IMG/VR virus record: IMGVR_UViG_3300040811_000891
Coordinates: 1 to 42,283 of that record
DNA from: a virus
Direction: 5' to 3' (one strand)
Length of the DNA: 42,283 nucleotides
Under the pieces are notes generated by a model that was not told the origin of the DNA, searched no databases, and saw only the letters and a program-made list of their open reading frames with translations. The position numbers were made by a program, and so were the translations under genes. Shown in pieces: positions 1-42,283 of the stretch. Within the stretch, counting starts at the first letter, position 1. Every line of letters starts with the position of its first letter.

Positions 1-1
1 A

Positions 2-355
2 ATAGGAGAGTTTGTGCAACGTGATATGATAGCAGAACCACAAGCACCCAGAGGCACAGTGCCTTTTAGTGATCCTATACTAAGCGATATCAAAACTGCG
101 GCTCCTGTAATGCAAGTACGCTGCGGCACAGGCGATAGTTTTGTTATGAAACCTGATCCTTGGTTTGTAACAGCAGACATTGACTGTGTAGACATGGAAG
201 GTTATGCACTGGCATATGTAGCACAACAATACGGTATACCATTTAGAAGTTTTAAATACATTAGCGACATGGCAGATGAAAATGCTGCTGATGAATGGGC
301 TAACAATGTTGCCGCAGGTGCAGAACAATTTTTGGAGCTGTATGCAAACCTATGA
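2..355 (+). CDS. MTA/SAH nucleosidase-like protein, 5' end missing
   Basis: This is the C-terminal part of a purine-nucleoside-family hydrolase of the MTAN (Pfs) type, which splits adenine from 5'-methylthioadenosine, S-adenosylhomocysteine and 5'-deoxyadenosine. The frame is open to the window edge, so the start lies upstream; a GTG at 14 is only an internal codon. Visible family motifs are GTGDSFV (equivalent to SGDAFI of E. coli Pfs), VDMEGYALA (the VEMEA substrate-binding segment) and FKYISDMADE (the RAISDVAD segment with the catalytic Asp). The stop codon overlaps the next start (ATGA), so it is coupled to a radical SAM gene. Radical SAM enzymes release 5'-deoxyadenosine, which inhibits them and which this family can remove; a helper role is inferred. 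Identity within the nucleosidase/phosphorylase superfamily is less sure than the fold. Confidence 0.82.
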   Translation: MGEFVQRDMIAEPQAPRGTVPFSDPILSDIKTAAPVMQVRCGTGDSFVMKPDPWFVTADIDCVDMEGYALAYVAQQYGIPFRSFKYISDMADENAADEWANNVAAGAEQFLELYANL

Positions 356-1464
356 ATGAAGATTTAAAATGGAGTGAGTATGACTTTACTAAGATCCCGT
401 TTGACGACCTTGTCAGCGTTGGGCAAAGGACACTCTTGTACAGAGACCTCTTTACTGTTAGCTGGCTATTAGGTAGATTCTGTAATTACAAATGTAGTTA
501 CTGTTGGCCCTACGCACGTTCAGATAGAAAAGATCACAGACCAACAGAACTATGTTTAAAAACAATAGATGAGATAAAGAGGCAGGCACGTGAAAACGGA
601 TTTAATAGTTATCATTTTAGTCTTAGTGGTGGTGAGCCTACTTTCCATCCTGGCTACTTGGATATTCTACAGCATCTAGCTGATGACATAGACAACACAA
701 ACTATACTAGTGTACACATGACATCAAATTGTAGTCGCAACATGCGTTGGTTTGAAGACTATGTTGAAAGGGTTAAACCTTTTCATAGAGCTAGCATTAC
801 AGCTAGTTTGCATACTGAACACTTAAATACACAAGCGAAACTGCAAGAGTTTGCAGACAAACTAATACTATGTCAGGAGCACGATGTACAAGTTACAATC
901 AATATGGTTATGGTTCCGGAATGGTTCGAAAGAGACTGGGAAAATGCCTTATTCTTCCACGAGCAAGGAATCAACGTCACACTCAAACCGCAATCAGATC
1001 CAACGGCGTCTAGAGTCGTGGACGGTTATACAGAAGAAATGTTACAAAGACTGTATAACGGAATGCCGCAAATGGCGTACACTGAAAGCAAAAGGAAGTG
1101 GGCACAGCGTCCAAAACCTAGTTTCGAACTGCCGCCGTATACAATAGGTGACAATGACAAAAGTGTACCCTGGCACATGCAAATTGAGTTTAAAGATTCA
1201 ACTGGCAAAAAATGGTATATGGACCAAGCTGAACGGTTTAATGCTTTCAACTTTAATAAGTTCAAAGGCTGGAGTTGTAACAGTGGGTTTCAGGGAATTA
1301 TTATACGTGAACCAGACGGCAGTGTAAAACGCAGTTACAGTTGCGCAGATGTACCACTGGGTAACATAGAAACAGGGTTTAAACTGTTTGATGGGCCACG
1401 CCCTTGTATAAGTGATGCGTGTGTAAGTAGTGCTGACAGTAAAATACCAAAACGTAAACTATAA
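352..1464 (+). CDS. Radical SAM protein with SPASM/twitch-like tail
   Basis: A 370-residue radical SAM enzyme. The 4Fe-4S motif is C44-x3-C48-x2-C51 (GRFCNYKCSYCW), followed by the SAM-binding SGGEP at about 92-96. The C-terminal region carries further cysteines (GWSCNSGF, SYSCADVPLGNI, RPCISDAC), the arrangement of a SPASM or twitch domain that binds extra Fe-S clusters and is common in enzymes that modify peptides. It starts on an ATG overlapping the stop of the nucleosidase gene and heads a dense plus-strand run of oxygenase, adenylation, acyltransferase and sulfotransferase-like genes, which suggests a tailoring reaction on a peptide or small molecule. The substrate cannot be read from the sequence. 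Electrons might come from the flavoprotein reductase at 40322-41020. Confidence 0.85.
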   Translation: MNEDLKWSEYDFTKIPFDDLVSVGQRTLLYRDLFTVSWLLGRFCNYKCSYCWPYARSDRKDHRPTELCLKTIDEIKRQARENGFNSYHFSLSGGEPTFHPGYLDILQHLADDIDNTNYTSVHMTSNCSRNMRWFEDYVERVKPFHRASITASLHTEHLNTQAKLQEFADKLILCQEHDVQVTINMVMVPEWFERDWENALFFHEQGINVTLKPQSDPTASRVVDGYTEEMLQRLYNGMPQMAYTESKRKWAQRPKPSFELPPYTIGDNDKSVPWHMQIEFKDSTGKKWYMDQAERFNAFNFNKFKGWSCNSGFQGIIIREPDGSVKRSYSCADVPLGNIETGFKLFDGPRPCISDACVSSADSKIPKRKL

Positions 1465-1467
1465 ATA
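1460..1467 (+). promoter_or_regulatory. T4-style late promoter box TATAAATA
   Basis: TATAAATA, the exact consensus of T4-type late promoters read by the gp55 sigma factor, lies across the end of the radical SAM gene. It is followed about 12 nt later by an AGGAGGA ribosome-binding site (near 1478-1484) and the GTG start at 1491. It would drive the nitroreductase-like gene and those after it late in infection. The match is exact, but an 8-base AT word can occur by chance. Confidence 0.5.
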
Positions 1468-1490
1468 TAATATATATAGGAGGATTTAGT

Positions 1491-2108
1491 GTGGAATTAA
1501 CTGAATTAAGCATTAAAAAAGCTGTAATTAGATCGCAACATTGTCAACGTAATTGGAATTTAGAAAAAGAAATCCCACAGGAAGATTTACAAACAATGGT
1601 GCATGCTATTACAAATTGTCCTAGTAAGCAAAACGCCGCATTTTATAATGTATATACTATTACTGACAGAGATACAATAGAGCGTATTCATGAGAAAACT
1701 GAAGGGTTCTATCATAGAGATGAAGAGAAAATGATTAGCAACAGTCAAACCCTTGCTAATGTATTATTTGTGTTCACTAACAATACAGAAAAGAGTAATA
1801 GATTAAATAAAAAACGTAACAGTTATGGCGACAATGAAGCCAGTATTGGTAGAGATTTGCATATGGCAACTGGTATTGCAGCAGGATATTTAAATCTAAC
1901 CTCAAGTCTAATGGGGTATAACACAGGGTGTTGTGCATGTTTTGAAGGCGACGAGATACAAGAAATATTAAATACTGAAGACGAGATTGTATTGCTTATG
2001 GGTGTTGGACATAAAGGCGACATCCCTAGAAGAATACACCACGCAGATAATAGTTTAACATTCCCTGCAATCCCAAAAGAAGATATAGTAGTAACTTATA
2101 TAACATAA
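1491..2108 (+). CDS. Nitroreductase-like flavoprotein
   Basis: A 205-residue protein with the look of the FMN-dependent nitroreductase family: an N-terminal RSQHCQRNW segment (phosphate-binding Arg/Ser region), CPSKQN near 43-48 (equivalent to the PS.xN motif) and a central helix MATGIAAGYLNLTSSLMGY followed by GCC, matching the buried dimer helix of the family. Family members reduce nitro groups, quinones, enones or flavin itself; some act in thiazole/oxazole oxidation of peptides. The start is GTG at 1491, chosen because a strong AGGAGGA site precedes it; no ATG fits. It sits between a radical SAM gene and oxygenase-like genes, with a late promoter box just upstream. Substrate unknown. Confidence 0.72.
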   Translation: MELTELSIKKAVIRSQHCQRNWNLEKEIPQEDLQTMVHAITNCPSKQNAAFYNVYTITDRDTIERIHEKTEGFYHRDEEKMISNSQTLANVLFVFTNNTEKSNRLNKKRNSYGDNEASIGRDLHMATGIAAGYLNLTSSLMGYNTGCCACFEGDEIQEILNTEDEIVLLMGVGHKGDIPRRIHHADNSLTFPAIPKEDIVVTYIT

Positions 2109-2109
2109 T

Positions 2110-2790
2110 ATGACAACAACAGAACAACAGTACTTGGAAATGCACACTGCACCACTGATTCCACTTGACATGAGTGCAAACATACCATTATTTTTAGAAT
2201 GTATGCGTGAGTATCAACATGCGTTTAGAGCATGGGGAGTTAAACATCTAGAGCATCAACGTTATGGATTACCATTGGTAAATGCCAATGGCCAGTTACA
2301 CAACAATCCAGAACCAGTTTGTTATCCACTGGACCAGTGGAATGCACACCTAGCTGATGATGAACGTGTTAGAGATCACAGTTTTCAAGTACCAACAGAG
2401 ATACTATCTCACACGGCATTTGATTTTTTAGAGCCATTAAAAGATTGTATATTGCGTAGTTGTATACTAAAATGGATGGACAATAGTATGTTTTATCCGC
2501 ATACTGATACCAAACTACAGGGACGTATACTAAGACTTTGGGGGACAGATAGACCAGACATGGTTAAGTTACGTTTTGATCGCAACGGCGTTAGAAGTAA
2601 CCCTAGGGACGTAGATAATACTGAGTTTGATTTGGCTCCTCCAGACTGTGAAGTTGAAGCTGGGCGTATGTATTTGATTGATACAAACATCGTACATGAT
2701 GCACACAGTTATGCTGATAATACATATCAATTCTTTCTTAGTTTTGATAGAGATAAAAGTTACGAAATTATACAACAATTAAAGTTATGA
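2110..2790 (+). CDS. 2OG-Fe(II) oxygenase-like (beta-hydroxylase-type) protein
   Basis: A 226-residue protein resembling aspartyl/asparaginyl beta-hydroxylase-like double-stranded beta-helix enzymes. An HxD pair is visible in FYPHTDTK and a distal His in NIVHDAHSY, followed by YQFFLSFDRD where the 2-oxoglutarate-binding strand would lie; together these could bind Fe(II). The segment GRMYLIDTN before the distal His is typical of the family. It starts one base after the nitroreductase stop and overlaps the next oxygenase-like gene by 4 nt, so the genes are surely co-translated. No substrate is evident; hydroxylation of a peptide or small molecule in the same cluster is inference. Confidence 0.6.
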   Translation: MTTTEQQYLEMHTAPLIPLDMSANIPLFLECMREYQHAFRAWGVKHLEHQRYGLPLVNANGQLHNNPEPVCYPLDQWNAHLADDERVRDHSFQVPTEILSHTAFDFLEPLKDCILRSCILKWMDNSMFYPHTDTKLQGRILRLWGTDRPDMVKLRFDRNGVRSNPRDVDNTEFDLAPPDCEVEAGRMYLIDTNIVHDAHSYADNTYQFFLSFDRDKSYEIIQQLKL

Positions 2791-3371
2791 AATATTTTAC
2801 ACCACTAGATTTGCCACAGTATGACTTACTCAGTTGTATGGACGAGTTGTTACAACAACAAAAAATAGATTGGGGCTCACACAGACAAATTTGTATTAAC
2901 ACTACACCAGATCAGCCAGACAACTATCATTATGGCGATGCTAGTTTAAAATATGATTGGAATAATACAATTGACAAAGCAGATAAAGACGGTAATATAA
3001 CACACTTTACTGTGCCGCTACGAGATAAAAATTTAAAAGAAAGACATTTTACACAGTTATGTACGGTATTTAAAAATACTGTGTTTGCTGATGTATACCG
3101 ACAGTTAAGCAGTCAGTATACACTTGGTAGAGTTAGATTAATGACTAGTCTTCCTAAAACATGCTTAACTTGGCATCAGGATAGTACTAATAGAATACAC
3201 TATCCACTAGTCACTGATCCAGGATGCCAAATGGTAATTGAAGATGAGGTTTTGCATATGCCGGAAAATACTTGGTGGTTGACACAAACAGAAAATTATA
3301 AACATACTGCATTTAATGCTAGTACAAATAATAGAATTCATTTAGTGGCAGTGGTTAGAAATGCTAACTAA
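2787..3371 (+). CDS. Aspartyl/asparaginyl beta-hydroxylase-like oxygenase
   Basis: A 194-residue protein with the clearest beta-hydroxylase pattern of the cluster: LTWHQDSTNRIHYPL supplies the HxD and the following Arg-Ile-His, and KHTAFNASTNNRIHLVAVV supplies the distal His, Asn and the Arg that would bind 2-oxoglutarate. This matches the compact fold of PF05118-type enzymes, which hydroxylate Asp, Asn or free amino acids using Fe(II), O2 and 2-oxoglutarate. It overlaps its upstream neighbour by 4 nt (ATGA) and the GNAT-like gene downstream by 11 nt. Two sister proteins of similar size lie nearby (2110-2790 and 5412-5828), suggesting successive oxidations or divergent paralogues. Confidence 0.68.
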   Translation: MKYFTPLDLPQYDLLSCMDELLQQQKIDWGSHRQICINTTPDQPDNYHYGDASLKYDWNNTIDKADKDGNITHFTVPLRDKNLKERHFTQLCTVFKNTVFADVYRQLSSQYTLGRVRLMTSLPKTCLTWHQDSTNRIHYPLVTDPGCQMVIEDEVLHMPENTWWLTQTENYKHTAFNASTNNRIHLVAVVRNAN

Positions 3372-3867
3372 ACGTATTGACAATCAACATATTGTACAAG
3401 TAGGATCTTTTGTACGTAAATGTGAACAACTTGGATATAATAATAATTCCAGTCTACAACATATGAAATGGGATTGGTGCTTGGAGTCAGGTGCATGGTT
3501 TGCTACATACATTGACAACGAGATTATAAGTTTAAGTGGTATACATCCTTTTGAGGATGGATATAGAGCTTTATTCAGAGGTGCACAACTAAGATCACGC
3601 AACGTTGGACTTAACAGATACCACATGCAAAGCTATTGCTTTAGTACACAGTTGCCATTACAATTAGAATATGCTCAAGATAAACCTGTGTATATTACTA
3701 CAAATATAGATAACGATGCCAGTGGTAAAATGGGAAGTGTTAACCGAACATTTTATCATTTAGCCAAACACGGTATTGTAGACTTTGTAAGAGCTGACGA
3801 AGTATTTTATACACAACAAAATATATGGAAATTAAATAATGAAAACTACAACGCTATTAGACTTTAA
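3361..3867 (+). CDS. GNAT-like N-acyltransferase
   Basis: A 168-residue protein whose middle reads like a GNAT fold: GAWFATYIDNEIISLSGIHP has the alternating pattern of the central beta strands, then FRGAQLRSR, and near the end VNRTFYHLAKHGIVDFV resembles the C-terminal helix and strand of acetyltransferases. No clear Q/RxxGxG/A acetyl-CoA loop is seen, so the donor is uncertain. Overlaps on both sides (11 nt upstream, 29 nt downstream) place it in the operon. It could acylate a small product or sugar of this cluster; the call is by fold impression only. Confidence 0.5.
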   Translation: MLTKRIDNQHIVQVGSFVRKCEQLGYNNNSSLQHMKWDWCLESGAWFATYIDNEIISLSGIHPFEDGYRALFRGAQLRSRNVGLNRYHMQSYCFSTQLPLQLEYAQDKPVYITTNIDNDASGKMGSVNRTFYHLAKHGIVDFVRADEVFYTQQNIWKLNNENYNAIRL

Positions 3868-4060
3868 ACATCTTAAAAAGGCAGGTGCAGGTTATTTTAA
3901 ACACTTGACTTATGCTACATATTATAATATACTAGCACTAGGTGTATTAGTAACAGGAATAATTCACAGTTTTATACCGTGGCTGTTTCCTTTTACTCCT
4001 TACTACTTTGCCAAAAGGATTGTAGATGGCACTGAACAAAACTTTAAAAAAGATAATTGA
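3839..4060 (+). CDS. Small membrane protein, DUF6356-like
   Basis: A 73-residue protein with one strongly hydrophobic stretch (about residues 28-52) and the pattern K-A-G-x-G-Y-F-x-H-L near the N terminus, then GIIHSFIPWLFPF. This resembles the DUF6356 family, small proteins with a GExYxEHLxxA motif followed by a membrane segment with an HxxxP motif. A second copy of the same pattern appears at the far end of the window (42095-42283). It overlaps both neighbours by about 30 nt. Function unknown; family assignment is from memory of the pattern. Confidence 0.55.
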   Translation: MKTTTLLDFKHLKKAGAGYFKHLTYATYYNILALGVLVTGIIHSFIPWLFPFTPYYFAKRIVDGTEQNFKKDN

Positions 4061-4712
4061 CACCGGTACAGCATTGCCAACCAGTGGTACCACTGGTGCG
4101 CCTAAACGTATATTCCAACCACCGCATAAACTGTCAGCCGCTAATAGTGTAGCTAGGCAAGTACAAGATATTACTGTTAACAGTCGTATACTAACAGTGT
4201 GTACATTAACACATGCTGGTGGATTGCTTGCACAAACATTACCTGCTGTAGAAGTTGGTGCTGATGTTGATATACAAAAGTTTAATCCCTACAGTTGGGT
4301 TAGACAGATTACAGATTACACACACAGTCATTTAACGCCCAACATGGCTCGTGCCGTAATAAAAACTCGAGGATTTAATACTGTAAACTTGAGTGGCATA
4401 ACTGTTATGTGTGGTAGCAATAAAGTACATAGCAGTATTATAAGATCATTCATTGATCGTGGTGCTACATTTATCACTAACTGGGGTATGACAGAAGTTG
4501 GGCCAGTGGCAATTAATCAAACATTTAATCCAGGCGATACTGTAAACACAACTGAAACTATAATGGGCAATTGTGTACACTGTGATGTAAAAATTGAAGA
4601 TAACCAATTGTTTGTACGTGGAGATATTTGCGTATATGATGATTGGTTTGCTACTGGCGACCTAGTAACATACAATAACGGAGTTTATTATTATCTTGGA
4701 CGTATACAATAA
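4026..4712 (+). CDS. Very short adenylate-forming (ANL) enzyme
   Basis: A 228-residue protein carrying core motifs of acyl-CoA synthetases and NRPS adenylation domains: TSGTTGAPK at 19-27 (ATP phosphate loop), NWGMTEVGP at 152-160 (the YGxTE motif), WFATGDLV at 207-214 (the ribose-binding Asp) and YLGRIQ at the end (the GR hinge). These enzymes activate a carboxylate as an acyl-AMP. Normal members have 450-550 residues; here about 150-170 residues before the P-loop and the whole mobile C-terminal subdomain are absent, and the protein ends just at the hinge. The reading frame is intact, flanked by overlapping genes, so it looks like a deliberate minimal form and not decay. It may activate an acid for the GNAT-like partner, but this is inference. 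Confidence 0.78.
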   Translation: MALNKTLKKIIDTGTALPTSGTTGAPKRIFQPPHKLSAANSVARQVQDITVNSRILTVCTLTHAGGLLAQTLPAVEVGADVDIQKFNPYSWVRQITDYTHSHLTPNMARAVIKTRGFNTVNLSGITVMCGSNKVHSSIIRSFIDRGATFITNWGMTEVGPVAINQTFNPGDTVNTTETIMGNCVHCDVKIEDNQLFVRGDICVYDDWFATGDLVTYNNGVYYYLGRIQ

Positions 4713-5415
4713 TTCTAATTTTATTTTTGTAAGTTTTGAACCTGGCAGTAGAGGACATACTATTGGTCGTGTATTGTGTAGCTTACCAGAAGTGTATTGG
4801 TATAGTAATTTAGATAACGGCATTAATCCTTGGAACGTATCACATAAAAGTGATTGGATAATCCAACGTCGAGTAGCCCCCAAACATTTTGATAGGACTA
4901 TGCCTAATGGAGAAGTATTGCCTCCAGTTTGGGATTATGTAAAGGATTTTGTTGATTGTGACACATATTATCGTGACTTATTTCCAGCACAGTTTAAAAA
5001 AGCACAAGGTCACCAATATCTAAATACACATCGGTTATTATACTGTACGCATAGTTTACCAAAAGAAATACTAACACAGTTTCCTAATAGTCGTGTGATC
5101 AATGTTGTAGCAGAGGTTGATGATATAGTAAATAGATATATGCGTACAACAGCGCACTTTCCTGCCTATCTTAAACTTGAGTGGATGAATGGTAGTGAAA
5201 CTGAATATGGCAAAATGCTATATCAATTAAGTAAGCGTTGGGGATTATTTTTTACAGTACAAGATGTCTGGGAACATTTACATGATGGAGATTTTTATCA
5301 GCATATAAAAACACAGCTAAAAAATAATATGACAATAAGGAATCAGACTGATGACAGCCGTGTCATTACAGTTAGCCATAAAGAATACCGAAAGATGAAA
5401 GAGTTTATCGTATGA
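4696..5415 (+). CDS. Sulfotransferase-like protein (paralogue 1)
   Basis: A 239-residue protein resembling PAPS-dependent sulfotransferases: FIFVSFEPGSRGHTIGRVL forms a first strand plus phosphosulfate-binding loop, and FPNSRVINVVAEVDDIVNRYM matches the second PAPS-binding region (P.aKiIyi.R.P.D...S). The third family landmark is not obvious. No ATG fits before the first strand, so the start is taken as TTG at 4696, with a GGAG about 12 nt upstream; this overlaps the ANL gene by 17 nt. It is the most divergent of three related genes (with 5825-6532 and 8184-8858). The acceptor is unknown. Confidence 0.5.
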   Translation: MDVYNNSNFIFVSFEPGSRGHTIGRVLCSLPEVYWYSNLDNGINPWNVSHKSDWIIQRRVAPKHFDRTMPNGEVLPPVWDYVKDFVDCDTYYRDLFPAQFKKAQGHQYLNTHRLLYCTHSLPKEILTQFPNSRVINVVAEVDDIVNRYMRTTAHFPAYLKLEWMNGSETEYGKMLYQLSKRWGLFFTVQDVWEHLHDGDFYQHIKTQLKNNMTIRNQTDDSRVITVSHKEYRKMKEFIV

Positions 5416-5828
5416 AATATAAGTTTTTAGATTGGCCTACAGTGCCAGAGCACTTAATATTACCAGTTGAACAAGTATTAGAACTTGAAAATATATTTGG
5501 TGGTCGTAGTCCTAATTATACAATACACGAATGCCAAGCTGAGTTAGCGGAATATCTTCAAGAACAATTTCCTGAATATACAAAGTTTCGTTATCAAACA
5601 CTAGTGCATGGTGTACCTGTACACAAAGATAGAGGACGAACGACAGCCTTAAACTATATTATTGATCCAGGCGGGCCTAACGTACACACTATTTGGTACC
5701 AAGAAGATCAAGTAACACCCACATGTGATGTTGTACTAGGCAAAAATCAGTGGCACATATTAGAAGTTAATTCATATCACACTGTTATGAATATAGAAGG
5801 AAGGCGCTTTGCGATTACAATAGCATGA
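5412..5828 (+). CDS. Short 2OG oxygenase-like (double-stranded beta-helix) protein
   Basis: A 138-residue protein with an HxD in VPVHKDRGRTTALNY, a distal His in EVNSYHTVMNIEG and a following Arg (RRFAITIA), the order and spacing of a minimal Fe(II)/2-oxoglutarate beta-helix enzyme. The strand pattern between these points (WYQEDQV, VVLGKNQWHILEV) is cupin-like. It overlaps the preceding and following sulfotransferase-like genes by 4 nt each. At this length it lacks the accessory helices of larger oxygenases. Third member of the oxygenase set in this cluster; substrate unknown. Confidence 0.58.
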   Translation: MKYKFLDWPTVPEHLILPVEQVLELENIFGGRSPNYTIHECQAELAEYLQEQFPEYTKFRYQTLVHGVPVHKDRGRTTALNYIIDPGGPNVHTIWYQEDQVTPTCDVVLGKNQWHILEVNSYHTVMNIEGRRFAITIA

Positions 5829-6532
5829 TAGATACAAATAAAATAATATTCTTTACTGGAGCACCAGGAAGTAAATGGAGCGGCACTAGTGTATTACTAG
5901 CTAATACTCCAGTAATTGATGTAAACATTAGCGACCGGACACCAGAGCGTGAGTACGATCATGGTCCACAGTTTAATGGTGTTAAACACATGGGCGCATA
6001 TTTTGGTCCAGGATTTGAGTTTGGAGAATGGTTTCATGAACTGTATACTGGCAAATATACACGTGAACAAGTAATTGCTGAAATAGAATCAGCTTATCCA
6101 GAACATGACGGATATATTATAGTAAAGTGTCATCAGTTTGTTTACAGTTTAGATTGGATTGCTGAAACGTTTCCTGAAAGTAAAATTATGATTGTTATGC
6201 GACATCCAGAAGCATGTTGGGATGGTTGGCATGGAGTAGGTGGTATTAAAATTCCATATCCTGATTATACTACGTTTTACAAAACAACTGAACAAGCAAA
6301 AGAGTTAATTAACCACGAGTGTATGTTAGCACGTAAATGGATTTATGAACGTGATTTAGCAGTACACACTAGTACACCCAGACATTGGCGTGACGTTTGG
6401 AAGTTAGACGATGCTGATGAAAATCGTCAGTACAATCATAGTCTAATAGGATACCATAATAAAAATGATAAGCCAACTGAACGATTGCGATATGATGTAC
6501 AATTTAGTTATTATAATTTTGAAATGATCTAA
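5825..6532 (+). CDS. Sulfotransferase-like protein (paralogue 2)
   Basis: A 235-residue protein with IIFFTGAPGSKWSGTSVLL at the N terminus, a P-loop-like phosphosulfate-binding loop, and FPESKIMIVMRHPEACWDGW in the middle, the pattern of the 3'-phosphate-binding region of sulfotransferases. It is clearly related to 8184-8858: both share GxPGS(K/R)WSG, an NISD segment, GAYxGPG, a conserved Tyr/Trp-rich stretch after the second motif and PYPxYT or TYPHYT. The start ATG overlaps the previous stop. The acceptor could be a sugar, lipid or peptide made by this operon or on the cell surface; sequence does not decide. Confidence 0.6.
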   Translation: MIDTNKIIFFTGAPGSKWSGTSVLLANTPVIDVNISDRTPEREYDHGPQFNGVKHMGAYFGPGFEFGEWFHELYTGKYTREQVIAEIESAYPEHDGYIIVKCHQFVYSLDWIAETFPESKIMIVMRHPEACWDGWHGVGGIKIPYPDYTTFYKTTEQAKELINHECMLARKWIYERDLAVHTSTPRHWRDVWKLDDADENRQYNHSLIGYHNKNDKPTERLRYDVQFSYYNFEMI

Positions 6533-6533
6533 A

Positions 6534-7628
6534 ATGGATTGTGTTGTAATAATTAAATCAGGAGATGCATGGTGGGATGATATTGCTGTAAACTATAGTC
6601 AGTTAAGTATTGATCACAGTGTGAGTAGTAGATATAGTCAAAGCAAATATGATTACTATTTAACAGATGAATTTAATTCGGCTGATTATACAAAGTACGA
6701 TCGTGTTTTAATTATACAAGCAGGTACTATATTGATATGGGGGAACTATGAAAAGAACATTATTCCCAGACTAAAAAATTATGAGAACATAAACATTTGT
6801 AGTGGTGCTGATGTCTGGCAACCAATGGGAGACGGTGATATTAGTCTTGATATGAATATACAATCACTTGATGTTTCCACAGCACAAACATTTATAAACA
6901 GTCATAGTGCCGCTGTTACTAATCTAATAGATGATAGTAATATAAGTTACTTAATGCATAACGAACTTCCAAAATATAGTTCAGCTAGTGATGCAGTGGA
7001 TTGGGCAATTACCGTAAGCAGTGGATTCTTTATTAATGGGATATTAAATCATCACGGTATGCACAATGATACTGTAATACATCATATGGACATAAGCAAA
7101 ATAAGTTTAGCTGTTAGAAAATATACCATTCAAGAATGGGATGGCACAGATATAAAAGGCTGGATTAAACATCTACAACAAAAATATCCTAGTATGCAGT
7201 TATTCAATAGACATAAGTTCACTGACAGAGATAGTGATTACATGACTATCTGGAAAAATCTACAAGCTGAATTTACTGACTGGATGTCACATTGGAAACA
7301 ATATCAAAGTTTAGAGCATTACTACCATAGAGTAAACATCAGTAACAAGGCAGATATAGACAAATTATTACTATCTATTACGTCTGGTACGGGTGTAATA
7401 TGGTGGAATGGCGCACTGAAACGTATGCCCGGAAACTTACTTAAAGACAGCAACACTAGTCATCAGTCAGCTATTGAATTTGTACAAACATTAGCAGAGC
7501 ATAATCCAAATACAATATGTTATGGAAGTGATCATTGTAGTAACCAGTTTAATGGAGAATTAGCCAGTAATGCAGTAAAGTTAGTATCAGAACAAAATAG
7601 TAGGGAAATGTTATGGCAGAAAAAATAA
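6534..7628 (+). CDS. Uncharacterised 364-residue protein
   Basis: No family recognised with confidence. The N-terminal third has strands alternating with polar loops (MDCVVIIKSGDAWW; YDRVLIIQAGTILIWG) that resemble a Rossmann or GT-A-like nucleotide-binding start. The middle contains SSGFFINGILNHHGMHNDT followed by an Asp-rich VIHHMDISK, a pattern seen in uncharacterised phage proteins near surface-modification genes. The C-terminal part is rich in Trp, Tyr and His. It lies two bases after a sulfotransferase-like gene and overlaps the PP-loop gene by 16 nt, so it belongs to the operon. Glycosyl- or methyl-transfer is possible but unsupported. Confidence 0.6.
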   Translation: MDCVVIIKSGDAWWDDIAVNYSQLSIDHSVSSRYSQSKYDYYLTDEFNSADYTKYDRVLIIQAGTILIWGNYEKNIIPRLKNYENINICSGADVWQPMGDGDISLDMNIQSLDVSTAQTFINSHSAAVTNLIDDSNISYLMHNELPKYSSASDAVDWAITVSSGFFINGILNHHGMHNDTVIHHMDISKISLAVRKYTIQEWDGTDIKGWIKHLQQKYPSMQLFNRHKFTDRDSDYMTIWKNLQAEFTDWMSHWKQYQSLEHYYHRVNISNKADIDKLLLSITSGTGVIWWNGALKRMPGNLLKDSNTSHQSAIEFVQTLAEHNPNTICYGSDHCSNQFNGELASNAVKLVSEQNSREMLWQKK

Positions 7629-8191
7629 ATTTACCTGCAGGGCCTATTGGTGTATATTTAAGTGGAGGAAGTGATAGCGCAATATTGTTTTGGTTGTTGG
7701 CATCACAAGGACAACATGATATTGTATTACTTACAGTTGCTAGTGATGATAAGAAATTTAATGTAGAACCTGCATATGAAGTAGCTAATTGGGTTAAGAG
7801 TGACACATCAGTAACAGTACTAGAACATCGTGTAATACTAGCACCAAACTTGGAATCACGCAAGAAATATAGAGATCAAGCTACTGACAGTTTAACTGAG
7901 CGATGGAATTTAAGTTGTTGGGTAAGTGGAAAAACACGTAACCCAGACGAGAAATTGCTACATCATGAACAAAGAAAACAAGATAGAGATAAAGCAATGC
8001 CTAGATTAATACACAAACATTTCTATCGACCCTTTCATAATATTAATAAAAGTCATCTTGAAATGTTATATAAAAAATATAACTTAAATAGATTACACAG
8101 TCTAACAGTAAGTTGCGAAACTAGCTATCCTCCCTGTGGAGACTGTTGGTGGTGTGCGGAACGAGAATGGGCATTTGGTAGTTATGTATAA
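7613..8191 (+). CDS. QueC-like PP-loop ATPase
   Basis: A 192-residue N-type ATP pyrophosphatase. The PP-loop SGGSDSA lies at 17-23. The C terminus carries C168-x6-C175-x2-C178-x2-C181 followed by R and AFG, closely like the zinc site and tail of QueC (C-x8-C-x2-C-x2-C, then R..GF). QueC makes 7-cyano-7-deazaguanine (preQ0) from carboxydeazaguanine, ammonia and ATP, and FolE-, QueD- and QueE-type genes are all present elsewhere in this window. Against this, it is about 30-40 residues shorter than usual QueC, the middle is divergent, and it sits in the plus-strand tailoring operon away from its would-be partners. Another PP-loop amidating or thiolating enzyme is the alternative. Confidence 0.6.
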   Translation: MAEKINLPAGPIGVYLSGGSDSAILFWLLASQGQHDIVLLTVASDDKKFNVEPAYEVANWVKSDTSVTVLEHRVILAPNLESRKKYRDQATDSLTERWNLSCWVSGKTRNPDEKLLHHEQRKQDRDKAMPRLIHKHFYRPFHNINKSHLEMLYKKYNLNRLHSLTVSCETSYPPCGDCWWCAEREWAFGSYV

Positions 8192-8858
8192 AGGTGAAGA
8201 TTTAATTATAGCAACTGGAACACCGGGAAGTCGATGGAGCGGAGCAATACGCTGTATACAAAGTCATGTATCTATTAATATCTCAGATGAAGTAAACACT
8301 GATAGTTATACTAACGGCGCTAAAGGTTGGCACAGAGGCGCATATTGGGGACCAGGACACGATTATGGTTTAGAGTTTGATCGTCTGGATCAATTAAATC
8401 GTGACGATGTAATAGCACAATTTCAGGAACCTTTCGATGATTGGGATACTGGTATTAAGATCGTTAAAAGTCATTGGTTTAGTTATCATATACCTCAACT
8501 ACGTGAATGGTTTCCTGAAGCAAAGTTCTTGGCATTTTGGATGCCAGATGACTTTTGTTTTGATTGGTGGCATCAAGTAGGAGGTTGGAATATAACTTAT
8601 CCTCACTATACTTGGTATGAGAATGACGAGCGTATGAGAAAACAAATTGCCGTAGAGAATAAATTTATTCAACAACATTTTGATTTACAACAAAATAGTC
8701 TAGTAGAACTATTACATAAACTAGGATTAGACAATCAATTGCACAAAGAAAAAGAACTTTGTAAACGAGATACAAAGTTTCAAGATCTTGCAAAAAATAA
8801 ATCTATTGATAGGGTATTAAACGATACTGTTCAACGAATTTATACAGGTGTCGTTTAG
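8184..8858 (+). CDS. Sulfotransferase-like protein (paralogue 3)
   Basis: A 224-residue protein starting at ATG 8184, chosen because the protein then begins like its paralogue (short lead, then LIIATGTPGSRWSGAI) and because the ATG overlaps the end of the PP-loop gene. The frame stays open further upstream to 8136, but that stretch overlaps a conserved zinc-site coding region. The second PAPS-like motif is FPEAKFLAFWMPDDFCFDWW. Here the arginine expected in the RxP position is replaced (WMPDD), unlike 5825-6532 (MRHPE), so 3'-phosphate recognition may differ. It is the last gene of the plus-strand run and ends convergently, overlapping the minus-strand gene by 4 nt. Confidence 0.6.
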   Translation: MYKGEDLIIATGTPGSRWSGAIRCIQSHVSINISDEVNTDSYTNGAKGWHRGAYWGPGHDYGLEFDRLDQLNRDDVIAQFQEPFDDWDTGIKIVKSHWFSYHIPQLREWFPEAKFLAFWMPDDFCFDWWHQVGGWNITYPHYTWYENDERMRKQIAVENKFIQQHFDLQQNSLVELLHKLGLDNQLHKEKELCKRDTKFQDLAKNKSIDRVLNDTVQRIYTGVV

Positions 8859-9115
8859 TCTTCAGATTCACTAATTACAACAGCATCAAATTTATCTGAG
8901 ACTGGGCGTTGTGAGCGTTCAAGGTCTCTTACTGCCTTCATTGGCCAAACTACAGTTCGTGTAATTGATGTTCCGCCTTCATCTAATACAGCACTCCAAC
9001 TAGTGTGACCTTCGCTAAATTGTCCACAACTTCCGTGTGCGTCTAACCAAGCTTCTAAAGTGTCAAATGTATCACTTGATGTAGTTGTAAGTCTACTTAC
9101 GTGTGTGTAAGCCAT
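8855..9115 (-). CDS. Uncharacterised 86-residue protein under a late promoter box
   Basis: Family not recognised. The protein is polar, rich in Thr/Ser and acidic at its end (VVISESED). It has a good GGAG ribosome-binding site 7 nt before its ATG and a TATAAATA box about 25 nt upstream, so it is probably a late gene, perhaps a minor virion or packaging protein; that role is inference. It ends convergently with the last plus-strand gene. Confidence 0.6.
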   Translation of the reverse strand: MAYTHVSRLTTTSSDTFDTLEAWLDAHGSCGQFSEGHTSWSAVLDEGGTSITRTVVWPMKAVRDLERSQRPVSDKFDAVVISESED

Positions 9116-9137
9116 ATTATTCTCCTGTTAGTACATT

Positions 9138-9145
9138 TATTTATA
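9138..9145 (-). promoter_or_regulatory. T4-style late promoter box TATAAATA
   Basis: The minus strand reads TATAAATA here, exact T4 late consensus. The expected start of transcription would lie about 15-18 nt upstream of the ATG at 9115, leaving room for the AGGAGA ribosome-binding site. The placement relative to the gene supports function. Confidence 0.6.
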
Positions 9146-9150
9146 TAGTA

Positions 9151-9327
9151 CTAATCATTTCTTGACTCGCTACTGTACACTTCTCTGTACAACCATTTGA
9201 TGCGATTTTCTAACATGTTGATTGTTGTGTGAATGTGTCCGGTGTCGTGAGGCTGTAACATGTCTTTGAGTATTACAACCTCACGTTTCAGAGATAACAT
9301 ATGTTCGAGTTTTTGCTCGTGTGTCAT
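9151..9327 (-). CDS. Small coiled-coil-like protein, 58 residues
   Basis: A short gene beginning MTHEQKLEHMLSLKREVV and ending YREVYSSESRND. Its ATG overlaps the ThyX stop codon (ATGA), so it is translationally coupled. The heptad-like leucines and charged residues suggest a helical protein. It is too short to assign a family. Support comes from the coupling and from filling the gap between ThyX and the late promoter exactly. Confidence 0.6.
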   Translation of the reverse strand: MTHEQKLEHMLSLKREVVILKDMLQPHDTGHIHTTINMLENRIKWLYREVYSSESRND

Positions 9328-9992
9328 AGTTCATTCATTAACGGGAAGATCTCGCTAATAACTTTAGCACAAGCATGAGCGATCTCCATATGTTCTTTCT
9401 GAGTTCCATTTGCACCTCTGAGTTCGATATAGTGAACCCAACTGCGCAATGTACCGTTCATGTAAAGTCTTGTCTTGGTATTGCCTTCGGGTAGCACAAC
9501 CCTTGCCTGTTCTTTAGCAATACCGGAGGCAATCGCCCAGTCATATACTTCTTTTGCTTTGTCAATAACTTCTTGTTGCTTGGCCGCCCAAGCAAAATGG
9601 ATATCTTCTTCACTGTCGATTTCCACGCTGTTTTGCCTATTCTTAGTATCCTGAAGACGTGCTTCTCTGGTAACAAATTGGTCACCAAACTCAGCAGGAT
9701 TAGCATAGCGTTGACTGAACTCTTGAAATGCAAAACTGCGATGTCGCACAACTTGATGTGCAATATCTCTGGTAGTGTTGATTTCAAGTACAGCATTAAC
9801 CATCTCAAGTGGTGACCAATGCTGGTGTTTGATTAAGTATTTTATTAGTTTAGCACTTGTATCGCTGTTGATTTGTGCGCTAGGATTACTTACTCTTGCA
9901 CAAAAAGCAATCAAGTCTTGGACATCATTGATGCCTTCTTTTTCGAATTCTTCTGTAGGTCTACTATAGTTTACAAGTCTAACGGTTGTCAT
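9324..9992 (-). CDS. thyX: Flavin-dependent thymidylate synthase
   Basis: A 222-residue ThyX that methylates dUMP to dTMP with methylene-tetrahydrofolate and FAD/NADPH. The signature RHRSFAFQEFSQRY (residues 83-96) is the ThyX RHRxxSxxxxSxRY motif, with the catalytic Ser in SQRY. A further conserved segment, RVVLPEGNTKTRLYMNGTLRSW, binds nucleotide (shown here only to mark the LPE and N-x-R-S/W features). Length is normal. It works with thymidine kinase (24426-24977) to feed dTTP synthesis during phage replication. It is coupled to the 58-residue gene downstream (ATGA overlap) and overlaps the upstream small gene by 14 nt. Confidence 0.97.
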   Translation of the reverse strand: MTTVRLVNYSRPTEEFEKEGINDVQDLIAFCARVSNPSAQINSDTSAKLIKYLIKHQHWSPLEMVNAVLEINTTRDIAHQVVRHRSFAFQEFSQRYANPAEFGDQFVTREARLQDTKNRQNSVEIDSEEDIHFAWAAKQQEVIDKAKEVYDWAIASGIAKEQARVVLPEGNTKTRLYMNGTLRSWVHYIELRGANGTQKEHMEIAHACAKVISEIFPLMNEL

Positions 9993-10287
9993 TCTTTAAT
10001 AATTCTTTCGTTTTCTGATTGACATCTTTTTCTAACTTAGTATAGTCAATAACTATTTCTACATCAATCACTGGACTGACTAAATCATTATTGTTTTCCA
10101 CAAGTTGTATAAGAGTGGCGACAACATCTCCTTCGGAGTAGTCATCTAAGTCTTCTCCATAAAAAGAGATCCTGTCGCCATTTTCACATACCAACGCAAG
10201 TGTTTGCACATATTCCGTTGGTACAGTTTTTATTTCAAGTTCACTTACTATTCTTTGAAAGTTTCTGTCACGCTTATGTATTGGCAT
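9979..10287 (-). CDS. Conserved small phage protein, 102 residues
   Basis: No function recognised. The preferred start is the ATG at 10287 (MPIHKRDRNFQRIV), which has an AAGG site about 9 nt upstream and limits overlap with the preceding gene to 14 nt; the frame also remains open up to 10314. The protein has an acidic middle (ISFYGEDLDDYSEGD) and a lysine-rich helical tail. It lies between ThyX and an AT-hook-tailed protein. Confidence 0.65.
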   Translation of the reverse strand: MPIHKRDRNFQRIVSELEIKTVPTEYVQTLALVCENGDRISFYGEDLDDYSEGDVVATLIQLVENNNDLVSPVIDVEIVIDYTKLEKDVNQKTKELLKNDNR

Positions 10288-10927
10288 TTGCGGTAGCCTT
10301 TTTAGGGCGACCACGCTTGGGTTTCAAGTCAGGTGCCATTGCATAGGCTTCTTCGCGAAGGCGTGTGACTTCTGCTTCATAAGTGTCAGCTTGCGTTAGC
10401 ATTGTTTTTGCTAGTGCAGTATCGTCCATTGCATCTTCTTCTGTAGGAACTGCTTGGTCAATAGTCTGACTTGGACTTAAACTTGTATGATTGCGAGGAG
10501 CAGAGTCGGTATCATCTACCATTGTGTTTTGAATATCACGTGGACTCATGCCACTTGCTTGCTTTCTAAGAACTTCATTAACTTCACTTAACTTAACTGA
10601 AGTGTATGAGTTAGGTGTTAGATGAATTTGTGAAGTAGGATATTTTCTTAGATATCCCATGTTTCTTAGTTTAGCAAGCATGCCTGTTCCATCACTGAAC
10701 ATGTTACGATGTAACACTTCGTAAAACTCTTTGGCTTCTTGTGCTGAATTAGACTCTACAAGTCTAGCAAGGTCATCGTGTTCCATATCTGGCAGTCGTT
10801 CTGTTTCAACTACCAGACAATGGTTACCATCGACGACACCGCCGTATTCATCGTACATTTCTCTAAAAACTACGATGCACTTTTGACCAGTATTAGCTAC
10901 TTGGCCAATGTGTTTTAAATTTGCCAT
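10274..10927 (-). CDS. Phage protein with AT-hook-like tail
   Basis: A 217-residue protein. The N-terminal part (about 1-115) is compact and resembles a conserved marine T4-type phage protein. It is followed by a polar, Ser/Thr/Asp-rich linker and a C-terminal KPKRGRPKKA, an AT-hook-like motif (core GRP flanked by basic residues) that binds the minor groove of AT-rich DNA. A DNA-bound structural or regulatory role is inferred. ATG at 10927 follows the upstream 83-residue gene by 11 nt, with AAGGAG-type sequence in between. Exact role unknown. Confidence 0.7.
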   Translation of the reverse strand: MANLKHIGQVANTGQKCIVVFREMYDEYGGVVDGNHCLVVETERLPDMEHDDLARLVESNSAQEAKEFYEVLHRNMFSDGTGMLAKLRNMGYLRKYPTSQIHLTPNSYTSVKLSEVNEVLRKQASGMSPRDIQNTMVDDTDSAPRNHTSLSPSQTIDQAVPTEEDAMDDTALAKTMLTQADTYEAEVTRLREEAYAMAPDLKPKRGRPKKATANANT

Positions 10928-10938
10928 TGGATTACTCC

Positions 10939-11190
10939 TTACTCAGAAGCTGGCGCTTCTGTATTTTCTTGGGCTTTTTGAGCGTCTGCTACACTTTTGA
11001 TAAACGCTTCAAGTTTGTTGTAAACAGCACCAACTTGGGCTGCTTCGTTTGCACGGAATGCACCGCGACTTACTGCGGCGTCAATTACTTGTGCCGCATT
11101 TTGAAGATCTGCAACACCCAGTTGTACCGCTTCTTCTTGCGCTGGTGCTTCAGTTGCTTCTGTTGTTTCAATGTTTTGTTCTTCGCTCAT
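10939..11190 (-). CDS. Conserved marine T4-type phage protein, 83 residues
   Basis: The protein has an acidic Glu/Thr/Ala-rich N terminus and a conserved core reading ADLQNAAQVIDAAVSRGAF followed by RANEAAQVGAVYNKLEAFI. I recall this core from many marine T4-like phages, always without a known function. A good GGAG ribosome-binding site precedes the ATG. The core looks helical; it could be a small assembly or regulatory factor. Confidence 0.75.
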   Translation of the reverse strand: MSEEQNIETTEATEAPAQEEAVQLGVADLQNAAQVIDAAVSRGAFRANEAAQVGAVYNKLEAFIKSVADAQKAQENTEAPASE

Positions 11191-11228
11191 TATAAACTCC
11201 TATTGTAACGAAATTATTATATACGTAC

Positions 11229-11516
11229 TTATTTATCATCTTTGATTTGAGTACTGCTCATTTTATATGCTAAAATATTAGCACGAAAATCTTCATAGTC
11301 TGCATTCTCTTCAAACCAGAACTGATAAATTTTATGACCCAAACTCTTAATCAAATAAAAGCCACGTGTGCCACTAAAATCTATAGTTTCAATATCTGGA
11401 TTTGTATCGAACTCCACTACAATTCTTTGCTTGAGCATCTTCTTAATTGTATCAGTGCTTCTGATCCATTCAAGATCTTCTTCGCTCAAGCTATTCTTTT
11501 GTTCAACAATACGCAT
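11229..11516 (-). CDS. Uncharacterised 95-residue protein
   Basis: No family recognised. The protein is mixed alpha/beta with a helical start (LSEEDLEWIRSTDTIKKML) and a beta-rich middle (RIVVEFDTNPDIETIDF; YQFWFEENADYEDF). It lies just downstream of the VWA-protein gene in the same direction, so is probably transcribed with it from the promoter near 12800. Confidence 0.6.
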   Translation of the reverse strand: MRIVEQKNSLSEEDLEWIRSTDTIKKMLKQRIVVEFDTNPDIETIDFSGTRGFYLIKSLGHKIYQFWFEENADYEDFRANILAYKMSSTQIKDDK

Positions 11517-11520
11517 TTAC

Positions 11521-12768
11521 TTATGCCGCCTGTTTCATTGTGCTATCTTCATAGTAGATAGACTGTCCAAATGGCGCAACTGGTTTGCTGTAACGATTCT
11601 TAATTAAGAATAGTGTATCACAGTAACCTTCAATACCCCAATCTCTCCAAGGTTCGCCGTCTGTAAACATAATAAACTGATCAGGATCAATGCCTTCTTG
11701 TTCCATAAAGTGCCAGTTGCACATAAAGTCAGTGCCACCACCGCCAACAATTTTATACTCTTCAATGCTACGGCCATCATCATCTGTAAATTCATCGTAT
11801 GCATATACACTAGTATCGAAACTCCAGATACGGATTCTATAGCTACCAAACTGTTCCATAATGCCTTGCACTTCACTTAAGAAGTCTGTACAGTCAACTT
11901 GTCCAATTGATCCACTTGCATCTAGTGCAATACAAATGTCGATCTTCTCATCCTTTTGCATGCTAGGCAGTACTACATTATTGAACTGACTTTTGCGGTT
12001 AGGACGCATAAAAGTAAAATCGTTGCTGAGTGTGCTTTCAAGTGTTGCACGAATCCAGTTACGCCAATCCATTTTAGGTTCTGTAAGCTGGCTTACCATA
12101 CGTGCAATCTCTGCCGGAATATTGCCAGCACCAACACTTTGTGCCGCTTGTATTACAGCATTCTTCAACTCGTCTGAGATAGCCTTAGCATCTTCTTTTG
12201 AGATAACTGGCTTTTTACCTTTGCCTTTGCCTTTACCGTTTTGATCTTCTCCGTCACCGCTTGCGGCAGACTTGCCATCTTCGCCTTCACCTTCCATGTC
12301 TAAATGGACATCAAGTGTAGCTTGGATAGGTGCTTGATTGGATTTAAGATCATCATATACATTTTCAGTATACCACTCGTTACCGCAGTATTTAGGATCA
12401 AAACAAATTTTTACTTGATCAATCATCTCGCCGATCTTCTCACGGAACAACATGCCGTTGATCTTATAGTCACCTGCCATGTTCCAATATTGTTTGTCTC
12501 TGCCTTCTACACGCAGGAAGTGTTCGTATATACAGTGTCCAATTTCATGTCCTATAAGAAACACAGTTTGTTGAACACTTAAACTGTCAACAAAGTCTCG
12601 ATTGTAGAAAAAGTGACGACCGTCTGTAGCCGCTGTAGAGCACCAGCCCTCGTCTGTTACATCTACTAATTTTAAACGACATGCAATGTTGCCAAAGAAA
12701 GGTTGGTTGAAAAGCATCTTAATACGTGCGGCAACCAACTTGTCGTGTGCATTATCAAAGTCTGTCAT
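11521..12768 (-). CDS. VWA-domain protein with metallopeptidase-like N domain
   Basis: A 415-residue protein of the VWA/DUF2201 type. The N-terminal half has H-E-I-G-H (about residues 74-78 from this start) in LIGHEIGHCIYEH, a zincin-like metal site. A Gly/Lys-rich linker (KGKGKGKK) follows. The C-terminal half is a von Willebrand A domain with the MIDAS motif DASGSIG and a later TDGEP. The ATG at 12768 is preferred over a GTG at 12774 because AGGAG lies 5 nt before it. Its partner is the MoxR AAA+ ATPase encoded upstream; such pairs remodel or activate protein complexes. Each of the two has its own strong promoter. Role in phage biology unknown; host takeover or protein maturation is inference. 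Confidence 0.85.
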   Translation of the reverse strand: MTDFDNAHDKLVAARIKMLFNQPFFGNIACRLKLVDVTDEGWCSTAATDGRHFFYNRDFVDSLSVQQTVFLIGHEIGHCIYEHFLRVEGRDKQYWNMAGDYKINGMLFREKIGEMIDQVKICFDPKYCGNEWYTENVYDDLKSNQAPIQATLDVHLDMEGEGEDGKSAASGDGEDQNGKGKGKGKKPVISKEDAKAISDELKNAVIQAAQSVGAGNIPAEIARMVSQLTEPKMDWRNWIRATLESTLSNDFTFMRPNRKSQFNNVVLPSMQKDEKIDICIALDASGSIGQVDCTDFLSEVQGIMEQFGSYRIRIWSFDTSVYAYDEFTDDDGRSIEEYKIVGGGGTDFMCNWHFMEQEGIDPDQFIMFTDGEPWRDWGIEGYCDTLFLIKNRYSKPVAPFGQSIYYEDSTMKQAA

Positions 12769-12797
12769 AGTCACTCCTGTGTTCTTTGCTATACTTA

Positions 12798-12826
12798 TAT
12801 AGTAACATATCTTGAATAGTTGTCAA
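12798..12826 (-). promoter_or_regulatory. Sigma70-like early promoter for the VWA gene
   Basis: The minus strand reads TTGACA (12821-12826), a 17-nt spacer, then ACTATA (12798-12803), preceded by AAAGG. The same AAAGGTTGACA start occurs at 14043 and 14694. The predicted transcript begins some 20-25 nt before the gene at 12768. Confidence 0.75.
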
Positions 12827-12836
12827 CCTTTAAAAT

Positions 12837-12890
12837 GATAGTAGGGCCATTAAAGACCCTACTATCCCCCAGAAGCATAGTTGCCTATGC
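12837..12890 (-). terminator. Tandem hairpins after the MoxR gene
   Basis: A perfect 10-bp stem (12837-12846 with 12857-12866; GATAGTAGGG paired with CCCTACTATC) with a 10-nt loop lies after the MoxR gene, followed by a weak ATTTTAAA tract. A smaller 6-bp hairpin with a GCAA tetraloop (12875-12890) includes the MoxR stop codon. Together they probably end or attenuate MoxR transcription just before the next promoter. The U-tract is poor, so termination may be partial, or the hairpins may protect RNA 3' ends. Confidence 0.6.
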
Positions 12891-13982
12891 CTGCTCAATC
12901 AACTTGCCATACTGTTGAATGAATGGCTTGTAGTTTTTAAGTTGATTGAACTTTGGACGGATACCATATTTGCTAAGAGCAACTGTGGCACCCATCACAA
13001 CCATTTCACTTTCGAAGTTCTTAGTCATAAACTCTAGAAAGTTATCAAATTTTACATTGCCATTATCATCATTGGCAAATGCTTCTTTAAGCTCGTAACA
13101 TAGTGCAGTAGTCAAAGCATACTTTGCACTGATGTTATCTGTTTTAAGGTCTTTTACTTTACCATCCAAAATGTCTGTTGGATTAGGCAACTGTCCACTT
13201 ACCTCACGGTGTGCTTTGAACTTGAGAGCAAGTCCTTCGCCAATACCTGCGGCAACCATATCAGTTACTTCTTCTTCGGTAAAGTCTTCTACATCAGCGA
13301 TTGTCTCTGATACAAAGTGCCAACTACGTGGTGTACCAAATGACCGCTCGTTGCTACCAGCATCGAAGTTGTAAAGGTCATTCTTAAACACACTCAAGTA
13401 ACCAACTACATCTGGGTGTTCATTATTTTTAACAGCCCAATCGAACCAAGTGTTGAAGTCAACACGTACTTCGTAGTGTAGGAAACGGTTAGCCAACGGC
13501 TTAGGCATACGATACGTAACACCTTTGTCTGTGTCACGGTTACCAGCGGCTGCAATTACTACATTGTCTGGTAGCTTGTATTTGCCAATTGCACGATTGA
13601 GAATCAACTGATATGCAGCCGCTTGTGTTGCAGGGCTTGCACCGTTGAGTTCATCGAGGAAAAGAATAATTATATCGTATTGTGCAGCCATCTCCTCATC
13701 TGGGAGTTCGTCAGGCGCACTAAAACGCATTTTGTTAGCAGTTTGGTCAAAATAAGGATAACCTTTAAGGTCAGTCGGATCCCAAAGTGCCAAACGGGCG
13801 TCGATCAAATGACATGTTTGACCTTGGTCAATATAGTCTTGTTTGATCTGTTCGAATGTTTCGGACTTACCAATACCTGGTGGTCCCCAAACAAACATCG
13901 GACGTTGTTTTTTAAAGTTATGCATTGCATACTTTTTAAGTTCTGCAAGTGTAACTGTGCGGGCTTGTGTTTCTTGTGACAT
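12885..13982 (-). CDS. MoxR-type AAA+ ATPase
   Basis: A 365-residue AAA+ ATPase of the MoxR group. Walker A is WGPPGIGKSE (about residues 31-40), Walker B is IILFLDELNGA, and sensor 1 lies in VIAAAGNRDTD; the following YRMPKPLANRFLHYEV contains the arginine finger region. MoxR proteins couple ATP hydrolysis to remodelling of partner complexes and normally work with a VWA-domain protein, which is encoded just downstream. The ATG is preceded by a clear AGGAG site and a near-consensus sigma70 promoter at 14020-14048. The target of the pair is not visible; the high promoter quality suggests early expression. Confidence 0.9.
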   Translation of the reverse strand: MSQETQARTVTLAELKKYAMHNFKKQRPMFVWGPPGIGKSETFEQIKQDYIDQGQTCHLIDARLALWDPTDLKGYPYFDQTANKMRFSAPDELPDEEMAAQYDIIILFLDELNGASPATQAAAYQLILNRAIGKYKLPDNVVIAAAGNRDTDKGVTYRMPKPLANRFLHYEVRVDFNTWFDWAVKNNEHPDVVGYLSVFKNDLYNFDAGSNERSFGTPRSWHFVSETIADVEDFTEEEVTDMVAAGIGEGLALKFKAHREVSGQLPNPTDILDGKVKDLKTDNISAKYALTTALCYELKEAFANDDNGNVKFDNFLEFMTKNFESEMVVMGATVALSKYGIRPKFNQLKNYKPFIQQYGKLIEQA

Positions 13983-14019
13983 AGTTTTTACTCCTGGGGT
14001 TGTTTCTAACTATATGTAT

Positions 14020-14048
14020 ATTGTAGCATCAGCATACTACAATGTCAA
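14020..14048 (-). promoter_or_regulatory. Sigma70-like early promoter for the MoxR gene
   Basis: TTGACA (14043-14048), 17-nt spacer, TACAAT (14020-14025) on the minus strand: one mismatch from full consensus. It has the shared AAAGG before the -35 box. It lies about 38 nt upstream of the MoxR ATG. Confidence 0.85.
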
Positions 14049-14051
14049 CCT

Positions 14052-14255
14052 TTATGATTGTTCCCAAACAAGTCCTGTGAACTCCTCACGTTCATTTTGG
14101 GAAAAACCGTCTTGCCACATTTCGTCAGTGACAATATTCATCCTCCACCACATCTCAGATGCTTCGTCTGCTTCTTGTTCATCCTCAAACGACATAGTAG
14201 TGTGTTCAACAAGTTTACCTTGGTCTGCTTGACTAATTGTTACGTTAACTGTCAT
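14052..14255 (-). CDS. Uncharacterised 67-residue acidic protein
   Basis: No family recognised. The first half is beta-like (MTVNVTISQADQGKLVEHTT), the second half acidic and Trp/Met-rich (EMWWRMNIVTDEMW). An AGGA site precedes the ATG. It ends immediately before the MoxR promoter and shares the transcript begun at 14671-14699. Confidence 0.6.
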   Translation of the reverse strand: MTVNVTISQADQGKLVEHTTMSFEDEQEADEASEMWWRMNIVTDEMWQDGFSQNEREEFTGLVWEQS

Positions 14256-14257
14256 AA

Positions 14258-14638
14258 TTAAGATCCTGTTACTAGTTTAAGCGATCCATCATCTTGCATT
14301 TGGAAGTCTTCGATGTAAATGTGCCAGTCACCAACAGTGGCTTTAGCTTGTTTAAACACGCTTTCAGCAGCACGCCAAAGTTCGCCAACAGTACCATTTA
14401 CTGCTGTAGAAGTAAACTCAGTCCACTGTACTTCATCATAGTTGTCGCCCATTGATTCAATACACCTGTATGTAACAAGACGAGGTTTTCTAGTAAAGAT
14501 AGGCTTGTCTAGTGGCATAATGCCCTCGTCTAAACTCCATATAGTTTCGTAACCAAGTTCGTCTTTAAGGTCATTATAGTGTTCAGCTTCTAGCACATAC
14601 GAATCAACATCTTCGAATTTTACTGTTTGGTCTAACAT
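14258..14638 (-). CDS. Uncharacterised 126-residue protein
   Basis: No family recognised. The start at 14638 (MLDQTVKFEDVDSYVLEAEH) is chosen because GGAG lies 7 nt upstream; an in-frame extension to 14683 would run into the -10 box of the promoter at 14671-14699 and is therefore unlikely. The protein is mixed alpha/beta and acidic, and ends DFQMQDDGSLKLVTGS, a beta-hairpin-like tail. First gene of a short early unit of two genes ahead of MoxR. Confidence 0.65.
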   Translation of the reverse strand: MLDQTVKFEDVDSYVLEAEHYNDLKDELGYETIWSLDEGIMPLDKPIFTRKPRLVTYRCIESMGDNYDEVQWTEFTSTAVNGTVGELWRAAESVFKQAKATVGDWHIYIEDFQMQDDGSLKLVTGS

Positions 14639-14670
14639 TTGCGTCTCCGTTTTATCTAACTTACACATAT

Positions 14671-14699
14671 AATATAGCACCAAGACGTCTAGGTGTCAA
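14671..14699 (-). promoter_or_regulatory. Sigma70-like early promoter
   Basis: TTGACA (14694-14699), 17-nt spacer, TATATT (14671-14676) on the minus strand, again with AAAGG before the -35 box. It drives the 126- and 67-residue genes downstream and decides the start of the first one. Confidence 0.85.
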
Positions 14700-14726
14700 C
14701 CTTTTTCTGCAACTTTTTTATCTTTT

Positions 14727-15077
14727 TTAAAGATTTTCTTCCATATGTTCTATAAAACTTTGCCAATTTTTGCCATACATTTTATAGAATATACGATCTT
14801 CTGTGCTGAACAACACTAGCCATTTAGCATCAAAGTAATAAGGATATTGCATATATCTATCCAACAATAGTCTTATACGTGGAGTAATTTTGATCTTGGG
14901 AAGTGGAAACTCTTCACGTTCAATATCCATACCACAAATAACATGAAGGCCCAACTTGGTTAAGCTGAGCCCTGTGTCGTTTCTATAGTTTTTAAACAGA
15001 TCCTTTAGTGTAGTTTGTGGACGAGTACGTTGAGCATGCTCTAGTATAGTTTTATACCATTCCTTGTTCACCATCAT
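14727..15077 (-). CDS. Conserved marine T4-type phage protein, 116 residues
   Basis: A basic protein with repeated aromatic residues (YMQYPYYFDAKWLVLF). I recall similar proteins of about 110 residues in T4-like cyanophages, without known function. The start may be either of two adjacent ATGs (15077 or 15074); it overlaps the preceding gene by 26 nt. The N-terminal half (LKDLFKNYRNDTGLSLTKLG) could be helix-turn-helix-like, but this is weak. Confidence 0.7.
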   Translation of the reverse strand: MMVNKEWYKTILEHAQRTRPQTTLKDLFKNYRNDTGLSLTKLGLHVICGMDIEREEFPLPKIKITPRIRLLLDRYMQYPYYFDAKWLVLFSTEDRIFYKMYGKNWQSFIEHMEENL

Positions 15078-15363
15078 CTTCTACTATTGTTTCGCCTTGC
15101 AATAATTTTACCACTGTAAACTTATCTGTTTTGAATAACTTATTAAGTCTGATAGCCAAATTAAATGCATGTCCGCTGTTGCTAAAACTTACTTTTTTAT
15201 ATTTAGGTCCTGGAAAGTTTACAAGGCTGTTTAAGCTTCGCAAATTAATTGGTTTGTTGTCGTGAAATACTGCATATATAGCATCTGCATGAAGTATTTG
15301 TTCACTACGATAACTTTTGGGGTCTGTGAACTCCATTAGTATCTTTGGTTTTGGTCTCGCCAT
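15052..15363 (-). CDS. Conserved marine T4-type phage protein, 103 residues
   Basis: The protein starts MARPKPKILMEF and contains the core DAIYAVFHDNKPINLRSLN and KYKKVSFSNSGHAFNLAIRL, which I recall from many marine T4-like phages. Function unknown; a small beta-rich, basic fold is likely. Its ribosome-binding site GAGGG partly overlaps the foot of a long hairpin (15370-15418), so its translation may be controlled by RNA structure. Confidence 0.75.
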   Translation of the reverse strand: MARPKPKILMEFTDPKSYRSEQILHADAIYAVFHDNKPINLRSLNSLVNFPGPKYKKVSFSNSGHAFNLAIRLNKLFKTDKFTVVKLLQGETIVEDDGEQGMV

Positions 15364-15369
15364 ATTTCC

Positions 15370-15418
15370 CTCATTCTCTACTGCTTTAATGTATTTAGTT
15401 AAAACAGCATAGAATGAG
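15370..15418 (-). promoter_or_regulatory. Long near-perfect RNA hairpin over a ribosome-binding site
   Basis: Two 20-nt arms (15370-15389 and 15399-15418) pair in 19 of 20 positions, counting two G-U pairs, around a 9-nt loop. The foot of the stem includes the GAG of the GAGGG site that serves the gene starting at 15363. There is no U-tract, so it is not an ordinary terminator. It may be an RNase III site or a switch on translation. Confidence 0.65.
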
Positions 15419-15423
15419 CTTGA

Positions 15424-15612
15424 TTAGGTAGACGTTGGCATTTGTATACAGATTGCTTGTTGCCCTGGCGGAAAGTATCCTCCTTGACCACTTTGTTCTT
15501 GACCTAATGCTTCTCTAGCAAAGAAGCAATCGTTCATTGATTCGTATGTTCCGTACTTTATTACATACGGCTCTGCTTCGTAAAAATATATAAATGTGAG
15601 TATCCATGTCAT
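15424..15612 (-). CDS. Small protein with hydrophobic N terminus, 62 residues
   Basis: Starts MTWILTFIYFYEAEPYVIKY, a short membrane or export segment, followed by a Gly/Gln-rich region with two cysteines. Overlaps the upstream signal-peptide gene by 4 nt (ATGA type), suggesting joint expression and perhaps an envelope role. Family not recognised. Confidence 0.6.
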   Translation of the reverse strand: MTWILTFIYFYEAEPYVIKYGTYESMNDCFFAREALGQEQSGQGGYFPPGQQAICIQMPTST

Positions 15613-15977
15613 GGTGTTAATTTCTTTTCTGGTTTTTTATCCCAAGGTTGTCCACCAACATAAGGTTTAAAATTTCTTCCAGTTTGAACCATACATGCCA
15701 TTCCGTCTCCGTATACGTTTACTAAACTCCATGTACCTGTTTCTTGATTCACAAAGAAAAACGCACCAGCTTGATATGGTTGTCCTGTACGTGCTTCGAA
15801 ACTTACTCCATCTCCTGTAAACAACATGCCTTCTTTCCATTTCTCTGGAGTTTTTAAAACATCTATAAATGGTCCGCAAAACTGTCTAGCTATAAACATT
15901 TTTTGGTCATCAGGATTAGCCTGTTGTGCTTGTGCTATCACTGGCACTAGCAGTAGTAAACTTAATAGCTTTTTCAT
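15609..15977 (-). CDS. Exported protein with signal peptide, 122 residues
   Basis: The N terminus MKKLLSLLLLVPVIAQAQQA is a classical Sec signal peptide with an AQA cleavage site near residue 18. The mature part has two cysteines (FCGPFIDVL; GMACMVQTG) that could form a disulphide in the periplasm, and a beta-rich middle. I recall similar small exported proteins in marine T4-like phages; function unknown. It overlaps the upstream gene by about 60 nt, an unusually long overlap, but the signal peptide makes this start convincing. Confidence 0.75.
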   Translation of the reverse strand: MKKLLSLLLLVPVIAQAQQANPDDQKMFIARQFCGPFIDVLKTPEKWKEGMLFTGDGVSFEARTGQPYQAGAFFFVNQETGTWSLVNVYGDGMACMVQTGRNFKPYVGGQPWDKKPEKKLTP

Positions 15978-16428
15978 CTTCTTGTACCCTTCGCTTCATT
16001 GCAAGGTACATGTCCGCTTCGTTGGTATAAGGTCCTATATACGGATAGTCCTGCAATGTTTTTAGTCTAGGACAGAAACTTGGCCTCCATCCGTGTGGAA
16101 ATAATATCCCCCAGTATCCAGCCGCAAAATGTTGTTGACTTGTGGCGGTTTTAGTGTATACCGGCACTGTATCTTGTAGCTGTTCGTTGTACACAGTATC
16201 AACGTTAGTGGGATAGCCATTTGTAGATGCGTTTACAGTCTTTTTAATTTTTTGTTTTTCAAAACAAAATCTATCTAGATTATCCAAAACAGTTTCTGTG
16301 CGGCTTGTGTTCTCATAAAAAACATAACCCTCTGGCTTATTACGTAGAGTGCCAACTTTTGTTCCCTTGCTCTCTACTATCCAGAAACTGTTTTCTACAA
16401 CTTCTCTAGCTTGTAAGTATTTACCCAT
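15916..16428 (-). CDS. Conserved phage protein, 170 residues
   Basis: No function recognised. N terminus: WIVESKGTKVGTLRNKPEGYVFY, a beta-rich start (quoted in part only for location, residues about 16-35). The C-terminal half has PYTNEADMYLAMKRRVQ, a helix. The last 60 nt overlap the start of the exported-protein gene, so the Ser/Thr-rich tail may be of low importance. I recall relatives in marine T4-like phages. Confidence 0.65.
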   Translation of the reverse strand: MGKYLQAREVVENSFWIVESKGTKVGTLRNKPEGYVFYENTSRTETVLDNLDRFCFEKQKIKKTVNASTNGYPTNVDTVYNEQLQDTVPVYTKTATSQQHFAAGYWGILFPHGWRPSFCPRLKTLQDYPYIGPYTNEADMYLAMKRRVQEDEKAIKFTTASASDSTSTTG

Positions 16429-16430
16429 TA

Positions 16431-17411
16431 CTAATATGCGCTATTCAAATAGTCACTGTGTGCTTCAGCATTATCACTGAGTCGTTGTAGATCATGTAAA
16501 CCACAAAAGCGCATAAAGTGTACGCCTACCATACTCGCAGGAACTTTTTGTACCTGTGTTGTAATAGCTTCGTCTAATGCTTGTTTAATATCTTGTGGTT
16601 GTGCAGTTAGGTCGATAAGCGTAACATTACGCTGATAATCATCCAACACACGATGCTCTTCTCCGTTGTGATCTGTCCAACGCTGTAGCATCATGTTATT
16701 CCAATTGAAGCCTTTGTTGTCTCTGTCATCAAATGCTTCCAGTAGTCCGACTTTGTTTTTAGTACCCTTTTTGCGTACACCAGGAAATGCACTGAACACA
16801 TTGTCACTGCTATCGCCTCGCATACACTTCTCAAACAACAACCAAGCAGGGTCACCAATTTGTTTTTGTTCTTTAGTTTTGTTGTCAATTACAGGCTTGC
16901 CTTTGTCGTTTACAATACCATCTAGTCTAATGTGTTGATTAGTAATGCCATTGTATTGTGTAACTTTATCTGTAAGCAACTGATAAAAGTCGCTGTCACT
17001 GCTAACAATAACATGTTCATCATCAGGATGATTCTGTATCCAACGTGCAATAAAGTCATCTGCTTCACACTGCTTATGTTGTAGTACTGTACAGTTAGTC
17101 TTCTTGTCTAAGAATGTTTTAAGCTCATCAAAAGCATTCCAATATGCTTGATCTTCTTCTGCTTCCTTAGGTGTAAGTGCATCACGAGCTGCTTTGCGAT
17201 TTGCTTTGTAAGGCTCGTAAAAGTCCTTGCGCCAACTGCGACCTTCTAAACAAAACACAACATGACTACCATTAAAGTCTCTGTATGCTTTGAGAATACT
17301 TGCAAACATAATATGATAAGCCATGCCTATCTTTGTTTCAATGCTGTCTCCACGTACTACGTGTCTTGCACGAAAAAACATGTTTGCTGTGTCTACTAAG
17401 ATATATGTCAA
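16431..17411 (-). CDS. 5'-3' exonuclease, T4 RNase H/FEN type
   Basis: A FEN-family nuclease of about 326 residues that removes RNA primers and flaps at the replication fork. Metal-binding acidic residues are seen in YILVDTANMFFRARH (first Asp), CLEGRSWRKDFYEPYKANR, HKQCEADDFIARW (EADD cluster), VSSDSDFYQLL and CMRGDSSDNVFSAFPGV (GDxSDN, the helix-hairpin-helix entry). The start is taken as TTG at 17411: a GAGG site lies 8 nt before it and a TTGACA/TAGTAT promoter ends just upstream, whereas the in-frame ATG at 17456 lies inside that promoter spacer and has no ribosome-binding site. If transcription instead begins at the tRNA promoter, the ATG could also be used. Replication function fits the polymerase and clamp genes in this window. 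Confidence 0.92.
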   Translation of the reverse strand: MTYILVDTANMFFRARHVVRGDSIETKIGMAYHIMFASILKAYRDFNGSHVVFCLEGRSWRKDFYEPYKANRKAARDALTPKEAEEDQAYWNAFDELKTFLDKKTNCTVLQHKQCEADDFIARWIQNHPDDEHVIVSSDSDFYQLLTDKVTQYNGITNQHIRLDGIVNDKGKPVIDNKTKEQKQIGDPAWLLFEKCMRGDSSDNVFSAFPGVRKKGTKNKVGLLEAFDDRDNKGFNWNNMMLQRWTDHNGEEHRVLDDYQRNVTLIDLTAQPQDIKQALDEAITTQVQKVPASMVGVHFMRFCGLHDLQRLSDNAEAHSDYLNSAY

Positions 17412-17439
17412 TGTATTGTCCTCAATTTCTATTGTGTAT

Positions 17440-17468
17440 ATACTAGCAGTATTCATTAACAATGTCAA
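17440..17468 (-). promoter_or_regulatory. Sigma70-like promoter for the exonuclease
   Basis: TTGACA (17463-17468), 17-nt spacer, TAGTAT (17440-17445) on the minus strand. The predicted RNA start, near 17433, leaves a 20-nt leader with GAGG before the TTG codon at 17411. It lies just after the tRNA-Gly 3' end. Confidence 0.65.
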
Positions 17469-17475
17469 GAGTTTT

Positions 17476-17548
17476 TGGAGCGGGTAAGGGGAATCGAACC
17501 CCTACTACACAGCTTGGAAGGCTGGCGACACACCTTGTGCATACCCGC
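17476..17548 (-). tRNA. tRNA-Gly (UCC)
   Basis: Acceptor stem GCGGGTA/TACCCGC, discriminator U and encoded CCA (17476-17478). Anticodon loop CTTCCAA gives UCC, reading GGA/GGG glycine codons. The T arm AGGGG-TTCGATT-CCCCT is perfect. The D region is three or so bases shorter than normal (CAC AAGGT GTG at best), so the D loop is unusually small. Length is 70 nt plus CCA. It is separated from tRNA-Trp by one base, so both are cut from one transcript. Confidence 0.93.
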
Positions 17549-17549
17549 T

Positions 17550-17623
17550 TGGCATCGGTGGAGGGAGTCGAACCCCCGCTTGCGGTTTTGGAGACCGCCG
17601 TGCTACCATAACACTTCACCGAC
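17550..17623 (-). tRNA. tRNA-Trp (CCA)
   Basis: Acceptor stem GTCGGTG/CACCGAT, discriminator G and encoded CCA. D arm GTG-TTATGGTAG-CAC, anticodon stem GCGGT/ACCGC with loop CTCCAAA (anticodon CCA, reading UGG), T loop TTCGACT. Standard length of 71 nt plus CCA. The first base follows directly on the U-tract of the terminator at 17624-17654, so it must be made by read-through or from a promoter further upstream. Confidence 0.93.
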
Positions 17624-17654
17624 AAAAAAAGCCCCCTGTATTTCTACAGAGGGC
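17624..17654 (-). terminator. Strong Rho-independent terminator ahead of the tRNAs
   Basis: A perfect 10-bp stem (one G-U) with a GAAA tetraloop (17631-17654) is followed on the minus strand by seven Ts (17624-17630). This is a textbook terminator. It ends a transcript begun at the promoter 17769-17797, and sits between that promoter and the tRNAs. Confidence 0.9.
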
Positions 17655-17681
17655 CATGTCTAAAATAACTTTTACGTCACA

Positions 17682-17741
17682 CTAGAACATGCCCTCCTTA
17701 GAGCACCAACCATAATTGTCTGTTCCGACTGTGTGTAACAT
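17682..17741 (-). CDS. Possible 19-residue peptide in a stand-alone short transcript
   Basis: Between a strong promoter (17769-17797) and a strong terminator (17624-17654) lies one small reading frame, MLHTVGTDNYGWCSKEGMF, with an AAAGGA site 8 nt before its ATG. Inside it, a second AAGGAGGGC precedes an in-frame ATG with the stop two codons later. The transcript of roughly 135 nt could therefore be a small regulatory RNA, a toxin-like or leader peptide, or both. The peptide has no recognised family. Confidence 0.4.
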   Translation of the reverse strand: MLHTVGTDNYGWCSKEGMF

Positions 17742-17768
17742 TTTAAGTTCCTTTGTTGTTATAACTAT

Positions 17769-17797
17769 AATATACTATGTTTATTTATACTTGTCAA
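17769..17797 (-). promoter_or_regulatory. Sigma70-like promoter with overlapping late box
   Basis: TTGACA (17792-17797), 17-nt spacer, TATATT (17769-17774) on the minus strand. A perfect T4-type late box TATAAATA lies inside the spacer (17782-17789), so the site could be used by both host sigma70 early and phage late polymerase. It serves the short transcript and possibly the tRNAs by read-through. Confidence 0.8.
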
Positions 17798-17801
17798 CCG
17801 G

Positions 17802-18236
17802 TTAAAACCTAGATCCGCATATTTCAAAGCCATTAATTTTCTTTTTGTATTCGTCTGCTTGTCCTACGTATATGTATTCTACACCCTGAGCTTTGTAATA
17901 AGCACATTCATGGCGTAAACTTTTAAGTCCTAAATGTAGTTTTGGAGTTGCATAGTCCCATGCAAATTGTATTGCTTCGACATTTTTATCATTGAAACGA
18001 TGGTAATGACTAAACGCTACTAGTTTACTGTTATCAAAATATCCTATTATGTCACTGCGTGGCGCACACAAGTCTTCATCAAACAACGGCATAACACTTT
18101 CAAACTTTTTGTATTTGCAGTATGTGTCGTATATTTGTTGTAATAGTTTACAAGGAGGATTGTTCAGCAGCTGAGCATTTTTGCTTACACGATAATTTGT
18201 GTCTGATAACTTATATCTTGCATAAAAATCACTCAC
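17802..18236 (-). CDS. GNAT-fold protein resembling arginyl-tRNA-protein transferase C domain
   Basis: A 144-residue protein whose second half reads LVAFSHYHRF, then EAIQFAWDYATPKLHLGLKS and ECAYYKAQGVEYIYVG followed by a Y-K-x-K-I-x-GFE pattern. This order resembles the C-terminal GNAT-like domain of ATE/Bpt aminoacyl-tRNA-protein transferases, which move an amino acid from a tRNA onto a protein N terminus. The N-terminal cysteine domain of those enzymes is missing. Nearby tRNAs and a synthetase-like gene make a tRNA-dependent role attractive but unproven. It ends just 5 nt before the promoter for the short transcript. Confidence 0.55.
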   Translation of the reverse strand: MSDFYARYKLSDTNYRVSKNAQLLNNPPCKLLQQIYDTYCKYKKFESVMPLFDEDLCAPRSDIIGYFDNSKLVAFSHYHRFNDKNVEAIQFAWDYATPKLHLGLKSLRHECAYYKAQGVEYIYVGQADEYKKKINGFEICGSRF

Positions 18237-18729
18237 GAGTTTGAACCTCTTGTTTGTATTTTGGTGTCCAATTTTTGTAATAGTTTTGTTTTTCTAACAT
18301 AGCTCTGGCTAGGTCTAGTTTGTCTTTGGGTTGTATTAGTACAAGTCCGTAAGTGCCTTGATTGAGTACAACATCCTGTACTTGTTCTACTTCATCGGGA
18401 TGATCTTCTAGTGCAATATATCCACGGTCATCTAATAATTTGTATGTGTTGTCGATTATGATGCTGAGTTCTTGTGGTGAAATACGATTGGGATCAAATC
18501 CTAGTATTACTACTTCTTTGCCTTTGGGCCAATGATATGTATAGTTTTCTAGTTCAGCTGTGATAATTAACTTGATCTCAAATGTATCGTTAAGCCAATG
18601 TGTGTGTACAGCATTATCCTGCCAAGCCTTCTTTGCAAAAGGACATGGCGGTAAATTGTTAAATGTAGCTGATGGTTTACTTAAAAAGTCGTTGATCCAA
18701 TTTTCAATACTAGATTTAAATTCTTGCAT
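18229..18729 (-). CDS. Conserved phage protein with PPCPFAKKAW motif
   Basis: A 166-residue protein. The segment NLPPCPFAKKAWQDNAV near residue 25-41 recalls the LCPFA motif of DUF1415 proteins, and similar proteins occur in marine T4-like phages. The middle is alpha/beta (EVVILGFDPNRISPQEL; GYIALEDHPDEVEQVQ). Function unknown. It follows the odd tRNA on the same strand; no clear ribosome-binding site is seen before its ATG, only an AT-rich AATAAATA stretch. It overlaps the GNAT-like gene by 8 nt. Confidence 0.65.
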   Translation of the reverse strand: MQEFKSSIENWINDFLSKPSATFNNLPPCPFAKKAWQDNAVHTHWLNDTFEIKLIITAELENYTYHWPKGKEVVILGFDPNRISPQELSIIIDNTYKLLDDRGYIALEDHPDEVEQVQDVVLNQGTYGLVLIQPKDKLDLARAMLEKQNYYKNWTPKYKQEVQTRE

Positions 18730-18745
18730 AAAAATATTTATTAGT

Positions 18746-18846
18746 TGGCTCCGGGGGGAGGATTCGAACCTCCACGGTAAATACTTTGCGAGTTACTTAC
18801 CACACGATAAACAGTCGTGCGTGTCTACCAATTTCACCACCCCGGA
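18746..18846 (-). tRNA. Class II-shaped tRNA with GUU (Asn) anticodon
   Basis: The 98-nt body plus encoded CCA folds well: acceptor TCCGGGG/CCCCGGA, D stem GTG/CAC with an AAATTGGTAGA loop, anticodon stem CACGA/TCGTG, a long variable arm of 8 bp (GGTAAGTA with TATTTACC, one G-U) with a 10-nt loop, and T arm GGAGG-TTCGAAT-CCTCC. The D arm and variable arm are of tRNA-Leu type, yet the anticodon loop CTGTTTA gives GUU, and discriminator G73 is that of tRNA-Asn, as is the U1-A72 pair. Position 37 is U, where a purine is normal. It begins 7 nt after an Asn/Asp-synthetase-like core gene. Calling it tRNA-Asn or an altered tRNA-Leu is left open. Confidence 0.85.
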
Positions 18847-18853
18847 TTAACTG

Positions 18854-19696
18854 TTATGCAGCTAGGGCAAACTTTCCTTGTTTGTCCAGCGCCGCAATCA
18901 TTCTTGTCATACCAATGCCGCCACCAACACGTTGGAAGAAGTCAAACTTGAGGAACTCTTCTAGTTCTGCTTCTACACGTTCTTTACCAAACAGTTTGTA
19001 TAGTAACTGTGCATACTCTCCGTCTACAATACTGTGGAATGTATCACGCATCATATCAACATCACAACTACGTTCTGCCGATCCGATAGTTTCCATACCA
19101 CCTAAGATGACATCCATTTTCTTTGCAGTTTCGCCATCATCGTTACGTGCCATGTTCCAGAAAGGCGATGTTAGTTCTGGGAAGTCTGTGATTAAACAAC
19201 TACCAAAATTCATTTCCATGCCTTTTTCGTGACTGTCATCCATTTCAGTATCTGCACTTACACCCCAATGTTGTTGCCATTCTCTGTATGTTTTTTCTGT
19301 TAGTGGGTCAAATCCCAAATAGTCACACAGTTCATATTCCATTGCTTTAAGATCATCTACACTACCTGGCATCTCAAACTCAAACATAGGGAAGATAATA
19401 TCGTGTCTGCCTGGTATAGCATTTGGTTCTTGTCTATAGCTGGTACTTACACAAAAGAATCCTTTTGATTCTGGCTTGCTTAATAGTTCATGTTCTAACC
19501 ACATTTGTCCTGTCTGTGGTAGCGGCCATGTTTCGCCTGCGTAATTGTATGTTGCTACATTGAATGGATCTTCACATGCGGCAAGTATGCTTAGTCTGTT
19601 TTGGGTATGGACTTCTAAGAATCCTTTGTCCAAAAAAAATGACCTTAAAAGGCCAACTGTGTCTGTGAATTTTTGTGGGTTTATTAGTTGTGTCAT
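18854..19696 (-). CDS. Class II aminoacyl-tRNA synthetase-like core (AsnRS/AspRS or asparagine-synthetase type)
   Basis: A 280-residue class IIb catalytic core. Motif 1 region is near 20-31 (FFLDKGFLEVHT), motif 2 is TSYRQEPNAIPGRHD with FEFE (about 85-108), and motif 3 is GGGIGMTRM near 259-267. ETIGSAERSCDVD matches the GExIGGSxR segment of AsnRS. The N-terminal OB-fold that reads the anticodon is missing. In archaea such trimmed AsnRS-like cores make asparagine from aspartate; free aminoacylation is the alternative. The start at 19696 has AAGGA upstream; a TTG at 19714 in the same frame is less likely. The adjacent tRNA with Asn-type identity elements (18746-18846) suggests a link. Confidence 0.85.
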   Translation of the reverse strand: MTQLINPQKFTDTVGLLRSFFLDKGFLEVHTQNRLSILAACEDPFNVATYNYAGETWPLPQTGQMWLEHELLSKPESKGFFCVSTSYRQEPNAIPGRHDIIFPMFEFEMPGSVDDLKAMEYELCDYLGFDPLTEKTYREWQQHWGVSADTEMDDSHEKGMEMNFGSCLITDFPELTSPFWNMARNDDGETAKKMDVILGGMETIGSAERSCDVDMMRDTFHSIVDGEYAQLLYKLFGKERVEAELEEFLKFDFFQRVGGGIGMTRMIAALDKQGKFALAA

Positions 19697-19717
19697 TGTT
19701 TTTCCTTTTTTCAACCT

Positions 19718-19746
19718 AAAAAAAATTTGCTCAAAAAAAATTGAGC
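19718..19746 (-). terminator. Rho-independent terminator
   Basis: GCTCAA/TTGAGC stem (19729-19746) with a six-T loop, followed on the minus strand by AAATTTTTTTT. It ends the unit containing 19765-19992 just before the synthetase-like gene, whose ribosome-binding site lies right after it. The stem is short, so read-through is likely. Confidence 0.65.
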
Positions 19747-19764
19747 GTACTTTATGTCATCGAT

Positions 19765-19992
19765 TTATTTATCATCAATGAGTCTCTTTTCCATATTTTC
19801 TTTAAAGTCTATTACATTGTCATTTTTAATGATGTCAATGATAGTTTCGTTTAACCCAATCTCACGTCTGAGCCAATACATTTTCTCTTGTAGTTTTTCT
19901 AGTTCTTTCTGATAAAAGTCTAGCTCACGTTCTTTGCGAACTTTTTGTTCTATTATGTCTGATAGTAATATTAGTTTTGGTGATTCGTTCAT
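19765..19992 (-). CDS. Small coiled-coil protein, 75 residues
   Basis: Almost wholly helical and charged (RKERELDFYQKELEKLQEKM), with hydrophobic heptads. No family recognised. The start overlaps the stop of the RNase H-like gene by 4 nt, so it may be its partner. Confidence 0.6.
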   Translation of the reverse strand: MNESPKLILLSDIIEQKVRKERELDFYQKELEKLQEKMYWLRREIGLNETIIDIIKNDNVIDFKENMEKRLIDDK

Positions 19993-20477
19993 GTTGTTAT
20001 AAATCTCTGACTACGCCCGTGGGCAACTCCATCTGCGCCGTAACTGGCAGCAAACCCTTGTGGTTTGAGTTTGGGCTCTAGCCCAGTCATACCTAGGACA
20101 TACCCAGCAGCTTCTTTTGCTACACAACTACTACCATGCTGTGGGTCTGTGTTGATATCTAAATGTATCTCACAATCAAATTCATCTATTAATGGTGCAA
20201 GTTGAACATATGCTTCGCATACTTTGATAGTTTCATTCATTAAACGCATACGTGGTCGATTATATTTTGTATCATAATCTATCATTGTATCTTCATGACT
20301 GAACAAACGGCAACCTTTATTACCGTTTTTGTGTACGATAACAACAGTTGCATAACGTGCATACCAAATGTTTTTCTTGATTGTTCTCACACTGTCGCAA
20401 CCAAAATAAATTTTGGTGTCGCTGTTTAGTGTACTCAGTAGTTCTACTAATTCTTCAACCTGATTGTTATTGAACAT
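19989..20477 (-). CDS. RNase H-like fold protein, DUF458/YkuK type
   Basis: A 162-residue protein that matches the YkuK/DUF458 family: KIYFGCDSVR (first strand with acidic residue), ATVVIVHKNGNKGCRLFSHE, then EIHLDINTDPQHGSSCVAKE and GYVLGMTGLEPKLKPQGFAA ending in SYGAD. The family is predicted to have an RNase H-like nuclease fold with Asp residues at the active site; its biological role is unsettled. It overlaps both neighbours (10 nt upstream, 4 nt downstream). Confidence 0.75.
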   Translation of the reverse strand: MFNNNQVEELVELLSTLNSDTKIYFGCDSVRTIKKNIWYARYATVVIVHKNGNKGCRLFSHEDTMIDYDTKYNRPRMRLMNETIKVCEAYVQLAPLIDEFDCEIHLDINTDPQHGSSCVAKEAAGYVLGMTGLEPKLKPQGFAASYGADGVAHGRSQRFITT

Positions 20478-20745
20478 TGCTCTCGCCCGACTCTTGATCT
20501 AGTATAATACTACGACATAAGTCGTTAAACCATAAGTCGACAATTGCTTCGGGGGTAGCGCCGGCATAACCAGCTTCGCCTAGTAATCCAACAAAGTCGT
20601 CATTCCAATCCAGTTCAAAATATCCACGTTGCGGGTTATCTTTATCAAAGTGTACTTCGATCACCTTAACCCATGGACCAACTGCTTGTTCTTTAGTTTC
20701 TACTGTTTTGCTTTTATTAAAAATATTCTTGAGTTTGTCTAACAT
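20467..20745 (-). CDS. Conserved phage protein, 92 residues
   Basis: A lysine-rich N terminus (MLDKLKNIFNKSK) is followed by a conserved-looking core WVKVIEVHFDKDNPQRGYFE and LDWNDDFVGLLGEAGYAGAT, which I recall from marine T4-like phages. Function unknown. The ATG has no strong ribosome-binding site beyond AGAGAAAG. Confidence 0.65.
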   Translation of the reverse strand: MLDKLKNIFNKSKTVETKEQAVGPWVKVIEVHFDKDNPQRGYFELDWNDDFVGLLGEAGYAGATPEAIVDLWFNDLCRSIILDQESGESNVQ

Positions 20746-20759
20746 AGCTTTCTCTATAA

Positions 20760-21161
20760 TTATTTAGCGGGCATAGTAAACAATGCTCTTACGTCATGTG
20801 GTTCATCTATTACCAATGGTTTACGTGAAAAAATGCACCACTTGTAAGCATGCATTGTTTGTTTGGTTGTACAGAATTCTCTAAAGCTAGTACCAGTTGT
20901 GTACACATCATCAACAACCATCCAGGAATGATCGCCAGGTGTTACATACTTTTCCATTGCGCTTTGCAATGGTAATCCGCCTCTTGGAATGCCAACTACT
21001 TTACTAAAAGGTTCTGTTTGATAGTCCATAATCATACGTGCTAATCCGTCCCACCATTCTGGTCTAATAGCATCGCATTCGATCTTCCAAGGTAGTGGTA
21101 GACCTGCGTGACTAATAAAGTCGCCTACTTCAAATAAATTTGCACTAGTGTGATATGGCAT
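20760..21161 (-). CDS. Phosphoribosyltransferase-family protein
   Basis: A 133-residue protein with the PRPP-binding loop SWMVVDDVYTTGTSF, the signature of type I phosphoribosyltransferases, and an upstream KVVGIPRGGLPL, the usual region that holds pyrophosphate. The N-terminal part supplies a short hood. Such enzymes attach purine or pyrimidine bases to PRPP. The base cannot be predicted. It is the smallest of three PRTases in this window (with 23893-24426 and 26785-27321). An AAAGGA site precedes the ATG. Confidence 0.85.
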   Translation of the reverse strand: MPYHTSANLFEVGDFISHAGLPLPWKIECDAIRPEWWDGLARMIMDYQTEPFSKVVGIPRGGLPLQSAMEKYVTPGDHSWMVVDDVYTTGTSFREFCTTKQTMHAYKWCIFSRKPLVIDEPHDVRALFTMPAK

Positions 21162-21245
21162 TTATAATCCTTTGTCTCTGAGTTTGTTAGGGTTAATCGG
21201 TGCTCTCATAGCACGATCTAATTTTTCACTACGTTCCCCACGCAT
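21162..21245 (-). CDS. Possible 27-residue basic peptide
   Basis: Between the QueE stop and the PRTase start, a short frame reads MRGERSEKLDRAMRAPINPN and seven more residues. Its ATG lies 17 nt inside the QueE end. No ribosome-binding site is seen, so this is tentative; it may simply be spacer. Confidence 0.25.
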   Translation of the reverse strand: MRGERSEKLDRAMRAPINPNKLRDKGL

Positions 21246-22125
21246 TGCCAAAGAGGCTGATGTGTAATCGGGGTGTAAACCTCCACCCTCTTTCCATGCA
21301 GATGTCTGCGACTTCTTGGACATTGAGGTTGTACTCTTCGCTCCTACCGCCCAACGGCATAAGGTAGACAGGTGCTTCAATACCTGCCGCACGATATTCA
21401 TCAACAGCTCTGCCAGCTTCATCAATGTCTGTACGATCAGCAACAACAAATTTGAAATACAGAGAGCTACCATCAACACCAGCATACTCACGAGCAACGC
21501 TAGGCTTGATAGCAGTATCCCAAGGTTCTCCGCTAATGGAGAGTTTAGGGCTACAACTCCAAGTGACTTCAAATCTGTCTTGATTGTTGAGATAGTCGTA
21601 AAAGTCGTCATGTAAAGGTTGTGTAGTGTTTGTTTCAAATGTAACATTTTTTAGATCCTGCATACGTGGGTGTTCAAATAATTCTATGTACAGTCGTTGC
21701 CACGCCAACAACGGCTCGCCGCCAGTCATTATTAAGTGTACGTCTTGTCCATTGTCTTGTACCCATTTACCATTGGGTGTCAAACTCAATAGATGTTCTA
21801 CAACTTCGTCAACTGTTGCTCTTTTATTTAAGTGTTTAAATTCAGGATAGATACTTGCATATGTATCACAGCCTGTGTGTATAATAGGCAAGTCTTCGAA
21901 CACTGTTGTATTTTCATGTACTTTCTGATCTAGTAAGCCCATTACTTCTTGATTGTGTATAACGCCTGCTTTTTGTTTAGCATCACGCATAGGCTCATCT
22001 CTGCCTAATCCAAAATTCATACAACGAAAGTTACAACCAAATGTACGTAAAAATACGCTAGGTACTCCTACATATTTGCCTTCACCTTGTACTGAATAAA
22101 ATGCTTCGCTATAGTGTAGTTTCAT
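21229..22125 (-). CDS. queE: 7-carboxy-7-deazaguanine synthase (QueE), inserted-cluster type
   Basis: A 298-residue radical SAM enzyme turning carboxytetrahydropterin into 7-carboxy-7-deazaguanine. The start MKLHYSEAFYSVQGEGKYVG is the classic QueE opening with GGAGG 5 nt before the ATG; the frame remains open 60 nt further upstream but that region codes for another gene. VFLRTFGCNFRC holds two cluster cysteines; the third, in HTGCDTYAS, follows only after about 45 extra residues, where ordinary QueE has CxxC-D-T directly. MTGGEPLL is the SAM site and RLHISLFGNAWGT the usual C terminus. The same inserted form occurs in marine phage QueE as I recall. It is part of a preQ0 pathway with FolE, QueD-like and QueC-like proteins. 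Confidence 0.93.
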   Translation of the reverse strand: MKLHYSEAFYSVQGEGKYVGVPSVFLRTFGCNFRCMNFGLGRDEPMRDAKQKAGVIHNQEVMGLLDQKVHENTTVFEDLPIIHTGCDTYASIYPEFKHLNKRATVDEVVEHLLSLTPNGKWVQDNGQDVHLIMTGGEPLLAWQRLYIELFEHPRMQDLKNVTFETNTTQPLHDDFYDYLNNQDRFEVTWSCSPKLSISGEPWDTAIKPSVAREYAGVDGSSLYFKFVVADRTDIDEAGRAVDEYRAAGIEAPVYLMPLGGRSEEYNLNVQEVADICMERGWRFTPRLHISLFGNAWGT

Positions 22126-22286
22126 AGTTCCTCCACAATGCCTAATATTTCTGCAACAAGTAAACCTACGGCTAGCCATCCCCAACTACCTGTAGCCAGT
22201 GCTACTACACAGCCTGCAATACGTGTTGCACTTTTTACAAGACTAATGTAAAAATGTTTTTTACTTGGATCTACTGGTTCAGCCAT
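22122..22286 (-). CDS. Small membrane protein, 54 residues
   Basis: Starts MAEPVDPSKKHFYISLVKSA and then has one hydrophobic segment (about 23-50; GCVVALATGSWGWLAVGLLV). Its stop overlaps the QueE ATG (ATGA) and its ATG overlaps the preceding gene by 8 nt, so both couplings support it. The QueE ribosome-binding site lies within its last codons. Function unknown; inner-membrane location is predicted. Confidence 0.75.
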   Translation of the reverse strand: MAEPVDPSKKHFYISLVKSATRIAGCVVALATGSWGWLAVGLLVAEILGIVEEL

Positions 22287-22479
22287 TTGTAACCTCTACT
22301 AATGGTTGTACGCTTGATGTATCGTGCCAGTCACTGCCATCTGCACTAAACTGACGTGTAGTTACTTCTTTAACAAGCATATTATCACGCTTTCTGTATG
22401 TAACAAGTTCTTGTTTTACAACACCATCAGTATTACTTTCAAATGCAGACACAAATGGGCCATCTAATTTACTATTCAT
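22279..22479 (-). CDS. Uncharacterised 66-residue protein
   Basis: A polar, beta-rich protein (QELVTYRKRDNMLVKEVTTR) ending in VQPLVEVTNG. A GGAG site lies before the ATG, and a strong promoter is found 50-80 nt upstream inside the sugar dehydrogenase gene, so it heads the unit leading to QueE. Family not recognised. Confidence 0.65.
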   Translation of the reverse strand: MNSKLDGPFVSAFESNTDGVVKQELVTYRKRDNMLVKEVTTRQFSADGSDWHDTSSVQPLVEVTNG

Positions 22480-23231
22480 AACACACTCCTTTTGTTCAAA
22501 CGTTTGTTTGTTGTTATAGTTTGTTCCAGTATACTATGATCTATTGTATTTGTCAATGCCTTTACATCCTTAGGAAAACAATGACCTCCATATCCTAGCG
22601 TTCCTGCATCACTGGGTACCATCATATGACTTGGTCCAATGTTTTTCATCTGTGCTAGTGTACTGGTTAACATACTGTAGTTCATATCCTTGGGTGCATT
22701 TTCAAATAACTCATGAAAGAATGCAACTTTGGTTGCCAACCATGCATTGTGTGTATATTTGATCATACTAGCGGTAGTACGATCTGTGTATGTTACACTA
22801 GTATTTAGAAACGGTGTGAATAGATTTTTCCAAAAGTCTAAATGTTCTCGATTACTGCCACCTAGTATAAACATCTCTTGTTCTTTGAAGTCTTTTTCTG
22901 CATGTAACGCTCGTAAAAATTCAGGATTGTATGTTACATTACTTGGGTACTCACGCATAAGATCAGGTGTTACTGTGCTTTTAAGCATTATAGGTTTTTG
23001 TGTATCCAGTTGATTAATAACTTGTACAATAGCACTATCGTCACATACACCATCTTTGCCTTCAGGCGTAGGTACACAAACGATAAATGCTTCGCATGTT
23101 TCTCTGATATCAAATACTGTTGTATCGTAGTATTTAGGATCAACTCTGTGTACTTCTATTAGATGACCTTCTAAAAATTTTGCTACTGTTTCGCCAACAA
23201 AGCCGCATCCAATTACTGCTATTTTCATCAT
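22476..23231 (-). CDS. Nucleotide-sugar dehydrogenase (UDP-glucose dehydrogenase-like), short form
   Basis: A 251-residue protein with a Rossmann GCGFVG (8-13), VCVPTPEGKDG, KSTVTPD, TYNPEFLRA and the catalytic-cysteine motif GYGGHCFPKDVKAL near its end. These are UDP-glucose/UDP-ManNAc dehydrogenase landmarks. Full-length enzymes have 380-450 residues; here the C-terminal UDP-binding domain is absent. The frame is clean and the ending coincides with the next start, so the short form appears genuine. Similar trimmed forms occur in marine phages, as I recall. It may oxidise a nucleotide sugar to a uronic acid for a glycosyltransferase. Confidence 0.85.
   Translation of the reverse strand: MMKIAVIGCGFVGETVAKFLEGHLIEVHRVDPKYYDTTVFDIRETCEAFIVCVPTPEGKDGVCDDSAIVQVINQLDTQKPIMLKSTVTPDLMREYPSNVTYNPEFLRALHAEKDFKEQEMFILGGSNREHLDFWKNLFTPFLNTSVTYTDRTTASMIKYTHNAWLATKVAFFHELFENAPKDMNYSMLTSTLAQMKNIGPSHMMVPSDAGTLGYGGHCFPKDVKALTNTIDHSILEQTITTNKRLNKRSVL
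22528..22556 (-). promoter_or_regulatory. Sigma70-like promoter inside the sugar dehydrogenase gene
   Basis: TTGACA (22551-22556), 17-nt spacer, TATACT (22528-22533) on the minus strand, one mismatch from consensus. It lies within the 3' end of the dehydrogenase gene and would transcribe the 66-residue gene, the membrane protein and QueE. Lacks the AAAGG extension of the 12-15 kb set. Confidence 0.7.
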
Positions 23232-23618
23232 CTAATCCCATAAGTTTTCATAGTATTCTCCAAACAATTTAAATCCAGCTGTCATACGTTCTTGGTGTTT
23301 TCTCATACCGTCGTGATCGACCCATTCAAAACTACCAGCCATCGGTCCATTCTTTGGATCTTCAACATAGTCGCCATAATAATCATCTTGCCAATCATCT
23401 TTGCACTTTTGCTCAAAGGCCCAAATCATTTCGTCTAGTATTTCATTCCAACGTTCTTCTGTAAGTTGGTTAGGGTATCCATGCGTTGTTTCTTTTAGTT
23501 GTACAAGCATAGGATGAATAATCAGTGCAAGTGTACAATCCATACTCCAAGTATCGTGCGGTTCTATTTCAACACGGGTTGCACGATTCTTTCTATAAGG
23601 GCCTATTCTGACTCGCAT
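23232..23618 (-). CDS. Conserved marine phage protein, 128 residues
   Basis: Starts MRVRIGPYRKNRATRVEIEP at 23618; an extension to 23660 is open but overlaps the AbrB-like gene heavily. The core (HDTWSMDCTLALIIHPMLVQ; WNEILDEMIWAFEQKCKDDW) is one I recall from many T4-like cyanophages, without known function. It is acidic with several Trp and Tyr. It overlaps the preceding gene by 16 nt. Confidence 0.75.
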   Translation of the reverse strand: MRVRIGPYRKNRATRVEIEPHDTWSMDCTLALIIHPMLVQLKETTHGYPNQLTEERWNEILDEMIWAFEQKCKDDWQDDYYGDYVEDPKNGPMAGSFEWVDHDGMRKHQERMTAGFKLFGEYYENLWD

Positions 23619-23797
23619 TTTTTTGTTATACTCCAAGCACCGTGATCTAATTCTTCCCAAATAAGAGTATCACCTTCATCCCAACCTACTTGATCAAGTG
23701 CATCTGGTGGAAACTCAATAAACAGCTCTTTGGTTTTGCCATTCTCTTGTACTTGTACTGTCCAGCTGTTTTGTCCTGTTTGTTTAGGATTTTGCAT
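23603..23797 (-). CDS. AbrB-like small protein, 64 residues
   Basis: The segment IEFPPDALDQVGWDEGDTLI followed by WEELDHGAWSITK resembles the swapped-hairpin AbrB/MazE DNA-binding fold (pattern: P..lL..lgw..Gd.l.....g......). Such proteins bind DNA or act as antitoxins, but no toxin partner is seen. Similar proteins occur in marine T4-like phages. A GGA site precedes the ATG. Confidence 0.65.
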   Translation of the reverse strand: MQNPKQTGQNSWTVQVQENGKTKELFIEFPPDALDQVGWDEGDTLIWEELDHGAWSITKKCESE

Positions 23798-23900
23798 TTT
23801 TAATTCCTTCTTGTAACATACGATATGGTATAGTGCATGTCCATATATAGATAGGCCAGAATACCAAGTTTGCTACTAAAATTTCAACCCATTCACTCAT
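23784..23900 (-). CDS. Tiny membrane protein, 38 residues
   Basis: Starts MSEWVEILVANLVFWPIYIW and continues through PYRMLQEGIKNAKS. One membrane segment. Its ATG overlaps the end of the APRT gene by 8 nt and its stop overlaps the AbrB-like gene by 14 nt. It fills what would otherwise be a 95-nt gap between genes, and carries the downstream gene's ribosome-binding site. Confidence 0.6.
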   Translation of the reverse strand: MSEWVEILVANLVFWPIYIWTCTIPYRMLQEGIKNAKS

Positions 23901-24426
23901 TGTTCCAAACCGTTTCTAGTGTGCTAATAGGAAATCCTAAATCTTTTCCAGGACCTCTTACATACTGTAAATCAATAACAGTGACACCTCTCAGAACTTT
24001 AGCACCTGTTTGTTTTATTAGATCTCCGGTGGCCACCATACTACCACCTGTAGCAATCAAGTCATCTACAATAACACAACGATCTGTGTGACCCAGCAGT
24101 CCTTTTTGTAGTGTAAGTGTTGCACTACCATATTCAAGATCATAACTTTGCTCTAATAGGTCTCCTGGGTACTTAGCGCCTTTTTTACGCACCATTACAA
24201 ACGGTAAGTTTAGCTCATGTGCTATAGCTGCACCTAGTACAAAGCCTCTACTTTCAACACCTACAATGTGTGTAATATTGTCTGTGTATTCAGTTACTCT
24301 TTTGGTCATTTCGTGTACTGCTTTGCTAAACATAGGTCCAGCAAACAAACTGTTAAGATCGTAAAAATTTATACCTTCTTGAGGATAATCAGGTATTGTT
24401 CTAATATAATCTTCCCATCTAATCAT
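23893..24426 (-). CDS. apt: Adenine phosphoribosyltransferase-like protein
   Basis: A 177-residue PRTase that joins adenine and PRPP to give AMP. APRT landmarks: RTIPDYPQEGINFYDL (the IPDFP..GI.F.D opening), VGVESRGFVLGAAIA (pyrophosphate-binding ESRGF), RKKGAKYPG, and the PRPP loop CVIVDDLIATGGSM. The start at 24426 (MIRWEDYIRTIPDYP) is chosen since GGGAG lies 8 nt before it and it overlaps the TK stop (TAATG); an upstream extension to 24441 overlaps TK. Adenine released by the nucleosidase at the window start could be its substrate, closing a salvage loop. Confidence 0.93.
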   Translation of the reverse strand: MIRWEDYIRTIPDYPQEGINFYDLNSLFAGPMFSKAVHEMTKRVTEYTDNITHIVGVESRGFVLGAAIAHELNLPFVMVRKKGAKYPGDLLEQSYDLEYGSATLTLQKGLLGHTDRCVIVDDLIATGGSMVATGDLIKQTGAKVLRGVTVIDLQYVRGPGKDLGFPISTLETVWNNE

Positions 24427-24977
24427 TATTTTGGCTCCCAATGTTCAAGACATCTTGGTTCATACATGCCCATGCTTCCTACTTGAACACGATCACCACT
24501 TGCCTTTATTCTATATGTTTTAGTTGCAGTTTTACCGCACACTGTACATACTGCTTTGATCTTTTCAATGCAATCTGCAAGTCCTAGAAGTTGACTAGTT
24601 GTTTCAAAAGGTATGCCTCGGCTGTCCTGATCAAGTCCACTAGCAACTACATTAACGCCACTGCGTAACCAAGACTCTACACCTTCTAGTGTTGATTTAG
24701 TATCCATAAACTGTACTTCGTCTAAGCATACAGTATCATAGTTGTAGGGCATAATGTTAAAGTGTTCTTCTATTTCATTAAAGTCAGTAATACTTATACA
24801 TGGATAACTTAGTTGATTATGAGTAGTAATTGTATCCTCGCTGTAGCGATTATCTTTTGCAGGCTTTATGCATAATACTTTCTTTTGTTGATGATTTAAC
24901 CAAAGCACACTCTGTAATAGTTTACTAGTTTTACCTGCATACATAGGTCCAGCATATACATCTAATAGTCCTCTCAT
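24426..24977 (-). CDS. tk: Thymidine kinase, type II
   Basis: A 183-residue kinase phosphorylating thymidine to dTMP. Walker A is GPMYAGKTSK (10-19), the Walker B-like DEVQF lies near the middle, the lasso region CTVCGKTATKTYR carries CxxC of the zinc site completed by CLEHW, and GMYEPRC is the substrate-binding end. Length and order are normal for T4-type thymidine kinases. It complements ThyX for dTTP supply. Overlap with both neighbours (1-4 nt) indicates a coupled salvage operon with APRT. Confidence 0.95.
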   Translation of the reverse strand: MRGLLDVYAGPMYAGKTSKLLQSVLWLNHQQKKVLCIKPAKDNRYSEDTITTHNQLSYPCISITDFNEIEEHFNIMPYNYDTVCLDEVQFMDTKSTLEGVESWLRSGVNVVASGLDQDSRGIPFETTSQLLGLADCIEKIKAVCTVCGKTATKTYRIKASGDRVQVGSMGMYEPRCLEHWEPK

Positions 24978-25741
24978 TCAGCAGCCACCTTTTCCGCTAA
25001 TTCATCGTCATAGTATTCCCACATTTCGTCCCACATTTCTTTGTCAGTTTCGGGATTAACATGCGGATCTTCCCATCGTTTATTGAACCATGCTACGTGT
25101 GCATAGTAGCCTTTGCCACGACTATCACACCAATCATATTCGCAGTCGTATTCTTTTTTATCATAAAATAATCGTTCTACCATTTCTCCATGGTCAGTTT
25201 CAACAATACTAACAGCTACTTTTTTGGGATCAAATTCTTCGTCGTCAGCTAGCTCAATTGTCCAACCACCAAAATCGCCTTTTTCGCTACTGTAAAAAAC
25301 AAGTACAGGTACACTGTTATCATCTTCATGATCAGCTACATGCATATCTTGTGTATACATTTCACGACCATATAACTGATGTGGTTCTAACTCAACACGC
25401 TCTTCCCATTCATATTCAGGTTGTCCATGTTCTCCCACAGTCATTGGAAATGCCCAAAGTTCTGTACCGTTTGCACTGCTGTCATGATGTAGTTCATCAC
25501 ACTCATACCAGTTGTTCCAGTGTGTACCTTCTTCATATACTGGTGGACTATCTGGGTCAAATCCTTCTTCATCTTCAGGATCACTATCCCAGGCTTCCAG
25601 TGCCATTAGGTGATCAATAAGACGACTGTCGCCATCTTCTTTACAAATAGGTTGCCAGTATTCAACAAACTCTTTTGTAACTTCTCCGATAGTCATTTCT
25701 CCGCCATAATTATGTCCGCGGATATAAATTTGCTTAGTCAT
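24974..25741 (-). CDS. Highly acidic 255-residue protein
   Basis: No family recognised. The protein is extremely rich in Asp and Glu along its full length, with many Trp and Tyr (for example DSDPEDEEGFDPDSPPVYEE and WDEMWEYYDDELAEK). Such composition occurs in DNA-mimic anti-restriction proteins, but also in calcium-binding or inhibitor proteins, so the role is open. It is placed between the salvage kinase and a set of small genes, coupled by overlaps of 4 and 1 nt. Confidence 0.7.
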   Translation of the reverse strand: MTKQIYIRGHNYGGEMTIGEVTKEFVEYWQPICKEDGDSRLIDHLMALEAWDSDPEDEEGFDPDSPPVYEEGTHWNNWYECDELHHDSSANGTELWAFPMTVGEHGQPEYEWEERVELEPHQLYGREMYTQDMHVADHEDDNSVPVLVFYSSEKGDFGGWTIELADDEEFDPKKVAVSIVETDHGEMVERLFYDKKEYDCEYDWCDSRGKGYYAHVAWFNKRWEDPHVNPETDKEMWDEMWEYYDDELAEKVAAE

Positions 25742-26001
25742 TAGTTTGCTCCATTACTAAAAATATAAACACCTTCGTATTTTTCTCTGCCCTCTAGTTT
25801 ATCATTGCCAACACCCGGGCGTGTGTTAAGCATCATTTTAATCATTCCGTTGTATTTGAATCCAACCTTTTCTGCGGTTTCAATCCATCTGTCTACAACT
25901 TTGAATTCTTCTTTTGCTGTTTTATAATCACTTATATTGGTAGCAAATAAACCATCACTGTTGAGTCCATATTTACAACAAAAATAATTGTACCATAGCA
26001 A
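25741..26001 (-). CDS. Short protein or gene remnant, up to 86 residues
   Basis: The frame has no ATG near its front; the longest reading begins at a TTG (26001) without a ribosome-binding site. The last part, MIKMMLNTRPGVGNDKLEGR then KYEGVYIFSNG, resembles the C-terminal ends of some phage methyltransferase-like proteins, where a PxRPG..N segment precedes a final beta strand. It may be a decayed or recombined fragment, or start by coupling to the membrane-protein gene upstream. Function not assigned. Confidence 0.4.
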   Translation of the reverse strand: MLWYNYFCCKYGLNSDGLFATNISDYKTAKEEFKVVDRWIETAEKVGFKYNGMIKMMLNTRPGVGNDKLEGREKYEGVYIFSNGAN

Positions 26002-26251
26002 TACTGTTCATAACTACGAACCATATTGTTAGTACAATAGCAAACCCTGCACGTCTAATCCACGTACTAATTACACCAAGTATACTGCCTACTAGATACA
26101 TTGGAATAAAAATTTTAGTTGCTGGATCAAGCACTGTGAATGTTAAAACTGCGCTAGCACCAATTAGCATTATAGCTTCTATTAGTTCACAATAGAATGC
26201 AAATGGTGATAGTCTGTAACTATCTTTAAAAAACTGTAAAACTTTATCCAT
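25973..26251 (-). CDS. Small membrane protein, about 92 residues
   Basis: Two or three hydrophobic segments are seen (AFYCELIEAIMLIGASAVLT; IFIPMYLVGSILGVIS; FAIVLTIWFVVMN). The start is uncertain: ATG 26251 overlaps the preceding stop and gives MDKVLQFFKDSYR; ATG 26263 is also possible; a TTG at 26290 is least likely. Inner-membrane location predicted, family not recognised. Confidence 0.6.
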   Translation of the reverse strand: MDKVLQFFKDSYRLSPFAFYCELIEAIMLIGASAVLTFTVLDPATKIFIPMYLVGSILGVISTWIRRAGFAIVLTIWFVVMNSIAMVQLFLL

Positions 26252-26474
26252 GTGCAGATTCATATTCTGACAGCAGATTACTAAATCCAATCTGCATCAC
26301 ACTGTATTCGTTATACTCTTCTCTAAACTGTTCAATCTCTGCAATTTGATCTCCATTAAGATCTTCAATGCTTTCTACTGCATAATACTCTAACACATAG
26401 TCATAAACTCGTTGGTTAACATCTTGTTCAACGTTATCTTCGTGTTTGTGTATCCTATTCCATTCGAATGCCAT
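26244..26474 (-). CDS. Uncharacterised acidic 76-residue protein
   Basis: Helical and acidic (EDNVEQDVNQRVYDYVLEYY; QIAEIEQFREEYNEYSVMQI). A GAGG site precedes the ATG, inside the end of the 57-residue gene. Family not recognised; it overlaps its neighbours by 20 and 8 nt. Confidence 0.6.
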   Translation of the reverse strand: MAFEWNRIHKHEDNVEQDVNQRVYDYVLEYYAVESIEDLNGDQIAEIEQFREEYNEYSVMQIGFSNLLSEYESAHG

Positions 26475-26628
26475 CTTTTACCTCTACAATTTTGTGATAC
26501 TTTGATGCTCTAGGTTTTTGTTTTTCAATTTCTTCTAAGCATGTTTTAGCACTTTCAAGTGTACTAAATCTAGCAATTACAACGGGATCTTCAACTCGAG
26601 GTTGATATTCTATTACATAGCCTATCAT
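26455..26628 (-). CDS. Small protein, 57 residues
   Basis: Starts MIGYVIEYQPRVEDPVVIAR, continues with a helical ESAKTCLEEIEKQKPRAS, and ends KDGIRME. The ATG overlaps the preceding stop (ATGA). The strand-helix-strand outline resembles a small sporulation-repeat or ferredoxin-like fold, but this is only an impression. Confidence 0.6.
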   Translation of the reverse strand: MIGYVIEYQPRVEDPVVIARFSTLESAKTCLEEIEKQKPRASKYHKIVEVKDGIRME

Positions 26629-26792
26629 TTTTTTTCCACTTTTGCTTTTCTGCCACGTTTGCCTACTTTAAACTTATACACAATATCGTCTGGGTCTGTT
26701 CTTGCATGTGCTGGACATTCGGTAACTTTGTTTTTCTTTAACCATTCGTCAATTGCTTTAGTATTTTCTTCTGTTCTTGTTGCTCTAACCAT
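26625..26792 (-). CDS. Small basic protein, 55 residues
   Basis: Starts MVRATRTEENTKAIDEWLKK and ends with a basic VGKRGRKAKVEKK tail that could touch nucleic acid. A single CPAH motif is present. It is coupled to the PRTase gene upstream (8-nt overlap) and the 57-residue gene downstream (ATGA). AGGA lies before the ATG. Confidence 0.6.
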   Translation of the reverse strand: MVRATRTEENTKAIDEWLKKNKVTECPAHARTDPDDIVYKFKVGKRGRKAKVEKK

Positions 26793-27321
26793 AAGTTCCT
26801 ACATTTTCCCAAGGATACACTAGCCATACATCCTCATCTGCTTTGTTAATTTCATGACAAGTGTATGCACAATGTTCAGTGAATTCACTAGCTAAGTTGT
26901 CTGTTAGTGTAGCAAAGCGAACATTGTTATTCCAAACTTCGTTCCATCCTTCACTATCGGGTAAGCAACCGCTTTGCCAGTCTTTCATAATCCAGTTAAA
27001 TGTTGCACCTGTATCGTTAATGTCATCTACAATTAGTATTTGCTTTCGCATTTTAGGTTTGCATTGTCCATCGTAATATCCAAATGCATCTTCAGCCATC
27101 CAACAGTTGCTTTCGCTTTCACTGTCATCATCACGTAGACTTACTTTAAGTGCTTCGCAACGAATACCTGTCATGTTACTAATAATAGTAGCAGGAACAT
27201 TCCCGCCACGAGTGAGTCCTACAATGTAGTCAGGACGCCAGTTGTCTGCATACATTTGATTTACAATGCTTACACACATTGTTTCTATGTCATTCCAACT
27301 GTAATAATGTTTTTTAATCAT
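26785..27321 (-). CDS. Phosphoribosyltransferase, hypoxanthine/xanthine-like
   Basis: A 178-residue type I PRTase: YIVGLTRGGNVPATII (pyrophosphate-binding RGG), ILIVDDINDTGATFNWI (PRPP loop) and a C-terminal EDVWLVYPWEN, a hood-end pattern shared with xanthine/guanine PRTases (W-V-x-F-P-W-E). It would recycle a purine base to its nucleotide. An insertion of acidic and aromatic residues lies between the two motifs. The third PRTase of the window; with APRT and thymidine kinase it forms a salvage set. Confidence 0.88.
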   Translation of the reverse strand: MIKKHYYSWNDIETMCVSIVNQMYADNWRPDYIVGLTRGGNVPATIISNMTGIRCEALKVSLRDDDSESESNCWMAEDAFGYYDGQCKPKMRKQILIVDDINDTGATFNWIMKDWQSGCLPDSEGWNEVWNNNVRFATLTDNLASEFTEHCAYTCHEINKADEDVWLVYPWENVGTYG

Positions 27322-27581
27322 GTGTTCACCATTTTCTCTGCTATCATTACGCCTCTGTATAGTTCTTGATAGGCGTCATACGCTTCTTTGAGTTCAGGAT
27401 ATTTGTCTTGTAACTTCTGATCTCTTGGTAATAATAACATACTCTTGTGTAAGTTGTCAAGCTCATTTAGTATGTCTCTGCCGTCAACGATGAGGCGATG
27501 TTGGATAACCACCTCAACGTTGTTAGCGTTTGTTAATGTATTATTCAGCATTTGTTTTAATAGCTTTGAGCTAATCGCCAT
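27318..27581 (-). CDS. Uncharacterised helical 87-residue protein
   Basis: Mostly helical and charged (LLKQMLNNTLTNANNVEVVI; LQDKYPELKEAYDAYQELYR). No family recognised. It overlaps the oxygenase gene upstream by 25 nt and the PRTase gene by 4 nt. Confidence 0.6.
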   Translation of the reverse strand: MAISSKLLKQMLNNTLTNANNVEVVIQHRLIVDGRDILNELDNLHKSMLLLPRDQKLQDKYPELKEAYDAYQELYRGVMIAEKMVNT

Positions 27582-28417
27582 TGTAAGTATTCTAAACTTT
27601 CAATGGGTTCATATTTTGCTGGTTCATTACGCAAGTTTTTTACCATAGTTCCTGGCTTCGGATCTACAAAATGCGGCATGCTCCAACGTTCTTGATCAAT
27701 GTGACTGTTTACAACTCTGTGCTTGGTTGACTTGAAATAGTCATTAGTCCAACGTTGTAATAAGTCACCTATGTTACAAATTACTGCGTCCTTTTCATAT
27801 GGAACAGGATGCCAAGTGCCTTCAAGGTCTTGTACTTCCAATCCAGGAACATCATTAATTTGCCACAATAGTGTTATGGTTCCATAATCACTATGTTCTC
27901 CTATACGCATCTGCTTGTCCTCTAGTGGACCTGTGTAAGCAGGATAGTGTATAACTCTTGTTGTACTATAATTTTGCATATGACAGTGTGTTAATGGCAT
28001 ATCTGGACGTCCTAGTATTTTATCAAAACGTGTCATTAGCCGTAGTGTAAGCCTATCAGCGATGTTTACAGTTTCAGTAGCAAGAGTTTTAAAACCTTCA
28101 AGCTCTGGCCATAAATGATCGCCCATGCGTGTATTATTATAGTTGAAACTTTCTTTAAGATCTTTAGGTGCAGTAGGATCAACATTCTCTGCGCCCATTA
28201 CACTATACCCTAAGTTAGTATCACCTTCATATGGATACCGTTGTTTGGTCTCCAAATCTAGTTCAAAAAATTGTTTCATAGTATCAAACCATGTGTGATA
28301 CGTAGTTTGTTCTTGGGGTGTAAAATAATTTGTAAACACTGCAAATCCAATTGTAGTGTATGCTTGTTCTATTTGTTGAAGAGCTGTTTCTGATTTAAGA
28401 TCAATTACTGGTATCAT
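27557..28417 (-). CDS. Isopenicillin-N-synthase-like 2OG-Fe(II) oxygenase
   Basis: A 286-residue oxygenase of the IPNS/plant-dioxygenase type. The N domain IPVIDLKS and GFAVFTNY are the typical DIOX_N pattern. The catalytic domain has H175 and D177 (GEHSDYGTITLL), H233 (STKHRVVN) and R244-x-S246 (RWSMPHF) that bind iron and 2-oxoglutarate, and an NIGDLLQRWTND segment usual in the family. It uses O2 and 2-oxoglutarate to hydroxylate, desaturate or close rings in small molecules, including pyrimidine bases in some organisms. It is unlike the three small oxygenases at 2110-5828. The substrate cannot be inferred; it follows the BMP-protein unit after a terminator. Confidence 0.9.
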   Translation of the reverse strand: MIPVIDLKSETALQQIEQAYTTIGFAVFTNYFTPQEQTTYHTWFDTMKQFFELDLETKQRYPYEGDTNLGYSVMGAENVDPTAPKDLKESFNYNNTRMGDHLWPELEGFKTLATETVNIADRLTLRLMTRFDKILGRPDMPLTHCHMQNYSTTRVIHYPAYTGPLEDKQMRIGEHSDYGTITLLWQINDVPGLEVQDLEGTWHPVPYEKDAVICNIGDLLQRWTNDYFKSTKHRVVNSHIDQERWSMPHFVDPKPGTMVKNLRNEPAKYEPIESLEYLQWRLAQSY

Positions 28418-28432
28418 TGTATTTCCTTAGAT

Positions 28433-28456
28433 AAAAAGTGGCCCCGAAGGGCCACT
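28433..28456 (-). terminator. Rho-independent terminator after the BMP gene
   Basis: Eight-bp stem AGTGGCCC/GGGCCACT with a TTCG tetraloop (28437-28456) followed by TTTTTAT on the minus strand. UUCG loops give very stable hairpins. It separates the solute-binding protein gene from the oxygenase gene, allowing different expression levels. Confidence 0.85.
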
Positions 28457-28462
28457 ATATTA

Positions 28463-29539
28463 TTAACCGGGTACCTGTGATGTAATGCCTTCGACATAAA
28501 ACATCATAGTGTCTAGTTGCTGTCTAGTTGCTACTTCACCTTCTGCTAAGAATGGTGTTCCGTCTTGCTTGTTAATTGGACCTGTAAATCCAAACAACTC
28601 ACCTGCGCTAATAGCATCTTTTACACGCTGTGCTTCTGCTTGTACATCAGCTGGCATGTTAGCAAACGGTGCCATTTGTACAGCGCCTTCGTTCATGTGT
28701 CCAAAGTAATCACCTGTTTCCCATGTACCGTCTAGCACTTGTCCTACTTTCCTAATATAGTAAGGACCCCAATTGTCAATAGTTGCTGTCAATTGTGCAT
28801 TAGGAGCAAACTTCATTTGATCACTTGCTTGACCAAATCCAAGTACACCAGCTTCTTGTGCCGCTTGTAGTGGAGCAGGTGAATCGGTGTGTTGTGCTAC
28901 AATGTCACAACCCTGTTGAATCATTGCTACTGCCGCATCTTTTTCTTTGCCTGGATCATACCATGTGTACACCCAAGTAATTTTTAGGTCTACATCTGGG
29001 TTCATTTTCTTTGCACCTAGATAGAATGTGTTGATTTCACGCATAACTTCTGGAATTGGGAATGAAGCAATATAACAAATTGTGTTTGTTTTTGTCATCA
29101 TACCAGCAATAATACCTTGTACGTGTCTTGCTTGGTATAGTTTCAAACCATAGTTAGCAGCATTTTCTGATTGCTTATAACCTGTAGCATGTTCAAACTT
29201 TACATTTGGAAATTTCTTAGCTACGTTAATAACTGGATCCATGTATCCAAATGATGTAGCAAAAATAATATCTGCGCCTTGTAGTGCCATTTGTGTTAGT
29301 ACACGTTCAGCATCAGCGCCCTCTGGTACACTTTCAACAAATGTAGTTTCAACACGATCACCGTATGCTTCTTCTACTTGCTGACGACCAATGTCGTGTC
29401 GATATGTCCAGCCGTGATCACCTGTTGGACCGACGTAAATAAATCCGACTTTTGCTTTGTCCTTAGGAGCATCTGCACTTGCAGAAACGCCCATTGCTGT
29501 CGCTACTAGTGTAGCAGCCAATAGTTTTACTATTTTCAT
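28463..29539 (-). CDS. BMP-family ABC-transporter substrate-binding protein
   Basis: A 358-residue periplasmic binding protein of the BMP/PnrA (Med) type. Signal peptide of about 22 residues (MKIVKLLAATLVATAMGVSA). Landmarks: KVGFIYVGPTGDHGWTY, QGADIIFATSFGYMDPVINV, CYIASFPIPEVMREIN, DIVAQHTDSPAPLQAAQEAG and TIDNWGPYYIRKVG. Family members capture nucleosides or purine-like compounds for ABC import. No permease or ATPase gene is present, so it would have to work with the host's transporter, as phage PstS is thought to do. It looks like host alphaproteobacterial proteins, suggesting transfer from the host. An AAAGG site precedes the ATG and a terminator follows it. Confidence 0.93.
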   Translation of the reverse strand: MKIVKLLAATLVATAMGVSASADAPKDKAKVGFIYVGPTGDHGWTYRHDIGRQQVEEAYGDRVETTFVESVPEGADAERVLTQMALQGADIIFATSFGYMDPVINVAKKFPNVKFEHATGYKQSENAANYGLKLYQARHVQGIIAGMMTKTNTICYIASFPIPEVMREINTFYLGAKKMNPDVDLKITWVYTWYDPGKEKDAAVAMIQQGCDIVAQHTDSPAPLQAAQEAGVLGFGQASDQMKFAPNAQLTATIDNWGPYYIRKVGQVLDGTWETGDYFGHMNEGAVQMAPFANMPADVQAEAQRVKDAISAGELFGFTGPINKQDGTPFLAEGEVATRQQLDTMMFYVEGITSQVPG

Positions 29540-29582
29540 ATGTGGTTTACCTTTCTTTTTTGGATGTACTTTAACCTATGTT

Positions 29583-30266
29583 TCATCCTGCAAATTGCTG
29601 TTGCAATTTGATATTATCCATAAACTCTTTCTTAGTGCCATGGTCGTCTTTAAAAGCACCTTTGAGTACTGTTGTTTGTGTTAAACTACTATGTGCCATA
29701 ATGCCGCGATTCTCACAGCATCCGTGCGTTGCCTGAATGTAAACACCCACATCATTACTACCAGTTGCAGTTTGGATTTCTCTTGCAATTACCATTGCAA
29801 GTTCTTCCTGTAGTGTTCCACGCCTAGCGCACCATTGTGCGATACGTGTGTATTTGCTTAACCCAATTAATTGTTCTGCGGCAATAATACCGATGTATGC
29901 AACACCTGCCACTGGCTGATGGTGATGCGAACACATACTTTTAAGTTCACTACGAACTACTAGCATGCCATCGTATTTGTCTGCGCTGTCATTGGGAAAT
30001 GCTGTTGCCTTAGGGATAGGATCATAACGTCCTGCCATTAGCTCATTGATATACATTTTTGCAAGACGTCTACCTGTGTCCATGCTGTTAGGATCGTTTG
30101 CTCTATCAATAAGCAAACTATCTAGTATAGATTCAAATTTTGGGGTAAGTTCTTCAATCAGTTCTTGTTTGTCTCCATCTTGTAATATTGAAGAGACGTT
30201 GTCGCCCGCCCAATAACGAATGCCTGCATCGTCAAGGCGTGCCTTTAGTTCTTTTGATTTTTCCAT
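29583..30266 (-). CDS. folE: GTP cyclohydrolase I (FolE type)
   Basis: A 227-residue enzyme making 7,8-dihydroneopterin triphosphate from GTP, the first step to both folate and preQ0. C112 and H115 in SMCSHHHQPVAG and C183 in HGCCENRGI form the zinc site; SKYTRIAQWCARR is the substrate-binding helix. Length is standard. With the QueD-like, QueE and QueC-like proteins it completes a route to preQ0 in one window. Folate supply for ThyX is a second possible use. It lies between a glycosyltransferase-like gene and the BMP gene. Confidence 0.94.
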   Translation of the reverse strand: MEKSKELKARLDDAGIRYWAGDNVSSILQDGDKQELIEELTPKFESILDSLLIDRANDPNSMDTGRRLAKMYINELMAGRYDPIPKATAFPNDSADKYDGMLVVRSELKSMCSHHHQPVAGVAYIGIIAAEQLIGLSKYTRIAQWCARRGTLQEELAMVIAREIQTATGSNDVGVYIQATHGCCENRGIMAHSSLTQTTVLKGAFKDDHGTKKEFMDNIKLQQQFAG

Positions 30267-30279
30267 TTATTGCTCCGAG

Positions 30280-31380
30280 TTATAGTGGTGTGTCACTTCT
30301 AGTAATAGCGTCATACATGTTATTGCCACTGAAAAATTTCTGTGTCAATTTTGCCGACTCTGTATTTAACTGATTGTGATAATTTTTATAATTTTGCATA
30401 TAATTTTTTAACTTTTCAATCAGCTTGGATTTATGTTTTGTGTAACTTTCAAAACTTTCTGTCCATTCACTTGGGTACTTAAAGTCCTCATCATACATTT
30501 CTGTGTAACTTAGACGATCAGGTACCATTGGAATTGCTCCTGTCAATGCACCTTCGTATGCACTGATACCTAGTGTTTCTTGCAGATTTGCACTAAACAC
30601 TACTTTAGCTTCACCGAGTATATTATGGTATTCATTTTTTGTCAACTGTTTTTCTTGACAAACAATAAATTCATACTCGGGCAATTCCTTAGCCAAATCT
30701 TTAAAAATGTCAACTTGCTTTTCTGGTGCGATACGATGTGGAAATACAATGGTATCCTTTTTCTCCATGTTTTTGTATGGTACAAGTGTTTCTTGCAAAT
30801 ACTCCATGGGCCAACCAGTAAGTTGAATGTTATCATTTGCATCAAGTAGTGTTTCTGCTGGAGTAAGTCCAAACATACCGTTGTACTTGAGCAAGTTCTC
30901 TGCAAACATGTTTATATGAAACTCTGTTGCAAAGTAGTTGTGATCATAGCAATAGAACATGCTCTTTTCTGCATTTCTAACCCATGCCGCATCTCCTATT
31001 AGGCGACCGAGGAAATCTTGAGGATCATAAGAACCTGCATGCCACATACCGCCAATAGTAATCTTGACGCCCAGTAGTTCTGCCATATACTTTAATTGTA
31101 TAACAGTAGGGTTCCAGGCATCTGTATATAAGAAATAGTCACCATCATTGATGGTTCCGTTACAAAACATCTCTCCTATTTGTTCTAGCTGTTTACTTTT
31201 GTAAACATTAGTACCGCCAAAGTTGAGAAAGGCCCCAGGCGTTGTAGCCTGAGGCGTATCTCCGCCACTGATGACAACTACATCATCAGTACGATTGCGC
31301 AACTGCAATGGTAAATGTTTTTTCCACTGTGCAGTATAACGAGTGTCTACAGCTTCAATGTCTATAATATAGACTGTCAT
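30280..31380 (-). CDS. GT-B glycosyltransferase-like protein
   Basis: A 366-residue protein. The C-terminal half reads like the donor domain of a GT4-type glycosyltransferase: IVFPHRIAPEKQVDIFKDLA, then EYEFIVCQEKQL, then VVFSANLQETLGISAYEGAL with the E-x7-E-type pattern, and GAIPMVPDRLSYTEMY. The N-terminal half (MTVYIIDIEAVDTRYTAQWK; ISGGD) is the acceptor domain. It may transfer a sugar to a modified base, lipid or surface glycan. It neighbours FolE and the queD-like gene, and a sugar-nucleotide cassette lies some 1.1 kb upstream, so glycosylation of modified DNA is a possibility and not more. Confidence 0.8.
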   Translation of the reverse strand: MTVYIIDIEAVDTRYTAQWKKHLPLQLRNRTDDVVVISGGDTPQATTPGAFLNFGGTNVYKSKQLEQIGEMFCNGTINDGDYFLYTDAWNPTVIQLKYMAELLGVKITIGGMWHAGSYDPQDFLGRLIGDAAWVRNAEKSMFYCYDHNYFATEFHINMFAENLLKYNGMFGLTPAETLLDANDNIQLTGWPMEYLQETLVPYKNMEKKDTIVFPHRIAPEKQVDIFKDLAKELPEYEFIVCQEKQLTKNEYHNILGEAKVVFSANLQETLGISAYEGALTGAIPMVPDRLSYTEMYDEDFKYPSEWTESFESYTKHKSKLIEKLKNYMQNYKNYHNQLNTESAKLTQKFFSGNNMYDAITRSDTPL

Positions 31381-31685
31381 GCTGTTGACTTTTTATCAAT
31401 CCATGGACTTTGATAAGTGCCAACGTGGATCTTTAGTTTCTTTGGACTACGATCTGCATTCAATTTGATTGCAATATCGTAAGTGATAGCAGTGTCTCGT
31501 AAACTGCTAATAATGCTATAGTCCTGGATCTTGCGTTCTTTTTGCAAGTCTCTGAGATAGATTGTAAACAGATTGTTTACAATTTTAGTTCCGTCTTGTT
31601 TATTTTCAAGACGACCGTCATGGGGCTCAATAATTTTAATCAAGTCCCATTTAATATCGTTGATACTAATGCGGTTTTGTCGCAT
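31377..31685 (-). CDS. Uncharacterised 102-residue protein
   Basis: The start at 31685 (MRQNRISINDIKWDLIKIIE) is chosen because GAGG lies 9 nt before it and it follows the QueD-like stop by one base; the frame is open to 31793 but only across the QueD-like coding region. The protein is basic, with helices and a final IHVGTYQSPW segment. Family not recognised. Confidence 0.65.
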   Translation of the reverse strand: MRQNRISINDIKWDLIKIIEPHDGRLENKQDGTKIVNNLFTIYLRDLQKERKIQDYSIISSLRDTAITYDIAIKLNADRSPKKLKIHVGTYQSPWIDKKSTA

Positions 31686-31686
31686 A

Positions 31687-32136
31687 TTATGATACCTCGT
31701 ATTCAATGGTTGCTCCGTTCTCACCGTCTTCACTGACAGTGAGTTTAATTTTACGTCCAGGGTACTTGCTGTTAATTTGATCTGCAAGATCATCGCAAAT
31801 CATTTCACAGCTTTTATAATCAAGTTGCAGAGTTCCGTCTGCATAGAGGCCTTCCAGCCATCTTTTAAATTGGATAAATTCAATATCTCGATCGTCATGA
31901 AATACTTCAATGGCAACATTGAAGTGGAAGATGTGACGGTGAATGTAGCCTAAAAAGCTAACATCGTCTGCACCGCCAGTAGCAAGATTAGGGTCATCCA
32001 GTGCCGCAGGATATTTGTGTAATCCTTCTTTGCGGAAAGTAACCCAAATCATACTATTTGTTTTTTTAAGTTTTTGCATTTTTGCATTCTCTTCTCTACT
32101 ACGCCTAAGCATATATTCGTGATAGCGTTCTTGCAT
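31687..32136 (-). CDS. queD: 6-carboxytetrahydropterin synthase (QueD)-like protein
   Basis: A 149-residue protein of the PTPS/QueD family. Zinc-binding histidines are H40 (LHKYP), H66 and H68 (YIHRHIF); DRDIEFIQFKRWLEGLY matches the WIIDFxxLK segment, SCEMICDDLADQI matches the E-x-L-A helix, and KLTVSEDGENGATIEY holds the substrate Glu. It would turn dihydroneopterin triphosphate into 6-carboxytetrahydropterin. One oddity: the catalytic Cys that precedes HGH in E. coli QueD is not present in the DDVSFLGYIHRH stretch, so activity may be altered or another residue may stand in. An N-terminal extension of about 30 basic residues is unusual. Start overlaps the stop of the upstream gene (TAATG). 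Confidence 0.78.
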   Translation of the reverse strand: MQERYHEYMLRRSREENAKMQKLKKTNSMIWVTFRKEGLHKYPAALDDPNLATGGADDVSFLGYIHRHIFHFNVAIEVFHDDRDIEFIQFKRWLEGLYADGTLQLDYKSCEMICDDLADQINSKYPGRKIKLTVSEDGENGATIEYEVS

Positions 32137-32312
32137 TACGTGTCATCGGTATCTTCATCTGTAGCAAGTACGGTAAGTTTCTTTTCGAGGCGTTGCATAG
32201 TTTGCAACAGTTCCCATAATTTCCAATCCATACTCTTAGCAATTTCCATCATGGTCTGATCTTCTGTTGCTGGAGTTTCTTCATTTTCAATAACTCTGAT
32301 TTTCTTTACCAT
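32136..32312 (-). CDS. Small acidic helical protein, 58 residues
   Basis: Starts MVKKIRVIENEETPATEDQT, then a helical MMEIAKSMDWKLWELLQTMQ and RLEKKL, and an acidic tail. GGAG lies 7 nt before the ATG, and the stop overlaps the QueD-like start (TAATG). Family not recognised; perhaps a coupled partner or just operon spacer. Confidence 0.65.
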   Translation of the reverse strand: MVKKIRVIENEETPATEDQTMMEIAKSMDWKLWELLQTMQRLEKKLTVLATDEDTDDT

Positions 32313-32481
32313 CGGTATCTCCTTTGAGTTTTGTTATCTCATCTTTGAGTTGCAGTTTGCGCTGTTTCATATTTTTAAGTGTTCGTTCACTATGTGTTGT
32401 ATTATATAACCGTTTTATATCTTCGTCAAGCGTTCTGTGCTCTTGTTCAAGTTTTTTTATTCGGTTTTTTACAGGGCTCAT
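32287..32481 (-). CDS. DUF465/YdcH-like coiled-coil protein, 64 residues
   Basis: The pattern LEQEHRTLDEDIKRLYN followed by LKNMKQRKLQLKDEITKLKG matches the small DUF465 family (H..Ld..I..l......d...l..lKk.KL.LKDeI..l). These are short bacterial helical hairpins of unknown function. A GAGGG site precedes the ATG; it overlaps the cytidylyltransferase gene by 35 nt. Confidence 0.75.
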   Translation of the reverse strand: MSPVKNRIKKLEQEHRTLDEDIKRLYNTTHSERTLKNMKQRKLQLKDEITKLKGDTDGKENQSY

Positions 32482-32896
32482 TGATTACCCTCTCCCTTAA
32501 ATCAGTGGTACTAAATCTATGTTCACGCTTGTTAAAATATAGATCAATACCTCGTTTGCGACAAATATCTTTGCCAGTAAAATCCTTTTCACGATACTCT
32601 TCACCAAGAACTCTTACTGTAATATGATACATGCTGAGTATATCTTGAAGATCTTGTTCTGTTTGATAAGGAATTATTTCATCAACGTATTCAACTGCAT
32701 TGAGTTGTGTGTAACGTTCTACCAGTGTTTGTACTGGCTTATTTTTTGTATCTGGTCTGTCCATAGTTGGATCAGTTTGTAACCCACAAATAAGATAGTC
32801 ACAATGTTCACGTGCTTCTCTGAGCATAGCAATATGTCCTGCGTGTAGCAAATCAAATGTGCTACATGTGAACCCTATCCGTTTATTACCGTTCAT
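32447..32896 (-). CDS. Cytidylyltransferase-like nucleotidyltransferase
   Basis: A 149-residue protein of the glycerol-3-phosphate/choline-phosphate cytidylyltransferase type. IGFTCSTFDLLHAGHIAML contains the HxGH motif (HAGH) and the preceding FD-L-LH pattern. The C-terminal YFNKREHRFSTTDLRERV matches the RTxGISTT(D)L signature, here HRFSTTDLR. Members activate phospho-alcohols or sugar phosphates as CDP derivatives. Next to it lie a zinc alcohol-dehydrogenase-like and a Gfo/Idh-like gene, recalling TarI/TarJ-style CDP-polyol synthesis, though the substrate is unknown. Confidence 0.9.
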   Translation of the reverse strand: MNGNKRIGFTCSTFDLLHAGHIAMLREAREHCDYLICGLQTDPTMDRPDTKNKPVQTLVERYTQLNAVEYVDEIIPYQTEQDLQDILSMYHITVRVLGEEYREKDFTGKDICRKRGIDLYFNKREHRFSTTDLRERVINEPCKKPNKKT

Positions 32897-33405
32897 TTGA
32901 TTACCGTATCACCAACATAGTCTTTCCAGTCTGTGTACACTTTTCGATCCATTAGATCATGCACACTATGGCACCATACGCCTGGATTGCTTTTACCCCA
33001 TGTTGTGTCATCTAGTTTAATTGTTGCGTTATAGTTGAATTGTTTAATGTATGGAAGTTTTACACTTATCATACTAATATACTTATCATATTCGTCAAAC
33101 CCACATTCTAGTACATCGTGTGCATATTCAACACCAAAGTCTAGTGTACACCAGTATCCTAGTTTAAGCAAAGGTTTGATCATGTTTTCCCATGCTTCAT
33201 AGTCATCTTCGTTGTTAGGATGAAAACTTTGACTTGTGCCAAAGTACAAATGTCGGATGCTGTGTTCATCAGCACGTTTTTGAATCTCTTCGTAGGATTG
33301 AATGCCAACTACGAACAGTGTCTTCTCTCCGTGCATTGCAGTGTGTTCTACTTCTGTGCCAATAAAGTAAACTACATCTTGACGTTCTTCTGTGTTTAGT
33401 CCCAT
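32893..33405 (-). CDS. Uncharacterised 170-residue protein of the sugar cassette
   Basis: No family assigned. It alternates strands and helices (DVVYFIGTEVEHTAMHGEKT; TLFVVGIQSYEEIQKRADEH; HLYFGTSQSFHP; WCTLDFGVEYAHDVLE), which suggests a TIM-barrel-like or Rossmann-like fold, possibly an epimerase-like or phosphatase-like enzyme. It overlaps the cytidylyltransferase start by 4 nt and the MDR dehydrogenase stop by 10 nt, so it very probably acts in the same pathway. Confidence 0.6.
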   Translation of the reverse strand: MGLNTEERQDVVYFIGTEVEHTAMHGEKTLFVVGIQSYEEIQKRADEHSIRHLYFGTSQSFHPNNEDDYEAWENMIKPLLKLGYWCTLDFGVEYAHDVLECGFDEYDKYISMISVKLPYIKQFNYNATIKLDDTTWGKSNPGVWCHSVHDLMDRKVYTDWKDYVGDTVIK

Positions 33406-34319
33406 TCTATATACCCTCTGCCGTAACCTTGCGGTCTATCATTTCCATGTTCAAATGCTTGTTGCCATGTTGTTTCTCTACTATAACTATTAGTCCACAC
33501 ATTGTCAACTTCTATCTTTCCTGTTTGTATAGCATAGGTTGCCCATTTCATTGCTTCATGAAATGTTTCTGCTCTAGGACTGGGCATTTTAATTGTTACA
33601 TTGTTCCACAGCCAATTAGAAAAGTCAAACATATGCGGAACAGTTTTTTGTGCAGCGAGTATGATCAGTGCATTTGGATTTACATTTACTCTTTTGATCT
33701 GATCTGTGTCTTTGAGATCTACTACAATATCGTATGCAAATCGACGATACTCTGACATATTAGCACCTTGTTCGTTCCACCAGTCTAAGTCTGTGTTTGT
33801 CCAAACATCAATATCAAATTCGAAGTCCATTTCTGCAAGTGTTTGATAGAAAATTTTAGCAAGAAAGCCTCCTCCAATAATCAGCATTTTACCGTTATGT
33901 CGTTTGTCTAGTTCTTGTTCGCAAGTGTGTATCATGTTTACTGCACATGCAACAGGTTCAATAATGTATTCAGGTGTTGCCTCTGGCACTACACAGTATG
34001 TGCCTTGTTTGCAGTTGTACACATCAGCATAGCCGGGTTCACCTCTAGTAGCAACATAGTCTCCCACTTTACAATCTTCAATGTTGTTGCCTACAGCAAT
34101 AACTTCACCTAGTCCTTCATGTCCATGCATATCAGTGGGCAGTAGTGCAAACTTTCCATTCATCATGTCGATATCACTGCGACATACACCTGTCATAATT
34201 GCACGTACACGAATTTCGTCTGTTGTTAGCATGGGTACCAAATAGTCCTTTTCAAAGAAAGTACCCTCGCCGTCTGTTACTAATTGTCTTACAGGTTGTT
34301 TAAGATCCGATGAATCCAT
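33396..34319 (-). CDS. Zinc-type alcohol dehydrogenase-like (MDR) protein
   Basis: A 307-residue medium-chain dehydrogenase/reductase. TGVCRSDIDMMNG, HGHEGLGEVIAVG and VGDYVATRG are the catalytic-zinc and GHE motifs; KMLIIGGGFLAKIFYQTLAE is the NAD(P) fold. The structural-zinc loop with four cysteines appears to be missing and the protein is about 30-40 residues short. It likely interconverts a sugar and its polyol (as TarJ, sorbitol or threonine dehydrogenases do). It overlaps the Gfo/Idh-like gene by 31 nt and the 170-residue gene by 10 nt. Confidence 0.87.
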   Translation of the reverse strand: MDSSDLKQPVRQLVTDGEGTFFEKDYLVPMLTTDEIRVRAIMTGVCRSDIDMMNGKFALLPTDMHGHEGLGEVIAVGNNIEDCKVGDYVATRGEPGYADVYNCKQGTYCVVPEATPEYIIEPVACAVNMIHTCEQELDKRHNGKMLIIGGGFLAKIFYQTLAEMDFEFDIDVWTNTDLDWWNEQGANMSEYRRFAYDIVVDLKDTDQIKRVNVNPNALIILAAQKTVPHMFDFSNWLWNNVTIKMPSPRAETFHEAMKWATYAIQTGKIEVDNVWTNSYSRETTWQQAFEHGNDRPQGYGRGYIEWD

Positions 34320-35158
34320 AAGTCCATATCCTTTTGTTTATTCCAAAACTCATCATTATTTAGGTTCTCATGTGCAATTCGTATCATTGCTTCGTATGCA
34401 CTTTCTGGACACAGTCCTAGTTGAAAGCTGACTTTGTCTGTGTGAATAGCAATATCGTCAGGACTGTTGCAACGCCAATCAGCATATAGTTTGTAACGAC
34501 CCATATCAATATAACATGTATCATCTACATCATAAGTGCCTTGTGTATCTACTTCGCCGTAATCGCTGCCTGTTAGATCTTGCAACTGCCAACGTTGTTC
34601 CAATCTACTCCATGCAGGTTTCATGTGCATCCAGTCTGGATCTATTACTTGTATCCAACTCAACAAGTGTGGCATCAAGTCTCTGCTTACACCACCAAAT
34701 GCTAGTTTCTTTGTGGTAAACCAACTGCCAGGCTTGGGTACTCTATCTTCATTTAACCAATGAATGTGTACTTCACCTTCTCTTGCAGCCTCACGCACTT
34801 GATGTACATTGTCTCTGTATTGATTGTTTTTGGTCATCATAATACGTGTTGTAGGATGATCTGCTAGTAGTTCTTCCCATAGTTCTGCATCATCAACACC
34901 AGGCTTTTCAACAAACACAATGTCGCAAAAGTTTGCACATAGATCTGCTAATGGATAGTGTGTGTAATTTGGAGTTGTAATATGACACACATCCCAATGC
35001 GCTAATCCTGCATCTAATGCTTTGTATACATGCTTGTAGTCTGCATTGGGATCTGCAATGTCAACTGTGGTCACAGCAACATTCATGTCTTCATATATTT
35101 TTTTGTATAGGCTACCAAAACCTGTGCCTACAATAAGTGCTTTATTCAAAGAGTGCAT
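34289..35158 (-). CDS. Gfo/Idh/MocA-family oxidoreductase
   Basis: A 289-residue protein with an N-terminal dinucleotide fold (NKALIVGTGFGSLYKKIY), the family motif CHITTPNYTHYPLA and FVEKPG (the EKP catalytic lysine), and in the C domain FGGVSRDLMPHLLSW, which fits the GG...D...H pattern. Members oxidise, reduce or epimerise sugars bound to nucleotides or free. With the MDR dehydrogenase, cytidylyltransferase and glycosyltransferase it forms a compact sugar or polyol cassette. It overlaps the DpdA-like gene by 17 nt. Confidence 0.87.
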   Translation of the reverse strand: MHSLNKALIVGTGFGSLYKKIYEDMNVAVTTVDIADPNADYKHVYKALDAGLAHWDVCHITTPNYTHYPLADLCANFCDIVFVEKPGVDDAELWEELLADHPTTRIMMTKNNQYRDNVHQVREAAREGEVHIHWLNEDRVPKPGSWFTTKKLAFGGVSRDLMPHLLSWIQVIDPDWMHMKPAWSRLEQRWQLQDLTGSDYGEVDTQGTYDVDDTCYIDMGRYKLYADWRCNSPDDIAIHTDKVSFQLGLCPESAYEAMIRIAHENLNNDEFWNKQKDMDLWIHRILNNL

Positions 35159-36656
35159 TAAACTGTGCCGAACTATTAATTGTTTTCTTACCTACAGCAC
35201 CACGGGTGCCAATTACTTTCATCCATAGTTTACGATGTTTTTCAATAATTTGCAAGCTCTTTCCTTTGTCGCTTTCAGCAAAGACTTCCATAACAACATC
35301 TTTTACTTCTTGTTTGTCGAAGCTGTTGTCTACCATCATACTTGGATACTGTCCTTGATCAAATACACGATTTGCTTCTTGTACACTCTTAACATGTTGC
35401 CATACATTATGACCCATAAGCATACAATAGCTAAAACTATCCCAACTTGTTTTAGTTTCGTTGCCTTGTCTACTCACGTCACCTGGAGCATAGTAACAAA
35501 TCTCGTCCAACATCATGTCTTTTGTTACAGGACTACCAATGTAATCAGGATACATTTTACGTGCTTCGTCATCAAACAATACACCATTGCCTTTGAAACT
35601 TTTGTCATCCGGAGCATCATTCATCATGTAACTCCATTTGCTGTCTTGATCCAAACGCCAGTTGGTATAAAATTGTCCATTTGCTGTACACAAGAAAGGA
35701 CTTGCACAGTCAAATGTAATTGTAAAACTTGGATTATGATATTTTCTTACTGCTCTCTGTATTGCAGTTAGTACCAGAGCCCACTCTAATTTGCTGGTTC
35801 CTAGGAAGTGCATAACATCATGCAAACCTTGTTCTAGTAAACCATCATGACGAAGTTCGACTAGCCTCTTGAGTGCTAGTTCGATATCGCACATGTTTTG
35901 ACCTCCCATTGCCCAACCATTAAAGTGAGCGTCTGGATACTGCTTGGGATCACTAAACTTCTTCATTTGTGAATACCAATCATCCGCTTGAGCAAAGTTT
36001 TCGCCCTGTAGTACATTGAGAAACTTACAGTCTCCGTTACGGTTTCTGATAAAATACTCATTGTTAAAAGCAGTACCATCTACAGCTTCTTGATAACTGC
36101 TGATGTTACTTGCTTTTGCACCATCAGGACTACGACTTACCCAAGCTGGAATATCGAGGATCATACCATAGTCCATAAAGGCGTCCATCCATTTTAGGAC
36201 ACCATCACGTTTCTTTTGTGCTAGATTACAACCACTGTTTGCTCTCCAGTCACCTTCCCATTTGCCTTTACCAATTTGGAAACCACCACTATCTCCTAAC
36301 AGCCAGCTATATTCTCTGTCACGTTCTCTGTACTGACTTTCTCTGTACATGTCTTTGTTTAGATCAAGACTAGCGTGTCCAGCACTGTGCAAACTCCATT
36401 TGTAGTTGAAGATGCCTTCTTTAGCTAACCAGTTGAGACTTTCTACACCATTGCTTGGATTGTTAGCAGTTAAATGTGCAGGAATACGATTCAAGTCAAT
36501 ATACGGAGTACCGCTTGCTTTTTTATCTTCGTTAAATGGCTCTAAGCCTCTGCGCTGTCTACCAATAAACAGTGCATAAAAAGTACTCAATGCTGGCAAG
36601 AACACAGCATAATCGTTCTGTGTTGCTGTTAGATCTTTGTGTTGGTTATGTTCCAT
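35142..36656 (-). CDS. dpdA: DpdA-like TGT-fold deazaguanine transglycosylase
   Basis: A 504-residue protein with the active-site order of tRNA-guanine transglycosylases: DSGGFQIG at 122-129 (the DSGGFQ motif), MILDIP with Asp168 as the putative nucleophile region, NVLQGE at 214-219 (like GIVQGG), GWAMGG at 247-252 (like GYAIGG), then HFLGTSKLEW and TFDCASPF (like MFDCV.PTR). The zinc-binding tail of tRNA enzymes is not seen. This matches DpdA, which exchanges guanine in DNA for preQ0 or derivatives, and the window supplies FolE, QueD, QueE and QueC-like proteins. Insertion into phage DNA to resist nucleases is inferred. It starts 3 nt after the clamp stop. Confidence 0.88.
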   Translation of the reverse strand: MEHNQHKDLTATQNDYAVFLPALSTFYALFIGRQRRGLEPFNEDKKASGTPYIDLNRIPAHLTANNPSNGVESLNWLAKEGIFNYKWSLHSAGHASLDLNKDMYRESQYRERDREYSWLLGDSGGFQIGKGKWEGDWRANSGCNLAQKKRDGVLKWMDAFMDYGMILDIPAWVSRSPDGAKASNISSYQEAVDGTAFNNEYFIRNRNGDCKFLNVLQGENFAQADDWYSQMKKFSDPKQYPDAHFNGWAMGGQNMCDIELALKRLVELRHDGLLEQGLHDVMHFLGTSKLEWALVLTAIQRAVRKYHNPSFTITFDCASPFLCTANGQFYTNWRLDQDSKWSYMMNDAPDDKSFKGNGVLFDDEARKMYPDYIGSPVTKDMMLDEICYYAPGDVSRQGNETKTSWDSFSYCMLMGHNVWQHVKSVQEANRVFDQGQYPSMMVDNSFDKQEVKDVVMEVFAESDKGKSLQIIEKHRKLWMKVIGTRGAVGKKTINSSAQFNALFE

Positions 36657-36659
36657 ATA

Positions 36660-37391
36660 TTACTTACTTTGTGCTGGCAGGATATAGTCATATATTGCCA
36701 TACCGCTGTCTACTGTAATCATTGCCGCTCCTGCGTTACTAAACTTCATAGTAATGTCGCCTGGCAAGTTAAGAATGCTCAGCACTTGTGCTACGGGCCA
36801 ACTCCATCCTGTGTTAAGAGCACCGTTAACATCGGGTGCAAACACAAAGTTACCTGCGTGTGTACTGCTATCGCCAAAGTAAAACTTTAGATCATTGCCG
36901 TCATTCTTTGCAGTAAACACAACTTCTTCGCTGTTGGCTTGTGCTTGCATTTTAAAACGTGCAACACTTGCACTATTAGGAGTTACTTCAACGTCCCAAC
37001 TTACGCCTTTAAACTTAACACTTTTTAGTTTTTCTTCAACAACCTCACGACTCATAAATCTGTAGTCATTTTTAAAGTCGCCATTTGCATTTTCAAAATG
37101 TAGTCCAAACGGAACAGTCTCGCCATTGCGTTCTTGTTCGTTTACTGTGATGTTTGCATTGTCTTTATACTCATCAATGTTGAGTAGAATGTTTAGTTTG
37201 CTCAAGTTAGGCAAACCGAATGTCCCACTAAGTCCTGGCACTTGTTCTTTGAATTGTGCTTGCACAATAACTGTGCGATCATCATCCATAGCTTCTAAGC
37301 TAGTAGCGCCTTCTTCATTTACAATTTTTGCGGCTTCGATAAAGCCAAGTCCATGTGTGTGTTGCACAATGTCTTTGAGATAATCTCTCAT
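36660..37391 (-). CDS. 45: DNA polymerase sliding clamp, T4 gp45 type
   Basis: A 243-residue processivity factor, slightly longer than T4 gp45 (228). It shows no catalytic motif, as expected, but has the two-domain beta-rich clamp pattern with SKLNILLNIDEYKDNANITV, VEVTPNSASVARFKMQAQA, NDLKFYFGDSST and a final GAAMITVDSGMAIYDYILPA, like the gp45 C-terminal strands. It lies one gene away from the polymerase in the same operon, a placement close to that of T4-type phages. In T4 the clamp also activates late promoters with gp33/gp55, and two late boxes occur in this window. Confidence 0.88.
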   Translation of the reverse strand: MRDYLKDIVQHTHGLGFIEAAKIVNEEGATSLEAMDDDRTVIVQAQFKEQVPGLSGTFGLPNLSKLNILLNIDEYKDNANITVNEQERNGETVPFGLHFENANGDFKNDYRFMSREVVEEKLKSVKFKGVSWDVEVTPNSASVARFKMQAQANSEEVVFTAKNDGNDLKFYFGDSSTHAGNFVFAPDVNGALNTGWSWPVAQVLSILNLPGDITMKFSNAGAAMITVDSGMAIYDYILPAQSK

Positions 37392-37392
37392 G

Positions 37393-37623
37393 TTATGTCC
37401 TCTTCTTTAGGTATACTGTGTAGCTTCCTTGTGTACGAGTATTAAACCTGTATTCTCGCACAAAAGTATTTAGGTGGAGCCAATCATCCATTTCGTTACG
37501 GATCATTCCTTGTCCACAAATTATTTCACAACGTTTAATACTTTTATAATAACAGTCGCTTAGGAATCTGTCAACCATTTTCCACGCTTCGTGTACATGT
37601 TTTCCGTGTAGATCTAGTTTCAT
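37393..37623 (-). CDS. Smr-domain protein, 76 residues
   Basis: A stand-alone Smr (small MutS-related) domain: MKLDLHGKHVHEAW is the LDLHG motif, CEIICGQGM the H/CGxG loop, and the end EYRFNTRTQGSYTVYL fits the final GGxGxT strand. Smr domains nick or cleave branched DNA or RNA. The start overlaps the DNA polymerase stop (TAATG) and it precedes the clamp gene, so it is produced with the replication proteins. Catalytic ability in this short version is unproven. Confidence 0.8.
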   Translation of the reverse strand: MKLDLHGKHVHEAWKMVDRFLSDCYYKSIKRCEIICGQGMIRNEMDDWLHLNTFVREYRFNTRTQGSYTVYLKKRT

Positions 37624-40322
37624 TAGCCCCAGTCAAATAAACTATCAAACGTAGTTTTGTCTTCTGCTTTAGCTAGGTCCCAATTCATTACACCTAACAA
37701 GTTACTAATTTTCTTGGTAATAATACCTTCTTCCATTGTGTCATTGTCAAACGGAAGTTCTTTGTACCATTCGGGCAAGCGTGTTTCGTCTGTGGGATAA
37801 CCAATACTAGTAAGTCCTAGCGGATTATCCTTTAGTTTACATACAATGGTTTTCATACCATCCATAATTTCCATGCTGTAATGGTCACCATTCATTCTAC
37901 GCATTCTGTTGTAGTTGATAGCCGCTCTCACATGTCCAGGCATGTTACTTTTACCTTTGTATACTTCGTCTCCTGTTTTAGGATCAATCATATATTCACT
38001 ATTGTAGTAGTGTGTAAGTTTGTTCACACGTTTAGGTGTGCCTTTAAGCCATGCTGGCATGTTTCTAAACTCACTGCGAAACTCAATAATACGTTCAATG
38101 ATCTCTTCTTCTTTGCTTCCTGTTAGTGTTTTTAACAGTAGTTCACTGAGAAAGTCTTGCATAAAAGCAGGAGTATCACTGCGTTTGAGATCTAATCCCA
38201 TTGCTTTGATCTTGCCTGGTTTTGTATCGCTGTCTTCTCTGTGACCTTCATTATCATACACTAAGATTGCATAGCGTTTCTTTGTAATGTATATGCCAGA
38301 AGTTGCACTAACTTCACGTGCCGCCGCAATAATTTCACCTTGTTCTCTGTTGAGTACATTGTGTGCAGTTGCCATATAGTCAGGAAATGTTTCGTTGGCT
38401 TGTTCGCATACAGTTTCATACAGTTCTGTAACTTTATCTTTGTCCCATGCAAACTCACCATTTTCTATTTGTTCTTTAAATATAGGATATGCACTAAAAT
38501 ACACACTGTCTGTATCGCCATATATAATTGAAGGACCTACATGATTGTATTCTCCTGTAAACAACTCGTTTACTTTGGCTCCCATGTGCCTTGCAATACA
38601 TCTACCAGTTAGTGTTGTACTTTGCCCCATGCGTGGATCATTGAATCTACTGCCTGGATTAAGTAACGCACCATACAAACTGTTCAAGTTAATCTTTTTA
38701 ACTAGCTGTCGCTTATCCCAATATGCTGTCTTTTCAATATCACCTGCCGCTTGATGCTCACGCATGTTCTTTTGTAGTACTTTACGTTCAGCATACCAAC
38801 GCTCTAGTAAGCCAGGAATGATACCTTTCTTGGTTTGATCAAGTATTGTACCATTACTAGTAAGTACCCAAGGCTGTCCACTTTCAAAAATAATCTGATA
38901 TAGTTCAGCGCCTGTCCCGGACAATTCTTCTCCATTTTCAAAGTCGATGTACAACAATGTTTCATCGTTCTTCTCTATAACTTTTTCATACTCAGGACAA
39001 GCAAACTTACCTTCCCACGCATTTGCAACAATCCATTTGTATTCATTTAACATTGGAACAGTAAGTGTATGTCTAATCTGACCAACAATAGTTTCAGTAC
39101 TCATGTTGAGGCTACGTAAAATACTTGGATATAGACTGTTCAAGTCCATACTACCAATCCATTCATGAAAGCCTTTTTTAGGAGTTGCAACGTATGCACC
39201 TGCCGCTGTACACTGTTGTGGATAATGTTTTTGTACTTTGTCATGTACTTTATCTGGAACAATAAGTCCACGACTGTGCGCTTCGTTGAGAATAGCTTGA
39301 TCTGTTACAGCAACCGCACCCATTGTTGTTTGCACAAGCACTGTGTTGTCATGTGCAATAACGTTTGCAAGGTCAATAAACTGTAGCTTCTTATCCATAC
39401 GTACCAGCAAGTCAACGTCTTGTCTAGAGTACTCAATAAACGTTTCAAAATCATTGTTGTACAACTGGTCCAGTGTACCTTGATATTCTGTTTTACGTTC
39501 GCCTAATTCATATTCACCAATTGCATCTAAACTATAACTGTGCATTTCATGATATGTATACTTTTGATACAATTGCATATAGTCTAAGTGTAGTCTACCA
39601 ATAGTATCATACGTTTCTTGCAACTTACCATACTTTTCATATTCACGTCTCTTGGGATATTTGCCCCACAGACAAAAACGTCTTGTGTGTTCTTTGCCCA
39701 TAGTTCTTGCAATACGATTTACCAAGTATGGAATATCAAAGCCTTCGCTGTTCCAGCCACTCAATACATCAGCATCATCTATCAGTTGTAAGAATGTTTC
39801 CAGCAGTTCACTTTCTGTATCACACAGTATAGTATCGGGGAATCTATCTACAATAAGTTGTGCATCTGCTTTTGTAAGTGTCTTGGGTTTGTTAACCAAA
39901 CAGATTGTTTTTCCAAACCAATCCAAGTGTACACTAATAGCAGTAACAGCATTGAATGGATCTTCAGGAGGAGCAAATCCTACTTTCTCATCGAAGTCAA
40001 CCTCAATATCGAAAAACGCTTGCTGTAGTTTGGGAGTGTCTGCTCCTAAGTAATTGTCAGCTAGACATCTAAATACAGGATTGACATCGCTTTCAAACAG
40101 CTTTTGTCCACCATATAGTTTCTTTTCTTTTTTAAATTGTTTACCGCTTGTTGTTACTACACGATTTAGTTTGTCACCAAAGATACTTTCATAACTACCT
40201 CTTGTATCTTTGTAGTAAAACAAATACCGTGCAGGATATTCTCTAAACTCACGTTTTCCGTTTACACGTTCAACCACGTGTATAATGTCTTTGTCTCTGT
40301 CAATGAGTGCGTCTACATACAT
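37623..40322 (-). CDS. 43: Family B DNA polymerase, T4 gp43 type
   Basis: An 899-residue replicative polymerase, very close to the length of T4 gp43 (898). The exonuclease domain has D105 and E107 in FFDIEVDFD (Exo I), GWNSEGFDIPYLVNR (Exo II), and YSRQDVDLL (Exo III). The polymerase domain has MDLNSLYPSILR (motif A), KINLNSLYGALLNPGSRF (motif B) and YGDTDSVYFS (motif C, catalytic Asp pair). It is intact with no intein or split. The downstream Smr and clamp genes are translationally coupled or very close, and an FNR-like gene ends exactly at its start. Confidence 0.98.
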   Translation of the reverse strand: MYVDALIDRDKDIIHVVERVNGKREFREYPARYLFYYKDTRGSYESIFGDKLNRVVTTSGKQFKKEKKLYGGQKLFESDVNPVFRCLADNYLGADTPKLQQAFFDIEVDFDEKVGFAPPEDPFNAVTAISVHLDWFGKTICLVNKPKTLTKADAQLIVDRFPDTILCDTESELLETFLQLIDDADVLSGWNSEGFDIPYLVNRIARTMGKEHTRRFCLWGKYPKRREYEKYGKLQETYDTIGRLHLDYMQLYQKYTYHEMHSYSLDAIGEYELGERKTEYQGTLDQLYNNDFETFIEYSRQDVDLLVRMDKKLQFIDLANVIAHDNTVLVQTTMGAVAVTDQAILNEAHSRGLIVPDKVHDKVQKHYPQQCTAAGAYVATPKKGFHEWIGSMDLNSLYPSILRSLNMSTETIVGQIRHTLTVPMLNEYKWIVANAWEGKFACPEYEKVIEKNDETLLYIDFENGEELSGTGAELYQIIFESGQPWVLTSNGTILDQTKKGIIPGLLERWYAERKVLQKNMREHQAAGDIEKTAYWDKRQLVKKINLNSLYGALLNPGSRFNDPRMGQSTTLTGRCIARHMGAKVNELFTGEYNHVGPSIIYGDTDSVYFSAYPIFKEQIENGEFAWDKDKVTELYETVCEQANETFPDYMATAHNVLNREQGEIIAAAREVSATSGIYITKKRYAILVYDNEGHREDSDTKPGKIKAMGLDLKRSDTPAFMQDFLSELLLKTLTGSKEEEIIERIIEFRSEFRNMPAWLKGTPKRVNKLTHYYNSEYMIDPKTGDEVYKGKSNMPGHVRAAINYNRMRRMNGDHYSMEIMDGMKTIVCKLKDNPLGLTSIGYPTDETRLPEWYKELPFDNDTMEEGIITKKISNLLGVMNWDLAKAEDKTTFDSLFDWG

Positions 40323-41020
40323 TAGCCTACAAAAGCCCTTTCTTGCACAAACGTACCTTGTGTACGTTTATTTCCCTCGTTAAATCCGAGACTATTAAAG
40401 TGTTCCTTTAAATCATTGTTAAATGCTACACTTCCACATAACATTATACGCTGTTCTGCAGGATTGTCAATCTTCACAGTGCCATCTGCCATAAACTTTT
40501 GAATACGTCCTTGCAGTTCAGCTGGCTCTTGTGTTACTGTGCTGATGTATTCAATTGGCATTTCGTTGAGAAAGTCTCTGTAACAGTCTTGTTCTGCATG
40601 CAGTCTAGTGGTCCATGTTACAGTGATATTCTCAAACAAGTCATATGTTTCTGGCTCACGTAGTAAACTAATAAACGGAGCAATACCAGTGCCACTTGCC
40701 ATCATTACTAGATGTCCACCTAGTTCTAAGTTAGCAAGTATAAGTGTACCTGTTGGCTTTTCACCAACTTTAATTGTGTCGCCTACTTTGATATGCTGTA
40801 GTTTGCTTGTAAGCGGCCCGTCTTGTACTTTGATACTATAAAACTCTATATAGTCGTCATATGGGCCGCTAGTAATACTGTATGCTCTACTAGGTGCACC
40901 ATCTAAACCAATCATAACAAACTCCCCCGCAGTAAATCTATAACTGCGAGGTCGTTGTGTTCTAATTCTGAATAGTTTGTCAGTATAGTGTTGTACTTCA
41001 ATTACTGGCAAATCCAGCAT
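40322..41020 (-). CDS. Ferredoxin/flavodoxin-NADP+ reductase-like flavoprotein
   Basis: A 232-residue FNR-type enzyme. RAYSITSGPYDD carries the FAD-binding RxYS motif, GHLVMMASGTGIAPFISLLR is the NADP pyrophosphate region, RIMLCGSVAFNNDL is the CGxxxM-like motif and the tail TFVQERAFVG resembles the bacterial Fpr end (YVERAF). These enzymes pass electrons between NADPH and ferredoxin or flavodoxin. No ferredoxin gene is seen here, so it would work with a host carrier. It may supply QueE, the radical SAM protein and oxygenases with reducing power, or support ribonucleotide reduction. Its position just before DNA polymerase in the replication operon is striking. Confidence 0.9.
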   Translation of the reverse strand: MLDLPVIEVQHYTDKLFRIRTQRPRSYRFTAGEFVMIGLDGAPSRAYSITSGPYDDYIEFYSIKVQDGPLTSKLQHIKVGDTIKVGEKPTGTLILANLELGGHLVMMASGTGIAPFISLLREPETYDLFENITVTWTTRLHAEQDCYRDFLNEMPIEYISTVTQEPAELQGRIQKFMADGTVKIDNPAEQRIMLCGSVAFNNDLKEHFNSLGFNEGNKRTQGTFVQERAFVG

Positions 41021-41280
41021 TAAACATCTCGTCCTGTTGCTTGTAAAATTTCTTCAACTTGACTGAAGCTATCTTGTACATTAGCAAATTCGTTTTTGTA
41101 TGCAATACGAATTGCTTTGTTAAGTGAAGCTGGCTTCATGTCCATTTCTTCTGCAATAGCTTTTACTGTGTCTTTAAGACCTTCTTTGAGAGTTTCTACC
41201 TCTCCTGTGACCTGAATACCTTCAGACATCAATTGCTTTAACTTTTTAATTTCCGAATCATTAAAACTTCGTACAGGCAT
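41020..41280 (-). CDS. DsbA-like double-stranded DNA-binding protein
   Basis: An 86-residue helical protein. FNDSEIKKLKQLMSEGIQVT, then VKAIAEEMDMKPASLNKAIR and YKNEFANVQDSF fit the outline of T4 DsbA, a small dsDNA-binding protein that helps late transcription. Related proteins are common in marine T4-like phages. An AGGAGG site lies 5 nt before the ATG. Its stop overlaps the FNR-like start (TAATG). Confidence 0.72.
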   Translation of the reverse strand: MPVRSFNDSEIKKLKQLMSEGIQVTGEVETLKEGLKDTVKAIAEEMDMKPASLNKAIRIAYKNEFANVQDSFSQVEEILQATGRDV

Positions 41281-41309
41281 GAATACCTCCTTTGGCTTGT
41301 ATTCTTTAC

Positions 41310-41338
41310 ATAATATAGTAATTATTCAGGGTTGTCAA
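41310..41338 (-). promoter_or_regulatory. Sigma70-like promoter ahead of the DsbA-like gene
   Basis: TTGACA (41333-41338), 17-nt spacer, TATTAT (41310-41315) on the minus strand; the -35 lies in the last codons of the membrane-protein gene. It would drive the DsbA-like, FNR-like, DNA polymerase, Smr, clamp and DpdA-like genes as one early/middle unit. Confidence 0.7.
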
Positions 41339-41666
41339 CGATAATATCGTCTTCTTTCCATATTTCTGGTTTGAGCATTTCTCCGCCTAGCCATATAGCT
41401 ACTAGAGTATAAAACAATATTATGACAGCAATAGGCCCAATAATAAATGACACCCAAATTGGTTTAGTTTTCAGCCAATGTATTAGTTTTTTTATCTTGT
41501 TTTTTAAGCCTTCTATAACCCATCTGCCTAGTACATATCTTGCTAGACGCATAACAATCAATATGGGACTAGTAATAACTTCCCAGAACAATAGTATTGC
41601 GTCCATTATTAAGTCTACGCAACGATCTACTGTACACCAGTTTTTTATACGTTCCCACCGGGTCAC
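41322..41666 (-). CDS. Membrane protein, 114 residues
   Basis: Two hydrophobic segments (LIMDAILLFWEVITSPILIV, about 19-38; VSFIIGPIAVIILFYTLVAI, about 73-92) with a basic stretch between them and an acidic tail. A predicted inner-membrane protein; no family recognised. It overlaps the upstream gene by 4 nt. Confidence 0.65.
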   Translation of the reverse strand: MTRWERIKNWCTVDRCVDLIMDAILLFWEVITSPILIVMRLARYVLGRWVIEGLKNKIKKLIHWLKTKPIWVSFIIGPIAVIILFYTLVAIWLGGEMLKPEIWKEDDIIVDNPE

Positions 41667-41938
41667 TTTTCCAACTTCTTGATGCGCTGTTCGAGCTCAT
41701 CTATTTTTGCTGTAATCTTTGGATAGCGTTGACGCCAAGCATCTTCCGGTTGCTGTAACCATGTCCAGCCCCAACGCTCTACCAAATAGTCTACACAGTT
41801 ATCAACTTTAGCATAAAACCAAAGTCCTATACGTGTGCTAGTCATATATGCAACAAATATTGCACCAAACACACTGCCAGCAAGAGCAGTATAAATCCAA
41901 AGCCTATCGCTAGCCATGCGTTCGATCATTTCCCACAT
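41663..41938 (-). CDS. Conserved phage membrane-anchored coiled-coil protein, 91 residues
   Basis: Starting at ATG 41938 (MWEMIERMASDRLWIYTALA), the protein has one membrane segment (LAGSVFGAIFVAYM), then TWLQQPEDAWRQRYPKITAK and a helical tail ELEQRIKKLEK. I recall the QPxDAWRxxYP element from small proteins of marine T4-like phages. The frame is open upstream to 42025, but that stretch is the coding region of the 52-residue gene. The start overlaps the previous stop with a 1-nt gap. Confidence 0.72.
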   Translation of the reverse strand: MWEMIERMASDRLWIYTALAGSVFGAIFVAYMTSTRIGLWFYAKVDNCVDYLVERWGWTWLQQPEDAWRQRYPKITAKIDELEQRIKKLEK

Positions 41939-41939
41939 A

Positions 41940-42098
41940 TTATTCTGCTTTCCAAATAGTCCATGCGCCATATGCAATTGCTGCAATTGCCGCAAGTTTG
42001 ATAAAGCTAGTTGCAAACAATGCAATTAATCCCATTGCAATCATCACGCCACCGTCCCATGTGGTGCGTTCACCGATACGTTCTTTTACCCAATTCAT
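41940..42098 (-). CDS. Small membrane protein, 52 residues
   Basis: Starts MNWVKERIGERTTWDGGVMI and has a hydrophobic segment (AMGLIALFATSFIKLAAIAA) ending in YGAWTIWKAE. The ribosome-binding site is GGAGA, and its ATG overlaps the stop of the DUF6356-like gene (ATGA). Phage conserved by impression, function unknown. Confidence 0.7.
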   Translation of the reverse strand: MNWVKERIGERTTWDGGVMIAMGLIALFATSFIKLAAIAAIAYGAWTIWKAE

Positions 42099-42283
42099 TT
42101 TCTCTTCTCCAATATATCTTTCATTACATTAGTTGCTGTGTTTGTAAAACACCTAGGTGCAACACTGTGAATGATTAATGCAGGCACTAACAGTTGTAAT
42201 TTAACTGCGGTTTTTAGTGCTATTGCCATATGTTGCAAGCCTGTTTCGCCTACTTCTTCTAAGTGTAGTTTACATTGTTTGCT
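42095..42283 (-). CDS. DUF6356-like small membrane protein, 5' end missing
   Basis: The frame is open to the window edge (62 codons seen), so the start lies beyond. It reads LHLEEVGETGLQHMAIAL, then a hydrophobic segment LLVPALIIHSVAPRCF, and ends TNVMKDILEKRK. The E-x-G-E-T-G-x-x-H-M and H-S-x-x-P elements match the DUF6356 pattern, and correspond to those of the 73-residue protein at 3839-4060. Overlaps the 52-residue gene by 4 nt. Function unknown. Confidence 0.65.
   Translation of the reverse strand, partial: SKQCKLHLEEVGETGLQHMAIALKTAVKLQLLVPALIIHSVAPRCFTNTATNVMKDILEKRK

Follow-up and report, generated by a model that had tools for sequence, protein, structure and literature searches.

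What does an AsnRS-like catalytic core that lacks an OB-fold do beside a tRNA gene in a virus, and is the tRNA its substrate? The question arises from the window, a stretch of 42,283 nucleotides that makes up IMG/VR record IMGVR_UViG_3300040811_000891, where the enzyme gene, here called X, lies beside a tRNA with asparagine identity marks (Table 1). A preliminary description of this DNA had put forward a class IIb Asn/Asp-type core without the OB-fold, a tRNA 7 nt away with GUU and G73, and, as a three-part idea, a nearby GNAT protein that would use the charged tRNA for tagging proteins. The reading we prefer, with a probability of about 0.45, is that X and the tRNA form a two-part device in which X would attach Asn to a private tRNA, and which would belong to a pyrimidine-supply set of genes no less than to translation.

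Table 1. Coordinates of the features in the window and, where a locus number is given, in loci of X relatives.
Feature	Position	Strand	Size and evidence
X open reading frame	18857-19696 (ATG at 19696, stop ends at 18854)	minus	280 aa
X, AsnRS-derived class IIb catalytic core without OB-fold	18854-19696	minus	Pfam, curated models, AlphaFold2, pocket alignment
X-linked tRNA, long variable arm, CCA encoded	18746-18846	minus	Rfam tRNA 49.8 bits, E 7e-8
Gap from X stop to tRNA	18847-18853	minus	7 nt
Small orotate-phosphoribosyltransferase-like (PyrE-like) protein	20760-21161	minus	133 aa; own-family HMM 4e-61; Pfam Pribosyltran 0.012
tRNA-Trp (CCA), ordinary neighbour outside the X-tRNA pair	17550-17623	minus	
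tRNA-Gly (UCC), ordinary neighbour outside the X-tRNA pair	17476-17548	minus	
ATE_C-like GNAT	17802-18236	minus	ATE_C 6e-5, 24 bits, just under the gathering score of 25
Neighbour gene of the GNAT, product of unknown function	18229-18729		PHROG 28122/10325, weak DUF6875
tmRNA beside X	L004 1060-1390; L017 5537-5939; L020 4327-4690; L034 3426-3727	minus	
X near dus and dnaX	L177, L189, L201, L208, L210, L212, L214, L215, L237, L241		

X matches the Pfam family tRNA-synt_2 (D, K, N) at 8e-16, with 58.4 bits against a cut-off of 25, and is assigned to PHROG 29758, a family of unknown function. An AlphaFold2 model (mean pLDDT 94.2) contains the catalytic core only, without an OB-fold, and its closest solved structures are AsnRS (PDB 1x54, TM 0.78 by query length). 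The motif 2 and motif 3 residues of a class IIb core are present, and the Pfam match, the core-only model and the nearest structures together bear out the enzyme as it was first described. Among named families, the AsnRS models fit best, with X at 32 bits and far under the cut-off of 342.6 (TIGR00457). A profile search of the PDB also places AsnRS at the top (1e-13) and archaeal asparagine synthetase A (AS-AR, PDB 3p8t) much lower (5e-5). AS-AR resembles X in having an AsnRS-derived core without an anticodon domain and a similar length (294 aa), but the two are weakly related, with X reaching 20.1 bits against a cut-off of 389 on the asparagine-synthetase-A model NF005055. We know of no tRNA linkage for AS-AR. 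A role as EpmA/GenX, the EF-P lysine ligase, was ruled out at 14 bits against a cut-off of 286.9.

The pocket was compared by aligning X with AsnRS and AspRS taken from genomes. Leu67 of X occupies the position of the lysine with which AspRS reads the Asp carboxylate, the roles given to the pocket residues being those established for AspRS and AsnRS. Glu106 corresponds to the motif 2 glutamate of AsnRS, where AspRS has aspartate, and Glu42, Arg209, Arg88 and Arg265 are retained. Like AsnRS, X combines the class IIb catalytic fold and the motif 2 and 3 arginines with Glu42, Glu106 and Arg209 and has no AspRS lysine; unlike AsnRS, it is a protein of 280 aa with no N-terminal OB-fold and has a private class II tRNA. 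As predicted from these residues, the pocket is AsnRS-like and not AspRS-like, which favours Asn as the substrate, or else Asp in the reverse orientation, the one in which asparagine synthetases bind it. Across 109 X proteins, 48 positions are invariant, and a residue comparison of tRNA-linked with tRNA-free X gave one weak position and no difference in the active site.

X is encoded on more than 599 viral contigs. The tRNA follows it in 76 of the 78 closest viral loci with enough downstream sequence, in 70 of 70 P-SSM7-like loci, in 27 of 79 distant viral loci, and in 3 of 79 loci on genome contigs, all three of which are marine, phage-like contigs. The tRNA usually starts 5-9 nt past the X stop (about 3-10 nt in near relatives), with gaps of 58-371 nt in many distant loci and of 1,047 nt in one. 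Viral contigs were also scanned in reverse, with a tRNA pattern derived from X-linked tRNAs, no part of which encodes X. This gave 80 readable loci, 74 with X directly upstream and six with the tRNA at a contig edge, so that X is upstream in 74 of 74 loci where there is room and the tRNA occurs without X in 0 of the 74 testable loci. The linkage of enzyme and tRNA is not due to chance and is seen in other phages whether the search starts from near relatives of the window, from P-SSM7-like loci or from the tRNA itself. Given this obligate linkage, a functional X-tRNA pair is the most likely reading, and X would most likely charge its private tRNA with Asn, an aminoacylation that we infer from the sequences.

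Among isolated phages, the pair is carried by the Prochlorococcus phages P-SSM2, P-SSM5 and P-SSM7. The X gene of P-SSM2 and P-SSM7 has been listed as the "tRNA ligase" T4-GC 194 in a table of sporadic host-like genes (PMC3037559), and the main-text passages of that paper that a term search located make no mention of a tRNA partner, a long arm or a link to orotate phosphoribosyltransferase. The same paper gives P-SSM2 one tRNA gene in a 252-kb genome (PMC3037559), and the P-SSM2 genome contains the X-linked tRNA. We found no description of the X-tRNA pair, or of X in pyrimidine synthesis, in the open-access literature.

In the protein tree, tRNA-linked X is scattered between viral and cellular members without the tRNA and forms at least three separate viral lineages (window/P-SSM7/L132/L144; L101/L111/L150/L090; and L117, where the anticodon is GUC). 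In cellular X genomes, a search for class II GUU tRNAs gave pattern matches at about the rate of a reversed-pattern control, with four marine, phage-like contigs as the exceptions (L211, L217, L239 and L242). A candidate class II GUU tRNA in L401 turned out to be no tRNA. Elsewhere in the X-carrying jumbo and freshwater viral genomes, the search for a class II GUU tRNA returned nothing beyond ordinary tRNAs, such as tRNA-Leu or, once, tRNA-Asn. In four close relatives of the window (Table 1), a permuted alphaproteobacterial-type tmRNA (Rfam 108-134 bits) lies beside X, and its type suggests alphaproteobacterial hosts.

The tRNA itself is unusual in build. In the window, its acceptor stem is UCCGGGG/CCCCGGA, with U1-A72 and G73, and is accompanied by a 3-bp D-stem and a long variable arm. 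The anticodon loop C-U-G-U-U-U-A yields the anticodon GUU and U37. The preliminary description was right about GUU and G73 at 7 nt from the enzyme gene, where ARAGORN had missed the anticodon; its call of Asp(atc) is an artefact of the long arm. Across 32 diverse relatives, all 736 cells of the 23 modelled pairs are paired (43-59% in slid controls), and in 20 of the 23 pairs both sides change. Judged by this covariation, the X-linked RNA is a real tRNA whose fold is under selection. Its T-loop and acceptor stem are standard and the full T-arm is kept. GUU is present in 123 of 127 distinct copies, the other four being three extraction-register artefacts and one GUC, and G73 is found in 124 of 127 and U1-A72 in 95 of 96.

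These marks are shared with bacterial tRNA-Asn, which differs in having a short variable loop and A37, where most copies of the X-linked tRNA have a long arm and 113 of 127 have U37. With bacterial tRNA-Leu, the X-linked tRNA shares the D-arm and a long variable arm, but it carries G73, GUU and U1-A72 in place of A73 and a Leu anticodon. By blastn against E. coli, tRNA-Leu was the sole gene type matched, over the D-arm, in 5,395 of 5,426 genomes, with 93-96% identity over 27 nt, and the window tRNA alone had no blastn match in the phage collection. The tRNA-Leu-type D-arm and the long arm point to a leucine-type body that bears asparagine acceptor and anticodon marks. There are departures from this form. 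The tRNA of L117 (2830-2937) is class II and X-linked with anticodon GUC (Asp) rather than GUU; in five loci (L099, L106, L135, L157 and L162) the long variable arm is lost (74-76 nt) and GUU, G73 and the Leu-type D-arm are kept; and in L223, just after 6849, X is followed by an acceptor stem only, either a natural deletion or an assembly collapse.

The anticodon loop bears on whether the tRNA decodes. Of the 127 distinct copies, 113 carry U37 and 12 carry A37, C37 and G37 occur once each, and a C or A replaces U33 in 12. Of the 172 other tRNAs encoded in these loci, all but one (171) carry a purine at position 37 and U33 is found in 169 (pyrimidine versus purine at position 37, Fisher 2e-66). 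In ANN-decoding tRNAs, t6A is formed at A37, and the near-absence of A37 counts against an ordinary decoding role while leaving room for decoding. The two could still be a plain translation pair, which we regard as somewhat unlikely: X would be a minimal orthogonal AsnRS and the tRNA would read AAC and AAU in phage mRNAs, freeing the phage from the host supply of AsnRS or GatCAB or from tRNA-cutting defences, and the pyrimidine link would be a paralogous cellular use. GUU is indeed the part of the loop that varies least, the X-tRNA gene often lies within tRNA arrays, the T-loop and acceptor stem are standard, and the pocket is AsnRS-like. Normal decoding tRNAs, however, are unlike one with U37, which removes the t6A site, or with position 33 other than U, and in phages, too, X is found together with pyrimidine genes. 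X has no AsnRS domain that reads GUU, so decoding, another protein or ancestry has to account for the kept anticodon; the strictness of GUU would favour decoding or recognition by another protein. The odd anticodon loop, like the pyrimidine partners, speaks for a predicted use of the tRNA outside decoding.

There are precedents for such an arrangement. PylRS and tRNA-Pyl are a dedicated pair with an unusual tRNA, and the staphylococcal cell-wall tRNA-Gly is non-decoding. As in these systems, one enzyme and one odd tRNA may work together, possibly outside decoding; the analogy is one of working only, and the X pair differs in its standard amino acid, its carriage by phages and the pyrimidine genes nearby. 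It is very unlikely, in our estimate, that the tRNA-like unit instead serves mainly in RNA processing or control where the X transcript ends, through cleavage by RNase P or autoregulation by bound X, or as a decoy for tRNA-cutting defences. Such an element would fit the abnormal loop and the 3-10 nt that usually separate tRNA and stop in near relatives, but not the far wider gaps of distant loci or the retention of CCA or G73 and a full T-arm.

For the GNAT as a third partner, the distribution of the genes is decisive. In that proposal, X would charge the tRNA and the ATE-like GNAT would transfer the amino acid to proteins, as the weak ATE_C match and the position of the GNAT next to the pair in the window might suggest. 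Yet X is present in only 6 of 52 GNAT loci, all six with GNATs 95-100% identical to that of the window. Conversely, the 80 closest X loci, 72 of which extend 1.2 kb or more downstream, include only 2 with the GNAT. In 46 of the 52 loci, the GNAT comes with its own neighbour (window 18229-18729) as a two-gene cassette. The tagging idea is refuted by this independent distribution, the outcome that the preliminary description had itself named as refuting it. Of the three parts, enzyme and tRNA survive as an obligate pair in hundreds of marine viruses, and the GNAT drops out. The leucine-type body, U37 in place of A37 and the link of the X family to pyrimidine genes lie beyond what was seen at first.

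The pyrimidine link begins in the window. Its PyrE-like gene (Table 1) is of the same family as the PyrE-like genes of cellular X-pyrF-pyrE-pyrD clusters, is also present in 11 near loci, and is a probable functional partner of X. PyrF and PyrE-like genes occur in L092-L095 and L144, a PyrD-like gene in L211, L242 and the 198-kb relative behind L011, and a standard PyrE in five P-SSM7-like loci. Among the isolates in 50,697 phage records, that standard PyrE type is confined to P-SSM2, P-SSM5 and P-SSM7, the very isolates that bear X, a small sample of two genera out of 55 taxa directly below Kyanoviridae. X and PyrE are more than 100 kb apart in P-SSM2, and the co-occurrence therefore goes beyond mere proximity. 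More distant PyrE proteins occur without X in other phage records, and in P-SSM2 and P-SSM7 the PyrD-like and PyrF families of other X loci are absent. The window is a 42-kb fragment, and PyrD and PyrF partners may lie beyond it.

Several neighbouring features can be added. A second phosphoribosyltransferase adjoins a thymidine kinase in the window (23893-24441 and 24426-24977), and these are further nucleotide-supply genes. The ORFs 21162-21647 and 21229-22185 overlap in different frames of the minus strand, a possible frameshift or assembly error, and the longer has a weak Radical_SAM match (0.0086). In L115 (1267-2830), a 136-kb virus without the tRNA, pyrF lies directly after X.

Cellular relatives of X occur in CPR, DPANN archaea, Dependentiae, Chlamydiae, Midichloriaceae and Gammaproteobacteria, and in 22 of 72 cellular loci pyrD, pyrE or pyrF lies within about 5 kb of X. 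The order is X-pyrD-pyrE in L178 and L182 and X-pyrF-pyrE-like-pyrD-like in L190, L191, L194 and L213. Pfam confirmed OMPdecase and DHO_dh among the X-neighbours, the latter weakly in one. Such clusters are seen across cellular loci L167-L246, for example in L178, L182, L184, L190, L194, L202 and L213. Ten CPR loci have X close to dnaX and to a gene for dihydrouridine synthase, dus (Table 1).

Most of these genomes are without the upper part of the pathway. PyrB is over its cut-off in 1 of 41 cellular X genomes versus 14 of 14 controls, PyrC (multi) in 0 of 27 versus 11 of 14 controls, the PyrC dimer in 0 of 19, and CarB in 1 of 27 versus 14 of 14 controls. PyrE passes its cut-off in 12 of 27 genomes, and 16 of 19 have a match to the PyrD family. 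Many of these genomes are MAGs, for which single absences are weak and the overall pattern is consistent. With the upper pathway missing and the lower pathway kept, X is a candidate replacement of CarAB, PyrB and PyrC.

These cellular genomes also bring in the main rival to the pair reading. Here X would be a ligase that needs no tRNA, in the manner of asparagine synthetase A, the AsnRS-derived enzyme of archaea. Its product would be free Asn or a precursor of dihydroorotate, formed from Asp or Asn; the tRNA would be charged by host AsnRS, or by a non-discriminating AspRS with GatCAB, and would use or report the same amino-acid pool. We consider this unlikely. An OB-less AsnRS paralog that acts as asparagine synthetase provides a precedent (PDB 3p8t, matched at 5e-5), and cellular X sits in pyrD/E/F neighbourhoods without a private tRNA in genomes without CarB, PyrB and PyrC. 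These members have no such tRNA and an active site that is the same as in tRNA-linked X, and X may therefore not need a tRNA. For host charging, G73, GUU and U1-A72 are recognition elements of the non-discriminating AspRS and GatCAB route. However, host charging would not require that the tRNA is never found without X, and the score of X on the asparagine-synthetase-A model falls far below the cut-off.

It is the two-part device that we prefer. An OB-less, AsnRS-like core would load asparagine onto its own tRNA, which may have been rebuilt from a leucine-type body, with the long arm and Leu D-arm, by addition of an asparagine acceptor end and anticodon. The device would sit among genes for pyrimidine supply (PyrE or PyrE-like, PyrD-like, PyrF) at least as much as in translation, and the charged tRNA would be used mainly outside ordinary decoding. 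The long arms lost in five loci and the missing PyrD-like and PyrF genes of P-SSM2 and P-SSM7 weigh against it.

What the charged tRNA would do in pyrimidine supply is a matter for speculation. Asparagine and dihydroorotate differ only in the bridging carbonyl, and the C4-N3 amide and N1 amine of the ring are present in Asn from the start. It is conceivable, though decidedly unlikely, that a dedicated and largely non-decoding tRNA loaded with Asn by X, or one charged by the host, supplies the dihydroorotate skeleton and bypasses carbamoyl-phosphate synthetase, aspartate carbamoyltransferase and dihydroorotase. Phages would then have brought a private tRNA, and tRNA-free X would use an ordinary tRNA or none. 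A route to dihydroorotate that depends on a tRNA, or is assisted by one, would account for the lack of CarAB, PyrB and PyrC.

If the preferred reading is true, viruses carry a widespread synthetase/tRNA pair in which the tRNA is a chimera of leucine body and asparagine identity. A synthetase without an OB-fold must recognise such a tRNA in an unusual way, which bears on tRNA identity and on orthogonal pairs for coding work. Many reduced genomes, including those of CPR and DPANN lineages, Dependentiae, Chlamydiae, Midichloriaceae and some Gammaproteobacteria, are missing the upper pyrimidine pathway, and the X family is also a candidate for it; this candidacy makes the metabolic gap of reduced genomes directly testable.

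Follow-up and report, generated by a model that had tools for sequence, protein, structure and literature searches.

The anticodon and G73 are the identity elements of bacterial tRNA-Asn, and the U1-A72 pair was established as a determinant for the amidation of Asp-tRNA-Asn (PMC9976931; for identity and amidation determinants see also PMC4206432). Long variable arms joined to non-cognate anticodons have been described in the nematode nev-tRNAs (PMC4300185) and in the allo-tRNAs (PMC7609411), neither of which is from phage or linked to a synthetase-like gene; nev-tRNAs with long V-arms were charged with leucine in vitro (PMC4300185). On the enzyme side, the closest described systems are AsnRS, a class IIb synthetase, and its archaeal paralogue asparagine synthetase A (PDB 3rex), a protein of ~290 aa that consists of the catalytic domain only and works without tRNA. 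We have analysed a viral DNA stretch of 42,283 nucleotides (IMG/VR record IMGVR_UViG_3300040811_000891, hereafter the window), whose DNA polymerase most resembles the polymerases of jumbo T4-like phages, e.g. that of Sinorhizobium phage Phosso (49.5%). The window carries a two-gene phage module, an AsnRS-like enzyme and its tRNA, conserved together in many marine phages. In a literature search outside of which most subscription papers fell, no description of the pair was found, nor of its tRNA, of the synthetase or of an AsnRS-like enzyme for pyrimidines, the only mention being that of a 'tRNA ligase T4-GC 194' in P-SSM2 and P-SSM7 (PMC3037559).

Table 1. Features of the window, with positions counted from its first nucleotide.
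Feature	Position	Strand	Basis or remark
tRNA, class II, Leu-like body, GUU, G73, encoded CCA	18746-18846	-	Rfam RF00005, covariation, ARAGORN ends
Anticodon GUU (34-36)	18810-18812	-	Rfam placement; same in 96/96 distinct homologues
U37	18809	-	Loop CUGUUUA
Long variable arm, 8-bp stem	18774-18802	-	RNAfold, covariation, homologue alignment
Discriminator G73, then encoded CCA	18746-18749	-	Sequence
AsnRS-like catalytic-domain protein	18854-19714	-	PF00152; phrog_29758, unknown function; AF2 model
Short phosphoribosyltransferase (PRTase)	20760-21161	-	Same family as PRTase beside cellular AsnRS-like genes
ATE_C/arginyltransferase-like protein (GNAT type)	17802-18236	-	E 6e-5 and 7e-4
PnrA-like nucleoside-binding ABC-transporter lipoprotein	28463-29539	-	Also in 24 viral loci
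QueE-like sequence	21229-22185	-	By eye, no Pfam hit
GTP cyclohydrolase I	29583-30266	-	
QueC-like PP-loop protein	7613-8191	+	

The tRNA gene of the window is 101 nt long and reads 5'-TCCGGGG TGGTGAAATTGGTAGACACG CACGA CTGTTTA TCGTG TGGTAAGTAACTCGCAAAGTATTTACCGT GGAGG TTCGAAT CCTCC CCCCGGA G CCA-3'. Against the Rfam tRNA model RF00005 it scored 49.8 bits (gathering threshold 29), and the model placed CUGUUUA as the anticodon loop, giving GUU, U37 and G73, while RNAfold returned a cloverleaf with an 8-bp variable stem at -35.9 kcal/mol. In a covariation analysis of 33 homologues 98.9% of cells were paired and 17 of 28 pairs had changes on both sides, values reached by 0 of 500 shuffles. The window tRNA thus has the score above gathering and the compensatory base pairs of an RF00005 tRNA, and it is genuine, with its anticodon correctly read as GUU. 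ARAGORN found the same gene ends and labelled the gene tRNA-Asp(atc), which we reject as a register error, since the 7-nt loop closed by CACGA/UCGUG has GUU at its centre, where the 96 distinct homologues have it as well; the atc register leaves the anticodon stem unclosed. An earlier note on the window had described a chimera of a Leu-like class II body with GUU, G73, U37 and an 8-bp variable stem, and this description was borne out by the sequence, the Rfam model and RNAfold. Both ways in which it might have failed were excluded, as the Rfam covariance model placed the anticodon at GUU and the 96 homologues with GUU rule out a sequencing error in the anticodon loop. The Leu-like nature of the body is supported by model searches, in which ordinary tRNA-Leu genes were the next best matches of the pair-tRNA model in the cellular genomes checked. 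Bacterial tRNA-Leu shares with the pair tRNA the D arm GGUGGUGAAAnnGGUAGACAC, a 3-bp D stem and the long variable arm, whereas the pair tRNA differs from it by G73 instead of A73, by GUU and by U1:A72.

The pair tRNA was found behind the enzyme gene in 145 of 160 viral loci, taken from two viral scans (77/80 and 68/80) with a few contigs in both. Of the 15 loci with no tRNA call, five were too short to tell and ten had no detectable adjacent tRNA. The tRNA mostly begins no more than ~70 nt after the stop codon of the enzyme, with distances of up to 232 nt. Cyanophages P-SSM2, P-SSM5 and P-SSM7 also carry such a tRNA after the enzyme gene, so that the co-occurrence of a synthetase-like gene with a tRNA, a criterion of orthogonal pairs, is found in the 145 viral loci as well as in three cyanophages. 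The tRNA model identified the pair tRNA as the sole tRNA of the P-SSM2 genome, for which one tRNA is also listed in PMC3037559. In GenBank (NC_006883.2) this tRNA-Asn is annotated at 164094-164179, ~2 kb away from the 162083-162168 given by the tRNA model, and its position beside the ligase was thus hidden in the annotation. No other neighbour was comparably conserved with the enzyme, the next best being present in 24 of 166 loci. The pair was also present on five bacterial MAG contigs (L176, L177, L178, L182 and L245), which probably come from phages and ended up in the MAG bins. Huge phages have the enzyme without the pair tRNA, and an ordinary tRNA-Asn with A37 is found elsewhere in their genomes; a hairpin upstream of one huge-phage enzyme gene (L087) was considered as a tRNA and rejected, having no Rfam hit. 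In another phage locus a short PRTase of the same family as in cells lies directly after the tRNA-less AsnRS-like gene (L364:4849-5220).

Altogether 96 distinct pair tRNAs of 77-111 nt were gathered without selection on the anticodon. GUU was present in all of them (94 by best stem and two in the standard register), and G73 and U1:A72 in 95 each, the lone exception to both being the tRNA of L245, whose acceptor end is broken. The variable region ranges from 5 to ~39 nt, and the long arm is therefore dispensable; positions 32, 33, 37 and 38 vary as well. One subclade (L304, L305, L308, L315, L318-L320, L336 and L351) has tRNAs of 77-79 nt with a variable region of 5-8 nt which are not class II, and in four loci (L007, L014, L015 and L017) the T stem of the tRNA contains one additional, bulged base (GCAUGG/CCUGC). 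The suggestion that a tRNA-Asn of this kind would have an unprecedented shape is right only in part, as there are members with a short variable region. Bacterial tRNA-Asn shares GUU, G73 and U1:A72, and the anticodon arm of the pair, GACUGUUnAUC, is very similar to its own; the pair tRNA differs in its Leu-like D arm, usually long variable arm and a position 37 that is mostly U instead of A. As the invariant GUU and the near-invariant G73 and U1:A72 are the published marks of Asn identity and amidation, the cargo is most likely asparagine rather than leucine or serine.

In tRNAs reading ANN codons A37 is usually modified to t6A. The window tRNA retains U33, but its position 37 is U rather than A, and in the family position 37 was U in 74, A in 12, G in 6 and C in 2 tRNAs, i.e., a pyrimidine in 76 of 94. 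Among the other tRNAs on the same contigs, a control set that leaves out three pair tRNAs, position 37 was a purine in 85/85 and A in 17/17 tRNAs with U36. U33 was lost in 7 of 94 pair tRNAs (kept in 93%), for which the control is weaker since ARAGORN may favour U33. The family thus has the features of tRNA-Asn identity and lacks the U33 and A37 of a tRNA-Asn elongator; it also departs from tRNA-Leu, which has A73, and from tRNA-Ser, which has a long variable arm throughout. With U as the usual base 37 and an occasional loss of U33, the pair tRNA is probably not an ordinary elongator, and we infer that selection maintains it for something other than normal elongation. The same two features, the non-purine 37 and the missing U33 of some members, favour the earlier note's reading that the tRNA may have no use in translation. 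Weak decoding by tRNAs with an unusual base 37 is possible.

The AsnRS-like open reading frame, which did not figure in the earlier note, ends seven bases upstream of the tRNA on the same strand. Its start is probably the ATG at 19696, behind a Shine-Dalgarno-like AAAGGAAA, giving 280 aa; an alternative TTG at 19714 gives 286 aa. By Pfam the only domain is tRNA-synt_2 (D, K, N), at residues 20-276 of 286, and an anticodon-binding N-terminal OB domain was found neither by Pfam nor in the AF2 model (pLDDT 91), which is filled by the catalytic domain. The best structural matches of the model were AsnRS catalytic domains (Z 27), followed by AspRS, EpmA/GenX and archaeal asparagine synthetase A (Z 23.3). 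The predicted structure thus shows an AsnRS catalytic fold without the anticodon-binding domain. In family terms the protein is distant from both relatives, scoring 32 bits against the asnS equivalog (cut-off 342.6), far below the cut-off, and a weak 20.1 bits (cut-off 389) against PRK06462.1-5, archaeal asparagine synthetase A. The motifs and the ATP and Asn pocket residues are shared with AsnRS. When aligned to AsnRS (2xgt) and AspRS (6od8), the enzyme reads QTGQMWLE where AsnRS has SSQLYLE and AspRS SPQLYKQ, and FEFE where they have vEaE and lDvE, respectively. From AspRS and AsnRS structures we take certain of the aligned positions to be those that touch the amino acid. The positions separating Asn from Asp match AsnRS and not AspRS, suggesting an Asn-type substrate pocket.

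A single scan, covering genomes of bacteria and archaea, detected homologues with ~54% identity in Patescibacteria, Aureispira, Chitinophagales, Pasteurella atlantica, Midichloriaceae and others. Phage and cellular enzymes have 69 near-invariant positions in common with 3 weak group differences, and no residues that determine specificity between the tRNA-bearing phage enzymes and the cellular ones were found. The pair tRNA was not found in the homologue-bearing cellular genomes that were searched; in P. atlantica and Bandiella the class II tRNAs that were read belonged to Leu, Ser and Tyr, and P. atlantica has ordinary tRNA-Asn genes. In 23 of 70 cellular loci pyrD, pyrE, pyrF or a PRTase gene lies no more than ~4 kb from the homologue, directly adjoining it in 14, and in P. 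atlantica the order is pyrD, AsnRS-like gene, pyrF, PRTase. Such clusters occur among L176-L255, e.g. L219:4977-5846. ATCase was over the cut-off in 3/50 homologue genomes, many of which are incomplete MAGs, compared to 14/14 controls. Carbamoyl-phosphate synthetase large subunit was over the cut-off in 3/26 and PyrC_multi, searched with the pyrC_multi model, in 0/26; dihydroorotase-like proteins in the Bacteroidota homologue genomes stayed below the cut-off. DHODH was present in 30/50 and absent from 20/50. AsnB was over the cut-off in 16/26 and AsnA in 5/26 of the genomes; given the AsnB figure, the homologue is not a general replacement for asparagine synthetase, though it might act as one in the remaining genomes. 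In chemical terms, dihydroorotate corresponds to an asparagine whose two nitrogen atoms are joined through a carbonyl group, and TsaC makes threonylcarbamoyl-AMP from bicarbonate. By analogy to TsaC, an enzyme that binds Asn and adenylates with ATP could form dihydroorotate from bicarbonate. The cellular AsnRS-like gene is a candidate for an unrecognised pyrimidine enzyme, and the homologues suggest an unrecognised step from asparagine to dihydroorotate.

The surroundings of the module in the window fit, without proving, a role in nucleotide metabolism. Besides the genes of Table 1 there are phosphoribosyltransferases at 23893 and 26785, a thymidine kinase at 24426 and ThyX at 9324. The QueE-like, GTP cyclohydrolase I and QueC-like genes may form a 7-deazaguanine pathway, the possible targets of modification being DNA or the G34 of tRNAs of the GUU type. 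The ATE_C-like gene lies two genes downstream of the tRNA on the same strand, and its homologues were found in 2 other, nearly identical loci among 166.

We propose, with a probability of about one half, that the module joins an AsnRS-type enzyme reduced to its catalytic domain with its own tRNA of asparagine identity, a non-elongator of possible metabolic use. Since the neighbouring enzyme cannot reach the anticodon, GUU is probably kept for a host enzyme, and charging with asparagine would fall at least in part to the host. The host route would be AsnRS, or a non-discriminating AspRS followed by GatCAB, for which U1-A72 is the published determinant; the neighbour might or might not assist at the acceptor end. 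More speculatively, and with a rather low probability when taken by itself, the carried asparagine would feed the neighbouring enzyme, whose cellular relatives appear to make dihydroorotate for pyrimidine synthesis, from Asn, bicarbonate and ATP. The tRNA would then act as a metabolic carrier that is unattractive to the ribosome. Non-proteinogenic tRNAs such as the staphylococcal cell-wall tRNA-Gly are charged by a normal synthetase and have a shape that avoids translation; their amino acid and partner differ from those of the pair tRNA, and the likeness is one of analogy only. The metabolic role might be found, for example, in hosts making asparagine only on tRNA, as described in PMC4206432. 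A bolder and somewhat doubtful version makes the ribosome-shy Asn-tRNA a cofactor of an AsnRS-derived dihydroorotate maker that would bypass CPS, ATCase and dihydroorotase, a reaction that the cellular relatives would carry out with no dedicated tRNA. Against the proposal stand the ten loci without a detectable adjacent tRNA and the huge phages and cells that have the enzyme and lack the pair tRNA, which show that the enzyme can do without it in places. Also to be counted against it are the sub-threshold dihydroorotase-like proteins of the Bacteroidota genomes, the incompleteness of many MAGs, the lack of DHODH in 20/50 genomes and the retention of U33 in 93% of the pair tRNAs. A connection between Asn on the tRNA and dihydroorotate is speculative and drawn from gene context.

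Several other explanations were weighed against a non-elongator asparagine tRNA. It is possible, if not the reading we favour, that the module serves translation, the truncated AsnRS charging its own tRNA at the acceptor end so that the phage can decode AAC/AAU, e.g. to evade anticodon nucleases or a shortage of Asn-tRNA. Enzyme and tRNA are kept adjacent as in known synthetase-tRNA pairs, decoding would explain the invariance of GUU beside an enzyme with no anticodon domain, and the odd tRNA body could give orthogonality or nuclease resistance. The anticodon loop speaks against it, with its frequent pyrimidine 37, rare A37 and occasional loss of U33, whereas other phage tRNAs keep a purine at 37. 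The cellular homologues speak against it too, having the same conserved residues, no matching tRNA and pyrimidine genes as neighbours. Charging with leucine or serine by host enzymes, with misreading of Asn codons, was raised by the earlier note and is now very improbable. In its favour are the Leu-like D arm and long variable arm, the fact that Leu identity can turn into Ser identity when A73 is replaced by G73 (PMC9976931), and the leucylation of nev-tRNAs in vitro (PMC4300185), from which the pair tRNA differs in having G73 together with the Asn marks. Its G73 removes the A73 that Leu identity needs, the 77-79 nt members give SerRS no long arm, and the invariant GUU and near-invariant U1:A72 play no role in Leu or Ser identity.

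It is also unlikely that the enzyme charges the tRNA for a phage aminoacyl-tRNA transferase, which would pass the amino acid on to a protein or metabolite. The ATE_C-like neighbour is the candidate by its match and its position, yet the ATE_C score is just below Pfam's cut-off and no transferase is conserved with the pair; being confined to near-identical loci, this neighbour was ruled out as a general partner. Slightly less probable still is that the tRNA is only an element for the processing or regulation of the enzyme mRNA, placed at its 3' end and acting through tRNA punctuation or feedback by tRNA binding. Such an element would leave unexplained why GUU, G73 and U1:A72 persist while the body and variable arm change freely, and the distance between tRNA and gene varies, even if the tRNA usually starts close to the stop codon.

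If the non-elongator asparagine tRNA and its enzyme are a charging system, they would be a compact, widespread natural synthetase-tRNA pair without an anticodon-binding domain, of use for genetic-code engineering and for studies of identity recognition confined to the acceptor end. Should the tRNA instead be a metabolic carrier, this would represent a new use of aminoacyl-tRNA in the phage takeover of nucleotide synthesis. The cellular homologues, in turn, may be the missing pyrimidine-synthesis enzyme of genomes that have pyrD/E/F and lack the classical first steps, and, if the dihydroorotate reading is true, they would reveal that diverse bacteria make pyrimidines by a route so far unrecognised.
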